From: Pseudanabaena sp. | Lineage (GTDB): Bacteria > Cyanobacteriota > Cyanobacteriia > Pseudanabaenales > Pseudanabaenaceae | DNA length: 51,507 bases | Assembly: GCA_003249035.1 (NCBI GenBank) | Contig: QBMK01000029.1 | Coordinates: 1-51,507 of the forward strand | Direction of reading: 5' to 3' | Part shown: positions 1-51,507 of the stretch, in pieces | Layout: every line of letters starts with the position of its first letter | Position numbering within the stretch: position 1 is the stretch's first letter | Notes under the pieces: model-generated | Told to the model about the DNA's origin: nothing | Database searches by the model: none | What the model saw: only the letters and a program-made list of their open reading frames with translations | Translations under genes and position numbers: made by a program

Positions 1-142
1 CGAAGATCTTCAATTTGAGACGGGGTTAGTAACTCTGCTAGGATATAAGAGCTTTCCAAACGCTTGTTCCTTCACTTTTGGTACAACAAGAATATTTTAA
101 AGTCTTGGGTAAGTTCTTTGCCAGAAATCTCCTTACTACCTG

Positions 143-1969
143 ATGGATGCTAGTGCGGTAAAGCTACCTGAGATGCAAAAGCTGTTGCATAAGATTATGC
201 AAACAGAAGCTGAAGTTGTATTTAATCAAGAAATTACTAATGAAAAAAAAACGCTATTAATTTCATTGATGAGCCTATTGAATAACTACAACGATGAGCT
301 AGGGGCAAATTTAGAAAGAGCTTTTAAAAATAATCCTCGTAATAATCTTCGCAATGCTCTGAGCATTCCACTTCGCAACTTTTTTGTCAGTATCAATGAG
401 TTTAATGATTACACTAGCCAATTGATCAGCCGAGAGAACAAATTTCCTCTGACAGGAAGCTTCTATCAACAAGAGATGGAGAGCACTATAGAAGAAAGCT
501 TTGCACTATGGCAGAAAGTTGTCGATCGGCTAGATGAGCTTTTGATATATCGAATTCAAGGATTTGAGCGGCGGAAGCAATTTATCTTGATTTTTGTAGC
601 TGTGATTTTTGTGGCAATTCTCTATCTATTTATTGGTTTTTATTTATCAGTAATGAGAACTGTGAATCAGTTAGACATGGCTGCCAAACAAATGACAAAG
701 GGTGGAGCAATATCAATTAATCTTGATAGTAAAGATGAGCTATCGATGGTTGTGCGGTCATTTAACAGCGTCGCGATCGCGTTGCAAGAGTCCGAAGCAA
801 AATATCGGAGTATCTTTGAGAATTCTGTCGATGGTATTTTTCAAACGACTGTAGATGGGAAATATCTTAGTGTTAACCCTGCGTTAGCAAGAATCTATGG
901 CTACGAGTCAGTTGAGCAGATGTTGGCTCAAATTGTTGATGTAAAAACGCAACTCTATGTCGAGCGAGATCGTCGTCAACAGTTTCAATCATTAATGGAG
1001 GCTAATGATACTATTACCAATTTTGAGTCCCAGGTATATAAACGCGATCGCACAACTATCTGGATTAGCGAGAATGTACGATCGTTACGAGATGAAAATG
1101 GCAAAATTCTTTACTATGAAGGAACCGTTGAAGATATTAGTCAGCGAAAGATTGCAGAAATTGCACTGGATAAAGCTAATAAACAAATTCTGGCTTTAAA
1201 CGATCTTCTCAAATTAGAAAATCTGCGAATGAGTAATGAGTTGGATGTAACCCGTAAACTCCAGCAAATGATTTTACCTAAAGACAAAGAATTAGCTTTG
1301 ATTAAAGAATTAGATATTGCAGGATTTATGGAGCCTGCTAACGAGGTAGGCGGCGATTATTATGATGTACTGCAACAAAACGGGCGAATTAAAATTGGCA
1401 TTGGCGACGTGACCGGGCATGGGCTAGAAAGCGGCATGTTAATGATCATGGTTCAGACTGCGGTACATACTTTGTTGCAAAGTGACGAAAATGACCCTGT
1501 CCGTTTTTTAGACGTCCTCAATCGTACGATTTACGGCAATGTTCAGCGAATGTCATCTGACAAGAATCTCACTTTGTCTTTAATTGATTATGAACAGGGC
1601 AAACTTACTCTGAGTGGTCAGCATGAGGAGCTGATTGTAGTTCGCAAAAACGGTAAGCTCGAACGATTTGATACTATTGATCTGGGTTTCCCTATCGGAC
1701 TAGAGGAAGAAATTTCTGACTTTCTCTCTCAAAAACGCATTCATTTATATTCGGGTGATGTTGTGGTGCTATATACCGATGGAATCACTGAGGCAGAGAA
1801 TGAAGAACGTCAACTTTATGGTTTGGAGCGTCTATGCGAAGTAATTTGTCAGCATGTTGATGGTCCAGCGATCGCGATTAGTCAGGCAGTGATCGCAGAT
1901 CTGCGATCGCATATTGGCAAACAAAAAATTTATGACGACATCACATTGCTAGTTCTCAAACAAAAATAG
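143..1969 (+). CDS. HAMP-PAS-SpoIIE serine phosphatase sensor, probably 5'-damaged
   Basis: Likely membrane-bound PP2C-type phosphatase that would dephosphorylate an anti-sigma-factor antagonist or similar target in a partner-switching pathway. Seen: residues 1-140 form a helical, sensor-like segment; one membrane helix lies at about 146-168; a HAMP region follows to about 216; a PAS domain (starting SEAKYRSIFENSVDGIF) covers about 217-335; a short coiled coil follows; the SpoIIE domain runs from about 373 to the end with EVGGDYYD, GDVTGHG, LYTDGITEAEN and YDDITLLVL, so the metal-binding aspartates are present. A receptor of this kind normally has a first membrane helix before the sensor segment, and none is present here. 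Upstream bases 2-140 are open only in pieces in two frames, with stops at 98, 110 and 137. The gene may have lost its true start by frameshift. Family call is firm; whether the product is functional is uncertain. Confidence 0.85.
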   Translation: MDASAVKLPEMQKLLHKIMQTEAEVVFNQEITNEKKTLLISLMSLLNNYNDELGANLERAFKNNPRNNLRNALSIPLRNFFVSINEFNDYTSQLISRENKFPLTGSFYQQEMESTIEESFALWQKVVDRLDELLIYRIQGFERRKQFILIFVAVIFVAILYLFIGFYLSVMRTVNQLDMAAKQMTKGGAISINLDSKDELSMVVRSFNSVAIALQESEAKYRSIFENSVDGIFQTTVDGKYLSVNPALARIYGYESVEQMLAQIVDVKTQLYVERDRRQQFQSLMEANDTITNFESQVYKRDRTTIWISENVRSLRDENGKILYYEGTVEDISQRKIAEIALDKANKQILALNDLLKLENLRMSNELDVTRKLQQMILPKDKELALIKELDIAGFMEPANEVGGDYYDVLQQNGRIKIGIGDVTGHGLESGMLMIMVQTAVHTLLQSDENDPVRFLDVLNRTIYGNVQRMSSDKNLTLSLIDYEQGKLTLSGQHEELIVVRKNGKLERFDTIDLGFPIGLEEEISDFLSQKRIHLYSGDVVVLYTDGITEAENEERQLYGLERLCEVICQHVDGPAIAISQAVIADLRSHIGKQKIYDDITLLVLKQK

Positions 1970-1999
1970 ATACAGGACTTAGAGCGAACCTTTGCTCAT

Positions 2000-2425
2000 T
2001 TATATCTTTTCTTCACAGACCCAGCGCCATAATGGATGGCTTTTTCCTTTATCCTTTATCCTTCTTACTTGATCAATTAGCGATCGCTTCTCTCGTTGAT
2101 TAACTCCCCATAAAATAATTGAACTCTGCCATACTAAAGTCGCTAGAGTCATCGCTATACATATTCCCAAACCCATCATCGGCAGGCGATTGTGAGCTAG
2201 GGTTATGCGTACTCCTGCCCATGTAAAAGCCGCAATCCATAGTTCAATATCCGATCTCAAAGCCCAAATACTTGCAGTTCCTACAGTTAGCCATAGAAAT
2301 CCATCAAACATCCATCGCAAATAGGTTTGCACTTCGATCAGTCGTTGAACTTGGCGCTCTAGAAGTTGATCGGATATTTGCTCAGCAGAGGAATCAGGAA
2401 CAATATTGATATTTTCATCATTCAT
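2000..2425 (-). CDS. small hypothetical membrane protein
   Basis: A 141-residue protein with no family I can name. Residues 1-36 are polar. Hydrophobic stretches at about 40-56, 62-78 and 84-110 suggest two or three membrane helices. The basic tail (NQREKRSLIDQVRRIKDKGK) should face the cytoplasm. It lies 70 bases downstream of secF on the same strand but is separated from it by a strong palindrome at 2459-2497, so it is probably not co-transcribed efficiently. Its 3' end is only 30 bases from the converging phosphatase gene, with no obvious hairpin between them. Function unknown. Confidence 0.6.
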   Translation of the reverse strand: MNDENINIVPDSSAEQISDQLLERQVQRLIEVQTYLRWMFDGFLWLTVGTASIWALRSDIELWIAAFTWAGVRITLAHNRLPMMGLGICIAMTLATLVWQSSIILWGVNQREKRSLIDQVRRIKDKGKSHPLWRWVCEEKI

Positions 2426-2458
2426 AACTCAGCACAATCCTTGATGTGAAAATTTTTT

Positions 2459-2497
2459 AATTAAAGAAAAGCTCCCGTTGGGAGCTTTTCTTTAATT
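2459..2497. terminator. palindromic terminator overlapping the secF stop
   Basis: Perfect 18-bp arms with a 3-nt loop (GCTCCC-GTT-GGGAGC core) and A/T-rich outer arms, so it can work as an intrinsic terminator on either strand. Its right arm includes two bases of the secF stop codon. Confidence 0.8.
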
Positions 2498-3458
2498 AAT
2501 TTGCCTCTAGTGGCGGTTGACTAATTTTAGGATTCTGACGGCTGCGCCACCATGCCAAAAGAATACTGGCATTGAAGATACTGGAATAAGCTCCAGAGAG
2601 GAAGCCAATAATAAGGGCAAGAGAGAAGAATCGCAGAGTTGCACCACCAAACAAGAAAATAGCCACAAGAGGAAGAGTTGCGGTTAGGGATGTATTAATT
2701 GATCGCCCTAGAGTTTGATTGACTGAAGCATTAACTAACTGATTAAAGTTAGAAGCACCAGCATCAAGCTTCACATTTTCACGAATGCGATCGTAGATTA
2801 CTACTGTGTCATTAACTGAGAAGCCGCAAATTGTTAGCATTGACACAATAAACAAGCTATCGATTTCCACTCCCATCGTTAGTCCAAGGATAGAAAAAGC
2901 ACCCACAGTTACGAACATGTCGTGAAACAGCGCAATAATCGCGAAGGTCGCATAATCTAGCTGAAACCGAAATGCTAAATAAATGCCAATTCCTGAAAAA
3001 GACAAAGCTACAGCAAGCACGCCATTTCTGAGAGCTTGCTGTCCGATCGCGGGTCCAACCTCAGATATTTGTGACTTTTTAGGATCAACTTCACCATATT
3101 GCTTCAACGCCTCGGTGAGGGATAATTTCAATTTTTCGCGTTCTGTGGTTGAGAGATGCGCTGTTCTCACTGAAATCCCCTTAAGATCTTTGCCCTCAAC
3201 TAATTGAATTACGCTGTTGGTAAAACCTTTGCTCTCAACTGCTTGCCTAACAACACTTACGTCAATGGGCTTTCCGCAATTACCATCATTACAGGCTAAG
3301 CCCAATGTGACACTAGAGCCACCAGTAAAGTCAATGCCCAATCGCAAGGGCGAACCTAACTGCTGAAAAGACAACACCATTGCCACGATCCCTGCCAAGA
3401 TTACTGCTGTCGAAATCGTGATGTAAAGGCGAGCATTTTTAATTACATCTAATTTCAT
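2496..3458 (-). CDS. secF: protein translocase subunit SecF
   Basis: SecF pairs with SecD to form the RND-type accessory complex that uses the proton gradient to help SecYEG release exported proteins; in cyanobacteria it acts in the cytoplasmic and probably the thylakoid membrane. Seen: first membrane helix at about 11-31, the conserved LGIDFTGGSSV motif, a periplasmic domain to about residue 130, then the five-helix C-terminal bundle with ALFHDMFVTVGAF and the family signature around SVNDTVVIYDRIREN. Length 320 residues is normal. The start overlaps the secD stop by 4 bases (ATGA), which implies translational coupling. No anomalies. Confidence 0.97.
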   Translation of the reverse strand: MKLDVIKNARLYITISTAVILAGIVAMVLSFQQLGSPLRLGIDFTGGSSVTLGLACNDGNCGKPIDVSVVRQAVESKGFTNSVIQLVEGKDLKGISVRTAHLSTTEREKLKLSLTEALKQYGEVDPKKSQISEVGPAIGQQALRNGVLAVALSFSGIGIYLAFRFQLDYATFAIIALFHDMFVTVGAFSILGLTMGVEIDSLFIVSMLTICGFSVNDTVVIYDRIRENVKLDAGASNFNQLVNASVNQTLGRSINTSLTATLPLVAIFLFGGATLRFFSLALIIGFLSGAYSSIFNASILLAWWRSRQNPKISQPPLEAN

Positions 3459-4951
3459 AGGACTGCACCACTTGTATTGTCTTTCGTATTATCGTTTTTA
3501 CTGTCTTTGGAGTCATCCTCAGTTTTTGCATCTACATCGATCATTGTTGATGATATTTTGCCAAAAGCTTTCATTCCATAGTATTCAGGCTTGCGGAAGA
3601 TCGGATTGCTAATCATCGCTAGCATTAGCGATCGGCTCAAGGTGATCGCTGTAAACATACTGGTTAGCACCCCGACACCAAGAGTAACTGCAAAGCCTTT
3701 TACAAATCCCGAACCGAGCCAAAATAATGCACCACAGGCAATCAAAGTGGTCACATTACTATCAAGAATGCTTGACCATGCTCGATAAAAACCTGCTTCA
3801 ACGGATTTATAAAGTGTGCGTCCAGCTTTTAATTCTTCTTTAGTCCGTTCAAAAATTAATACGTTTGCATCCACTGCCATACCGATACTAAGGATAAACC
3901 CTGCAATTCCCGGCAAAGTCAGCACCACACCCAATAAACCAAATAGCGAAAAGGTAATAATCGCATAAGTGATTAGTGCAATATCCGCAACAACTCCCAA
4001 AATACGGTAATAAAGCACCATGAAGATTAGTACCAGTAGCAGACCCGTAACTCCGGCATAAATACTACTAAGAATACTATCAGCACCCAGAGTTGCTCCG
4101 ACAGTGCGATTTTCAACAATTTCCACAGGCACAGGCAAGGCTCCAGCGCGCAACTGCAAAGCTAATTCGGTAGCAGTATCTAAGTTGAAGTTACCAGTAA
4201 TGACTGCTCGACCACCACTAATACCTTTGCCTTGAAATTCGGGTCCAACTGAAGGATAGCTAATTAATTTATCGTCAAGAAAAATTCCTAAAGCTCGACC
4301 TGTGCCTCCGATTTCGCCAGTGGTTTTAGCAAATAACTCACCGCCTTTATCATCAAAAGTCAATGCTACTTGCCAAGAATCAGGACCATTTCCCGTTGGT
4401 GAAGCAACCGCATCCTTGAGCATATTGCCCGTTAAGCCTGTTCGCTCAAAAATCCCTTTTAAATCTTCAATACTTTTTTTATAAGCTGCTTCACTATCTG
4501 CGATCGCCTTTTGATCGGTAGAATTTTTCAGGGCTTCACGCTGAATTGTCGCCGCCTGCTGGATTTGCAATCTTGCCCTTAGCTCACTTTCAGTGCCTTT
4601 CTTTTGCTTCCTAAAATCAAGTTGAGCAGTTGTACCTATTACTCGCTCAGCTTGAGCAGGATCATTCACGCCAGGCAACTGGACGATCAGTTTATCATCC
4701 CCAGCTAGCACAATCGTTGCTTCAGAAACTCCTAAGCCATTAATGCGCTGTTCCACCACAAACTTTGCAGTTTCCATGATGCGTGGCGTAATTTCATTAA
4801 TACCTTGTTCAGGATTTATTTTTGCTTGGAGTGTAAGCTGTGCGCCACCTCGAAGATCCAAACCTAATTTAGGAGGATGACTTACGATTAGATACACAGC
4901 CCCGATTAAAATTGCCAATACAAAGGCAAGTAGGCGGCTTTGTTTACCCAT
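3455..4951 (-). CDS. secD: protein translocase subunit SecD
   Basis: Partner of SecF in the SecDF export motor. Seen: N-terminal membrane helix at about 7-25, LGLDLRGGAQLTLQ just after it, the P1 periplasmic domain through about residue 285 including FQGKGISGGRAVITGNF and ATELALQLRAGALPVP, then five membrane helices with IGMAVDANVLIFERTKEEL, the conserved D/R-containing motif of the family. The C-terminal tail (from about residue 465) is Asp/Lys/Asn-rich and low in complexity. Length 498 is typical of cyanobacterial SecD. It is first in a secD-secF operon. A decayed second copy of part of this gene lies upstream at 5175-5378. Confidence 0.97.
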   Translation of the reverse strand: MGKQSRLLAFVLAILIGAVYLIVSHPPKLGLDLRGGAQLTLQAKINPEQGINEITPRIMETAKFVVEQRINGLGVSEATIVLAGDDKLIVQLPGVNDPAQAERVIGTTAQLDFRKQKKGTESELRARLQIQQAATIQREALKNSTDQKAIADSEAAYKKSIEDLKGIFERTGLTGNMLKDAVASPTGNGPDSWQVALTFDDKGGELFAKTTGEIGGTGRALGIFLDDKLISYPSVGPEFQGKGISGGRAVITGNFNLDTATELALQLRAGALPVPVEIVENRTVGATLGADSILSSIYAGVTGLLLVLIFMVLYYRILGVVADIALITYAIITFSLFGLLGVVLTLPGIAGFILSIGMAVDANVLIFERTKEELKAGRTLYKSVEAGFYRAWSSILDSNVTTLIACGALFWLGSGFVKGFAVTLGVGVLTSMFTAITLSRSLMLAMISNPIFRKPEYYGMKAFGKISSTMIDVDAKTEDDSKDSKNDNTKDNTSGAVL

Positions 4952-5109
4952 ATTTTTTTGGAGCTTTTTGTATAGCTTTTCTGTATAGCGGTTTGAGCTT
5001 TACTTAGAGCCAGATTAAACAGAGGATATTTTGAGACATCTGTCATCATACCCCACGAATAGCAGCCCTGAAGTGGTTATATAGCATTGCAAGTTTTGCT
5101 TAGGACATA

Positions 5110-5162
5110 AAACCCAAGAGATTAGTGGCGGTGCTTCGCACCGCCACTAATCTCTTGGGTTT
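5110..5162. terminator. 25-bp perfect palindrome with GCTTCGC core
   Basis: Arms of 25 bp, loop TTC, ends AAACCC/GGGTTT. It lies between the secD start region and the secD relic, downstream of the relic's reading direction. It belongs to the window-wide family of GC-N3-GC palindromes. It may terminate any transcript arriving from the cupredoxin gene. Confidence 0.7.
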
Positions 5163-5174
5163 CCTAGATAAGGT

Positions 5175-5378
5175 TTAAAAGGAATGAGTTTTGAAAACTT
5201 CAAAAGAGATAGGCAATGCCCCCGATCGCAACTGTAAAGCGAGTTCAGTCGCCAAATCCTTAGTAAATTGCCCCGCAATAACAGCACGTCCACCTGTAAT
5301 GCCTTTACCTTGATATTCGGCTCAAACTATGGGAGAGCTAATTAATTCATCATCTAGAAAAATGCCTATAGCCCGACC
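5175..5378 (-). pseudogene. decayed fragment of a second secD gene
   Basis: Reading the minus strand gives GRAIGIFLDDELISSPIV, a TGA stop, then AEYQGKGITGGRAVIAGQF and KDLATELALQLRSGALPIS before a terminal TAA. This matches the intact SecD segment GRALGIFLDDKLISYPSV-GPEFQGKGISGGRAVITGNF-ATELALQLRAGALPVP almost residue for residue. The in-frame TGA replaces Gly, and sequence beyond ALPIS no longer matches SecD. Just upstream (to about 5420) a short MLKIKFVES stretch may correspond to MLKDAVASP with the region between deleted. There is no start codon or complete domain, so this is a relic. DNA divergence from the intact copy is substantial, so it is either an old duplication or derived from another strain's secD. 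Confidence 0.85.
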
Positions 5379-5434
5379 CGGGAATTTGCATGATTCTACA
5401 AACTTGATCTTGAGCATATGGAGAATTTTTCAAT

Positions 5435-5923
5435 CTATTGCGCTGGGTTTTGAATTGTGATGATGCCACGCATTCCTGCTTCGGTATGACCAGCGATCGC
5501 ACAATGCAATTCATAAGTGCCAGATTTAATCGGGATAAAAGTCCATGCAGCTGTTGTATTAGGACGTAATTCGAGTTCACGAATATTGCCTTTGATTTCT
5601 ACATTGCCTGCCACTACATTTTGTGTCCAGATCGCATCAGAGAAATCTTTGCTAGTGAAATAATGCTTCAAACTGCTAGGGTTGCTTAGTAATAATTTGT
5701 AACGCTTGCCAGACTCAAAGATGAAGCGATCGGGCGTAAATTTTAGTTCGTTGGCATTGTTGCTCAGGCTAACTTTAACTTCGATCGCAGTTTGTTTCGT
5801 GAAATCGACTGATGCTAATTTGACTGGTGCTGCGATCGCCAAATTTGGACTAATCACAAGCAAGCAAATTACAAATATCCAAGTACTAAAAACTTGTATG
5901 AAAATTTTGTAGATGTGGCGCAT
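5435..5923 (-). CDS. exported cupredoxin / plastocyanin-like copper protein
   Basis: Predicted periplasmic or lumenal type-1 copper protein. Seen: signal peptide (about residues 1-31, hydrophobic core followed by AIAAP), a beta-rich body, a candidate first ligand in LKHYFTS, and the C-terminal loop LHCAIAGHTEAGM, which supplies Cys, His and Met. Together these give the His-Cys-His-Met set of a blue copper site. I chose the start at 5923 because the purine-rich AAGCGAGGG lies just upstream; an in-frame ATG nine codons earlier (5950) has no such signal and would put polar residues before the signal peptide. It resembles the cupredoxin-domain proteins of electron transfer or copper handling rather than PetE itself. 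Its physiological partner is unknown. Confidence 0.8.
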   Translation of the reverse strand: MRHIYKIFIQVFSTWIFVICLLVISPNLAIAAPVKLASVDFTKQTAIEVKVSLSNNANELKFTPDRFIFESGKRYKLLLSNPSSLKHYFTSKDFSDAIWTQNVVAGNVEIKGNIRELELRPNTTAAWTFIPIKSGTYELHCAIAGHTEAGMRGIITIQNPAQ

Positions 5924-5979
5924 ATATCCCTCGCTTAAAAAAATTAGCATAAGGGCGCTCAGCGCCCACTTCTTTACAT

Positions 5980-6813
<834 letters not shown>

Positions 6814-6820
6814 TTAACAC

Positions 6821-6871
6821 ATAAAAACAGGCTGTGCTTGGCACCCTCTGTTTGGCACAGCCTGTTTTTAT
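6821..6871. terminator. inverted repeat between the TPR gene and fabG
   Basis: 17-bp perfect arms (6821-6837 and 6855-6871) around a 17-nt loop, with outer A/T runs. It lies 6 bases past the TPR stop and so is probably that gene's terminator. Confidence 0.7.
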
Positions 6872-6877
6872 ATGATT

Positions 6878-8437
6878 CTATGTAATTCCCTGTAAGGCTT
6901 GAATGGCTTGTTGAGTACGTTTAATCCATTCAGCATCACGATTTTCTTCGTAGAGCTTCAGAGCTTCTTGGTAAGATCGAATCGCATTACTGACTTCACC
7001 CTTGAGCGTATATAAAGCACCTAACCCAAAATGCCCCTTAGCAAAAGTGGGATTTAAAGATAGTGCCTTGAAATAAGCAGCTTGAGCTTCACCAAGTCTA
7101 CCGCGATCGGCATAGGCTAGCCCCAAGCTGGTGTAGTCCACCCACAAATCTTCTTTACCGATCGCAATAGTTTTTTGGAAAGCCTCGATCGCCTCATCAC
7201 TGTTACCCTGAGAACGCAATAGATTGCCAAGATTACTATAAGCAACAGCATTCTTCGTATCAATTGCAACTGCCTTACGAAACGCTGCAATTGCTTCGGC
7301 GTTACGGTTTTGATCGGATAGGACTCGTCCAAGATTGTTGTAAGCCGCAGCATATTTAGGATTAAGTGCGATCGATTTTTCATAGGCAGCGATCGCCCCT
7401 TCAAGATCGCCTTGACGACGCAGGGCAAGCCCTAAACCATTGAAAGTACTAGCAACCTTTGGGTTGATTTCTGTACTACGTTTAAAGGCTTCAGCCGCTT
7501 CAGTGGCTTTTCCCTCACGCAATAGAGCACTGCCCAATGCGGCATAGATATCAGCATTGCGAGGATCTTGTTCGGCTGCTTTGCGGAAAGACGCGATCGC
7601 ATTTTGGCGATCATCAAGTTGGTTATACGCTAAGCCAAGGTTGTAATAAACATTTGGAAAATTAGGATCGATCTTAGTTACTCGCTTGTACGCATCGATT
7701 GATCCAGCATAGTCACGATCTTCATACAGAGAGATACCCAAAGCAAAATGAGCAACTGAATATTGGGGAGCAAGCTCGATTGCTTTCCGATAAGATGCGA
7801 TCGCATCTTGGCGATTGCCTTGCCGACGCTGCGCTGTTCCTAGACCGTTATAGGCAAGAGCATATTTAGGATCAAACTCAATTGCTTTGCGAAAAGATGC
7901 GATCGCCCCCTGAATATTGTTTTTGCGTTCATAAGCTAGCCCCAAATTATAATAAACGGGCGCAAGATTTGTGTCTGCCTTGCTGAGCTTAATAAACTCT
8001 TCGTAAGCATCGATCGCTCCGCTAGCATCGCCTTTTTGATAAAGAGCAATACCCAAACCATAATATGCAGGCGTGTAATTTTTATCAATTAAAATTGCTT
8101 GACGGTGAGCTTCGATTGCGCCTTGAATGTCCCCCTTTTGGCGCAAAGCCACACCCAAACCATAGTATGCGGGCACTAACTCTGGACTTGCAGCGATCGC
8201 TTGGCGATACAGAGCAATTGCGCGATCAAGTTGATTTTGCTCTCTTAGAGAATTAGCACGTTCTACCAACTTGAGTGGTGTATTGACAGGTGGATCACTT
8301 TGAGAAATTTTTTGAGCAATCTCATTTGTGACGGATGAGGTCTGAGCTAAGGCGATCGGGTCAAGAGCAGGAGCGAGATTGCATATTAGCGGAAGAAATC
8401 CTACTAGTGCGATCTTCGTAATTGCGGTTTTGATCAT
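6878..8437 (-). CDS. exported TPR-repeat protein
   Basis: A 519-residue protein with an N-terminal signal sequence (MIKTAITKIALVGFLPLI, hydrophobic to about residue 30) followed by about twelve or thirteen tetratricopeptide repeats from about residue 52 to the end. Each carries the usual A-x-Y-x-L-G-x-A / G-x-x-x-A-x-A-x-Y/F-x-K-A pattern. Such proteins are periplasmic or membrane-attached scaffolds that bind other proteins, but the repeats alone do not identify the partner. It lies upstream of fabG on the same strand, separated by the inverted repeat at 6821-6871. No enzymatic domain is visible. Confidence 0.85.
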   Translation of the reverse strand: MIKTAITKIALVGFLPLICNLAPALDPIALAQTSSVTNEIAQKISQSDPPVNTPLKLVERANSLREQNQLDRAIALYRQAIAASPELVPAYYGLGVALRQKGDIQGAIEAHRQAILIDKNYTPAYYGLGIALYQKGDASGAIDAYEEFIKLSKADTNLAPVYYNLGLAYERKNNIQGAIASFRKAIEFDPKYALAYNGLGTAQRRQGNRQDAIASYRKAIELAPQYSVAHFALGISLYEDRDYAGSIDAYKRVTKIDPNFPNVYYNLGLAYNQLDDRQNAIASFRKAAEQDPRNADIYAALGSALLREGKATEAAEAFKRSTEINPKVASTFNGLGLALRRQGDLEGAIAAYEKSIALNPKYAAAYNNLGRVLSDQNRNAEAIAAFRKAVAIDTKNAVAYSNLGNLLRSQGNSDEAIEAFQKTIAIGKEDLWVDYTSLGLAYADRGRLGEAQAAYFKALSLNPTFAKGHFGLGALYTLKGEVSNAIRSYQEALKLYEENRDAEWIKRTQQAIQALQGIT

Positions 8438-8669
8438 AGTTAATATTGCTTTTAGCTTTTTTCTGCCATCAAAAGTTATGCGTTGGTAAAGCAGAAATGA
8501 GAATGAGCATTAGATTTATAAATTTAGAAGAACAAATTAGAAAAGCTGAGTCTTGTTGATCCATCACACCACATCAATGACTTTAGCAAGGAAACCTGTC
8601 AAATTACAGATTTCAATTATTTATCGTGTTTGTAATATTGCTTAATATTATGAGTTGAACGGCGTAAAT
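8438..8669. other. intergenic region, no gene seen
   Basis: AT-rich spacer between the C39-like gene and the TPR gene, presumably holding the TPR gene's promoter. I see no clear -10/-35 pair, hairpin or coding remnant. Confidence 0.5.
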
Positions 8670-9416
8670 TTATTTGTCTACCCACACAATTGTCCTTGCT
8701 TCTACACCATTACTTTTAAGGACATTAGCGATCGCAGTACTTACATCTTGATCCAAGCCTAAATTCCACATAGTTTGAAAATCTTTGTAGGACAAAGAAT
8801 AAGTTTGGCTATTAGTATCTGTGTAATAAATTTGTTGACTTTGTGGATTAGCTCCTGTCACTGCAATCCAATGTAGATATGGAATTGCTCCAACATAGGG
8901 AATAGTCAAACCGCCGACCCTAACTAAAGCGATCGCAGGTTTACCTGATCGCACTAAATTAATCAGCCTATTAAAACTAGTCTGTGGCGATTTCTTAACT
9001 CTATTTCCCTCCCAACGTTGCATGACCTGTTGTAGAGTCTGAGGCGGAGTGCCAGTTCGCACCTCAATCCATTGGTTATTCAAAGGATTCCGAAATTTTT
9101 GTGGCAGAAATAGTTTTTTGTCAGTCGCGGCTCGAACTGTTGCATAGTTAACATCATGACCGTAATAACGTAATATCCTCGCCGCCGAATTCGGTCCACA
9201 ACTCCAGCTGTCATTCTGCGCACCTGTATCAGGTAATTGAATTGGTTGAGATGTTACATTAGCAGCAACTAAATCCTTAGATTTGTTTTGTGCTTTTGTT
9301 ACGTGAGGACGATTGAGCGTAGCGATCGCTGATATTGCTGGCATGACTGTTATGGCAATCGCGATAGTTGCGATCGCAAGTGTAGAATTTTTTAGAAAAA
9401 CCATAAAACTTCGCAT
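8670..9416 (-). CDS. exported C39-like papain-fold peptidase
   Basis: Predicted exported cysteine peptidase-like protein of the C39-like (Peptidase_C39_2) type. Seen: signal peptide or anchor (about residues 8-32), then the catalytic-Cys motif SWSCGPNSAARILRYYG at about 69-85, a His in IPYLHWIAVTG at about 183, and an Asp in YYTDTNSQ, in the order expected for a Cys-His-Asp site. Bacteriocin-processing C39 domains are fused to ABC transporters; this one stands alone and is more likely a housekeeping or cell-envelope peptidase. A second possible start at 9404 (MVFLKNS) is nearly as good. Either start almost touches the ATG of the divergent permease gene. Confidence 0.7.
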   Translation of the reverse strand: MRSFMVFLKNSTLAIATIAIAITVMPAISAIATLNRPHVTKAQNKSKDLVAANVTSQPIQLPDTGAQNDSWSCGPNSAARILRYYGHDVNYATVRAATDKKLFLPQKFRNPLNNQWIEVRTGTPPQTLQQVMQRWEGNRVKKSPQTSFNRLINLVRSGKPAIALVRVGGLTIPYVGAIPYLHWIAVTGANPQSQQIYYTDTNSQTYSLSYKDFQTMWNLGLDQDVSTAIANVLKSNGVEARTIVWVDK

Positions 9417-10371
9417 GGACTTTTCGGTATTTTTACAGCAGTTTTTAAATGGCTTATCGATTGGCAGTGTCTATGCCATCTTTGCCCTTGGATACACTTT
9501 AGTATTCTCGATTTTAGGAATCATTAACTTTGCTCACGGGGCGGTATTTACGCTTGGAGCATATTTTACCTATGTACTCTGTGGCGGTGCATTTGGATTC
9601 AATGGCATACTTGCCAACTTATCCTTACCCAAAGAACTGCATTTACCTTTTTTTGTTGCCATTTTCGTCAGCAGTATTCTCGCAGGATTCGTGAGCATAC
9701 TAATTGAGCGGATCGCTTTTCGTCCTTTACGCGATCGTCAAGCCGATCCATTGCTCACATTAGTTTCCAGTTTGGGCGTAGCTGTAGTAATCGTCAACAC
9801 AATTCAATATTTTGTGGGAGCAGAGAGTTATAACTTCCCAGCCAATATTTATGGCAGCCTACCACCAGCTATAAATTTCGGCACAATCGATAAACCAATC
9901 AATATTCGTACAGTTCAAATTGTCATTTTTGGCGTGTCTGGAATCATTTTAGCGATTCTTACTTATGGCATTAACTTCACGAAGCTAGGTAAAGCGATGA
10001 AAGCTGTAGCGGAAGATGCCACTACAGCTAGCCTTTTGGGTATAAATACAGATTTTTTCATTCTGCTCACTTTTTTTGTGTCAGGCTTCTTAGCTGGACT
10101 GGCAGGAACTCTAGTTGGCTCAAGTGTCAGTATTTCTGGACCCTATTTCGGCATTGGGTTTGGATTGAAAGGACTAGCCGTAATCGTCTTGGGCGGACTA
10201 GGCAATATCCCTGGAGCCGTCGTTGGGGGAGTTATATTAGGGCTTGCGGAGTCCTTTGTACCATCGGATCAGTCAGCATACAAAGATGCCGTAGCCTTTG
10301 CTTTACTATTTATCGTCTTACTTGTCCGCCCTCAAGGACTCCTCGGCAAAACCTTTGTCCAAAAAGTTTAG
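9415..10371 (+). CDS. livH: branched-chain amino acid ABC transporter permease (LivH/NatD type)
   Basis: Inner-membrane permease of a HAAT-family ABC importer for branched-chain or neutral amino acids. Seen: the N-terminal LNGLSIGSVYAIFALGYTLVF and GIINFAHGAVF motifs, about eight membrane helices, the cytoplasmic loop GKAMKAVAEDATTASLLGI that contacts the ATPases, and GLKGLAVIVLGGLGNIPGAVVGG near the C terminus. I chose the ATG at 9415 because the family starts there; the open frame extends to 9313 only through sequence antisense to the neighbour. Binding protein, second permease and ATPases are not in this window, so the gene is isolated, as nat genes often are in cyanobacteria. UrtB is a more distant alternative. 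The palindrome at 10368-10424 covers its stop codon. Confidence 0.9.
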   Translation: MDFSVFLQQFLNGLSIGSVYAIFALGYTLVFSILGIINFAHGAVFTLGAYFTYVLCGGAFGFNGILANLSLPKELHLPFFVAIFVSSILAGFVSILIERIAFRPLRDRQADPLLTLVSSLGVAVVIVNTIQYFVGAESYNFPANIYGSLPPAINFGTIDKPINIRTVQIVIFGVSGIILAILTYGINFTKLGKAMKAVAEDATTASLLGINTDFFILLTFFVSGFLAGLAGTLVGSSVSISGPYFGIGFGLKGLAVIVLGGLGNIPGAVVGGVILGLAESFVPSDQSAYKDAVAFALLFIVLLVRPQGLLGKTFVQKV

Positions 10372-10424
10372 AACCCATAAAGAAAAAGCGGCGCTTCGCG
10401 CCGCTTTTTCTTTATGGGTTCTAA
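10368..10424. terminator. 27-bp perfect palindrome covering the livH stop
   Basis: Arms 10368-10394 and 10398-10424 with loop TTC (core GCGGCGC-TTC-GCGCCGC). The left arm begins inside the last sense codon and includes the TAG stop, so the right arm carries an exact inverted copy of the gene end in non-coding DNA. Confidence 0.85.
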
Positions 10425-10548
10425 CAAAAAATATTTTTTTCTTTTGCGTTTCATTTACTTTTATGTATTAGCGAAAACTCCATGCGAAGATAATTAAAGT
10501 TTGTATTCTCCATCACATACGCAGATTATTTTTTGATAATTTAAAGTA

Positions 10549-10651
10549 ATACCAATTCACGAAAGTGTGGCAACACTTTTGTGAATTAAAAACCAAACCC
10601 AGTAAGGGTTTTTAAAACTAAAAATGGCGTAGCCATTTTTAGTTTTGGTAT
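10549..10651 (+). repeat. 103-nt three-hairpin repeat, copy A
   Basis: Bounded by ATACCAA and TTGGTAT. It contains three stem-loops in order: AATTCACGAAAGTGT/ACACTTTTGTGAATT, AAACCC/GGGTTT, and AAAACTAAAAATGGC/GCCATTTTTAGTTTT. Copy B at 13237-13339 is the same length in the opposite orientation, roughly 85% identical. It lies in the spacer upstream of the DUF4327 gene. Confidence 0.85.
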
Positions 10652-10723
10652 AAGTCATCGATTAAATCATCTGACTGAAATTAATCAGATTATCCAGCAA
10701 AAACCTACAGAGAGAGTTTGGTT

Positions 10724-10942
10724 ATGTTGCAACTTTACTATTCCATCAGCGCCATTCAAGACGAAGCAAGACATTTACTCGCAAGTGGAAGACTCACTCG
10801 CAGTCAGCCTATTCATAGCCTCTGTCGCTTCTTTGGCGATCGCGAATGGTGTCAAATCGAACGAGAATTAGAAAATAATCAATACCTATTGCGCGATCAC
10901 ATTTGTGACTTAGTTAGTCATGAATGTTGGCAAAGTGACTAG
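10724..10942 (+). CDS. DUF4327 family protein
   Basis: A 72-residue cyanobacterial protein of the DUF4327 family, recognised from YYSISAIQDEARHLLASGRLTRSQPIHSLCRFF, REWCQIERELE and YLLRDHICDLVSHECW. The ATG at 10724 is preceded by the purine-rich AGAGAGAG and is preferred to a TTG two codons earlier. No signal peptide or membrane helix; probably a soluble helical protein. Function of the family is not known to me. It is flanked by the 103-nt repeat upstream and a foldback region downstream, so it is probably transcribed alone. Confidence 0.85.
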   Translation: MLQLYYSISAIQDEARHLLASGRLTRSQPIHSLCRFFGDREWCQIERELENNQYLLRDHICDLVSHECWQSD

Positions 10943-10947
10943 GTTAT

Positions 10948-11041
10948 CTATCGTCATTTTAACTAAGGGATAAAACCCAAAAGATGGTTGAAGCATAGCT
11001 CTCTTTGGGATTTTAGTTTGATTTAGCATGTTTGACGATAG
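10948..11041. repeat. imperfect foldback after the DUF4327 gene
   Basis: Outer arms CTATCGTCA (10948-10956) and TGACGATAG (11033-11041) enclose an inner AAAACCCAAA / TTTGGGATTTT pairing. It resembles a decayed member of the AAACCC-ended palindromes in this window and may act as a weak terminator. Confidence 0.5.
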
Positions 11042-11162
11042 TTATAAAACTACAAAAAAAGGGGCGATTTCCCACCTTGTTTTGTTAAATACTAGTCTTT
11101 GATATCACAAAAGCTATACAATCCGAATGGGTTTAGCGGTATTGCTAGCCTTGTAAGAATCA

Positions 11163-12119
11163 ATGGAGGTATTCAAACCATTGGCAAGTCAGCAAGAGCA
11201 AAAACTGAGTCAAGGTATTAACCTAATCGCCCGTCTCAAGAAATTTGTTGACCAATCTGCTAATATGCTGAACTTAGATGAAGATGTGGCAATAGATAGG
11301 GGCATGACTCAAATTATTAAGTCGGCGGTAATGGTAATTGGTGGTGGAGAGGATAAAGTCCAAGACCGCAAAATTCTCAAAGCCTTTGTAGAAAGTTCTG
11401 GTGGCTCCCAAGCTCGCATTGCTATTATTCCTTGCGCCTCAAGAGAACCTGATATCATTGGGCGAATTTATCATGATATTTTTACTGAACTTGGTGCAAG
11501 TTTAGTTGAGGTATTGGATATTCGCGAGCGTCCTCATGATGATTATCCCGAAGCCGAAGCTATAGTAGATCGGTTTACAGGAATTTTTATGACTGGTGGA
11601 GACCAGCTTCGTCTGTGCGCCTTGATCGCCGATACGCCTTTTGCGATCACGATCGCTAAGCGGATCGATCAAAAACGTTTAGTTTTAGCAGGCACAAGTG
11701 CTGGCGCAGCTGCGATGGGTTATCACATGATTTCAGGAGGCAGTAGTGGCGAGTCCCCTCATAAAGAACTTGTGAACATGAGTACTGGCTTAAGTATCTT
11801 GCCTGAAATTATTGTCGATCAGCATTTTCATAACCGTAATCGGATGGCTCGTCTGATGACTGCGATCGCCGCGCATCCTGACAAAATTGGTATCGGTATT
11901 GACGAAGATACGGTGGCAATTTTTGAGCCAAACAATACCATGCGTGTTCTGGGGCGTGGTACTGTCACTGTAGTTGATCCCGGTGAAGTGTCCTACAGTA
12001 ATCAACTATGGGTTAGTGGCGCAGCACCCCTTACAATCCATAACTTACGTGTGCATATTCTTGCCGCAGGTTGCAAGTATCACATGCTCAAGCGCATTCC
12101 CATTAGTCCTTCGGTATAA
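11163..12119 (+). CDS. cphB: cyanophycinase
   Basis: Serine exopeptidase of family S51 that breaks the nitrogen reserve cyanophycin into beta-Asp-Arg dipeptides; cytoplasmic. Seen: VIGGGEDKVQDRKIL at about residue 57, GIFMTGGDQLRL, the nucleophile elbow GTSAGAAAM at about 178-186, DQHFHNRNRMARLM with the candidate catalytic His, and GIGIDEDTVAIFE with the acidic residue. These are the features of CphB rather than of bacterial dipeptidase E. About 50 residues precede the conserved core; an internal ATG (MTQIIKSAVMVIGGG) is an alternative start. Cyanophycin synthetase (cphA) is often nearby in other cyanobacteria but is not in this window. It converges on the SPFH gene through a shared hairpin. 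Confidence 0.93.
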   Translation: MEVFKPLASQQEQKLSQGINLIARLKKFVDQSANMLNLDEDVAIDRGMTQIIKSAVMVIGGGEDKVQDRKILKAFVESSGGSQARIAIIPCASREPDIIGRIYHDIFTELGASLVEVLDIRERPHDDYPEAEAIVDRFTGIFMTGGDQLRLCALIADTPFAITIAKRIDQKRLVLAGTSAGAAAMGYHMISGGSSGESPHKELVNMSTGLSILPEIIVDQHFHNRNRMARLMTAIAAHPDKIGIGIDEDTVAIFEPNNTMRVLGRGTVTVVDPGEVSYSNQLWVSGAAPLTIHNLRVHILAAGCKYHMLKRIPISPSV

Positions 12120-12153
12120 ACCAAAAAGGCTCGCTTAGCGAGCCTTTTTGGTT
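12119..12153. terminator. bidirectional terminator between cphB and the SPFH gene
   Basis: 16-bp perfect arms with loop TTA (core GGCTCGC-TTA-GCGAGCC) and outer A/T runs. It touches the stop codons of both convergent genes and should terminate both. Confidence 0.85.
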
Positions 12154-13120
12154 ATTTAGTCCAATTTTCTGTCTCTGGGCTATCAACAATCGATTTCAAG
12201 CCTTCTAGAGTTGAAGGTAGCGATCGCGGATCCATAAACATAACTTTGCTACTGCCACTCGATCCAATCGTCGTACCCATAGAAATATAGCTTTGGGCTA
12301 GCAAAAATTGCAACGCTTCCTGAGATTGAGGATTGCCTTTCATAGATTGCAATAATACCTGCATCGCCTGAGCCGTCCCTTGTGCTTTTAGTACCTGCTC
12401 CTGACGCTCTGCCTCCGCCCGCAAAATTCGTGACTGTTTCTGCCCCTCTGCTTCTAAAATCGCCGCCTTTTGCGAAGCTTCTGCATTAAGTAACTGCGAA
12501 TCTGCTAGACCTCTTGCCTTGTTAATCGCTGATTCGCGATCGCCCTCAGATGTAAGAATTATTGCTCTCTTTTTCCGCTCAGCTGTCATTTGCATTTCCA
12601 TAGCCTCCTGCACAGCTTTAGCAGGCAAAATATCGCGCAACTCTACCCTTGTCACCTTAACGCCCCAAGGATCAGTAGCGTCATCTAGATCTCTTAACAG
12701 GATCTCGTTGATTTTGCTCCTTGCAGTGAATGTCTCATCAAGCTCCAATCTGCCAAGCTCTGAGCGAATTTGGGTCAAGACTATGTTTGCCATCGCTTGA
12801 CGTAAGTTATCAACACGATAAAAGGCTTTTTCCATATCGACTATACGCCAGTAAATTACGGCATCGGCGGTAATCGAAACGTTATCGCGAGTAATACATT
12901 GTTGAGGCGGAATATCTAGCACTTGCTCTTTTATTGAGCCTTTGTAGCTCACAGTATCAATAAAGGGCAAGATAAAGTGGGGGCCAGCAGGAAGTTTACG
13001 TTTATATTTACCAAAAGATGCGACCAATGCCTCTTCACCTTGGTTAACTATTTTAAACGATGTACTACCGACGCCAAAGAATACACTGGCACCGATTACA
13101 AATCCAAATAGTATGTCCAT
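12152..13120 (-). CDS. SPFH/Band 7 (stomatin/QmcA-like) membrane protein
   Basis: Membrane-anchored SPFH-domain protein of the stomatin/prohibitin type, which forms large oligomeric rings in membrane microdomains and often regulates proteases. Seen: N-terminal hydrophobic anchor (about 1-18), band 7 domain at about 20-180 with [57 protein letters not shown] and [14 protein letters not shown], then a long Ala/Glu/Arg coiled coil (about 180-255) with the [16 protein letters not shown] stretch, and a short tail. Length 322 is typical. No NfeD partner is adjacent. The family call is firm; its role here is inferred only. Confidence 0.93.
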
Positions 13121-13236
13121 AATGTTTTTCCACTATTGCTCGAACTCAAATTAATAATAGCTTGATTGTTCTAACAGAGTCGATCAGGTGGGTATCAAAG
13201 ATACAGTATTGCTACGAACCTTTTGGCTAGCAAATA

Positions 13237-13339
13237 ATACCAAAACACAAAATGGCGTAGCTATTTTGTGTTTTTAAAACCCTTACTGGGTTTGGTTTCT
13301 AATTCACAAAAGTGTGACGACACTTTTGTGAATTAGTAT
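13237..13339 (-). repeat. 103-nt three-hairpin repeat, copy B (inverted)
   Basis: Same length as copy A at 10549-10651 but inverted. The stem nearest TTGGTAT reads AAAACACAAAATAGC/GCCATTTTGTGTTTT here against AAAACTAAAAATGGC/GCCATTTTTAGTTTT in copy A; the CT-AG and AC-GT positions have changed on both sides of the stem, so pairing has been kept. It fills much of the 330-base spacer upstream of the SPFH gene; the rest (13121-13236) probably holds that gene's promoter. Confidence 0.85.
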
Positions 13340-13407
13340 AAGAAGATTGAGGCAGGAAAAATAAATGGTTTAGTCTTTTCTTCTCTGCTAGATTTCATGA
13401 TTTAACA

Positions 13408-13449
13408 AGTTTAGACTAATTAGCCTATTCAGGGTAATCAGTCTAAACT
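13408..13449. terminator. inverted repeat after the lipoprotein gene
   Basis: Arms AGTTTAGACT (13408-13417) and AGTCTAAACT (13440-13449), partly extended by ATTA/TAAT, ending 4 bases past the stop of the minus-strand lipoprotein gene. Probable terminator without a strong U-run. Confidence 0.55.
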
Positions 13450-13452
13450 CAA

Positions 13453-14109
13453 TCACTTATTAATTTTAAAAGAGGAAACAAAGCGATCGACGTCAGAATT
13501 TGAGAATTGATCTGAAGGCCCTACTGCGACTACTTGATAAAGACGGATATTGTCAGCTATACAAATTCGACCTTTCGCAAATGCATCAATTGATTGAATC
13601 TTGCCAACACCTTCAAAATCTAAACATGGAGTTTCGCCGAGCATGGATTTTTTAGAAGATTTAACTTCACCTTGAATACTGCCAGTAACAAATCCTTCCA
13701 TCGCTTTAGTTAACCTTATTTGGATCTCAGAATCAGCAAATTTTTCTGGATAGTCATTATATCCAACCATATATGCTGAGCTGTTTTTCTCGGCAACTGT
13801 CATGTTTATCTTGATCTTACCAACATCAGTTTTTGTCTCCTGTGCTAGCTCTTCTGTCTTAGCTGGCATTTTTACGCTGAATTTTCCTGTCCTCGAGCTG
13901 TAATCTTGCCAATCTGTTAATGCTCCAGTCTCAGGTTTAGCATTAGTGCTGGGTTCTCCATCTTTTTTAGTTTTGTCAGATGAATTGCTTGCTGATGTTG
14001 TATCGGGAGATGCTGATTTGGTTGAGCCTGCTGTTGCGCTTGTAGATGAAGTACAAGCACTTACTGAAAATAAAACTAAACTAACTGCGAAAGAAATATA
14101 TTTTTTCAT
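13453..14109 (-). CDS. hypothetical lipoprotein
   Basis: A 218-residue predicted lipoprotein: basic N terminus, hydrophobic segment FAVSLVLFSVSAC and a lipobox-like VSAC giving Cys19. A Ser/Thr/Ala/Lys-rich linker (about 20-60) precedes a globular domain beginning near TDWQDYSSRTGKFSVKMP. That start resembles small exported domains in which a 'YSS..G.FSV..P' strand opens the fold, but I cannot name the family. The two Cys at about 169 and 188 (TPCLDFEG, GRICIADN) could form a disulfide. It stands alone between the 103-nt repeat and a 500-base spacer. Function unknown. Confidence 0.7.
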   Translation of the reverse strand: MKKYISFAVSLVLFSVSACTSSTSATAGSTKSASPDTTSASNSSDKTKKDGEPSTNAKPETGALTDWQDYSSRTGKFSVKMPAKTEELAQETKTDVGKIKINMTVAEKNSSAYMVGYNDYPEKFADSEIQIRLTKAMEGFVTGSIQGEVKSSKKSMLGETPCLDFEGVGKIQSIDAFAKGRICIADNIRLYQVVAVGPSDQFSNSDVDRFVSSFKINK

Positions 14110-14616
14110 GTTTATTTAATGTTTAGTCTGTGTTTTTAGAGACGGAGTGAATTGAAAGTCTTGATGTGACTACTATTGAGGTTTTCAAAGTTTGAAGCAG
14201 TGATCTAGTCCTTTGGTACTGGATCATTTGCTCACTAAAATAGTGTGATCGAGATCGCCCTCTAAAAAAAGCCTGACACCTAATATCATTCCAACCAATG
14301 GTTGACATGAAATTTCAACCATTGGAAGCTCTGTCTAAGAATTACTAATATTTAAATTAATGAACCAAATATACGCGATCGATTAGCTTTTCAAATGTCG
14401 GCGTGCGTATTTTAAGCCAAACAAGACAAGACTACTGCAGATAAAGCCATGAAAACACATCTAAAAAATGTGCTTAGCGAATTGCCACTAGGTCTCTTAA
14501 GTAGATTTGAAAATCAATTTTTATAATGGGGGTTACTTGAAAAGAATTGCAAACTTGACAAAGTCTGTTAATGTTTGTCTTGTAAAAATACCTCGGTATT
14601 GTGGGTGAGGTTATCC
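14110..14616. other. 500-base spacer, no gene recognised
   Basis: AT-rich region between divergently oriented genes (lipoprotein and coiled-coil protein), so it should contain both promoters. A TATAAT at 14522-14527 and a TTGACA at 14555-14560 lie upstream of the coiled-coil gene, but neither has a convincing partner hexamer at 16-18 bases. An inverted repeat at 14295-14325 is listed separately. I see no coding remnant or RNA gene. Confidence 0.5.
14295..14325. repeat. 11-bp inverted repeat, possible operator
   Basis: CCAATGGTTGA (14295-14305) and TCAACCATTGG (14315-14325) around a 9-nt spacer, located about 190 bases upstream of the lipoprotein start within a two-promoter spacer. There is no U-run, so a protein-binding site is as likely as an RNA hairpin. 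Confidence 0.4.
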
Positions 14617-15789
14617 GTGAGTGAAATGAAACGCGAAGCAGCACTACGAGAAGTTTTAGTTAAATCCGTACCCGTTAATGATGACGATAACCTTGAAGCG
14701 CTTTTAGGAGTTGTCGAACAAGAAGAGGAAGCGATCGCTAAAATCACGGATTTGCTGCGAGATAATGTAGATATATTCGCTGAGGATTGGTCGTTAGATA
14801 ATGACGATACTATTAATGGTGAGACTACTCAGTTAATCGCTGATCGCGATCGTCTCCAAAAAGAATTAGAAGATCTCCGAGCACAGCACCAGTTTGAATG
14901 CGAATATGTCGATCAGCTTGAACAAGAAATTACTAGTGTGAGCACTGATCGCGATCAACAAGTCTCTGAACTCACCACCCAACTTGAACAACTACAAAGT
15001 CAGGTTGCCAAGTTGCAATCTCACCCCCCAGCCGCAGATGATCGAGATTTAAGCGATCGCTTAGCGATCCATGTTTTGCAGCTAGAAGAAGAATTTCAAC
15101 ATCGTTTAGCGATCGCTTTAGAGGTTGAAACCCAGAAAGTTACTCAGAAATATGTTCAAGAATATGTTCAAGAGACTGATGACAAAACTGAGTTGATTCA
15201 TCAATTGCAATGTCAAAATACAGCGCTAGATATTTCGCAACAAACCTTGACTACAGAGCTAGAGACGACGCAAGTTCTACTCAAAGAATCCACCAAAACT
15301 CTCGAACTAGCTCAAACGAAGCTGTCAGAAGTCACAACTCAACGCGATCGTCTGGAAGAAGAACTAATTCAACATCTCTCTAACCAAGCACAATTGCATC
15401 AATCCTTACGTGGTCTCGAAAATGAATATGTGAGCGATCTGACCAAAGTACAAGAATTGGAGCAGCAAATCGAAGAATTACAAAATCAAGTTCTGCGTCA
15501 AGCATCCAAAACCTCCGAATATGAAGCGGCAATCCAACATTGGAAAGAGCAATCAGTTCGTCATCAACACCATGCCCTCCAACTTAGCGGTGCATTAGAG
15601 CGTCTTCTAGCTGAAAAGCCAGTCAAACACTTAACTCATCAGCCGATGCATCGTTCTAGTGAGTCTACCTATGGTCAGGACTACAGATCAGAGCGATCGA
15701 TTGAAGTTTTACCAGAATCAAAACCAATGCGATCGTTTCGCCCAAATTCAAAAGTAGATTTACCCGCGTTTCTAGTCAGGCACCGCTAA
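14617..15789 (+). CDS. long coiled-coil protein
   Basis: About 390 residues, almost entirely predicted coiled coil from about residue 60 to 340 (heptad-rich Glu/Gln/Leu with segments such as LQKELEDLRAQHQFECEYVDQLEQ), with an acidic N-terminal region and a disordered, basic C-terminal tail (from about 350) rich in His/Ser/Arg. No signal peptide or membrane helix. I chose GTG at 14617 because GTGAGG lies 6 bases upstream; ATG at 14626 (MKREAALREVL) is the next choice. Such proteins in cyanobacteria can be cytoskeletal or scaffold elements, but no specific family is recognised. The hairpin at 15798-15822 ends it. Confidence 0.75.
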   Translation: MSEMKREAALREVLVKSVPVNDDDNLEALLGVVEQEEEAIAKITDLLRDNVDIFAEDWSLDNDDTINGETTQLIADRDRLQKELEDLRAQHQFECEYVDQLEQEITSVSTDRDQQVSELTTQLEQLQSQVAKLQSHPPAADDRDLSDRLAIHVLQLEEEFQHRLAIALEVETQKVTQKYVQEYVQETDDKTELIHQLQCQNTALDISQQTLTTELETTQVLLKESTKTLELAQTKLSEVTTQRDRLEEELIQHLSNQAQLHQSLRGLENEYVSDLTKVQELEQQIEELQNQVLRQASKTSEYEAAIQHWKEQSVRHQHHALQLSGALERLLAEKPVKHLTHQPMHRSSESTYGQDYRSERSIEVLPESKPMRSFRPNSKVDLPAFLVRHR

Positions 15790-15797
15790 CCCGAACC

Positions 15798-15822
15798 AAT
15801 GAATTCTTTGAGAGAATTCATT
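15798..15822 (+). terminator. intrinsic terminator of the coiled-coil gene
   Basis: Arms AATGAATTCT and AGAATTCATT with a 5-nt loop, followed after GCGG by a T-rich run (TTTCTTTT). Confidence 0.65.
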
Positions 15823-15908
15823 GCGGTTTCTTTTGATCGTAAATTGCTGTAAATGAATCTATATTGGGTATTGAGAGTCTATGTAGTAAAGATCATTAAG
15901 CGATCACT

Positions 15909-16667
15909 ATGAAATTTATTATTGCCTTTTTGGTGCTGTGGCTTTTATTCGGCATACTTGAATGGTTGTATCCACTTAGAAAAGAGCAGAAGCGCTTTCG
16001 TCAAGGTTGGCTCACTGATGTTGCCCATTTTTTCTTTAATCACATTCTTGTGAATATCGGCACATATCTGGTTGTCGCCTTCCTATATATCTTTTTTAGA
16101 GGTGCGATTTCACCAGCATTGCCATTAGCAGTCAGAAGTCAACCTGCATTACTTCAATTTGCTGAAGCTTTTTTAATTGCCCAGCTATCATTTTATGCTG
16201 TGCATCGCTTAGCGCACACTTTGCCTTGGTTATGGCGATTTCATGCAATTCATCATAGTAGTGCAGAACTAGATTGGCTAGCTTCAGCACGTCTACATCC
16301 TTTGGAAATGATTGTTGTGAATATTGCGGTGGGAGTGCCACTATTTTTATTGGGATTCACAAGGGAAACTTTTGGAGTTTATCTCGTTTTTAGCGCAATT
16401 CTACCAATTTTAAATCATTCCAATACAAAATTTCAGTTCCCAATTCTCGATCGCATAATCGCGACACCTAACTTTCATCATTGGCATCACAGTAACGATA
16501 TCGCCGCCCGCGACAAGAATTTTTCTGGCTTTCCAATTATCGATTTATTGTTTGGCACATATTATTTTCCGAAAGATCAGAGTCCCGCAACCTATGGAGT
16601 AGATGAAATAATTCCTCAAACCTATTGGCAACAGTTGCTCTATCCTTTTCAATCTCAACATAGATAA
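15909..16667 (+). CDS. fatty acid hydroxylase / sterol desaturase family protein
   Basis: Integral-membrane di-iron oxygenase family. Seen: four or so membrane helices (about 2-18, 38-62, 77-95, 135-165) and the His clusters HRLAHTLPWLW (about 98-108), FHAIHHSS (about 112-119), NHSNTKF (about 180) and NFHHWHHSND (about 195-204), which match the eight-His iron-binding arrangement of the superfamily. Length 252 is typical. Members act on sterols, carotenoids, fatty acids or alkylglycerols; the sequence does not tell which. It is transcribed alone and ends at a palindrome of the GCGAAGC type, next to which an insertion sequence has landed. Confidence 0.88.
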   Translation: MKFIIAFLVLWLLFGILEWLYPLRKEQKRFRQGWLTDVAHFFFNHILVNIGTYLVVAFLYIFFRGAISPALPLAVRSQPALLQFAEAFLIAQLSFYAVHRLAHTLPWLWRFHAIHHSSAELDWLASARLHPLEMIVVNIAVGVPLFLLGFTRETFGVYLVFSAILPILNHSNTKFQFPILDRIIATPNFHHWHHSNDIAARDKNFSGFPIIDLLFGTYYFPKDQSPATYGVDEIIPQTYWQQLLYPFQSQHR

Positions 16668-16670
16668 TTT

Positions 16671-16711
16671 AGAAAGAGAGGTGCGGTGCGAAGCACCGTA
16701 CCTCTCTTTCT
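16671..16711. terminator. GCGAAGC-core palindrome after the hydroxylase gene
   Basis: 19-bp arms with one mismatch and loop GAA, followed by a T-rich stretch; starts 4 bases after the hydroxylase stop. The insertion sequence begins 10 bases beyond it. Confidence 0.8.
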
Positions 16712-16785
16712 TTATACTAAGGGACTTGCAAGAAATAAATAAATCCAAAAGCACTTTATGTGACAATCAATATATTTGGCATAAA

Positions 16786-17271
16786 GTGATAAAACTTACA
16801 GACACGCTGAAGACACTATTTCAAGAAACAGCAAAACAACTTAAAGGTAGTGAGCATCGACGATACATAGCCCAAACCGTAAAAGAACTAGGAAAAGGAG
16901 GTCAGAGACTAGCCGAGAGGGAATTAGGTTGGGATCGTAATCTGATCCGCAAAGGCAAGCGAGAAGTAGAGAGTGGAATTAACTGTGTGGATGCTTTTAA
17001 TCTAAGAGGAAGAAAATCAACAGAAGAGAGATTACCCAACTTGCTAACCGACATCAAGAGTCTGGTAGATGGTCAAAGCCAAACAGATCCGAAATTCCAA
17101 ACTAACCGCCTGTATACAAGGCTGAGTGTAGCCGAAGTTCGGCGACAATTGATTGCTCAAAAAGGCTACAGTACCGAAGAATTACCCAGTGCAGAAACGA
17201 TTCGTACTCGACTGAATCGTCTAGGGTATTTCCCAAGTAAAGTTGGTAAAACAAAACCTCAAAAAAAATAG
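16786..17271 (+). CDS. ISAzo13-type transposase, N-terminal part
   Basis: N-terminal DNA-binding half of the transposase (KLTDTLKTLFQETAKQLKG ... GWDRNLIRKGKREVESG ... AETIRTRLNRLGYFPSKVGK). The frame ends in an eight-A run followed by TAG. The heptamer A-AAA-AAA at 17262-17268 is in the correct phase for a -1 shift, after which reading continues ...PQKKIAMTDAIFDQ into the next frame, restoring the ISAzo13 sequence. The start is uncertain: GTG at 16786 is inside the element and close to where related proteins begin; TTG at 16726 is possible. Confidence 0.75.
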   Translation: MIKLTDTLKTLFQETAKQLKGSEHRRYIAQTVKELGKGGQRLAERELGWDRNLIRKGKREVESGINCVDAFNLRGRKSTEERLPNLLTDIKSLVDGQSQTDPKFQTNRLYTRLSVAEVRRQLIAQKGYSTEELPSAETIRTRLNRLGYFPSKVGKTKPQKK

Positions 17272-17273
17272 CC

Positions 17274-18026
17274 ATGACCGATGCTATTTTTGACCAACTT
17301 GCGATTGAGCATGAAAAAGCAAAAGCAGACCCGACAATTTTAAGACTGTCATTAGATGCAAAAGCAGTGGTTAAGGTCGGGAACTTCTCGCGTGATGGCA
17401 AAAATCGCGTTGATACTCAAGCATGTGACCACGACTTCAAAACCAATGCAGGGGTAACTCCTTACGGACTCTTTCTACCAGAACTAGATGAATTATTTCT
17501 ATATTTTACAACTTCTAAAGTAACCAGTGATTTTATTGTGGATATGTTGGAAGCTTGGTGGTCAGAGAATCGCCATCGGTTTCCATTAGTCAAAACGCTA
17601 CTACTCAACCAAGATAACGGACCCGAAAATCATTCCCGCCGTACTCAGTTTATGAAGCGAGTTGTGGATTTTGCCCAAACTCATCAATTGAATCTGAGGT
17701 TAGCTTACTATCCGCCTTATCACAGTAAGTATAATCCCATCGAACGTACTTGGGGAATTTTAGAAAATCACTGGAATGGCAGCATCTTAGATGAGATTAA
17801 CACTGTTGTGAAGTTTGCCCAATCTATGACATGGAGAGGTGGGCATCCTGTAGTCAAACTTGTAACCGAAACATACAAAACAGGCGTTAAGTTAACAAAA
17901 CAGGTGATGGCTCAAGTAGAAAATCAGATTCTAAGAATGACTTGTCTAGCGGTTAATGGTAAACAATTAGACCTTGGCAAATGGTTTGTCGATATTGTGT
18001 ACGTACCAACATTAAAATTGGAATGA
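17274..18026 (+). CDS. ISAzo13-type transposase, catalytic part
   Basis: C-terminal DDE catalytic half: LSLDAKAVVKVGNFSRDGK with the first Asp, LLLNQDNGPENHSRRTQF with the second Asp, and LAYYPPYHSKYNPIERTWG with the Glu. It is probably made as a fusion with the preceding frame by -1 frameshifting rather than from its own ATG, which lacks a ribosome-binding site. The domain looks complete, so the element may be active. Confidence 0.85.
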   Translation: MTDAIFDQLAIEHEKAKADPTILRLSLDAKAVVKVGNFSRDGKNRVDTQACDHDFKTNAGVTPYGLFLPELDELFLYFTTSKVTSDFIVDMLEAWWSENRHRFPLVKTLLLNQDNGPENHSRRTQFMKRVVDFAQTHQLNLRLAYYPPYHSKYNPIERTWGILENHWNGSILDEINTVVKFAQSMTWRGGHPVVKLVTETYKTGVKLTKQVMAQVENQILRMTCLAVNGKQLDLGKWFVDIVYVPTLKLE

Positions 18027-18044
18027 TTTTTTGTCTGGAAGTCC

Positions 18045-18081
18045 CTAATATTCAAAATGGCAACGCCATTTTGAATATTAG
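18045..18081. terminator. palindromic terminator of the kinase gene, interrupted by the IS
   Basis: 17-bp arms CTAATATTCAAAATGGC / GCCATTTTGAATATTAG with loop AAC. The left arm begins at the last base of the IS and its target duplication; the pre-insertion sequence extended the arm (ACTAA... on the left flank pairs with ...TTAGT). The AAAATGGC/GCCATTTT core is the same as in the 103-nt repeats. Confidence 0.7.
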
Positions 18082-18083
18082 TT

Positions 18084-19652
18084 TTAGCTAATTTCATACG
18101 GAAAGCAGACAGTAAAGCAACTACCTTCACCAACTTTGCTACTAACATTTACCTTTCCCCCATGAAGTTCGGCAAGTTTCTTTACCAAATTTAACCCTAA
18201 CCCTGTCCCTGCGTACTGACGACTGAGTCTGCTGTTGATCTGTACAAAGGGCTGAAATAGTCTGTTGATATCCTCCATAGAGATACCGATACCAGTATCA
18301 GACACGGAAAAACTAAGCTCAGGTTTAAAATTTTCTTTGGAATTTATTTCTGATAAACCTACAGCAATATTGACTAAATTTGCTTCTAGATTGACTGTTC
18401 CATTTTTTGGGGTGAACTTTACCGCATTACTCAATAAATTAATTAGCAACTGTCGCATTCTGCGCTCATCAATTGCGATCGCTTTTGGTACACTCTCATG
18501 AATCATGAGATTTAATTGAATATTTTTCTGTGCCGCTTGGTGTTTAATGAAGCTAAGGCTGCTGTCGCATAGATAGCGCACCGATACTGAAGTTAGATCT
18601 AGAGTGAACATGCCTGCTTCAATTTTGGCAACATCAAGAACATCGTTGATTAACTCTAAAAGATGTTGCCCACTTTTTTGAATCGTTTTTAATGAGCTTT
18701 GTTGACGCTGATTAAGTTCGCCAAAAACTTGCTCTATTAAACCTTCTGAAATCCCTAAAATGGCATTGAGGGGAGTTCGCAACTCATGACTCATAGTGGC
18801 AAGAAACTCGTCCTTAAGACGAGTAACTCTCTCTAGCTCTTTATTGGTTGCGAGGAGTTTTTCATTACTCAACTGCAATGCTTCTTCAGCTTGTTTGCGA
18901 GCGCTGATATTTCTCACTAATACCAAAACCTCATCCTCACCACATGGACTAATTCGCACCTCCTCATAAACCCATTCACCATACTTTTGGAGTTTGTGTT
19001 CATAGATTTGAACTTCGCCTGTGGCGATCGCTAATTTGGATACTGAGATTTGATTAGCAAGGACTAAAGGGGGTAAAACCTCCGAGATATGATGGCTAAT
19101 TGCCACAAATGCCTCTTTGTCTGGAATCCTTGGCAATATACAATCAAGACAAGTTCCATCAATTTGCAGGCGTAGTAATAAATCAGGAATTGCATTGAGT
19201 ATTTCTTGTTTGCGCATTTCACTTTTAGCAAGATCGACAGTTCTTTCCTGAATTCTAATTTCTAATTCTTGATTGAGTTGGGATAGTTCTTGTTGAGTGT
19301 TTTTCAGTTCATTGATATTTTGAATTAACGCAATATCATACATAGGAAGGTTTTGAGGATCTCGAACGATGGAAACACTCAGCAATGTCCAAATAAATTG
19401 CCCGTTTTTATGACGATATCTCTTCTCAATATGATAACTATCAAGCTCATTGGCAAGTAATTTCTGATATTGGTAGAGATCGATCTTTAGATCTTCAGGG
19501 TGGGTGATCTCCTGAAATGTCAGAACTTGTAGCTCCTTCTCTGTATATCCCAACATCTGACATAGCGATTGGTTAACTGCTAGATGTTTACCATCAGGTG
19601 CAGCTAATGAAATTCCCACCGCCGCATTGTCAAATACGTTTCTAAATCGCAT
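18084..19652 (-). CDS. PAS-PAS sensor histidine kinase, separated from its N-terminal half
   Basis: Downstream part of a hybrid sensor. Seen: PAS domain at about 1-115 (MRFRNVFDNAAVGISL), a coiled coil, a second PAS-like segment at about 150-265 ending EVLVLVRNISARKQAEEAL, HisKA with FLATMSHELRTPLNAILG at about 290, and an ATPase domain with LLINLLSNAVKFT, VSDTGIGI and GTGLGLNLVKKL. So the catalytic core looks intact. The frame continues upstream (IIQNISNRKKSEEALRE) to a single TAA at 19719-19721 that separates it from the CBS-PAS part. The ATG at 19652 is simply the first Met after that stop. No response regulator is adjacent. Confidence 0.85.
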   Translation of the reverse strand: MRFRNVFDNAAVGISLAAPDGKHLAVNQSLCQMLGYTEKELQVLTFQEITHPEDLKIDLYQYQKLLANELDSYHIEKRYRHKNGQFIWTLLSVSIVRDPQNLPMYDIALIQNINELKNTQQELSQLNQELEIRIQERTVDLAKSEMRKQEILNAIPDLLLRLQIDGTCLDCILPRIPDKEAFVAISHHISEVLPPLVLANQISVSKLAIATGEVQIYEHKLQKYGEWVYEEVRISPCGEDEVLVLVRNISARKQAEEALQLSNEKLLATNKELERVTRLKDEFLATMSHELRTPLNAILGISEGLIEQVFGELNQRQQSSLKTIQKSGQHLLELINDVLDVAKIEAGMFTLDLTSVSVRYLCDSSLSFIKHQAAQKNIQLNLMIHESVPKAIAIDERRMRQLLINLLSNAVKFTPKNGTVNLEANLVNIAVGLSEINSKENFKPELSFSVSDTGIGISMEDINRLFQPFVQINSRLSRQYAGTGLGLNLVKKLAELHGGKVNVSSKVGEGSCFTVCFPYEIS

Positions 19653-19718
19653 CTCCGACTCTCGTAGTGCTTCTTCAGACTTCTTGCGATTGCTTATATT
19701 CTGAATAATTGTCAGGAC

Positions 19719-20468
19719 TTATTGATCGTTGACTTTTACTATCTGTACCTCTTCGTATTGAATTTGTCCATTAATATGCCATTGCTGCTCAAAAGACTGA
19801 ATTTCCCCAGTAGCGATCGCCTTATTAATTGCATTTAATTTGCGATTTGCTAAATCATTGGGCAGTATGTCTGAAAGATTTTTGCCGATAGGATTAAGGT
19901 CAGATGGAAGTATGTCAGTGACATAGTTGCTTGAGAAGCATTCTAGATAAATGCCATCAACACTAACACGATAAATTAAATCTGGAATTGCATTTAAAAC
20001 TGCTCGTTTTTGGGCTTCCAAATTGGCTAGATTTGCAAAGAGAATACTTTCTTGAGTAGCAACTCCGATTATTTTGTCAAGGTCATCAAGGACTGGCAAA
20101 TGACGACATCGAGATGTCTGCAAAAGGTTGAGCATTGACTCCAAATCTTGAATTTGAGATCGCCTAATTACTATTGGAGAATCCGAAATCACATCAACAA
20201 TCTGCAAACCTTGGAGGTTTACTTGCTTCTCTACTAGATGCATCACATCTAACTTAGAAAAGATCCCGATCAACTTACTTCCATCATCTACTAGCACACA
20301 GCTTGCTCTGGCTTCAAGTAACCGCAGATCGGCAGACCGATCAAACTCTGATGAGTCAAGTAATTGATTCATCAGGCTAATCGCCTCCAGTACAGAGCTC
20401 TCTGGTGAAACTATAATCGGGTTGAGATCGATCGCAAGGTCAAGATAAATGCTGTTTTGTACTAGCAT
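19719..20468 (-). CDS. CBS-pair and PAS N-terminal half of the split kinase
   Basis: Sensory front half of the same protein. Seen: two CBS motifs, at about 10-75 (NPIIVSPESSVLEAISLM ... GIFSKLDVMHLV) and about 85-140 (SDSPIVIRRSQIQDLE ... HLPVLDDLDKIIGVAT), which would bind an adenosyl ligand, then a PAS-like domain (LNAIPDLIYRVSVDGIYLE ... YEEVQIVKVNDQ) that stops at TAA. Compared with the kinase's own second PAS (EEVRISPCGEDEVLVLVRNIS), the stop falls exactly where Glu is expected. The start at 20468 (MLVQNSIYLD) leaves 36 bases to the divergent gene; a further upstream ATG at 20555 would overlap that gene. Without the kinase domain this half would be a sensor with no output. Confidence 0.75.
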   Translation of the reverse strand: MLVQNSIYLDLAIDLNPIIVSPESSVLEAISLMNQLLDSSEFDRSADLRLLEARASCVLVDDGSKLIGIFSKLDVMHLVEKQVNLQGLQIVDVISDSPIVIRRSQIQDLESMLNLLQTSRCRHLPVLDDLDKIIGVATQESILFANLANLEAQKRAVLNAIPDLIYRVSVDGIYLECFSSNYVTDILPSDLNPIGKNLSDILPNDLANRKLNAINKAIATGEIQSFEQQWHINGQIQYEEVQIVKVNDQ

Positions 20469-20504
20469 TGGTTTAGTCGTTAATTGATTAAGAGATTGTC
20501 TAGA

Positions 20505-21788
20505 ATGTCGGTCGATTATGACCTCGTTGTGATTGGCATGAGTACTCATGCTCATAAATTAGTTAGCCTTGCGGCTCAACGTGAAGCCAGAGTAGCTTGG
20601 GTATTGGATCATCAATTAAAAGATGCTTATCTAAATATTCCCCAGATTGAGCATATTTTACAGTTATTAAAAAATAAGCTGCGCGATCGCCATAAATCTG
20701 AGCGGTTGCAACTTTTTGCTCAGCAGATATCCTTGATTCGCGATAATTTTTGTCAGGAGGAAATGTTAGAAACACTGCAAAAAAATGGAGTTGATGTAAT
20801 TATTGGGGAATGTAAATTTCAAGGCAAAGTCCAAAAATCCCATATTTTAGAAGTTCGCGACACTTCTCTCTCAGAGAGAGCTAGAGTATTTTCTCAGCGC
20901 AGCCTCAGTTCACGAGCCTATGCGATCGCCCATGTCATCACACCACAGCGGAAAATATTTGGGCTTACTGCAAATAATTACTTAACCGCAAATCAACTCC
21001 TAAATTTGGAAGATTTGCCTAAATCGATCGCTGTTCTAGGTGATGACTCCTATGCTTGTGCGATCGCGCAGACAATAAATTTTCTGGGTGTACATACAAG
21101 CTTAATCACTAATCGTAATCATATTTTACCAAATGTAGATGTGGCGATCGCTCGTACTTTGCAGGCTCAACTAGAAGCTGAAGGGATTGAGATTTATACC
21201 AATACCCAAACAACTGCGGTAAGTCAAATTGAGCATAGTCGCACAAGAATTTGGCTAGACAACCAAACGATAGAATGCGATCGCCTGTTAATGCCCATAG
21301 CGCCAAAAGAGTTTTATTCTCCTAGCGATCGCCATATTTATCAATGCCACAGCGATCAAGATATTGCCATGATCGTGAAACAAACCTTACAAACTGATTT
21401 TTGGCGATCAGTATCCATGCATCAAGTTCCGACGATGATTAATGTATCAACAACGCCAACCGTTGCTCAGATTGGGCTGACTGAATTATCCGCAAAACAA
21501 AAGTATGGGCCAGCCCTATATATTTTGGAAAACTCTGCTGAGAATAGCTTGTGCAAAATCATTTGCAACCATAAAGGGCAAATCCTGGGTGCAAGTATGT
21601 TTGGCGAAAGTGCCAAGCTAGTGATCGAGGCGATCGCGATCGCGATGCAAGGAAAAGTCAAAATCCAGAATATTGCTGTTTTACAAGAGTTACAGATCAC
21701 AGAGCAATGGGAAAAACTCCATTGCAATCGTCGCCAGCAATCGAAATTCAAGAACTGGTTTACTTTTCGGCGTGATTGGAACATTTAG
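20505..21788 (+). CDS. pyridine nucleotide-disulfide oxidoreductase-like protein lacking the active Cys pair
   Basis: Flavoprotein-like, resembling mercuric reductase or dihydrolipoamide dehydrogenase in layout. Seen: N-terminal DYDLVVIGMSTHAHKLVSLAAQREARVAWV, where the FAD-binding GxGxxG is degenerate; an NAD-type fold at about 160-250 (SIAVLGDDSYACAIAQTINFLG); ECDRLLMPIAPK; and a C-terminal dimerisation-like domain (VAQIGLTELSAKQKYG ... GQILGASMFGESAKLVIEAIAIAMQ). The redox-active CxxxxC after the FAD motif is absent. It may bind a nucleotide or flavin without disulfide chemistry, perhaps as a sensor or structural paralogue. It is divergent from the CBS-PAS kinase across only 36 bases. The gene ends in a palindrome shared with the converging GTPase gene. 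Confidence 0.7.
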   Translation: MSVDYDLVVIGMSTHAHKLVSLAAQREARVAWVLDHQLKDAYLNIPQIEHILQLLKNKLRDRHKSERLQLFAQQISLIRDNFCQEEMLETLQKNGVDVIIGECKFQGKVQKSHILEVRDTSLSERARVFSQRSLSSRAYAIAHVITPQRKIFGLTANNYLTANQLLNLEDLPKSIAVLGDDSYACAIAQTINFLGVHTSLITNRNHILPNVDVAIARTLQAQLEAEGIEIYTNTQTTAVSQIEHSRTRIWLDNQTIECDRLLMPIAPKEFYSPSDRHIYQCHSDQDIAMIVKQTLQTDFWRSVSMHQVPTMINVSTTPTVAQIGLTELSAKQKYGPALYILENSAENSLCKIICNHKGQILGASMFGESAKLVIEAIAIAMQGKVKIQNIAVLQELQITEQWEKLHCNRRQQSKFKNWFTFRRDWNI

Positions 21789-21831
21789 AGATAAAAACAG
21801 TACTTCGCCCTGTTTTTATCTCTAAATGTTC
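21779..21831. terminator. palindrome spanning the stops of two convergent genes
   Basis: 22-bp perfect arms (21779-21800, 21810-21831) with a 9-nt loop. The arms contain AAC-ATT-TAG, so both genes end Asn-Ile-stop. Adjacent A/T-rich arm sequence makes it a good bidirectional terminator. Confidence 0.85.
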
Positions 21832-23000
21832 TGAAATCTTTTTAATATTGATCCTTCGGGGATATCTCGAATAATTTCGGAGATTAATGTTTTTGCACCA
21901 AGCTTGCCAGAAGCTTGACTTTGATCGATATCAGCGATGAGGTTCTTAAATAGTAACAATAAACTTAAGCCCGACCCAATAATTTGAATATAACGAGCAA
22001 CTTCGTTATTGAGTCCTACACCTCCAGCAAAAACTGCGATCGCCAAAATCACCATTAACCATAAGTACTTTTTTTGACTCGGATATTTGCCGAGCGCCCA
22101 AATCACGAATAGACCAGAAAAAATACCACCAATCAGGCCATCCCCCCATCGCCAAGGTGATATCAACATCCCGATTGCCTCGGCGATAAATACCAAAGCT
22201 ACGATCACTGTTGATGCTTGTAATTTTTGTACATGTCTCTGAGTGACTGTTTTTTGAGTTTCTAACAGCGATCGCAATGCATTCACGGCTAATAGTTCCT
22301 TCCCTTCAGTATTCAGCAAATCTAGAATTCGCTCTTTTAAAGATTGGACATCAGGCTTCGGCTGTTCCCAAACTTCTTGGCTATCTCGCCCATCACTATA
22401 TTGGAGCCTTACCTTAAAAGGCTTTGGCTCTGCTGAAGTCAAGACAATCTCTTGCGGCGAGATCAGCTTTTGCATTTCTGCATTTTGTAAGGCGCTATGA
22501 ATAGCATAGCGATCGCACTCAGGATAAAGATCGGTTTTATTAAAAATCAACAAAATCGGCTTATAGTATTTTTGTAGATTAGCGATCGCCTCCTGTTCTA
22601 ACCTCGTCATATCTCCAGCAATCACAAACAAAATTAAATCAGCTTGTTTAGCTGCTTCTAGAGCCATCTCTCCCCTGATTTCACCACCAACCTCATCAAT
22701 TCCCTGTGTATCAATTAATCGCAGTTGAATTTTTCCGCCAGCATCCCACGCATACACTGCAATATCTTTAGTTGTGCCATGAGTAGCACCCGTCTCGCTT
22801 AGCTTCTCTCCCAGTAAAGCATTAATTAATGATGACTTTCCCCGTGATACCATGCCAAAAACTGCGATCGCGATCGCGCTTTTATCTAGCTTCTCTTCAA
22901 GTGCTAATATTTCTGCGAGTTCAGATTCGGTTAATTCTTTTTGAAATAAATTGCGATAATTGGTTAGGCGATCGCGCACCAGTTGAAGACAATCTTGCAT
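21822..23000 (-). CDS. membrane-associated Era/dynamin-like GTPase
   Basis: About 392 residues. Seen: a G domain with GMVSRGKSSLINAL (P-loop, about residue 48), a Thr-containing switch I (HGTTKDIAVY), DTQGIDEVGG (G3) and NKTD (G4); then a linker with EVWEQPKPDVQSLKERI and a C-terminal region with three hydrophobic stretches (STVIVALVFIAEAIGMLI, GLIGGIFSGLFVIWALG, LWLMVILAIAVFAGGVGL) that should insert in the membrane. The layout fits the bacterial GTPases with a C-terminal membrane module common in cyanobacteria; the cellular role is not established. Start chosen at 23000 (MQDCLQLVRD), which lies 7 bases after the upstream Uma2 stop, so the two are probably co-transcribed. Confidence 0.82.
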   Translation of the reverse strand: MQDCLQLVRDRLTNYRNLFQKELTESELAEILALEEKLDKSAIAIAVFGMVSRGKSSLINALLGEKLSETGATHGTTKDIAVYAWDAGGKIQLRLIDTQGIDEVGGEIRGEMALEAAKQADLILFVIAGDMTRLEQEAIANLQKYYKPILLIFNKTDLYPECDRYAIHSALQNAEMQKLISPQEIVLTSAEPKPFKVRLQYSDGRDSQEVWEQPKPDVQSLKERILDLLNTEGKELLAVNALRSLLETQKTVTQRHVQKLQASTVIVALVFIAEAIGMLISPWRWGDGLIGGIFSGLFVIWALGKYPSQKKYLWLMVILAIAVFAGGVGLNNEVARYIQIIGSGLSLLLLFKNLIADIDQSQASGKLGAKTLISEIIRDIPEGSILKRFQNI

Positions 23001-23007
23001 GAAAAAG

Positions 23008-23589
23008 CTAACCCAGAATATCACTCAAATCAATCTCAATTTCTGGAATTACGCCACTTTTAATCATGACATCACCTTTATAGATAGTTTCTTCATAAAA
23101 GCCTTCAACCCAAGATAGTAGGGTAATCTGACTACGCACAGGATCGACTATCCAATACTCAGCAATTCCTCTCGCAGCATATTCAGAGCGCTTAAAGCGA
23201 TAGTCCCTTGATTCATTCTCATGTCCAGCAGATACGACCTCAATTACCACCAATGGAGGAGGCATATCATGGGTAATTGTTCCTCTCTTCGTCATCTCTA
23301 AAGCTATCCGACATTCTTCGCCCAAAATTATCAGATCAGGTATTCTGACCTTAGCTCTACGACCACTTACCTCAATCGAGACTTCCTTGTATGCTAGCAA
23401 GTGAGGGGGAATAAATTTGCCTAAAGCAAAAAATAGTCGTCTTGATACATCAGAGTTAAAAATTGATTCTGGGGGCATTGCAACTAATTCTCCATCCTCT
23501 AGCTCATAGCGAGTATCACCGCCGTCATCATAGGCATAGTAATCTTCGTAGGATAGATACTTGACTTGGGGAATCGCAGCTTGAACCAT
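23008..23589 (-). CDS. Uma2 (DUF820) family nuclease-like protein
   Basis: A 193-residue member of the Uma2 family, a PD-(D/E)xK restriction-endonuclease fold hugely expanded in cyanobacteria. Seen: the entry motif LSYEDYYAYDDGGDTRYELEDGELV, VRIPDLIIL with the catalytic Asp, PPPLVVIEVVSAG with the E-x-V, and the RDYRFKRSEYAARGIAEYWIVDP block. All expected acidic residues and the Lys are present. The biological role of these proteins is unclear; some may be linked to mobile elements. It precedes the GTPase with a 7-base gap and follows the radical SAM terminator. Confidence 0.92.
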   Translation of the reverse strand: MVQAAIPQVKYLSYEDYYAYDDGGDTRYELEDGELVAMPPESIFNSDVSRRLFFALGKFIPPHLLAYKEVSIEVSGRRAKVRIPDLIILGEECRIALEMTKRGTITHDMPPPLVVIEVVSAGHENESRDYRFKRSEYAARGIAEYWIVDPVRSQITLLSWVEGFYEETIYKGDVMIKSGVIPEIEIDLSDILG

Positions 23590-23630
23590 AAATGTTATTC
23601 CATTCGCTGATTACAAATATTATAAACCCG

Positions 23631-23669
23631 AAAAGTAAGAGGTGGCGCTTTGCGCCACCTCTTACTTTT
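23631..23669. terminator. GCTTTGC-core palindrome after the radical SAM gene
   Basis: 18-bp perfect arms, loop TTT, ending one base before the radical SAM stop codon; outer A/T runs allow termination in either direction. Confidence 0.8.
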
Positions 23670-23670
23670 A

Positions 23671-25293
23671 TTAAGCATTTACGAACTCTTTCATTGGTGC
23701 AGCAAGTGCTTCTTCCAATGGTGCTCGTCCTAGACGCTCTTCGAGAATATCCATTACTGTGCGCCCGAAGTCATCGTCATCACGCTTCCATGCTTCTAGA
23801 CAAACTTCGCCAAAGAATGAACCTAAAGGTTCAGGATTCCAAAGTAGCTTCTTAGCAGTCCAAGGCATCATGCTCATTGGATTATAGTCGGGTTTGAGAA
23901 TGTTGTTTTTGAAAGCATAATCTTCCAAATGGGTATGCGGTTGCAAGCCAATGAAGAAAATTGCAGGTTCCACTTTGTCAGCGCCGAAAATCGCTTCCAA
24001 TTCGCGATGATAGGCGATCGTTTGGCGCACTGTTTCTAGAGTTTCATCGATCACATTAAAAGAATAGTTAACGGACACTAACTCATTAAAACCTGCGGCT
24101 CTAAGATCGCGGCAGTTTTGTAAAACAGACTTGAGGTTATAGCCCATTCGCATTTTACGAACAAGTTCTTGAGAGCCACTAGTAATACCGATCTCAAAAT
24201 AGCTCATGCCTGTCTCTACCATTAACTGACAGAGATAAGGTGTGAGGTTGTCAGCACGGATATAGGCTGCCCAATGAATATCAGTCATGCCTGAAGATTT
24301 GACTTTTTCGAGAAGTTCTACAGCATCATCAATAAACTTCTTGGCAGGAATAAACTGAGCATCGGTGAACCAAAAATTACGAACGCCGCGATCATAGACT
24401 TGACGCATTTCCTTAATCACTTCATCGGTGGGATTGATGCGAACTTGCTTGCCTTCAATTACCGTATAAATACAATAACAACAGTTATGCGGACAGCCAC
24501 GCTTTGTTTGCACGCCAATATAAAAGTCGCGATCGCGGAAGTAATAGTTAAAATCTTCCCAAATCGATTCGATATATTCGTAATCACAAGCGCTTTTTTC
24601 AATCGGTGCGGGTTGCTCATGGATCAATCTGGCGCGAGGTTTAGTTTCACCAACTACATAACAGCGATCGCTTTCAATTTCCCGACCTTGCACCAATCGT
24701 TCTAATAAAGATTCCCCTTCACCTACAGAAATAATCGTTCCCTTGGGTAGAACGCTTCCTAGTTGCTCATAAAAAACACTGACTGCACCGCCGCCAATTA
24801 CTGCTTTTGCTTCAGGGTGATATCGCCGCGCTCGATTTAGCCCGCGCCGAACTAGCTGTGAGTTACGCCATAACTCAGAATAGTAGGTCGTAAATAAACG
24901 TAGTCCATTGACAGCACCACGTAATTTTTTAAAAGGGTTTTTGGCATAGTAAAACTCAAAGGCATTTTGGAGAGGATTGCCACCGCGTCCACCAACTGGT
25001 GCATAAATCTGAATATCTCGCCACGAAAATACTAGCAAGTTTGGTTGAAACTTATCGATCGCCCGATCTAATGCTGCATAAAAATCAAGAGGGGGCACAG
25101 TGCCTAAATCAAAAATATTTTGTTGCACATGCGGCGCAACCTTATGAATGTGATCTGATAAATAAACTACGCCTATCGGAAAAATCGGGTTACATGGTAG
25201 GCGAATGTAAAGAATGCGATCGCAGCCGATGGATACGCCAGATATATCACTAGCTAAATCTTGGCTATCTTTTACGAAATTAGTGGTAGACAT
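23671..25293 (-). CDS. B12-binding-type radical SAM protein
   Basis: A 540-residue radical SAM enzyme. Seen: an N-terminal Rossmann-like region (about 20-220) with LPCNPIFPIGVVYLSDHIH and VIGGGAVSVFYEQLG plus VGEGESLLERLV, typical of cobalamin-binding class B enzymes; the cluster motif RGCPHNCCYCIYT (CxxxCxxC) at about 265; GVRNFWFTDAQFIP and FEIGITSGSQELVRKM in the barrel; and a C-terminal extension. Cobalamin radical SAM enzymes methylate or rearrange unreactive carbons. From memory, similar cyanobacterial proteins are annotated as photosystem II high-light acclimation radical SAM proteins, which I cannot confirm. It is monocistronic with a long upstream spacer. Confidence 0.88.
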   Translation of the reverse strand: MSTTNFVKDSQDLASDISGVSIGCDRILYIRLPCNPIFPIGVVYLSDHIHKVAPHVQQNIFDLGTVPPLDFYAALDRAIDKFQPNLLVFSWRDIQIYAPVGGRGGNPLQNAFEFYYAKNPFKKLRGAVNGLRLFTTYYSELWRNSQLVRRGLNRARRYHPEAKAVIGGGAVSVFYEQLGSVLPKGTIISVGEGESLLERLVQGREIESDRCYVVGETKPRARLIHEQPAPIEKSACDYEYIESIWEDFNYYFRDRDFYIGVQTKRGCPHNCCYCIYTVIEGKQVRINPTDEVIKEMRQVYDRGVRNFWFTDAQFIPAKKFIDDAVELLEKVKSSGMTDIHWAAYIRADNLTPYLCQLMVETGMSYFEIGITSGSQELVRKMRMGYNLKSVLQNCRDLRAAGFNELVSVNYSFNVIDETLETVRQTIAYHRELEAIFGADKVEPAIFFIGLQPHTHLEDYAFKNNILKPDYNPMSMMPWTAKKLLWNPEPLGSFFGEVCLEAWKRDDDDFGRTVMDILEERLGRAPLEEALAAPMKEFVNA

Positions 25294-25720
25294 AGGATTT
25301 TATCTTTGATCTAAATTATTTCTAATTATTTTTATTATTTTTTGGGGCTTTTATCGCAATTTTCATCCTTGAGAATCGCTAAATACACACCACTAAGTCT
25401 TTACATATCTTAATTATATTCACTTTCTCTGCAGTTAGGTAAGCATGGGGATCGATAAATTGGGGATCAAACTGGGATCAAATTGGCGATCGCAGAATTG
25501 GTAGTTGGTAGTAGTGTTTACAATCGCTAATTCGTCTTGAGTGTTAGCTTTATGTACGAGCAAAGTGTCAAGATTATTATTCTTGTTAATTCCAAATATA
25601 TTTGCAGGTTTTTTTTGGTTTAATTAGTAATATTTTGGGTTTCCTGACTAACTTAGGCTAGTTTAATATTCAAAAAATCTTGTTAATTTTTGCTTAAATA
25701 ACTTTATATAAAAAAACGCT
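25294..25720. other. 427-base divergent promoter region, no gene
   Basis: Separates the radical SAM gene from the DUF1830-MBOAT pair, so it should hold both promoters. It contains a short imperfect tandem GGGATC(A/G)A(A/T) repeated three times at about 25446-25483 with an 11-18 base period. No coding remnant or RNA gene is apparent. Confidence 0.5.
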
Positions 25721-26083
25721 ATGTCCATATTTGATCCATTACCTGCGGATTTACGCGACAAAATCATTGTCTGCTCCTATGTAAATGCCACCAGCAAAAT
25801 CCAAATAGCAAGGATTACCGATGTCCCGCAGTGGTATTTCGAGCGTGTTGTGTTTCCTGGGCAAAATCTCATATTTGAGGCGATCGCCTCAGCACATGTT
25901 GAGATTCATACAGGCATGATGGCAAGCTCCATACTTTCAGATACAATTCCCTGTGTCCAATTGCAGGTAGAAGAAGCTAGCTCCACCTTGCCAAGCTGGG
26001 TTCCGATCAAATCACTTGAGGATGCCCCACTTGACGATCCATCGGCGCTACTTAACCTGCCTGAAACTGAAGTAGTCTCCTAA
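25721..26083 (+). CDS. DUF1830 family protein
   Basis: A 120-residue soluble protein of the cyanobacterial DUF1830 family, recognised from CSYVNATSKIQIARITDVPQWYFERVVFPGQNLIFEA and the VEIHTGM that follows. The C-terminal 30 residues are acidic and probably flexible. Function of the family is unknown. It lies 3 bases before an ATG of the acyltransferase frame, so the two genes are likely an operon. Confidence 0.85.
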   Translation: MSIFDPLPADLRDKIIVCSYVNATSKIQIARITDVPQWYFERVVFPGQNLIFEAIASAHVEIHTGMMASSILSDTIPCVQLQVEEASSTLPSWVPIKSLEDAPLDDPSALLNLPETEVVS

Positions 26084-26134
26084 ATAATGGATTTTTTGTC
26101 CCTCCATTTTTCCCAGTTTTTTCTTGGCATAGAA

Positions 26135-27580
26135 ATGGATTTTCTGTCCCGTGATTATGTTCTATTCCTGATCATTACCACGGTTGTTTATTGGCTATTA
26201 CCAAATTTGCAAGCACGCTTGTTAGTTATTTTGACAGCAAGCTTAATATTTTACTCATTTATCCAGAAACAATACATCTGGCTGTTGCTGGTAATGTTGT
26301 CAATTAATTTTTGGTTGGGGGCAGAAATTTATAAAGGAGATAAATTTCTGAAGCGGTGGCTGCTGTTTGTGGGGATATTTTTTGATGTGCTATTGCTATT
26401 TGGATTTAAATATATTCCTTTCGTTGCAACGGCGATCGGCAATATTACGGGTTTGCCAGTGGGGAGTTCGCTAGCGATCTGGGCAAAGACAAACATCGTG
26501 CCGCCGATCACGCTTAGCTTTTTTGTATTTGAATTAATCGCTTACTTAGTTGATACCTATCGCGGTAATAGTCCTGCCAATGATTTTCTTAACTTTGCCG
26601 CTTATAAGTTATTTTTTGCCAAGCTGCTATCTGGCCCAATTACCCGCTATCAAGAATTTGCACCTCAGCTAATCACGCGATCGCGTCCTGTTTTGCCAGA
26701 TATTGCCGAAGGCGTATGGCTGTTTGCCTGTGGAGCCGTCAAAAAAGGGATCATCGCGGACAATCTTGCCAGACTAGTCGATCTCAGTTTTCGGAATACT
26801 GAACGCGCAGGCAGTATCGATCTCTGGTTGGCGCTATTCGCCTATGGCATCCAAATTTACTGTGACTTTAGCGGCTATATCGACATGGCGAGAGGTAGCG
26901 CTTTGTTACTAGGTTTCAAGTTGCCTCAAAATTTCGATTTCCCTTATTTCTCGGCAAGCATTTCTGACTTTTGGCGGCGTTGGCATATGACCCTCGGCGC
27001 ATGGATGCGAAATTATCTATATATTCCTCTGGGTGGTTCTAGAGGTGGGCTTTGGCGCACTTGCCTAAATTTGATGATCGTCATGTTCGTAGTCGGAATT
27101 TGGCATGGTGCAAACTGGGGATTCATTATTTGGGGCATCTGGCATGGCGCAGCGCTAGTAGTACATCGACTCTGGATGGAAGTTTGTAGCGTATTTGAAA
27201 ATTTAAATAAAATCTGGAAGCCTCTACCAATGAAGCTCTTGGCAGTTGCGATCACACAGTTGGTAGTGTTTGTCGGCTGGATTCCATTCCGATTGCCAAA
27301 TTTAGCTGATACCAATATGTTTTTGCAAAGACTCTGGGGCTACGAGAGCGATCCTCAGTTTGGCGTAAAAATCTATGTAGAATCTCTCGGTATTACGGCT
27401 GGACAAATCTCGCTGTTAATTTTGGGTATATGTGTTTGTTCACTTGTTGCCTATCAATGCGATCGCGCCAAGTGGCAGCTAAACTGGCAAGTGAAATTAT
27501 TTTTAGTCCCCGTCAGCCTTTTTCTAGTCAGCATTCTCAGCCCCGACAAGAAGCTACCATTTATCTACTTCGATTTTTAG
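26135..27580 (+). CDS. MBOAT family O-acyltransferase (AlgI-like)
   Basis: Polytopic membrane O-acyltransferase of the AlgI/DltB type that transfers an acyl (often acetyl) group to an extracellular polysaccharide or envelope polymer. Seen: about eleven membrane helices, LLSGPITRYQEFAPQ, the hallmark QIYCDFSGYIDMARGSA and FWRRWHMTLGAWMRNYLYIPLGGSRGG, and GIWHGANWGFIIWGIWHG with the catalytic His. The start at 26135 (MDFLSRDYVLFL) places the first helix as in relatives; a second ATG at 26087 begins a nearly identical MDFLS peptide, 16 codons earlier. No AlgJ/SGNH partner is adjacent, so substrate and periplasmic partner are unknown. The gene ends 12 bases from a converging pentapeptide gene. 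Confidence 0.93.
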   Translation: MDFLSRDYVLFLIITTVVYWLLPNLQARLLVILTASLIFYSFIQKQYIWLLLVMLSINFWLGAEIYKGDKFLKRWLLFVGIFFDVLLLFGFKYIPFVATAIGNITGLPVGSSLAIWAKTNIVPPITLSFFVFELIAYLVDTYRGNSPANDFLNFAAYKLFFAKLLSGPITRYQEFAPQLITRSRPVLPDIAEGVWLFACGAVKKGIIADNLARLVDLSFRNTERAGSIDLWLALFAYGIQIYCDFSGYIDMARGSALLLGFKLPQNFDFPYFSASISDFWRRWHMTLGAWMRNYLYIPLGGSRGGLWRTCLNLMIVMFVVGIWHGANWGFIIWGIWHGAALVVHRLWMEVCSVFENLNKIWKPLPMKLLAVAITQLVVFVGWIPFRLPNLADTNMFLQRLWGYESDPQFGVKIYVESLGITAGQISLLILGICVCSLVAYQCDRAKWQLNWQVKLFLVPVSLFLVSILSPDKKLPFIYFDF

Positions 27581-27591
27581 AAACTTGTTGC

Positions 27592-27900
27592 TTACTTATT
27601 GGCAATCCTAGAGCTTGGGATATAGCTAGGGGCGATAAATATGGTTACCCATACACCAGTATAAGCAACTAGAATTCCTGCCAATTCCGACAGAAAGAAG
27701 GAAATAACTAACTGAAATGCGAACCATCGCTTCTGTACACCAGTATCAGCCTTCGAGAAATTTGCCCCGATCAAAGTCGCATTAGTAAAATTTGCGCCCC
27801 GCAGATCGGTGTCACTAAAGTCTGCTCCTGAGAGGTCTTGCCCCTTAAACGATCGCCCTCGCAAGTTTTGACCAGCAAAGTTTTTCGCCGTAGAGGTCAT
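27592..27900 (-). CDS. short pentapeptide-repeat membrane protein, probably truncated
   Basis: 102 residues: about nine pentapeptide repeats (A(D/N)LxX pattern, e.g. LSGADFSDTDLRGANFTNATL) at about 8-52, then GVQKRWFAFQLVISFFLSELAGILVAYTGVWVTIF, a helical hairpin, then a stop. Related cyanobacterial proteins continue for roughly 200 more residues with further helices and repeats. Here the frame ends 12 bases before the end of the converging MBOAT gene. The C terminus has probably been lost, although a stable short form is possible. Confidence 0.7.
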   Translation of the reverse strand: MTSTAKNFAGQNLRGRSFKGQDLSGADFSDTDLRGANFTNATLIGANFSKADTGVQKRWFAFQLVISFFLSELAGILVAYTGVWVTIFIAPSYIPSSRIANK

Positions 27901-27965
27901 AGCAGCTATTCCCAGATTTTGAGATTAATTTTGCGATGATTCTCCAAAATTGTCCGTAATAGTTA

Positions 27966-28382
27966 TCATTTAAGCAATCTAATAAACCCTGCTTGATCGA
28001 AATGTTGATCGGTAGTTAGAGCTTCCTGAATACCTAATTTTTGCATCACCACAAAAGATGAGCAGTCAACCAAAGACCATGCTTTATCCATTCTGCCTTT
28101 GCAAAGAGTCCACGCTAAAGCATCAGTCGCGCTATCAATGTGAACAACCTCAACATAATCCACTATTTTGATCGCATCCACAATTTCAAAAACTCGCGAT
28201 CGCGAAACTCTCAGTGGACTATTTAACAGTGCTACCAACTCAGCGATTACATAATTTGTAGTGTAAATTTTTTGTTTTTGCTGAAGTGCCAAGCGAAAAT
28301 ACTGCTCTGCTTGTGGATAGTAAGTTTGGCTGTGAATAAAAAGACTTGCCCATCCTGACGTATCAACAAACAAACTACCCAT
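27966..28382 (-). CDS. PIN-domain toxin (VapC-like)
   Basis: A 138-residue PIN ribonuclease. Seen: FVDTSGWASLF with the first Asp, TNYVIAELVALL with the Glu, and KAWSLVDCSSFVVMQKLGIQEALTTDQHFDQAGF with the later Asp residues, the usual Mg-binding set. Start chosen at 28382 (MGSLFVDTSGW), which overlaps the antitoxin stop by 8 bases, the standard antitoxin-toxin arrangement; the open frame continues upstream only inside the antitoxin. PIN toxins cleave tRNA or rRNA when the antitoxin is lost. Confidence 0.88.
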   Translation of the reverse strand: MGSLFVDTSGWASLFIHSQTYYPQAEQYFRLALQQKQKIYTTNYVIAELVALLNSPLRVSRSRVFEIVDAIKIVDYVEVVHIDSATDALAWTLCKGRMDKAWSLVDCSSFVVMQKLGIQEALTTDQHFDQAGFIRLLK

Positions 28383-28650
28383 CCACTTGTAGCTCCTGAT
28401 AAAGATATTGACCAATGTAGTGATCATGGTTTTCAGCAAGATCTGGAATATCAACATTAAGAGAACCAATCAGCTTTAGAAGCGGATCAGTTTCTACGGT
28501 TTGTAATGAGGTTACTTGAGACAAAAACGTTAACTGCTTAGTCAAAGCTTGCACTACGATCGCTTCAGGCGATTGATTTAAACGTTGTGCTTGAGCCGTT
28601 AGCGCCTGATCCAAATTATCAGGAAGCGTAATCATCAAAGTTTTAGCCAT
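28375..28650 (-). CDS. antitoxin of the PIN-domain system
   Basis: A 91-residue protein, first in the toxin-antitoxin operon. Residues 3-40 (LMITLPDNLDQALTAQAQRLNQSPEAIVVQAL) have a ribbon-helix-helix-like pattern, beta strand then two helices, for operator binding; the acidic C-terminal tail (about 55-91) should wrap the toxin. Order, overlap and size fit a VapB-type antitoxin, although the family is not one I can name precisely. The complex probably represses its own promoter just upstream of 28650. Confidence 0.8.
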   Translation of the reverse strand: MAKTLMITLPDNLDQALTAQAQRLNQSPEAIVVQALTKQLTFLSQVTSLQTVETDPLLKLIGSLNVDIPDLAENHDHYIGQYLYQELQVDG

Positions 28651-28680
28651 GGCTTTTCTCAGATTGGGTTGTTACCATTT

Positions 28681-28776
28681 TACTCCCTTCCCAGTCAAGA
28701 AATAGCGTTGCAGGGCTTTGCCCCGCAACGCTATTTCTTGGTTTTATAGGTCTATTTCTTTAGTGGGAAGGGAGTA
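28681..28776. repeat. nested palindromic element
   Basis: Outer arms TACTCCCTTCCCA (28681-28693) and TGGGAAGGGAGTA (28764-28776). Inside is a hairpin of about 20 bp with a GCTTTGC-type centre and one mismatch, whose outer portion (CAAGAAATAG/CTATTTCTT) is repeated again before the right outer arm. It lies upstream of the toxin-antitoxin operon; it resembles a small non-autonomous foldback element. Confidence 0.65.
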
Positions 28777-28821
28777 GATGACATATCTAGAAAGACCAGA
28801 AGTAGATATATGTCGATTATT

Positions 28822-28908
28822 TTATGGTTCGATACCAAGTGCAGCTATGCGATCGCGTAATTTTTGCACCTCCTGCTCAGCAGATACTGAGTTTCGATGC
28901 GATCGCTG
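28822..28908 (-). pseudogene. C-terminal relic of a Uma2-type gene
   Basis: The minus strand encodes SAEQEVQKLRDRIAALGIEP followed by TAA. This coiled-coil ending is typical of long Uma2 (DUF820) proteins. Nothing upstream resembles the nuclease domain, so this appears to be the remaining tail of a deleted gene. It sits in the 323-base gap between the antitoxin and the pterin-synthase gene, next to the nested palindromic element; the rest of that gap shows only the pterin gene's presumed promoter. Confidence 0.6.
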
Positions 28909-28973
28909 AAAATGTTAACGTATTAGGAGAAATTTACAATTCACTAAGCCTTGTTTTTAATGGCTAATTCCTG

Positions 28974-29846
28974 ATGGCTAAATGTGTAATTAATCGCCGT
29001 GCTGAGTTTTCGGCCAGTCATCGCTACTGGCTCCCTGAAATTCCAGACGAGGAAAATCAAGCCAAATTTGGCTTATGCACTAACTTTCCACCCCACGGAC
29101 ATAACTATGTTTTGTACGTTGGGATGCAAGGAGAGATTGATAACACTGGCATGGTGCTAAATCTTTCTGACGTTAAGCACACCATTGCCCGCGAAGTCAC
29201 GACTCAATTAAATTTTTCCTATCTCAACCAAGCATGGGAAGAGTTTCAGCAAACTTTACCAACTACCGAAAATATTGCCCGTGTCATTTGGCAGCGACTA
29301 GAATCGCATTTGCCATTGGTCAATATTCGCTTATACGAACATCCTGAACTCTGGGCTGATTACAAAGGTAACAACATGCAAGCACATCTAACAATTAGCA
29401 CACACTTTTCCGCCGCCCATCGCCTCGCACTGGAGACTCTCTCTCTCGAAGAAAATACAGAGATATATGGCAAATGTGCTCGTGTGCATGGTCATGGTCA
29501 CAACTATCATTTAGAAGTTTCCATTACTGGTGAAATTGACCCGCGAACTGGCATGATTGCGGATCTAGGTGATTTTCAAAAAGCTTTAGACCAACATATA
29601 CTCGATCCGATGGATCATACTTTCTTGAATAAAGATATTCCTTACTTTGCCGAAGTTGTCCCAACTGCCGAAAATATTGCTGTCTATGTTCAAAAAGTTT
29701 TGACTCAGCCAATTCGCGACATCGGAGCAAAGTTGCACAGCATTAAGTTGATTGAAAGCCCAAATAACTCCTGCGAAGTTTATGGGGAATATCAACTTTC
29801 TGACATTGAGCATTCACTAGAAGAAGCTTTAGCCAAAGTTAGCTAG
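28974..29846 (+). CDS. tandem-domain 6-pyruvoyl-tetrahydropterin synthase / QueD family protein
   Basis: Two complete PTPS/QueD domains in one 290-residue chain. Domain 1 (about 1-130): FSASHRYW and LCTNFPPHGHNYVLYV. Domain 2 (about 135-290): FSAAHRLAL and KCARVHGHGHNYHLEV. Each keeps the three Zn-binding His and the nucleophilic Cys position; each ends in a P-T-x-E-N-I motif region (PTTENIARV, PTAENIAVYV) and a substrate-binding Glu (LYEHPE, LIESPN). The family converts dihydroneopterin triphosphate to 6-carboxy- or 6-pyruvoyl-tetrahydropterin for queuosine or pterin synthesis. Normal proteins are about 120-140 residues and work as hexamers, so a covalent dimer is unusual. It is followed after 67 bases by a small hypothetical gene. 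Confidence 0.9.
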   Translation: MAKCVINRRAEFSASHRYWLPEIPDEENQAKFGLCTNFPPHGHNYVLYVGMQGEIDNTGMVLNLSDVKHTIAREVTTQLNFSYLNQAWEEFQQTLPTTENIARVIWQRLESHLPLVNIRLYEHPELWADYKGNNMQAHLTISTHFSAAHRLALETLSLEENTEIYGKCARVHGHGHNYHLEVSITGEIDPRTGMIADLGDFQKALDQHILDPMDHTFLNKDIPYFAEVVPTAENIAVYVQKVLTQPIRDIGAKLHSIKLIESPNNSCEVYGEYQLSDIEHSLEEALAKVS

Positions 29847-29913
29847 TTCCAAAATCAAGATAGGCAGGGATTTACCTCGCCTATCTGAGAATCAAGTTAC
29901 AGAAATATTTATT

Positions 29914-30204
29914 ATGTCAGAATTAAATGCGGCGGAAGAAAATGAGGCTGTAGAAGAAATTGTCATCGATCGCCTTGAGTTAGATAAAGTAATTGTGCGA
30001 CTGACTAACACCCTAGAAGATGGTATAAAAAATGGGATTAAACGTGGATTGCTCCATTTGCCAGATAGCGATCGCCATTTGTTACTCGTCGCATCAGATA
30101 TGGTGCAAAAATCCAAAAAATTTCCTAATTACAAGCTGACTTTTTATCACAAAGGCATGGGCGAAGGCACAAATACCTGTGCTGTCACTTTTACAGAATT
30201 ATAG
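29914..30204 (+). CDS. small hypothetical protein
   Basis: A 96-residue soluble protein with an acidic N terminus (MSELNAAEENEAVEEIVIDR) and a conserved-looking core (LELDKVIVRLTNTLEDGIK ... DSDRHLLLVASDMVQKSKKFPNYKLTFYHKGMGEG). No signal or membrane segment. Coding character is good and it lies between two same-strand genes, 41 bases before the WD40 gene start. No family recognised. Confidence 0.65.
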   Translation: MSELNAAEENEAVEEIVIDRLELDKVIVRLTNTLEDGIKNGIKRGLLHLPDSDRHLLLVASDMVQKSKKFPNYKLTFYHKGMGEGTNTCAVTFTEL

Positions 30205-30244
30205 GTAAGTGCTAAAAAGCGCTTGCTTACCTAGCCCAAAAAAG

Positions 30245-31441
30245 ATGATGGCAAAGCTGAAGCCCGCTGCACAGGATGCAGTTCTCGGAGGTCAAGTACC
30301 ACCGCCACTTGGTGCTGTGGTGCTAGGTGGTTTGGAAGGGGTGAAACGCAGATTGAGTAGTCCCGCGATCGCACCCAGAATTGCCGCTCTGAGCGAAGCC
30401 CTTAACTATGGCGAAACAGGTTTGAACTTAGTTTTGCGAGGTTTAGAGGATGAATCGCTCAAAGTACAGCGCACAGCTTTATTACTACTCTGGCGCAGAC
30501 CTGAATCTTACATTCGTCAAGTATTAGCTGAATATAGTCAATATCACCTGTTTGATATCGTCGATACTGTGCAGGGTCATGCCGATGCGATCGCTTCTCT
30601 AGCTTTGTCAGCCAATGGCAGAATTTTATATAGCGCTGGTGCAGACTTCAGCATCAAAGTCTGGGACTTAGGAAAAGATAGAACTCAGCATAAGCAGATT
30701 GGGACGATTCGCGGTCATAACCATATTGTTACTTCCATTGCCCTTAGTGCTAATGGCAGAATATTGGCTAGTGGCAGTCGTGATAAAACGATTAAACTCT
30801 GGGATGCGCGATCGGGAAAAGTACTGCTAAAGATCACAGGGCATATAGGCTATGTCAACTCTGTGGCAATTACGCCCGATGGCAGAACTTTAGTAACAGG
30901 CAGTCAAGACACCACGATTAAGCTTTGGGATATCAAAACAGGTGCAGAAATTCGCACTCTGCGCGGTCACACCAGTCTTGTAGATTCCGTTGCGCTAAGT
31001 CCCGATGGCAAGGCGATCGCTAGTTGCAGTTGGGATACCACCATTCGGATCTGGGATTTACTCTCAGGCAAATTGCGCTGGGAATTTATTGGTCATTCAG
31101 CACGAGTACTTTCCTTTGCGATTAGTCCTGATGGCAGAACCTTAGTCAGTGGTAGTCTCGATACTCGCATCAAAGTTTGGGATTTACAAACAGGTAAAGC
31201 GATTCGCACCTTAGAGGGACATTGGGGCTGGGTCAAGTCTTTGATAATTAGTCATGATGGCAAAACCTTGATCAGCGCTAGTTACAAAGAAATCCGAGTT
31301 TGGAACCTAGAAACAGGCGAGCCAATTCAGGTTCTCAATGGGCATATAAATCTGATCAATGCGATCGCTCTCAGTCGAGATGGACAAACCTTAGTTAGTG
31401 GCGGTGAAGACTCTAATATTCACATCTGGAGTGTTCCATAA
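30245..31441 (+). CDS. WD40-repeat protein with N-terminal HEAT-like region
   Basis: About 398 residues. The first 110 form a helical region (EAVLGGQ-like AVLGGQVPPPLGAVVLGGLEGVKRRL, then HEAT-like EALNYGETGLNLVLRGLEDESLKVQRTALLLLWRR). Seven WD40 repeats follow, each beginning with a GH (VQGHADAI, IRGHNHIV, ITGHIGYV, LRGHTSLV, FIGHSARV, LEGHWGWV, LNGHINLI) and mostly ending WD/WN, enough for one closed propeller. It is a protein-interaction scaffold; the partner is unknown. The start at 30245 (MMAKLKPAAQD) is preferred because the frame's earlier GTG at 30209 lacks a ribosome-binding site and conservation. It ends in a palindrome shared with the converging TPR gene. Confidence 0.88.
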   Translation: MMAKLKPAAQDAVLGGQVPPPLGAVVLGGLEGVKRRLSSPAIAPRIAALSEALNYGETGLNLVLRGLEDESLKVQRTALLLLWRRPESYIRQVLAEYSQYHLFDIVDTVQGHADAIASLALSANGRILYSAGADFSIKVWDLGKDRTQHKQIGTIRGHNHIVTSIALSANGRILASGSRDKTIKLWDARSGKVLLKITGHIGYVNSVAITPDGRTLVTGSQDTTIKLWDIKTGAEIRTLRGHTSLVDSVALSPDGKAIASCSWDTTIRIWDLLSGKLRWEFIGHSARVLSFAISPDGRTLVSGSLDTRIKVWDLQTGKAIRTLEGHWGWVKSLIISHDGKTLISASYKEIRVWNLETGEPIQVLNGHINLINAIALSRDGQTLVSGGEDSNIHIWSVP

Positions 31442-31490
31442 TCAAGAGAACTTTTTGCAAAGCAAAAAGTTCTCTTGATTATGGAACACT
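31430..31490. terminator. 29-bp perfect palindrome spanning two convergent stops
   Basis: Arms 31430-31458 and 31462-31490, loop AAA (GCAAAGC core). Each arm contains AGT-GTT-CCA-TAA, so the WD40 and TPR proteins both end Ser-Val-Pro-stop. Should terminate both transcripts. Confidence 0.88.
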
Positions 31491-32396
31491 TCGTAATCTT
31501 TGAAGCTGACGCTCACTTTGTTGCGCCCATTGAGTATTTTTCTGCTGAGTAAAAAATGCTTGAGCTTGGACAAATGAATCGATTGCGTCTGGCTTTTGTC
31601 CAGCCTTTACCTGTGCAACACCAAGTGTATAGAGAGCCTCAGCATAGTCCTTCCGAAATTTCACAGCATTGCGCAGTTGCCCGATCGCCTTTTCTGTTTC
31701 ACCTTGAATTAATAGAGCTGCCCCCAAATTGTAATAAGCCTCTGCATATGCAGGATTTAGTTGCAGAGCTTTGGCATAATATGCGATCGCTTTTTGGACA
31801 TCGCCCTGAGTCTGAATTAAGAGACCTAAGTTATAGATAGTTTCAGGCGCTTGAGGATTTAGCTTTAGAGCTTGATTGAGGTTAGCAATTGCATTTTTTA
31901 AATCTTTTTTCTCTTTAAATGCTAATCCGAGATTGTAATAGGCAACTGAGAGTTTTGGATCGAGACGAACAGCTCTTTGTAAATTTGGAATAGCTTGGTT
32001 AGGATCTCCTGACTGCAACTGGGCAGCACCTAAATTACTGAAGGCGACCGCAAACTTGGGATCGAGCCTAGTTGCTCTTTGAAAAGAATGAATAGCCTCT
32101 TTGAGCTTACCTTCCTGCGCGTAAGCCAGTCCAAGATTGTAATGCGCGGCTGTTAGTTCAGGATTTTTCTTGATGGCCGCACGAAAAATCACCACAGCCC
32201 CTTCCAAATTCCCCAAACGCACATAAGCGTTACCTCGCTCTAAAAGCTGATCGGCATTTTCGTTAGGTGGTACAACAATCTGTTGCTGGAACCGAACTTT
32301 TTGCGGTGGTTTGTCACGCGGTTGCGCGATCGCTGCACCTGCATAACCCAAACTAACTACAAAGACCCACGCAAAAACTCCCAAAAATGGTTTCAT
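31479..32396 (-). CDS. exported TPR-repeat protein
   Basis: 305 residues: a signal peptide (MKPFLGVFAWVFVVSLGYAGAAIAQP, cleavage near AIA-QP) followed by about seven tetratricopeptide repeats from about 48 to 290 (e.g. NLEGAVVIFRAAIKKNPELTAAHYNLGLAY). Predicted periplasmic or lumenal scaffold. It is related in style to the larger TPR protein at 6878-8437 but is a separate gene. Monocistronic; its last codons lie within the palindrome shared with the WD40 gene. Confidence 0.87.
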   Translation of the reverse strand: MKPFLGVFAWVFVVSLGYAGAAIAQPRDKPPQKVRFQQQIVVPPNENADQLLERGNAYVRLGNLEGAVVIFRAAIKKNPELTAAHYNLGLAYAQEGKLKEAIHSFQRATRLDPKFAVAFSNLGAAQLQSGDPNQAIPNLQRAVRLDPKLSVAYYNLGLAFKEKKDLKNAIANLNQALKLNPQAPETIYNLGLLIQTQGDVQKAIAYYAKALQLNPAYAEAYYNLGAALLIQGETEKAIGQLRNAVKFRKDYAEALYTLGVAQVKAGQKPDAIDSFVQAQAFFTQQKNTQWAQQSERQLQRLRSVP

Positions 32397-32525
32397 AATC
32401 TTTTCTGGTCTGAATTCTTGATAAAGAATGTTAAATTGAGAAAGCTAAATTTGAGTAAGAAATTAGCGATCGCCATTAAGCCTTGAGCTTTATAAATAAG
32501 CTTCATAAATACAAGCCCTGTAAAC

Positions 32526-33125
32526 ATGATTCTCGTTATTGACAATTACGACAGCTTTACCTATAACCTTGTACAGTACCTTGGAGAATTATTACCCGAA
32601 TTCCCCGCATTAGGCGAAATTATAGTTAAACGAAACGACGAAATAAGCATCCAAGAAGTCAAGCAACTTCATCCCACAGGAGTCGTAATTTCACCAGGAC
32701 CCGGTCGCCCCGAAGAAGCGGGTGTGTCGCTAGATATAATTCGGGAAATGGATGCAAACACTCCGATTTTGGGCGTATGTCTCGGACATCAGAGTATGGG
32801 TTTGATGTATGGTGGCAAAGTTGTCTCTGCACCTTACTTAATGCATGGTAAGACATCACAAATTTATCATACGGGAGTTGGCATTTTGGCAGGACTAGCC
32901 AATCCGTTTACCGCAACCCGGTATCACAGTTTGGTTATCGATCGTAACAATTGTCCCGATGTACTTGAAGTTACAGCATGGACTGAAGATGACATAATCA
33001 TGGGAGTCCGACATAAACTCTATCCTCATGTTCAAGGCGTTCAATTTCATCCTGAAAGCATCTTGACTGAGGCTGGCAAGGACTTGCTGAGAAACTTCTT
33101 GCAAGGATTAAGCGTCACAATCTGA
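32526..33125 (+). CDS. trpG: anthranilate synthase glutamine amidotransferase component II
   Basis: Class I glutamine amidotransferase that supplies ammonia to TrpE for anthranilate (or to PabB for aminodeoxychorismate; one protein may serve both). Seen: [18 protein letters not shown] at the N terminus, [12 protein letters not shown], the nucleophile [15 protein letters not shown] and RYHSLVID, and [11 protein letters not shown] with the catalytic His and Glu. Length 199 is normal. It has no tryptophan neighbours here, which is usual in cyanobacteria. The 86-base gap to the next gene has no clear terminator. Confidence 0.92.
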
Positions 33126-33211
33126 TACTTAAGTTCAGCGGCGCAAATCGCCGCAGTATTGTTGTGGGGCATTCCTCACGTAACCCAAAAATACTCAATT
33201 AAATAAATAAC

Positions 33212-33994
33212 ATGCGCCGCAGACAAATTCTTCGACTCGCCCAAGGTGGACTAATATCAGCATTTACCGCAGGAATCATCGCTGACGCAGCCAAATCGCA
33301 GACAAATTCAACCCTAAGAATTCAATGGCTGGGACATATGTCATTTCTGATCTCAGGGGATAATGTCAGTTTCTTAACAAATCCTTTTCGCCCCTCTGGC
33401 TGCACCGCCAAATTAACTGCTCCCTCTGCAAAAGCTGACTATGTTTTGATTAGCTCACGACTGCTTGACGAAGGATATTTGGAAAATCTTCCCAAAGATA
33501 TGAGGGTTTTGTCTGAGCCAGGTTCTTATAATCTAAAAGGGATTAATCTTCAAGGAATTTCGATGGATCACGATCGCGTCGGTGGTCGCAGATTTGGGCG
33601 TAATGTGGCATGGCGCTGGAAGCAGTCAGGAATTTTTATATTGCATTTAGGTGGTGCAGCCGCACCCATCAATGCCTCCCAAAGAATTTTGATGGGTCGT
33701 CCTGATGTTTTGATTTTGCCCGTCGGCGGTAATGCTCAAGGTACTGATGCAATGCAACTAAAAGCTTATTCCCCCACAGAAGCTAGGGCGATCGTGCAGG
33801 AGTTAAATCCCCGCATTGTTATTCCCACTTACTACCGTACTGACAAATCCAGTAGTACTTGCCAATTAGCATCGGTCGATGAGTTTCTTGCCCTTATGCC
33901 CAAAGATAGCGTGCGTAAGCTTGAAGGCCCAATTTTAGAGCTTAATGCCAGCAGTCTCCCTCAAACTACTGTAGTGAGAGTCCTAAAATCTTAA
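33212..33994 (+). CDS. exported metallo-beta-lactamase-fold protein with degenerate metal site
   Basis: 260 residues. N terminus MRRRQILRLAQGGLISAFTAGI looks like a twin-arginine-type signal. The body follows the UPF0173/UlaG-type layout (IQWLGHMSFLISGDNVSFLTNPF ... ILHLGGAAAP ... VLILPVGG ... ARAIVQELNPRIVIPTYY), but the SHxHxDH metal motif is replaced by ISSRLLDEG and HLGD by HLGG. Most metal ligands are therefore missing and hydrolase activity is doubtful. It could be a binding or structural derivative. Family fold is fairly sure; function is not. Confidence 0.78.
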   Translation: MRRRQILRLAQGGLISAFTAGIIADAAKSQTNSTLRIQWLGHMSFLISGDNVSFLTNPFRPSGCTAKLTAPSAKADYVLISSRLLDEGYLENLPKDMRVLSEPGSYNLKGINLQGISMDHDRVGGRRFGRNVAWRWKQSGIFILHLGGAAAPINASQRILMGRPDVLILPVGGNAQGTDAMQLKAYSPTEARAIVQELNPRIVIPTYYRTDKSSSTCQLASVDEFLALMPKDSVRKLEGPILELNASSLPQTTVVRVLKS

Positions 33995-34023
33995 AGTAAC
34001 TTTTCTTCGCGTAAATCCTTTAA

Positions 34024-34076
34024 AGTATCACCATAAAAAAAGACTTGCTGAGCAAGTCTTTTTTTATGGTGATACT
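34024..34076. terminator. 26-bp palindrome overlapping the transpeptidase stop
   Basis: Perfect arms 34024-34049 and 34051-34076 around a single G. The right arm includes the last sense codons and the stop of the minus-strand gene; the left arm is its exact inverted copy in non-coding DNA. Long A/T runs support bidirectional termination. Confidence 0.87.
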
Positions 34077-35173
34077 CTCACGATAGTTTCCTTAGTCACC
34101 TGACTAAATAACTCGCGAATATCTTCGTTATACATACGGATGCAGCCATGAGAGGCGGCTTGTCCAACAGAAGCTCGGTTAGGAGTCCCGTGGAAACCAG
34201 ACCAATCTTTCCCATCTGTCCAAAAGCCAATCCAACGATCGCCTAAAGGATTTTCAGGATCTTTGCTAGGGATTACGTCACCAGTAAATGGATTTTGCCA
34301 AGCAGGATATTTAATGGTTTGTAAAACGCGATGGTTACCAATTGGAGTGCTCCAACCTGCCTTACCCACCGCAACAGGATATGTTTTTAAAGGTACTTCA
34401 CCATGAAAGGCGGTAACTTGACGCTTGCTGATGCTAACTTCGAGACGAGTGACTTGCATCAGTTCCCGATCCCACAGTTGTCGATTAGGGTTAATCGTAT
34501 AGAGCGATACCAATGCTGGTAATTTCTTTTGGTAAGCAAGAGCTTGATAAAGAAGTACTGCAAGTTCGCTTTTAGTAATTGCATTAGTGGGCGCAAGAAT
34601 ACGTGGATCGGGATAGTTAGTAACTAAACTTTGTTGAGTCATCGTCGCGATCGCAGGGATTGCATAGTCAGGGACTTTCAAGGCATCACGATACATTGAA
34701 AGCAAGTAAGTCTGTGGGGTTTTATTGGCTTTGCTATTTAGGTTAAGTTGACTTGCGATCGCCACTAATGCTTCAGCTTTGGTGGCAGGCTCATTGAGTC
34801 TTGTGGTAATTTTTGGTGCATTCCGATTCGCAAAAGCGATCTCCAGTAAGTTAGCAAGTTCAGCGCGGGTAATGGGGCGATCGGGCTGAAATTGGCTATT
34901 TCCATCAGGGTTAACTAAAGCTGCCTTCAAATCTGGCTGAGACAATAAACCTTCTACAAATAAGCGCGACCAATGGTTTTGTAAATCTATGAATAAAAAA
35001 CGATTAGGATTTGATTTATTGGCAGAATTTACTTTTGCTTCTAGAGCATGTGCCTCAAAGATATGGTTTTGAAAATTCCCACTTAGTGAAATAAATGCAA
35101 AAATATTTGTCGCGATCGCAACATTCACAAAAGAAGATAAAAGATTTTGCGATCGCATTCTCATAAATTTCAA
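34064..35173 (-). CDS. SLH-domain L,D-transpeptidase
   Basis: Exported peptidoglycan-remodelling enzyme, 369 residues. Seen: signal peptide or anchor (about 10-45), SLH-type repeats at about 60-215 (FIDLQNHWSRLFVEGLL, PDRPITRAELANLL, TNAITKSELAVLLYQAL) that bind cell-wall polymers, and a YkuD domain at about 240-369 with VSISKRQVTAFHGE, the HGTPNRASVGQAASHGCIRM active site carrying the catalytic His and Cys, and a C-terminal TIVRV. It would make 3-3 cross-links or attach proteins to the wall. Single gene with a 100-base promoter region upstream. Confidence 0.93.
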   Translation of the reverse strand: MKFMRMRSQNLLSSFVNVAIATNIFAFISLSGNFQNHIFEAHALEAKVNSANKSNPNRFLFIDLQNHWSRLFVEGLLSQPDLKAALVNPDGNSQFQPDRPITRAELANLLEIAFANRNAPKITTRLNEPATKAEALVAIASQLNLNSKANKTPQTYLLSMYRDALKVPDYAIPAIATMTQQSLVTNYPDPRILAPTNAITKSELAVLLYQALAYQKKLPALVSLYTINPNRQLWDRELMQVTRLEVSISKRQVTAFHGEVPLKTYPVAVGKAGWSTPIGNHRVLQTIKYPAWQNPFTGDVIPSKDPENPLGDRWIGFWTDGKDWSGFHGTPNRASVGQAASHGCIRMYNEDIRELFSQVTKETIVRVSP

Positions 35174-35278
35174 TTGCTGTTGCCTTTGATGTTGATTAAA
35201 TTATCCAAATTAGCTATGAAGTTTAACACATCTGTAAAGACGCATTGATAAGTCATAAGCCTCATAAAACATGAATAT

Positions 35279-35324
35279 GCAAAATAAAAATCCCCCACGT
35301 TGCCGCGAGGGATTTTTATTTTGC
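35279..35324 (-). terminator. terminator of the psaAB operon
   Basis: 16-bp perfect arms (35279-35294 and 35309-35324) with a 14-nt loop, located 12 bases past the psaB stop, with an A/T-rich lower stem that supplies the U-run. Confidence 0.85.
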
Positions 35325-35336
35325 TAGCAAGCTAGA

Positions 35337-37553
35337 TTAGCCGAAAGCCGTTGCTGTTGAGGCGATCAGGAAGGCGGCATACGTGAGTATGTATCCAATC
35401 GTGAAGTGAGCCAAGCCAACCACACGAGCTTGAACGATAGAGAGAGCCACAGGCTTGTCTTTCCACTGAACCAAACTTGCAAGAGGTGTGCGTTGGTGCG
35501 CCCATACAAGGGTTTCGATCAATTCTTGCCAATAACCACGCCATGAGATCAAGAACATGAATCCAGTTGCCCAGACGAGGTGTCCGAATAGGAACATCCA
35601 AGCCCAAACAGAGATATTGTTCATGCCATAGGGGTTATAGCCATTGATCAACTGAGCGGAGTTGAGCCATAGGTAGTCACGGAGCCATCCCATGATGGTG
35701 ACAGAGGATTCATTGAACTGAGCAACGTTACCTTGCCATAAACCGAGGTGTTTCCAATGCCAATAGAAGGTGACCCAACCAAGGGTGTTCAACATCCAGA
35801 ACATCGCGAGGTAGAAGGAATCCCATGCTGAGATATCGCAAGTACCGCCACGACCAGGACCATCGCAAGGGAAGCTATAGCCGAAGTCTTTTTTGTCTGG
35901 CATGAGCTTAGATCCACGAGCATCCAACGCACCCTTAACCAAGATCAAGGTAGTTGTATGTAGACCTAATGCGATCGCATGGTGAACCAAGAAATCTCCA
36001 GGACCAATTTGCAGGAACAAGGAGTTGTCACCAGCGTTAATGCCAGCCAACCAGCCAGGTAACCAAGCAGCACCAGCATTAGAAGGAATACTGCCAGCAT
36101 TGGAGAGCAGCACATCAAACCCGTAGAGAGCCTTACCGTGAGCAGCTTGAATCCATTGTGCAAATACAGGCTCGATCAAGATTTGCTTTTCAGGAGTACC
36201 AAACGCTTGCATTACGTCGTTATGAACGTAGATGCCGAGGGTGTGGAAGCCCAAGAAAAGAGATACCCAGCTAAGGTGCGAGATGATTGCTTCTTTATGC
36301 TCAAGCATACGAGCAAGCACGTTGTCCTTGTTAGCTTCAGGATCGTAGTCACGAACGAAGAAGATCGCACCGTGAGCAAATGCACCGACCATCAAGAATC
36401 CAGCAATATATTGGTGATGAGTATATAGAGCAGCTTGAGTGGTGAAGTCCTTAGCGATGAACGCATAGGAAGGCATCGAGTACATGTGCTGAGCAACCAA
36501 CGATGTGACTACCCCCAAAGAAGCAAGAGCCAAGCCGAGTTGGAAGTGCAAAGAGTTGTTGATAGTGTCATACAAGCCCTTGTGTCCAGCACCTAACGCG
36601 CCGCCAAATGGAGTGCCTTTAGGAGGATTATGTGCATTCAAGATGTCCTTGATGCTATGACCGATACCAAAGTTGGTGCGGTACATGTGTCCAGCGATGA
36701 TAAACAATACTGCGATCGCCAAGTGGTGATGCGCGATATCAGTCATCCAAAGAGACTCGGTTTGAGGATGGAAACCACCAAGGAAGGTCAAGATTGCAGT
36801 ACCAGCGCCTTGAGATGTTCCAAACACATGACCTGCAGTATCAGGATTCTGAGCATATACACCCCAGTTACCAGTAAAGAAAGGCGCAAGCCCTGCTGGA
36901 TGGGGAGGAACACTCAAGAAGTTGTCCCAACCGACATGGATACCGCGAGATTCAGGAATCGCAACGTGAACCATGTGACCAGTCCAAGCTAAAGAGCTAG
37001 CTCCGAACAACCCAGCCAAGTGGTGGTTTAGGCGAGACTCAGCATTTTTGAACCAAGAAAGGCTAGGACGGAAGCTAGGCTGAAGATGTAACCAACCTGC
37101 AAATAGCAAGATAGCTGCAAATACTAGCATCCAGATCGCGCCAGTAAACAGTTCAGCATTGGTACGCATACCAATGGTGTACCACCAGTGGTAAACACCA
37201 GAATAAGCGACGTTAACAGGACCAGCAGCGTCAGTTTGAGTGAACGCTTCAACTGCTGCCTTACCGAAATGAGGATCCCAAATCGCATGGGCGATGGGAC
37301 GTGTGGTGAGAGGATTTTTAATCCATTGCTCGAAGTTACCCTGCCACGCTACGTGAAACAGGTTGCCAGATGTCCACAGGAAGATGATTGCCAAATGCCC
37401 GAAGTGTGAAGCAAAAATCTTTTGGTAAAGACTTTCTTCAGTAACACCATCGTGACTTTCAAAATCGTTCGCTGTGGCGATCGCATACCAGATCCGACGG
37501 GTTGTTGGATCCTGTGCGAGAGCCTGGCTAAACTTAGGAAATTTCGTTGCCAT
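35337..37553 (-). CDS. psaB: photosystem I P700 chlorophyll a apoprotein A2
   Basis: Core subunit of the photosystem I heterodimer in the thylakoid membrane; binds half of P700, antenna chlorophylls and the FX cluster. Seen: [26 protein letters not shown] at the start, many His in the antenna helices ([20 protein letters not shown]), [18 protein letters not shown] with two Cys ligands of FX, and the C-terminal electron-transfer domain ending ASTATAFG. The start at 37553 gives 738 residues, normal for PsaB; an upstream in-frame ATG at 37592 would overlap psaA and is not conserved. It is 25 bases downstream of psaA. Confidence 0.98.
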
Positions 37554-37578
37554 AATTACTTCAATTTCTCCGTTAATA

Positions 37579-39831
37579 TTAGCCAAGTGCACCGTAACGG
37601 GCTAGGAAGAATGCCCAAGTTGTGGCAATTCCACCTAATAGGTAGTGAGCTAGACCTACAGCACGACCTTGAGTGATGCTCAAAGCGCGAGGAGAGATAG
37701 CTGGAGCAACGTTGAGCTTGTTATGTGCCCAAACGATTGACTCAATGAGTTCTTGCCAGTAACCACGACCACTGAACAGGAACATAAGGCTGAAAGCCCA
37801 GATGAAGTGAGCACCCAAGAAGATCAAACCATAAGCCGACAAAGCCGAACCGTAGGATTGAATAACGTTGGAAGCTTGTGCCCACAAGAAGTCACGCAAC
37901 CAACCATTGATGGTCAATGCACTTTGTGCAAAGTTGCCACCAGCCATATTGGTAATAGTGCCGCTTGCGTCAACGGTACCGAAAATATCAGACGACATTT
38001 TCCAAGAGAAGTGGAAGATCACAACGGAGATACAGTTGTACATCCAGAAAAGACCCAAGAATACGTGATCCCATGCCGAAACTTGACATGTGCCACCACG
38101 ACCAGGACCATCGCAAGGGAAGCGGAAACCAAGTTCAGCTTTGTCTGGAACCAAGCGAGAACTGCGGGCATAAAGCACGCCTTTCAGCAAGATAAGGACG
38201 GTAACGTGAATGGTAAACGCATGGATATGATGAACCAAGAAGTCAGCCGTACCAAGAGTCATGTGCGCCATTGCAACCTTGCCGCCGACAACCAGAGTGT
38301 CACCGCCGAAGATGGGGCTAACGCCAGAAGTTGCGTAAGGAGCAGTTGAACCAGCAGCAGCAGTATGGATCCCTTGAATCCAGTTAGCAAATACAGGCTT
38401 CAACTGAATTGCGGTGTCAGAGAACATATCTTGAGGACGACCTAATGCACTCATTGTGTCGTTGTGAATGTATAGACCAAAGCTGTGGAAGCCAAGGAAG
38501 ATACATACCCAGTTAAGGTGAGAAATTAGGGCATCACGCTGACGCAACATGCGATCGAGCAAGTTGTTTACATTCTTAGCAGGATCGTAGTCACGAACCA
38601 TGAAAATGCCAGCGTGAGCAGCAGCACCACAGATACAGAAGCCGCCGATCCACATGTGATGTGTAAATAGCGAAATTTGAGTAGCGTAGCTAGTAGCAAT
38701 GTAAGGATAAGCAGGCATCGCGTACATATGCTGAGCGACGATGATGCTTAATGAACCCAACAAAGCTAGATTAACGGCTAGCTGAGCGTGCCAAGAAGAT
38801 GTCAAAATTTCATACAGACCCTTGTGACCTTCACCAGTTAGAGGTCCCTTGTGAGCTTCAAGAATTTGCTTCATGCTGTGACCGATACCAAAGTTGGTGC
38901 GGTACATATGTCCAGCAATGATGAAAAGTGTTGCGATCGCAAGGTGATGGTGAGCTTGGTCAGTTAACCAAAGAGATCCAGTTTGAGGATTCAATCCGCC
39001 TTTGAAGGTCAAGAAATCTGAATAAGCACCCCAGTTCAAAGTGAAGAAAGGTGTTAAACCCTGAGCGAAGCTAGGGAAGATTTTTGCCATCAGTTCGGGA
39101 TGGAAAATAAACTCATGAGGTAGAGGAATTTGATCCGCAGGTACGCCCTTATCAAGGTAGTAGTTGATAGGAATCGATACATGGATCTGATGTCCAGCCC
39201 AAGAGAGTGAACCCAAACCGAGCAAACCAGCCAAGTGGTGGTTCAACATCGATTCAGCGTTCTTAAACCATTCGAGTTTAGGAGCAGCCTTGTGGTAGTG
39301 AAACCAACCAGCGAAGAACATCAAACCTGCCATCACCAAACCGCCAATTGCGGTGCAGAGGAGTTGATACTCAGTGGTGATACCAGATGCTCTCCAAAGG
39401 TGGAACAAACCAGAAGTGATTTGAATACCTTGGAAACCGCCGCCAACATCGCCGTTCAAGATGTCTTGACCGACAACATTCCAGACCACTTGGGCGCTGG
39501 GCTTGATGTTGACTGGATCGGCAAGCCAACCAGTGTAGTTAGAGAATTTTGCTCCGTGGTAATACATACCACTGAGCCAGATAAAGATAATACCTAGGTG
39601 CCCAAAGTGAGCAGAGAAGATCTTACGAGCAGTATCTTCTTCGGTTGTGAAACTGTCAAAGTCATGCACATTGGCATGAAGATCCCAAATCCATGTGGTG
39701 GTTTTTGGTCCCTTCTTAAGGGTGCGATCAAAGTGACCAGGTTGTCCCCACTTCTCGAAAGAAGTAGGTACTACGTCACGATCAACCACAACTCTTACCT
39801 CTGTGTCTGGCTTTTGAGGAGTCATTGTCAT
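37579..39831 (-). CDS. psaA: photosystem I P700 chlorophyll a apoprotein A1
   Basis: The other core subunit of photosystem I. Seen: N-terminal [35 protein letters not shown], 11 membrane helices, [29 protein letters not shown] with FX ligands, and [19 protein letters not shown] near the end. Length 750 is normal. GAGAGG lies upstream of the ATG at a good distance. First gene of psaA-psaB; transcription of this operon in other cyanobacteria is reduced in high light through AT-rich upstream elements, which could be present in the 400-base region before it. Confidence 0.98.
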
Positions 39832-40256
39832 GTAAATTTTCCTCTCTCAGACTGTTAAGACAAAGTAGATTAAACGATTAGGCTAGTTCTCTCATAGTGC
39901 GGAATCTATGAATGAGATAAGGACTGCTTTAACAAGAGAAGCTGAGCCACGATGTTGTAATTATAGATTTAGGTTTGTGTCGTCCTTAAGTCTTTGTAAC
40001 AATTGTTTAGAATGTCACAAATTAGCGCAATCCATGACTCTGCAATAAATTTAGGCAAACAGTCAGGATCAATCATCCTAATGAGTTCTACACTTTTCTT
40101 AACAAAACTTTATTTGTCATGCAAATTGAATATTTAAAAGCTCATCGCCCCATGAAATCTTGTAATAACTATAAAGCTTGTCTATTTCGCAAAATTGTTG
40201 AGGCTAAGATAGGCGTGAAAAGGTAGCCAGTAATAGCTGGTGCTATGGAGGATGTT
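39832..40256. other. 425-base divergent control region between psaA and the transaldolase gene
   Basis: No gene is seen. The segment must drive both psaAB (leftward) and the transaldolase gene (rightward). It is AT-rich, with a candidate psaA -10 box listed separately. Toward the transaldolase gene, about 40090-40200 is very AT-rich. Confidence 0.55.
39960..39965 (-). promoter_or_regulatory. candidate psaA -10 box (TATAAT)
   Basis: Perfect TATAAT on the minus strand about 130 bases upstream of the psaA ATG, implying a 5' leader of roughly 120 nt. No good TTGACA is found at 16-19 bases; the best match is TTAAGG, so it may depend on an activator. Confidence 0.4.
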
Positions 40257-41273
40257 ATGCCTAGTGATTTGCCTAAAAGTTTTCTCGATCAGTTGCGTGA
40301 AATGACAGTTGTGGTTGCTGATACAGGTGATATCCATGCAATTGAGATGGTGAAGCCTCAAGATGCAACCACAAACCCATCTTTGATTACGGCTGCTGCT
40401 CAAATGCCTCAGTATCAGGAAATTGTCGATGAGACCCTCCTCGAAGCAAGAGCTGAACTTGGCAAGGATGCCAAGCCTTCTCAAGTGGTTTCTCTAGCTT
40501 TCGATCGCTTAGCGATCGCATTTGGCATGAGGATTTTACAAACTATTCCAGGGCGAGTTTCGACTGAAGTGGATGCAAGGTTGTCCTATGACACGGTCGC
40601 AACTCTAGAAAAAGCGCATTATTTGATTTCGCAATATGAAGCCCATGGCATTTCTCGCGATCGCATTTTGATCAAGATCGCGTCTACATGGGAGGGGATC
40701 AAAGCGGCGGAATCACTTGAGAAAGAAGGGATTCATTGCAATTTGACATTGTTATTTGGTTTACATCAAGCGATCGCCTGTGCCGAAGCAGGGGTTAAAT
40801 TAATTTCGCCCTTTGTCGGACGGATTCTCGATTGGTACAAAAAAGATACAGGTCGTGATAGTTATCCAGCCGCCGAAGATCCAGGTGTATTATCAGTTGC
40901 AAAAATTTATAACTACTATAAAAAGTTTGGGCATAAAACTGAAATTATGGGCGCGAGTTTTCGCAATATGGGCGAGATCGTCGAACTTGCCGGCTGTGAT
41001 TTGTTGACCATTTCCCCTGCTTTGCTGGATGAGCTGCATCATACTCAAGGCGAACTAGTACGCAAACTTGATCCCGCGATCGCATCTCAGTCAGATATAG
41101 CTCAGATTCCGATGGATAAGGCTGCTTTTGATGCAATGCACGCAAGCGATCGCATGGCTTCCGAGAAACTTGACGAAGGTATCAAAGGCTTCTCCAAAGC
41201 ACTCGTCACCTTAGAGGAGTTGCTCACTGAAAGGCTAGCCAACCTCGAAGAGCCAGCCCTCGCCACAGTTTAG
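40257..41273 (+). CDS. tal: transaldolase
   Basis: Pentose-phosphate pathway enzyme that moves a dihydroxyacetone unit between sugar phosphates via a Schiff base; cytoplasmic. Seen: [39 protein letters not shown], the Schiff-base Lys in [49 protein letters not shown] and [11 protein letters not shown]. About 338 residues, the TalB-like length. The start at 40257 is preferred because GGAGG at 40247-40251 lies 5 bases before it; that same GGAGG overlaps the earlier ATG at 40245, which it therefore cannot serve. Its stop is followed at once by a palindrome. Confidence 0.95.
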
Positions 41274-41324
41274 TTCTTTGGATTTTCAAAAATGGCAATG
41301 CCATTTTTGAAAATCCAAAGAACT
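41272..41324. terminator. palindrome starting at the transaldolase stop
   Basis: 25-bp perfect arms (41272-41296, 41300-41324), loop AAT, with the AAAATGGC/GCCATTTT core of the 103-nt repeat. It is followed by CTTACTGGGTTTG, which matches the middle of that repeat, so this may be a rearranged or partial copy. Confidence 0.75.
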
Positions 41325-41358
41325 TACTGGGTTTGATTTTTAATTGCCAAAAGGTAGT

Positions 41359-41385
41359 AGTAGGGTGGGCAGTGCCCACCCTACT
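41359..41385. repeat. GTAGGGTGGGC inverted repeat
   Basis: 12-bp arms AGTAGGGTGGGC / GCCCACCCTACT with a 3-nt centre. The same motif is a frequent small palindrome in cyanobacterial genomes. It lies just upstream of the ycf46 start and can be translated in the open frame, but is unlikely to be coding. Confidence 0.6.
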
Positions 41386-41404
41386 TATTGCTATACTTGC
41401 CAAT

Positions 41405-43027
41405 ATGTCGCCACAATTGCCAATAGATCAATTATTTTCAAGCAAAAGTAGAGTTTATCAAGCTCTAATAGAGCAGTTTGATTTATTGCTTCGCGCTAAA
41501 TATCCGCTTATATATATAGTTACTGCCGAAGAAGAGCCAGTTGAAGATGTTTTGACAGAGGTAGCTCTACAATCTAGCCCTAGCCGCAGGATCTTGTTTT
41601 GGGATATAGCGAGAGGCTGGAGCGACAATAACGCGGATAAAGGATCGGTGATGGCGGCTTTGTCGCGAATAGCTCAACGGGATAAGGCAACTAAGGATGG
41701 CGATAACGTTTTGTATGTATTACGGGATTTGCATCCGATCCTGAAATATCCCCATCACGATCGCCATATTCCGATTATTCGTGAGCTAAAAAATCTTGCC
41801 CGTGATCTCAAACTTGATCGCCGGACGATCGCTCTAACTAGTCATTTACTAGAGATTCCACCTGAATTAACCGAAGAAATTACAGCGATCAATTTTCCTC
41901 TGCCTGCGATCGCAGAAATCGAATATTTAATCAAACAAAAGATTTCGTCCCATAAACTCAACTTGTCTAACTTGGCTTGGGAGCAACTGGTCAAGGCTTG
42001 CCAGGGTCTAAGCCGAACAAGGATTCAAAGGGTGTTAGCTAAAGCGATCGCTGAAAAAGAGCAAGTAAATGATGCTGATATTGACGCGGTATTAGCTGAA
42101 AAGCAGCAAGCAATTAGGCAGACAGGAATTTTAGAATTTTTCACGGGTAATGAATCGCTGAAAAATGTGGGCGGGTTAGACAATCTCAAGCAATGGGTGC
42201 GGATTCGTCGGGATGCTTTTACGGAGGAGGCAAAGCGCTACGGAATACCCACGCCAAAGGGCGTTTTATTAGTTGGTATTCAAGGCACTGGTAAATCTCT
42301 ATCAGCTAAGACGATCGCAAATGAATGGCGTTTACCTTTATTGCGTCTCGATATTGGGCGGCTCTTTGGGAGTTTTGTGGGAGAGAGCGAGAGTCGAATG
42401 CGGCAGATGATTCAACTCGCTGAGGCAACTGCGCCCTGCGTATTGTGGATCGATGAGATCGATAAAGCTTTTGGTAATGCCAATATTTCTGTAGATGGTG
42501 ACTCTGGGGCAAGTCGGCGCGTATTTGGGACATTAATCACATGGATGCAGGAAAAAACAGCTCCTGTTTTTATTGTTGCCACAGCTAATAATGTGCGGAT
42601 TTTGCCAGCCGAACTTTTACGAAAAGGTCGATTTGACGAGATTTTCTTTTTGAATTTGCCAACCGAGTCTGAACGCCAAGAAATTTTTAAGGTGCATTTA
42701 CAAAAATTGCGCCCCAGTCGATTGCGTGAATTTGATCTATTCTTATTAGCCAGACACACCAAAAATTTTAGCGGTGCGGAAATAGAGCAAGTAATCATTG
42801 ATGGCATCCATCGCGCCTTTGGTCGAGGTAGCAGTGGCAACCGAGAAGATTTCACCACGGAAGATATTATTAGTGCGATCGAGGAGACAGTGCCACTAGC
42901 TGCGATCGCATCACAACAGATCGAATCTCTCAAACAATGGGCTGCTGAGTCGGGCGCACGCACCGCATCTAACGATGAGCAATTGCTACAAGAACTTCGC
43001 AAGTTTGCAATTAACTTAGAGGAATAG
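41405..43027 (+). CDS. ycf46: Ycf46-like AAA+ ATPase
   Basis: About 540 residues. Seen: an N-terminal domain with YPLIYIVTAEEEPVEDVL and a degenerate ATPase-like region to about 240, then an AAA+ domain at about 255-450 with GVLLVGIQGTGKSLSAKTIA (Walker A), VLWIDEIDKAFG (Walker B), FIVATANN and the arginine pair in LLRKGRFDEIFFLNLP, and a C-terminal lid. This matches the Ycf46 family of cyanobacteria and algal plastids, implicated by others in CO2 or photosynthesis regulation, though the exact role is unsettled. The start at 41405 (MSPQLPIDQLF) is preferred; the frame upstream to 41333 runs through a repeat hairpin. It is followed after 2 bases by ycf35. Confidence 0.9.
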   Translation: MSPQLPIDQLFSSKSRVYQALIEQFDLLLRAKYPLIYIVTAEEEPVEDVLTEVALQSSPSRRILFWDIARGWSDNNADKGSVMAALSRIAQRDKATKDGDNVLYVLRDLHPILKYPHHDRHIPIIRELKNLARDLKLDRRTIALTSHLLEIPPELTEEITAINFPLPAIAEIEYLIKQKISSHKLNLSNLAWEQLVKACQGLSRTRIQRVLAKAIAEKEQVNDADIDAVLAEKQQAIRQTGILEFFTGNESLKNVGGLDNLKQWVRIRRDAFTEEAKRYGIPTPKGVLLVGIQGTGKSLSAKTIANEWRLPLLRLDIGRLFGSFVGESESRMRQMIQLAEATAPCVLWIDEIDKAFGNANISVDGDSGASRRVFGTLITWMQEKTAPVFIVATANNVRILPAELLRKGRFDEIFFLNLPTESERQEIFKVHLQKLRPSRLREFDLFLLARHTKNFSGAEIEQVIIDGIHRAFGRGSSGNREDFTTEDIISAIEETVPLAAIASQQIESLKQWAAESGARTASNDEQLLQELRKFAINLEE

Positions 43028-43029
43028 AT

Positions 43030-43404
43030 ATGTCTCACTTCACCACGATCGCCATCGAAATCAAAAATGGTGACTTGCTAGAGCAAACGCTGCAATCGCT
43101 AGGTTATCCTGTCAAGCAAAACACTTTAGTGCGGGGATACCTTGGCGACACAACTACAGCCAATTATGTAATCCCCATGCCTAATGCCTATGACATTGGC
43201 TTTCGGAAAGTAGGCGATCGCTATGAACTCATTGCTGACATGTGGGGCATGGTAATGAATGTCGAAGAGTTTCTTGGAGAACTTAATCAGCAATATGCGG
43301 CTAGAAGCGTTCTAGAAAGTGCCACGCAACAGGGCTTTGAGATCGAACAACAAGAAGTATTAGAAGACGGGACTGTGAGAATTGTGATTGGGCGATGGGC
43401 ATAA
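43030..43404 (+). CDS. ycf35: Ycf35 / DUF1257 family protein
   Basis: A 124-residue soluble protein recognised from MSHFTTIAIEIKNGDLLEQTLQSLGY, YDIGFRKVGDRYELIADMWGM and YAARSVLESATQQGFEI. The family is present in cyanobacteria and some plastid genomes; function unknown. The start lies 2 bases after the ycf46 stop, so the two are almost certainly translated from one mRNA, suggesting a shared function. Confidence 0.92.
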   Translation: MSHFTTIAIEIKNGDLLEQTLQSLGYPVKQNTLVRGYLGDTTTANYVIPMPNAYDIGFRKVGDRYELIADMWGMVMNVEEFLGELNQQYAARSVLESATQQGFEIEQQEVLEDGTVRIVIGRWA

Positions 43405-43411
43405 TCACAAA

Positions 43412-43432
43412 AAAGCGTATGAAGTACGCTTT
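43412..43432 (+). terminator. terminator hairpin of ycf46-ycf35
   Basis: 8-bp arms AAAGCGTA / TACGCTTT with a 5-nt loop, 8 bases after the ycf35 stop. It is a weak hairpin without a strong U-run; the stronger palindrome at 43442-43480 probably completes termination. Confidence 0.5.
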
Positions 43433-43441
43433 ACTAAATAA

Positions 43442-43480
43442 TTAATGAAGAGGCGGCGCGAAGCGCCGCTTCTTCATTAA
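43442..43480. terminator. GCGAAGC-core palindrome between convergent genes
   Basis: 18-bp arms with one mismatch, loop GAA (GGCGGCGC-GAA-GCGCCGC), between the ycf35 end and a converging small membrane gene. A TTGGGTTTT follows the right arm. Confidence 0.8.
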
Positions 43481-43488
43481 ATTGGGTT

Positions 43489-43671
43489 TTAATCAGAATT
43501 GCGGAATAGGGTTAAAACCGGGACACAGGCTCCGATACATGAGGCGATCGCTCCAATTCCTGAAAATATATGAGGAGCTTGAACATACTTAACTATTTCA
43601 TCTGTCGCGAGAGGCAATGTTGCGAGCAGCACACACGACACACCTAAGCGAACTGCTAGTTGATGGATCAT
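43489..43671 (-). CDS. small hypothetical membrane protein
   Basis: 60 residues with a hydrophobic, Ala/Gly-rich body (VSCVLLATLPLA at about 11-22 and FSGIGAIASCIGACVPVLTLF at about 36-56), so two short membrane helices or a helix plus loop. It lies alone between a palindrome and the CAP-domain gene's promoter. Coding status is plausible from its defined place before a terminator but not proven. No family recognised. Confidence 0.5.
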   Translation of the reverse strand: MIHQLAVRLGVSCVLLATLPLATDEIVKYVQAPHIFSGIGAIASCIGACVPVLTLFRNSD

Positions 43672-43884
43672 GCTTAATACTTGAATTCTACATTTTTTAA
43701 TCTATCGATATTTCACACTAGGTTGACGAAAGGGGATCGTCATCTATAAATAGAGTGATATATCGAAAATAAAATTCAATATTTTTGGCATTCTGTAATT
43801 TATATCAAGCAATTTGGGAACCATTAAAGAAGGGCAAAGTCAAAAACCGCATGTATTTATTCATAAATTTTGCAACTAAATCTT

Positions 43885-44433
43885 ATGAAATCAACTTTTC
43901 TAGTCTGTTGTAGTCTTTTATTGTTTGGGGGAATAGGAGCGATCGTTCCTAATTTGGAAGCCACATCTTTAGCAAATCAAGAAAAACAAGTTTCACCAGT
44001 CAGATCTATTGGCAATATCAGTCAAAATATAAATCGAGGCAGTTTTGAAACTGAGCTATTAAAGTTGACTAACCAAGAGCGCCAAAAAGCAGGTTTGGCT
44101 CCGCTTAAGTTATCTTCACAATTGACTAGGGCAGCTCAGTCCCATGCAGTGGATATGGCAAAGAACAACTATTTTAGCCATCAAGGACTGAATGGTTCAA
44201 GTATGGTAGATCGAACTAAGTCGACTGGATATCAGTATTCAGCTTTAGGAGAAAATATTGCCGCAGGTAAGGCCACGCCTGAAGGAACCATTCGACAGTG
44301 GATGAATAGTCCTGGTCATCGCGCTAATATTCTCAATAGAAAATATACTGAGATTGGGTTTGGATATGAGTACGCTCCAAACTCTCAATATCGATATTAC
44401 TGGGTGCAAGTATTTGGTGCCCCTCAACGCTAG
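43885..44433 (+). CDS. exported CAP (SCP/PR-1) domain protein
   Basis: 182 residues: signal peptide (MKSTFLVCCSLLLFGGIGAI) and a linker to about 55, then a CAP domain at about 58-180 with LLKLTNQERQKAGLAPLKL, QLTRAAQSHAVDMAKNNYFSHQG (conserved His), YSALGENIAAG with the conserved Glu, and WMNSPGHRANILNRKYTEIGFGY with the second His. Bacterial CAP proteins are exported with unclear substrates. The start at 43885 gives a canonical signal peptide; a TTG five codons earlier is less likely. Ends before a strong palindrome. Confidence 0.9.
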   Translation: MKSTFLVCCSLLLFGGIGAIVPNLEATSLANQEKQVSPVRSIGNISQNINRGSFETELLKLTNQERQKAGLAPLKLSSQLTRAAQSHAVDMAKNNYFSHQGLNGSSMVDRTKSTGYQYSALGENIAAGKATPEGTIRQWMNSPGHRANILNRKYTEIGFGYEYAPNSQYRYYWVQVFGAPQR

Positions 44434-44461
44434 ATTAAGTAGATGTGCATAATTTAACTAC

Positions 44462-44514
44462 AAACCCAAATAAATGAAGGCGGCGCGAAGCGCCGCCTTC
44501 ATTTATTTGGGTTT
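44462..44514. terminator. 25-bp perfect GCGAAGC-core palindrome
   Basis: Arms AAACCC... to ...GGGTTT, 25 bp each, loop GAA (44487-44489). It is 28 bases past the CAP gene stop and shares its AAACCC/GGGTTT ends with the palindrome at 5110-5162. Confidence 0.85.
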
Positions 44515-44545
44515 TGATTTGTCCTAGCTATCTATTTCATTGCTA

Positions 44546-44584
44546 TAGAATAAAAAAGCTCGTGATGCGAGCTTTTTTATTCTA
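44546..44584. promoter_or_regulatory. hairpin directly before the pseudouridine synthase start
   Basis: 17-bp perfect arms with a TGATG loop ending 8 bases before the ATG at 44593. It has terminator form, but its position leaves no free ribosome-binding site; it may instead control translation or mark a transcript start downstream of it. Confidence 0.55.
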
Positions 44585-44592
44585 AAAAATTC

Positions 44593-45207
44593 ATGACTGA
44601 TCGCCAATATATTCCCAAATATATTCTTTTCAATAAACCCTATGGTGTTCTATGTCAGTTTACTGATGACAGACCATCACCGCGTCCTACTTTAAAAGAA
44701 TATATTGATATTCCTGAGATTTATTCCGTAGGAAGATTGGATTTTGATAGCGAAGGATTGTTACTACTGACTAATGATGGACAGTTAAAACATCGACTAA
44801 TCGATCCCCAGTTTGAACATTCACGAACTTATTGGGCACAAGTAGAAAAAATTCCCACAAAAGAAGCTTTGCAGCAATTACGAAATGGAGTTACGATCCA
44901 AGGATATCGGACTAAACCGGCGATCGCTAAGTTGCTAGATAATGAGCCAAATATACCAGTACGTGAGCCGCCCATTCGTTTTAGAGCCAATATTCCTACT
45001 GCTTGGGTGGAACTAACACTAACTGAAGGAAAAAATCGTCAAGTTAGGAAAATGACAGCCGCAGTGGGATTTCCAACTTTGCGCTTAGTGCGCGTGGCGA
45101 TCGCGCATTTGAGTCTTACAGATCTTCATGTCGGACAATGGCGAATATTAACTGATCGTGAATTACAAGAGCTGCGTCTGAAAGTGATGCCTCGCCGCCT
45201 GAGATAG
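44593..45207 (+). CDS. rRNA pseudouridine synthase (RsuA/RluE type)
   Basis: Isomerises a specific uridine in ribosomal RNA to pseudouridine. Seen: [14 protein letters not shown] at the N terminus (no S4 domain), the catalytic block [25 protein letters not shown] with the essential Asp, ARTYWAQVE-like [12 protein letters not shown], and [28 protein letters not shown] near the C terminus. The lack of S4 and the length of 204 fit RluE (23S rRNA) best. Its last 45 bases overlap the converging lipoate-ligase-like gene. Confidence 0.9.
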
Positions 45208-45870
45208 AACTTCTACTAATTTTGCAATCAAATCTTGATGACTGCAATGATAATTCTGCATTAGTTCTTGATAGCCCACAATTGGAACGGTTGACTGAAA
45301 TAGCTCGGTTAATAGTCCATGATCGGGAGCGATCGCAATCGAGCCGTGTTGCAAAACTGAATCGCGCCGATAGACTTGAGCGCTGCCAATCAGTTTGCGA
45401 CCATCAGAAGTTACTAGATCGGCATTTGTAGCTGTCGAGAAACAACTGGGATTGTGAATATAGCCACGCCCCGATTGTCCATAATTTAGCGATATCCCCA
45501 ATTCTCTAAAACCTTGAATTAGAAATTCACATATATATTCATATATGTCACGATGTGATCCCTTTTTGCCATCTACATTATTGCTAGTAATCACCGCATA
45601 GGTGAGATCACCTTTGTGCAGTACTGCCCTCCCCCCACTGGGACGACGCACGATGTCGAGATTATGGCTTTTGGCGATCGCATTCCAGCGATCGGGATAT
45701 TGTTTTTGATGAAATCCTAAAGATATCGCAGGTGGAGTCCAGCGATAAAATCTTAAAATCGATGGAGATTGTGAATCTTGACTATGGCGATCAAGCAGAG
45801 AATTATCAAGATCCATATTCAGCTTGCCTGATATCTCAGAACAAGGAATAAGCTGCCATAATTTATTCAT
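45163..45870 (-). CDS. lipoate-protein ligase A-like protein
   Basis: Member of the biotin/lipoate A/B ligase family, which attaches or transfers lipoyl or octanoyl groups to carrier domains. Seen: [16 protein letters not shown], the hallmark [45 protein letters not shown]. Start chosen at 45870 ([15 protein letters not shown]); an ATG six codons earlier is possible. About 235 residues, shorter than E. coli LplA, which has an extra C-terminal domain; similar short forms act as octanoyl or lipoyl transferases. It converges with and overlaps the pseudouridine synthase gene. Confidence 0.85.
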
Positions 45871-45884
45871 ATTTTTAAGCGCCC

Positions 45885-45915
45885 CCAAGAAAGCAGCTTA
45901 TGGTTGCTTTCTTGG
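45885..45915 (-). terminator. hairpin after the YbjN gene
   Basis: 11-bp perfect arms CCAAGAAAGCA / TGCTTTCTTGG with a 9-nt loop, 11 bases past the YbjN stop and 14 bases before the lipoate-ligase start. TTTAAGCGCC flanks it on both sides as a direct repeat. Confidence 0.6.
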
Positions 45916-45926
45916 TAACCAGAGGT

Positions 45927-46391
45927 TTAAGCGCCAAAGTTTTCTTTTAACACTTCGTCATTTTCATCGGCGATCGCTGCCACAATCGTGATGATTCGTG
46001 AGATTTCTGCAGCCGAAAGGTCTTCGACAGAGCGCGAACATAACACTAGCACCTGATCGTTTTGAATTGCATATCGAGCCTCGAAGGTGTCGGCAGCATT
46101 CTTTTCTAATAGCCAGCGAGTCATTTTCGCTTCATCTTTAAATGGTGCAGTTAGTACTATCGAAAAAACCGTAAATGTATCATTAGGCTCGGTCCCAGTA
46201 ATGTTGACAACTACTTCTACAGTGCCATATTGAAATTTCCACGTATCTTCGGTCTGATTTTCAAGAGCCGAATTTTCAGCATCCATACTGGCAATGACAG
46301 TTTGGATTGTTTGCACAATGAGATCAGTCGGTGGTGCAAAACTAGATTCTGCTTCTACAGTAGTTGTTGGCGATTCTGTTGTGAAGGTCAT
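45927..46391 (-). CDS. YbjN domain-containing protein
   Basis: 154 residues with a YbjN-type fold: IQTVIASMDAENSALENQTEDTWKFQYGTVEVVVNI, then FTVFSIVLTAPFKDEAKMTRWLLEKNAADTFEARYAIQNDQVLVLCSRSVEDLSAAEISRIITIVAAIADENDEVL, matching the secretion-chaperone-like superfamily. The start at 46391 (MTFTTESP) is preferred over upstream ATGs that lie in non-conserved sequence. Cytoplasmic; YbjN proteins are pleiotropic regulators in enterobacteria and of unknown role in cyanobacteria. Confidence 0.85.
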   Translation of the reverse strand: MTFTTESPTTTVEAESSFAPPTDLIVQTIQTVIASMDAENSALENQTEDTWKFQYGTVEVVVNITGTEPNDTFTVFSIVLTAPFKDEAKMTRWLLEKNAADTFEARYAIQNDQVLVLCSRSVEDLSAAEISRIITIVAAIADENDEVLKENFGA

Positions 46392-46508
46392 AGTTAAATA
46401 TCTAGTTACTATCTGCCAATAGTGTATAGCAAACGTCAATGTTTTTCCTAAAACACCATTTTGAGTGCTCAATGACATGTAAGTAGATGCGCTTAATTAA
46501 TTACGCCT

Positions 46509-46557
46509 CCAAACCCGTAAGGTTTCGCCCCGCAGGGGCGAAACCTTACGGGTTTGG
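46509..46557. terminator. 23-bp perfect palindrome upstream of the YbjN gene
   Basis: Arms CCAAACCCGTAAGG... with loop GCA, G/C-rich inner stem (TTTCGCCCC-GCA-GGGGCGAAA). Sits 62 bases past the DUF2808 gene's stop and 118 bases upstream of the YbjN start, so terminator for the former. Confidence 0.8.
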
Positions 46558-46619
46558 GTAATTTATTCTGCACAGATACTTATAAAGATGGGCGAGCTTA
46601 TCTCGACAAATCCTTAATC

Positions 46620-47231
46620 TTAGTAACGAGATTCGTAAAAACTTAGCCTGCCGTAACCGAGAAATTGTGGATTTGGACGATCTCCTTGGGGAAATGCGGT
46701 TACACCAAACATATAAGTATCAGAATAGCGAGGATTTTGAACAGGAATAAGTCCGACTATTAGCGTGCTGCTAAGCTGATTAGTAGCAGGAATTTGGGGA
46801 TCAAAAGTAACTGTAACTTTTTGGCGATCGCTATCTTGACTCAGTAAAATCTCAGTCTGACTGGAAATAGGAACCCGATCGCCTGATGGCGATTGCAAAT
46901 AAGCAATTGTTGCATTGCTATAAAAATTAACTGAATCAAAACCTGCTGTCTGATAAATCTCTAGTTTTTGTAAAGGCTCTCCCATATCTTGTGGTAAGGC
47001 GATCGCAAAGTAATAGATGGCGCCGCGAACATAAACTACATTTATGGTCGTCTCCGCCCCAATAAGTAAGGGTAAATTGACAAAATAAGTTTTGCCATCA
47101 CGTAAAACTACTGCTTCAGCAGAGAGGGTTGCAAGATTACTGAAATTAGGATTTTGGTGGCTCCCCAAAAAGACGGGTAATAAAGCGAAAGCAGGTAGTA
47201 ATGCGATCGCTGTCATAACTTTTTTGTTCAT
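46620..47231 (-). CDS. exported DUF2808 family protein
   Basis: 203 residues: signal peptide (MNKKVMTAIALLPAFALLPVFLG) then a beta-rich domain recognised as DUF2808 from AVVLRDGKTYFVNLPLLIGAETTINVVYVRGAIYYFAIALPQDMGEPLQKLEI. Such proteins are common in cyanobacteria and are probably periplasmic or outer-membrane-associated; function unknown. Single gene, divergent from guaA across 126 bases. Confidence 0.85.
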   Translation of the reverse strand: MNKKVMTAIALLPAFALLPVFLGSHQNPNFSNLATLSAEAVVLRDGKTYFVNLPLLIGAETTINVVYVRGAIYYFAIALPQDMGEPLQKLEIYQTAGFDSVNFYSNATIAYLQSPSGDRVPISSQTEILLSQDSDRQKVTVTFDPQIPATNQLSSTLIVGLIPVQNPRYSDTYMFGVTAFPQGDRPNPQFLGYGRLSFYESRY

Positions 47232-47357
47232 CTTTTTTCCTAAAGACGTTCTGTTTTGCTAGCATTGTACGAATAGCTACTTTTTTCGCAGCGATAGGCT
47301 TACCGAAAGCCTTACGATCTCATTAAATGCTATCTCATTAAGATAGAGGTATCTACT

Positions 47358-49031
47358 GTGGTTTCTTCCCCTCCAACATCGTCGAATGTCGTACTTAATC
47401 TTGAAGGTGCGCTTTCATCTAGTGTAAATTCAGCCAGCACAGATCCTGACAGTACCACAGACAAAATAACTAGCCGTTCAATGATCGCAATTCTTGATTT
47501 TGGTTCTCAGTACTCAGAGCTAATAGCTCGACGTATCCGTGAGACACAGGTTTATTCTGAAGTTCTAACTTATCATATCTCAGCTGAAGATCTGCTGAAG
47601 CTCAATCCTAAAGGGATCATCTTATCAGGTGGTCCCAACTCTGTTTATGACGAAGGTGCGCCTAAATGCGATCCTGAAATTTTTAATTTAGGCATACCTA
47701 TTTTAGGTGTTTGTTATGGAATGCAACTCATGGCAAAGCAACTCGGCGGCGCTGTCGAGCGTGCTGATCGTGGGGAATATGGTAAAGCCGAATTGCAAAT
47801 TGACGATCCCACCGATTTGCTTACCAATGTCGATACTGGGATCACCATGTGGATGAGTCATGGAGATTCGGTAATTGATTTGCCAAAAGGATTTGAGATT
47901 TTAGCGCATACGGCTAATACTCCCTGTGCAGCAATCGCCGATCACAAAAAAAGTCTTTACGGAGTCCAGTTTCACCCTGAAGTCGTACATTCCGCTGGTG
48001 GCATGGCGATGATCCGCAATTTTGTTTATCATATTTGCAAGTGTGAGCCAAACTGGACGACCGATGCATTTATCGAAAATTCGATCCGAGAAATTCGCGA
48101 TCAAGTTGGTGATAAGCGCGTACTGCTTGCCCTGTCAGGTGGTGTGGATTCTTCAACTCTTGCCTTTTTATTGCATAAGGCGATCGGCGATCAGCTTACC
48201 TGCATGTTTATCGATCAAGGCTTCATGCGTAAGCTAGAGCCTGAACGTTTAGTCAAACTTTTTGAAGAGCAATTCCACATTAATGTGGTGTATGTCAATG
48301 CTCGGGAAAGATTTCTTGAGAAAGTTAAGGGTGTTACTGAGCCTGAGCAGAAACGGAAGTTAATCGGTGGTGAATTTATCAATGTCTTTGAAGAAGAATC
48401 ACAGCGATTAGGACCTTTTGATTTCCTCGCTCAAGGCACTTTGTATCCAGACGTGATTGAATCTGCTGACACTAACGCTGATCCAGTCACTGGCAAGCGT
48501 GTTGCTGTCAAAATCAAGAGCCATCATAATGTGGGCGGATTGCCTGATAATCTACGGTTCACTTTAGTAGAACCACTTCGCAAACTCTTTAAAGATGAAG
48601 TGCGGAAGGTTGGTACGGCTCTTGGACTCCCAGAGGAGATTGTCAAACGTCAGCCATTCCCAGGTCCTGGTTTAGCAATCAGAATTATTGGAGATATTAC
48701 TAGCGATCGCCTGAATACTTTGCGCGATGCTGACTTAATCGTTCGCCAAGAAATCAATCGCGCGGGTCAATACAATAATCTCTGGCAAGCTTTTGCCGTT
48801 CTATTACCAACCGTTCGCAGCGTCGGTGTGATGGGTGATAAGCGAACATATTCTCATCCTATAGTTTTGCGCCTCGTCACCAGTGAGGATGGCATGACTG
48901 CAGATTGGGCACGAGTTCCGTATGATCTATTGGAAACTATTTCCAATCGGATTGTCAATGAAGTGGAAGGTGTCAATCGCATAGTGTTAGATATTACATC
49001 TAAACCACCTGGCACAATTGAATGGGAATAA
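47358..49031 (+). CDS. guaA: GMP synthase (glutamine-hydrolysing)
   Basis: Final step of GMP synthesis: amination of XMP using glutamine and ATP. Seen: amidotransferase domain (about 42-235) with [35 protein letters not shown] (Cys) and [11 protein letters not shown] (His, Glu); ATP pyrophosphatase domain with [20 protein letters not shown] (PP-loop) and FIDQGFMR; and the dimerisation domain with [23 protein letters not shown] and [13 protein letters not shown] at the end. GTG start at 47358 gives a 41-residue Ser/Thr-rich extension before the conserved core, as in several cyanobacterial GuaA; Met42 is an alternative. Confidence 0.97.
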
Positions 49032-49111
49032 ATTACAGAGCAAAGTGCTGATTCCAGAAACAAGATTGTTGTTAGGAATGAAAATTAAGTAACATGTGCC
49101 TATAAACAACA

Positions 49112-49150
49112 AAAAATGGTTCGGCGGACGAATTCTGCCGAACCATTTTT
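49112..49150 (+). terminator. guaA terminator
   Basis: 14-bp perfect arms AAAAATGGTTCGGC / GCCGAACCATTTTT with an 11-nt loop followed by a T-rich tail, 80 bases past the guaA stop. Confidence 0.8.
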
Positions 49151-49312
49151 ATTGTTTATTAAATTATCATTATATTTGAGACTTTTTCGTCGGCACGAGA
49201 TGGCTATTTCAGCAAGGATTCCACATTAAATGACCAATGTTGTCATCGAAGTAACCTTGATCGCTTATGGCATTATCAAGAGCAAAAATCAGCTACTTTG
49301 AGAGCGATCGCC

Positions 49313-50491
49313 ATGAAAGTATATCCACGAATTGAATTAGATATTAGTGTTAAGGATTTAAGCTTAAGCCTAATTTCTTCCTTTGCATGGTCTGATAGAT
49401 CAAAAATAATTGCTCAGATTCAATCCTATTGGCATACATCGAAAGAAGTTTTGATCACGCTTTGTGTCAGAACTTCTTTCGACCTACTACTACAAGCATT
49501 AAGCTTACCCTCCGGCTCAGAAATAATGATGAGCGCCGTGAACATAGGTCATATGGAAGAGATTGTCAAAAAGCATAATTTGATTCCTGTTCCCATAGAT
49601 ATTGACTTAGAGACACTTGCGCCATCCTTAGAAATGTTCAAAGCATCCATTTCTAGTAGCAGTCGGTTATTTGTTGTAGCGCATCTGTTTGGTGCGATTT
49701 CATCACTTAATGATTATGTAGAGATATGCAAGAGCCATAATATCTTGCTTGTAGAAGATTGTGCTCAAGCTTTCGATGGGCTGCGTTACATTGGACATCC
49801 TGATGCTGACATCAGTCTTTTTAGTTTTGGTCCAATCAAATCCTGCTCAGCTTTAGGTGGTTCTATCACAATAGTTCAAGATCGACATTTGGCACAGAGA
49901 ATGCTTGATATCGAGCAGATATATCCAATCAAGACAGATTTTTGGTTCTTTAAAAGATTACTCAAATATCTGTGCCTCAAATCTCTTTCTAATCCTGTAA
50001 TCTTTGGGATTCTTGTCGATTGTTTAGATTTTCTGAAAATTGATACCAATAATTTTATCAGTATGCTAACTCGTGGTTTTCAGAAAGGAGATATTCAAGC
50101 TCAGCTTCGATATCGCCCTCCTAATGGAATGCTCAGACTTTTACAACATCGCCTAGGACATCTTGATTCTTCCTATTATGATAGGCGATCGCAGATTGCT
50201 AGTGACTTTCTAAACTTATTGAAGAATTTTGTTGCTAGTCCTGGGACAGATGTAATGAGGCATTCTTACTGGGTAGTTCCTTTGATGATAGAGAATTCAG
50301 AGACGCTAATGCAGAAATTAAGGAAAGCAGGATTTGACTCGACCACAGGAACAACTAGTTTGAAGTCACTGGCAAAAGAGTCAGCATTTGCAACCAAGTT
50401 AATGAAAAGGGTACTCTACTTACCAATTTATGCTTCTGTCCCATCGGAAGAATTAACTCGTCTTGCACAATTAATAACTGATGTTACGTAG
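49313..50491 (+). CDS. DegT/DnrJ/EryC1/StrS-type PLP aminotransferase-like protein
   Basis: About 392 residues. Fold-type I aminotransferase of the sugar-aminotransferase family. Seen: TLCVRTSFDLLLQALSLPSGSEIMMSAVNIGHMEEIVKKHNLIPVPIDID, VVAHLFGAISSLNDYVEICKSHNILLVEDCAQAFDG with the Asp that binds the pyridine nitrogen, and LFSFGPIKSCSALGGSI with the Lys expected to carry PLP. The usual G-T in the N-terminal phosphate loop is replaced (CVRTSFD), so it is divergent. No nucleotide-sugar genes are near it. The start at 49313 (MKVYPRIELDI) is chosen over a TTG five codons upstream. It ends 49 bases before the IS4-like transposase. Confidence 0.82.
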   Translation: MKVYPRIELDISVKDLSLSLISSFAWSDRSKIIAQIQSYWHTSKEVLITLCVRTSFDLLLQALSLPSGSEIMMSAVNIGHMEEIVKKHNLIPVPIDIDLETLAPSLEMFKASISSSSRLFVVAHLFGAISSLNDYVEICKSHNILLVEDCAQAFDGLRYIGHPDADISLFSFGPIKSCSALGGSITIVQDRHLAQRMLDIEQIYPIKTDFWFFKRLLKYLCLKSLSNPVIFGILVDCLDFLKIDTNNFISMLTRGFQKGDIQAQLRYRPPNGMLRLLQHRLGHLDSSYYDRRSQIASDFLNLLKNFVASPGTDVMRHSYWVVPLMIENSETLMQKLRKAGFDSTTGTTSLKSLAKESAFATKLMKRVLYLPIYASVPSEELTRLAQLITDVT

Positions 50492-51507
50492 AAGAAAAAA
50501 GGAGTAGAGTAAAGATAGGCTCAGAAAGAGGTTGAAAGGTATGGACAGAAAGTTCTTAGACCTATACTCAGATTACCTAATCAGTAGTTTCGGAAAGGTG
50601 ACCGCAACAGGACTATCAGAATTACTAGACGGAGAGCTAAGCCATGACCAAATTACAAGTCGGTTGAGGAAAATCACAGGAGGTTCACCAGAGTTATGGT
50701 ATCTGGTCAAACCGACAATCCGCAAGCATGAAAGCGAAGAGGGAGTACTGATATTTGATGACACCCTAGAGCATAAACCTTATAGTGATGAAAATACGAT
50801 AGTAGGGTGGTACTTTGACCATAGTAGTAACCGTAGTGTCAAAGGTATAAATATCCTCAACTGCATTTATCATAACGAAGCCATCAGCTTACCTGTCGCC
50901 TTTGAAATTGTCCAAAAACTACAAGAGGTAACCGACACAAAAACAGGTAAAACAAAATTCGTATCTGAGGAAAGCAAAAATGAGATGATGCGAAACATGC
51001 TCCATGTCTGCTGTCAGAATCGACTAAAGTTTAGTTATGTATTGGCAGATAGTTGGTTCAGCAGCAAAGAAAATATGCAATACATTAAGCTACGAGTCAA
51101 AAAAGACTTCATCATTGCTCTTAAAGGCAATCGTTTGGTTGCATTATCTCCAGACGATAAATGTCAGGGACATTTCGTTAATCTTGAGTCAATTGAGTTA
51201 AACCCAGATTCCTGTTGCAAGGTGTTTTTAAAGGGACTGGATTTTCCTGTCTCGATCACCAAGCAAGTTTTTAGAAACAAAAATCAATCCACAGGAATTT
51301 TGTATTTAGCTTGCAGTAATCTCAACTTAACCGCAACTGACATCAACACAATCTATCAAAAACGATGGAAAGTTGAAGAATTTCACAAGTCTTTGAAATC
51401 TAATCTCGCTCTTGCTAAGTCTCCCACTGGGATTGCTCATACTCAGAAAAATCACATCTTTGCTTGCTTTGTTGCTTTTGTTAAGCTAGAGCGCCTTCGT
51501 ATCAAAA
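50492..51507 (+). mobile_element. IS4-like insertion sequence, left part only
   Basis: The element enters after the aminotransferase stop and runs past the window end. I cannot define the left inverted repeat, which should lie between 50492 and 50540; the right end is outside. Confidence 0.7.
50541..51507 (+). CDS. IS4-family transposase, 3'-truncated by the window
   Basis: Open for at least 322 codons from ATG at 50541 (purine-rich AGAGG and GAAAGG upstream) with no stop before the window edge. Seen: VLIFDDTLEHKPYSDENTIVGWYFDH (first catalytic Asp), YVLADSWFSSKENMQYI (second Asp) and IYQKRWKVEEFHKSLKSN, which carries the IS4 signature Y-(2)-R-(3)-E-(6)-K and the catalytic Glu. So the catalytic triad is intact and the gene may be functional. 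IS701-type proteins are the closest alternative within the IS4 supergroup. Confidence 0.85.
   Translation, partial: MDRKFLDLYSDYLISSFGKVTATGLSELLDGELSHDQITSRLRKITGGSPELWYLVKPTIRKHESEEGVLIFDDTLEHKPYSDENTIVGWYFDHSSNRSVKGINILNCIYHNEAISLPVAFEIVQKLQEVTDTKTGKTKFVSEESKNEMMRNMLHVCCQNRLKFSYVLADSWFSSKENMQYIKLRVKKDFIIALKGNRLVALSPDDKCQGHFVNLESIELNPDSCCKVFLKGLDFPVSITKQVFRNKNQSTGILYLACSNLNLTATDINTIYQKRWKVEEFHKSLKSNLALAKSPTGIAHTQKNHIFACFVAFVKLERLRIK

Follow-up and report, generated by a model that had tools for sequence, protein, structure and literature searches.

The WD40 repeat protein and the TPR protein encoded by two convergent genes of Pseudanabaena sp. end in the same residues, and this identity is very probably the result of DNA template switching across the hairpin that lies between the two genes. 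Both genes are located in the window, the whole stretch of 51,507 nucleotides that was analysed (contig QBMK01000029.1). The data point to DNA template switching, best classed as quasipalindrome correction, with the shared C-terminus as a by-product rather than a signal at the protein level. The same process would also make and keep the perfect hairpins of the genus and invert their spacers, and it could carry codon changes, stop codons and C-terminal residues between convergent genes.

The junction between the WD40 and TPR genes

The WD40 gene (30209..31441, plus strand; PF00400), the putative donor of the terminal codons, and the TPR gene (31479..32396, minus strand; PF13414 and PF00515, with an N-terminal signal-like stretch by eye), the putative recipient, converge on an inverted repeat at 31430-31490. 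The left arm (31430..31458, plus strand), presumably the source, and the right arm (31462..31490, minus strand), presumably the copy, are each 29 nt long and flank a 3-nt spacer, AAA (31459..31461), at the centre of the heptamer GC-AAA-GC. The arms are 100% complementary, with 29 of 29 pairs formed, and the complementarity ends abruptly. The first 12 nt of the left arm are the last three WD40 codons and the stop, and the right arm supplies the final codons of the TPR gene; read in its own gene's frame, each arm gives AGT GTT CCA TAA, which amounts to 12 coding bases, and the identity continues past the stop through 17 untranslated bases per arm. The WD40 protein thus ends in ...I-W-S-V-P-TAA and the TPR protein in ...L-R-S-V-P-TAA. 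The original prediction, that both arms contain AGT-GTT-CCA-TAA and both proteins end in Ser-Val-Pro, agrees with this reading. Its "29-bp perfect palindrome" is indeed perfect, but in size it is a 61-bp inverted repeat made of two 29-nt arms, and the arms begin exactly with the Ser codon AGT, whereas the prediction put their start one base ahead of a codon boundary. Since WD40 and TPR are different folds according to Pfam, common descent of the two gene ends is excluded.

We searched both proteins in 57 relatives and in their own genome. The junction could be read for 19 of the 25 genus relatives; for the remaining six, the two genes did not both lie in one stretch, or one of them was not found. 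The WD40 end is [VI]P followed by the stop in 14 of the 19 relatives and [VI]P with an extension in the remaining 5. The TPR proteins end in SS, SI, SN, SG, GN, NG, IN, NS or RG, and in none of the 19 in VP. Since [VI]P is kept in WD40 and VP is absent from the TPR relatives, V-P is ancestral to the WD40 gene and newly gained by the TPR gene of the window's strain, and the copying runs from WD40 to TPR. The original prediction had also turned on whether related strains share these C-termini without a palindrome; a TPR end in -VP lacking the palindrome was found in 0 of the 19. These comparisons bear directly on the idea that Ser-Val-Pro is a functional C-terminal signal gained by selection in both proteins. 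The motif is common to both, and [VI]P is conserved in the WD40 gene, yet it is missing from the TPR protein in all 19 relatives, and selection on a peptide leaves unexplained why the identity of the arms continues through the stop and 17 untranslated bases. We regard such a signal as barely conceivable.

The sister genome G016 offers a comparison for the state before the copying. Here, the WD40 gene ends in TGG AGT GTT CCA TAA and the TPR gene in CGC AGT AGC TAA, and the hairpin between them has arms of 20 nt, each ending at a stop codon. Under template switching, the starting state would be a short hairpin between the WD40 and TPR stop codons. During DNA synthesis, the growing strand would leave its template inside the hairpin, copy the opposite arm (on its own new strand or on the other parental strand) outwards into the WD40 end, and return to its own template at the short match AGT, already near the TPR end. 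The right arm would thereby become the exact reverse complement of the left one, and the TPR end ...R-S-(S)-stop would become ...R-S-V-P-stop, with AGC replaced by GTT CCA and the protein longer by one residue. The AGT of the TPR gene in the window (31488..31490, minus strand; ACT on the plus strand) would be the rejoining point, and AGT in the TPR gene of G016 stands at the exact place where the window's copied arm ends. Copying the left arm of G016 onto its right arm as far as AGT raised the score of its alignment with the window from 50.5 to 61.5; the model sequence used for this carried one surplus base at the junction. As a match of 3 nt at one locus, AGT would by itself be a weak sign of rejoining. 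The event was reconstructed from relatives, the closest of which show 93% (WD40) and 86% (TPR) protein identity. We infer the timing at replication and the sufficiency of a single event at this locus, and take the strand and the polymerase from the literature. Several stem positions of the window's left arm do not match the sister, which means that either some substitutions took place before the copy or there was a second event.

Homogenisation of gene ends is not universal. At this junction, the arms of G005, G013 and G016 measure 13-21 nt and reach to the stop codons or one base past them; those of G019 and G008 measure 12-13 nt, and the gap of G011 and G018 holds no perfect hairpin with an arm of at least 9. 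In G024, the WD40 stop has been overwritten, and a 28-nt arm contributes four more residues, RNPS. The window agrees with a rule by which the source arm would lie 5' of a purine-rich spacer, but G024 does not, and the rule was dropped. The WD40 end is extended by YLKNV in G010. In G020, G023 and G025 there is no hairpin, the WD40 protein gains LSLTTA and the two genes overlap by 15 nt. This tail-to-tail overlap where the hairpin is missing (L018, L019 and L020) looks as if palindrome loss had fused the ends. In 8 of the 19 relatives the two genes are 1.17-1.32 kb apart (L012, L013, L014, L016, L017, L021, L022 and L023), and the intervening stretch holds, by eye, a candidate further reading frame.

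Perfect hairpins across the genus

We took a census of perfect hairpins with an arm of at least 15 and a spacer of at most 12 in 1,278,554 bases from 17 Pseudanabaena genomes. It yielded 362 hairpins, 115 of which come from the window's own genome (491,507 bases), corresponding to roughly 1000 perfect stems per genome by extrapolation from this 0.49 Mb sample. The density is 17-71 per 100 kb across the sampled genomes, except for 3.3 in G001, the relative of lowest identity among the full-length matches to both the WD40 and the TPR protein. Among outgroups, 340 kb from eight genomes, six of them of the same family and each sampled at 20-80 kb, contained no such hairpin. A third-order Markov simulation of 1.5 Mb likewise gave no perfect hairpin with an arm over 14, which rejects chance as their origin. 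This null and the genus census together support the original argument that two such cases within 50 kb are unlikely by chance and suggest a general mechanism. The scan of convergent gene pairs that it called for found arms entering both genes at 23 junctions among 180 convergent pairs in the 17 genomes, where orthologous junctions are counted per genome and many share only the stop codons or a base or two more. Genes outside the window were called with a simple codon-usage caller of our own and not a published gene finder; for G039, where it gave 32% coding, only the hairpin count was used.

The hairpins are concentrated at gene 3' ends. Only 12 of the 362 have their midpoint within a called gene. 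By type of gap, hairpins are found in 90 of 180 between convergent genes, 143 of 641 between tandem genes and 35 of 188 between divergent genes. Arms extend into coding sequence 96 times at 1039 gene 3' ends (69 times by more than 3 nt) and twice at 1065 starts; the 3'-end and gap counts are not independent, since orthologous junctions of several genomes are included. Such a strong bias suggests that selection keeps hairpins at 3' ends, which is compatible with template switching. It also fits a reading in which the stems arose by compensatory evolution under RNA selection, as bidirectional terminators or 3'-end stabilisers, and sequential paired substitutions happened to equalise the gene ends. 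The retention of hairpins downstream of genes agrees with this, as does the report that, in Bacillus cereus, constraint is stronger on terminators that two convergent genes share and that double switches occur (PMC5381666). However, scanning both strands of 31430-31490 with a simple consensus revealed no terminator-like site, the T run of the stem sits in the 5' arm on both strands, and RNA selection leaves the recipient gene's gain of a codon unexplained. No Rfam family matched in the window at gathering scores.

The stems themselves are also hard to reconcile with stepwise change. Among odd-centred stems, 252 are perfect over at least 15 pairs and 4 carry one mismatch inside at least 15 (mismatches within 8 pairs of the centre being excluded from this count), a scarcity of single-inner-mismatch stems that RNA selection does not explain. 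For 192 of the 252, pairing also fails at the position that follows the first mismatch. A spacer of 3 nt is the most frequent (195 of 362); spacers of 7-12 nt occur in 60 of the 362, and some of these resemble a tip plus a mismatch. All in all, we consider compensatory evolution under RNA selection improbable as the origin of the shared gene ends.

We also considered whether the hairpins are small mobile palindromic elements, REP- or MITE-like, inserted beside stop codons. Certain cores do recur, GAGTTGCGGCGC 11 times and TCACAAAAGTGT 6 times among the 362 hairpins, and a separate dispersed repeat of roughly 100-160 nt exists in the genus. In contrast, the 362 hairpins have 311 distinct inner 12-mers, a 351-base query around the window hairpin matched its own locus alone in its own genome (E <= 0.001), and insertion cannot account for arms built of the neighbouring gene's codons. 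An origin by insertion therefore appears extremely unlikely. The recurring core TCACAAAAGTGT has a 4-nt spacer (GACG/CGTC), which places it outside the GC-NNN-GC class described below; it occurs in the window at 13299-13336 and at L046 7713, L053 19611, L059 5746, L062 9237 and L116 17313. The dispersed repeat is C5/G5-rich and MITE-like, as at L157:7927-8085, and is found at many places in G012, G010 and G007, with 86 matches in one genome.

The hairpins share little beyond their centre. The heptamer GC-NNN-GC is at the centre of 242 of the 312 odd-centred hairpins, and its share grows with the arm, from 15 of 169 at arms of 8-9 to 128 of 159 at arms of at least 20. The central triplets, counted on either strand, are led by GAA (67), AAA (47), TAA (33) and GTA (28); among all GCNNNGC heptamers of the same sequence, GAA makes up 5% and AAA 11%. 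The oligonucleotide d(GCGAAGC) is an extraordinarily stable DNA mini-hairpin, and GNA is the favoured triloop class. The GC-NNN-GC centre suggests a physical seed for the stems. Short hairpins of arm 8-9 in the outgroup genus G029 (L072-L075) have this centre in 10 of 25 cases, so the seed may predate the long stems. Human polymerase theta is described as self-priming on stem-loops in vitro from as few as two paired 3'-terminal bases (PMC11292364), so a GC-NNN-GC tip could in principle prime. The likeness lies in the minimal 3' pairing that such a tip might offer; that system is a human enzyme in vitro (PMC11292364).

Changes between near-identical genomes

Additionally, we compared the hairpins of two near-identical genomes of the genus, G023 and G025. 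Blocks of over 800 bases with at least 98.5% identity were kept, giving an alignment of 226,756 columns with 1284 mismatches (0.57%). Starting from G023, 61 hairpins with an arm of at least 13 could be followed: 37 are unchanged, 17 have the spacer inverted, 3 show an indel, 3 another spacer change and 1 a concerted change, that is, a change in both arms, while a substitution in one arm was seen in 0 of the 61. Starting from G025, 37 of 64 hairpins are identical, 17 inverted and 10 otherwise changed, two of these ten (L164 and L166) having mismatches near the centre; in this comparison, the genomic rate would predict 12.9 arm substitutions. Near-identical genomes thus directly show inverted spacers and arms changed in concert, in two genomes of the genus other than the window's and at loci other than the WD40/TPR junction. 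The inversion of 17 of 61 spacers is again left unexplained by RNA selection.

Inversion depends sharply on the stem. Counting odd spacers up to 5 only, it affects 19 of 45 hairpins with an arm of at least 10, compared with 2 of 168 with an arm of 6-9 (Fisher p 6e-13). In finer steps, the fractions are 1/160 at arms of 6-7, 1/8 at 8-9, 3/9 at 10-12, 6/14 at 13-16, 7/15 at 17-20 and 3/7 at 21 or more. Among non-hairpin heptamers, the central triplet is inverted in 32 of 224,272. An invertible element of a site-specific recombinase was rejected, as the 362 hairpins have 311 distinct inner 12-mers and 311 distinct outer 8-mers and share the central heptamer alone.

Short-read assemblers can traverse a long perfect hairpin either way, and the inverted spacers might then be assembly artefacts. 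G025 is indeed in about 160 contigs (G023 is in one), and inversion is commonest in long arms, which are ambiguous for a small word size. However, 9 of 23 spacers are inverted at arms of 10-16, which should be too short to be ambiguous at usual word sizes; the single-contig genomes G002 and G023 are equally dense in perfect hairpins (21 and 31 per 100 kb), and the polarity evidence at the window locus is independent of spacers. Artefact is accordingly a very unlikely source of the inversions.

A more distant pair, G004 and G014 (94-96% identity), has one stem with three or four paired changes and several stems that are perfect in one genome and broken in the other.

Two individual sites show stems gained or perfected. 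At L139/L140, a quasipalindrome faces a perfect palindrome, the two differing by a 4-nt indel and substitutions. At L157/L158, one genome has a 7-bp inner hairpin where the other has a perfect arm of 30 nt, with CCT as the point of rejoining. This last site is inside a dispersed repeat to which the orthologous positions of G020, G021 and G012 have no match, and repeat copies may therefore have recombined there.

Other shared gene ends, causes and known systems

The window contains a second case of shared ends. The genes 20505-21788 (plus strand, Pyr_redox) and 21822-23024 (minus strand, MMR_HSR1 GTPase) converge on a hairpin at 21779..21831 with 22-nt arms and a 9-nt spacer, and both end in Asn-Ile-TAG; this is the other case named in the original prediction, and it is real. 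We looked for the junction in 10 chosen relatives. Both genes end in AAC ATT TAG in G000, G008, G016 and G019, in AAT ATT TAG in G018 (the synonymous change AAC to AAT being present on both sides) and in AAC ATG TAA in G005. The ends differ in G011 and G022 (Asn-Leu versus Asn-Met), the stem is imperfect in G008, and the genes overlap in G013. In G016, the junction is split by a stretch that by eye resembles the dispersed C5/G5-rich repeat and has CTAAATG on both sides.

Two further hairpins of the window show less complete versions of the pattern. At 34024..34076, with 26-nt arms, the right arm takes in the last 13 nt of the L,D-transpeptidase-like gene 34064-35158 (minus strand), and the left arm is a copy of that end located 29 nt beyond the stop of gene 33212-33994 (plus strand); the orthologous site in G019 and G011 has 20-nt arms reaching 5 nt into each gene. 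The hairpin at 12119..12153 reaches 1 and 2 nt into the stops of the convergent genes 11163-12119 (plus strand) and 12152-13120 (minus strand).

In G012, another pair ends in RIEK (left gene) and LIEK (right gene). Sisters of the left gene end in ...RREK, SEK, SDK or others, and the Ile of the G012 left gene agrees with the right gene. The right gene itself mostly ends in IES, IEN or IED in its sisters, but G006 has AEK, so the Lys of the G012 right gene may be older and the case is ambiguous; judging from these endings, a two-way exchange is possible. At the same junction in G009, G011 and G013, the stop of the left gene is directly adjoined by a copy of the right gene's own end, which is specific to each species, and in G004 and G014 the orthologous junction has no hairpin. 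In G010, QSI ends both genes of yet another pair. In total, four pairs of unrelated genes have identical multi-codon ends: two belong to the window's genome, one to G012 and one to G010.

Loss of hairpin nucleases was rejected as a cause of the hairpin density, as SbcD (TIGR00619) and the ExoVII large subunit XseA (TIGR00237) match in 26 of 26 genus genomes, the window's own included. XseA had no match in six of nine family outgroups (G026, G028, G030, G031, G033 and G034, G030 and G034 being less than 90% complete). A second full-length SbcD-like gene, an open frame of about 390-416 aa scoring 175-191 bits to TIGR00619, is present in 25 of the 26 genomes, again including the window's own (for example G000:C44:162438-163199, in L115), and second SbcD hits in other genera are weak or pieces only. 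Since G012 has one SbcD match and still the usual 27 hairpins per 100 kb, the second SbcD-like gene is not the cause.

We suggest tentatively, and with rather more doubt than confidence, that hairpin copying at the DNA level is hyperactive in Pseudanabaena: seeded at ultra-stable GC-GNA-GC mini-hairpins, it would flip spacers almost to equilibrium within 0.6% divergence, turn flanks into perfect palindromes and make the ends of unrelated neighbouring genes evolve in concert, the cause lying in a polymerase, a nuclease or the single-strand state of the genus. If true, this would be gene conversion without homology, swapping C-terminal residues and stop codons between unrelated proteins. The genus offers a natural and very dense record of template switching in a bacterium. 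As a mutational process, template switching is able to alter the C-termini of proteins, to exchange their stop codons and to link the evolution of neighbours that are unrelated, and paired stem changes, usually taken as proof of a selected RNA structure, can come from one DNA event.

Template switching at quasipalindromes is known; the setting and the apparent rate are new as far as we found, with unrelated convergent genes sharing C-termini through a hairpin. In the open-licence literature searched, we found no report of template switching exchanging the ends of convergent genes and no paper on intergenic inverted repeats in Pseudanabaena. In a broad survey of bacterial inverted repeats, the commonest spacer is 4 bp, compared with 3 nt here, and substitutions pile up in the spacers of repeats near terminators (PMC13155455). 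The terms "template switch" and "homogeniz" are absent from the main text of that survey, and part of its spacer-substitution signal could be spacer inversion.

Several known systems resemble parts of what we describe. Bidirectional intrinsic terminators also place a hairpin between the two stops of convergent genes, but differ in that no terminator-like T run was detected at 31430-31490 (PMC5381666). Coding palindromes in Nematomorpha mitochondria are likewise perfect inverted repeats with protein-encoding arms, for which template switching is one possible mechanism; those arms are within protein-coding genes, reach up to 284 bp and are mitochondrial (PMC6649704). Template switching that makes and maintains RNA hairpins shares with our case the perfect stems and the multi-base compensatory changes from one DNA event, but concerns RNA genes, whereas here the ends of convergent protein-coding genes are affected (PMC8794818).

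The closest bacterial precedent is quasipalindrome correction by replication template switching in E. coli, described at the thyA hotspot and in lacZ reporters, where imperfect inverted repeats become perfect with the nascent strand serving as hairpin template (PMC7202029). In E. coli, mutations are scored at reporters and hotspots, whereas here the stems are natural and the ends of unrelated convergent genes act as donor and recipient. In yeast coding genes, arm homogenisation and spacer inversion mark template switching, with inversions only at arms over 9 bp (PMC8604942); the same two signatures appear here, with inversion rising at an arm of about 8-10 bp. The yeast inversions were described in ten coding genes among strains, inside single genes (PMC8604942), whereas in Pseudanabaena 19 of 45 eligible hairpins have inverted spacers between two genomes at 0.57% mismatch; almost all of the hairpins are intergenic, and those at gene ends extend across two genes.
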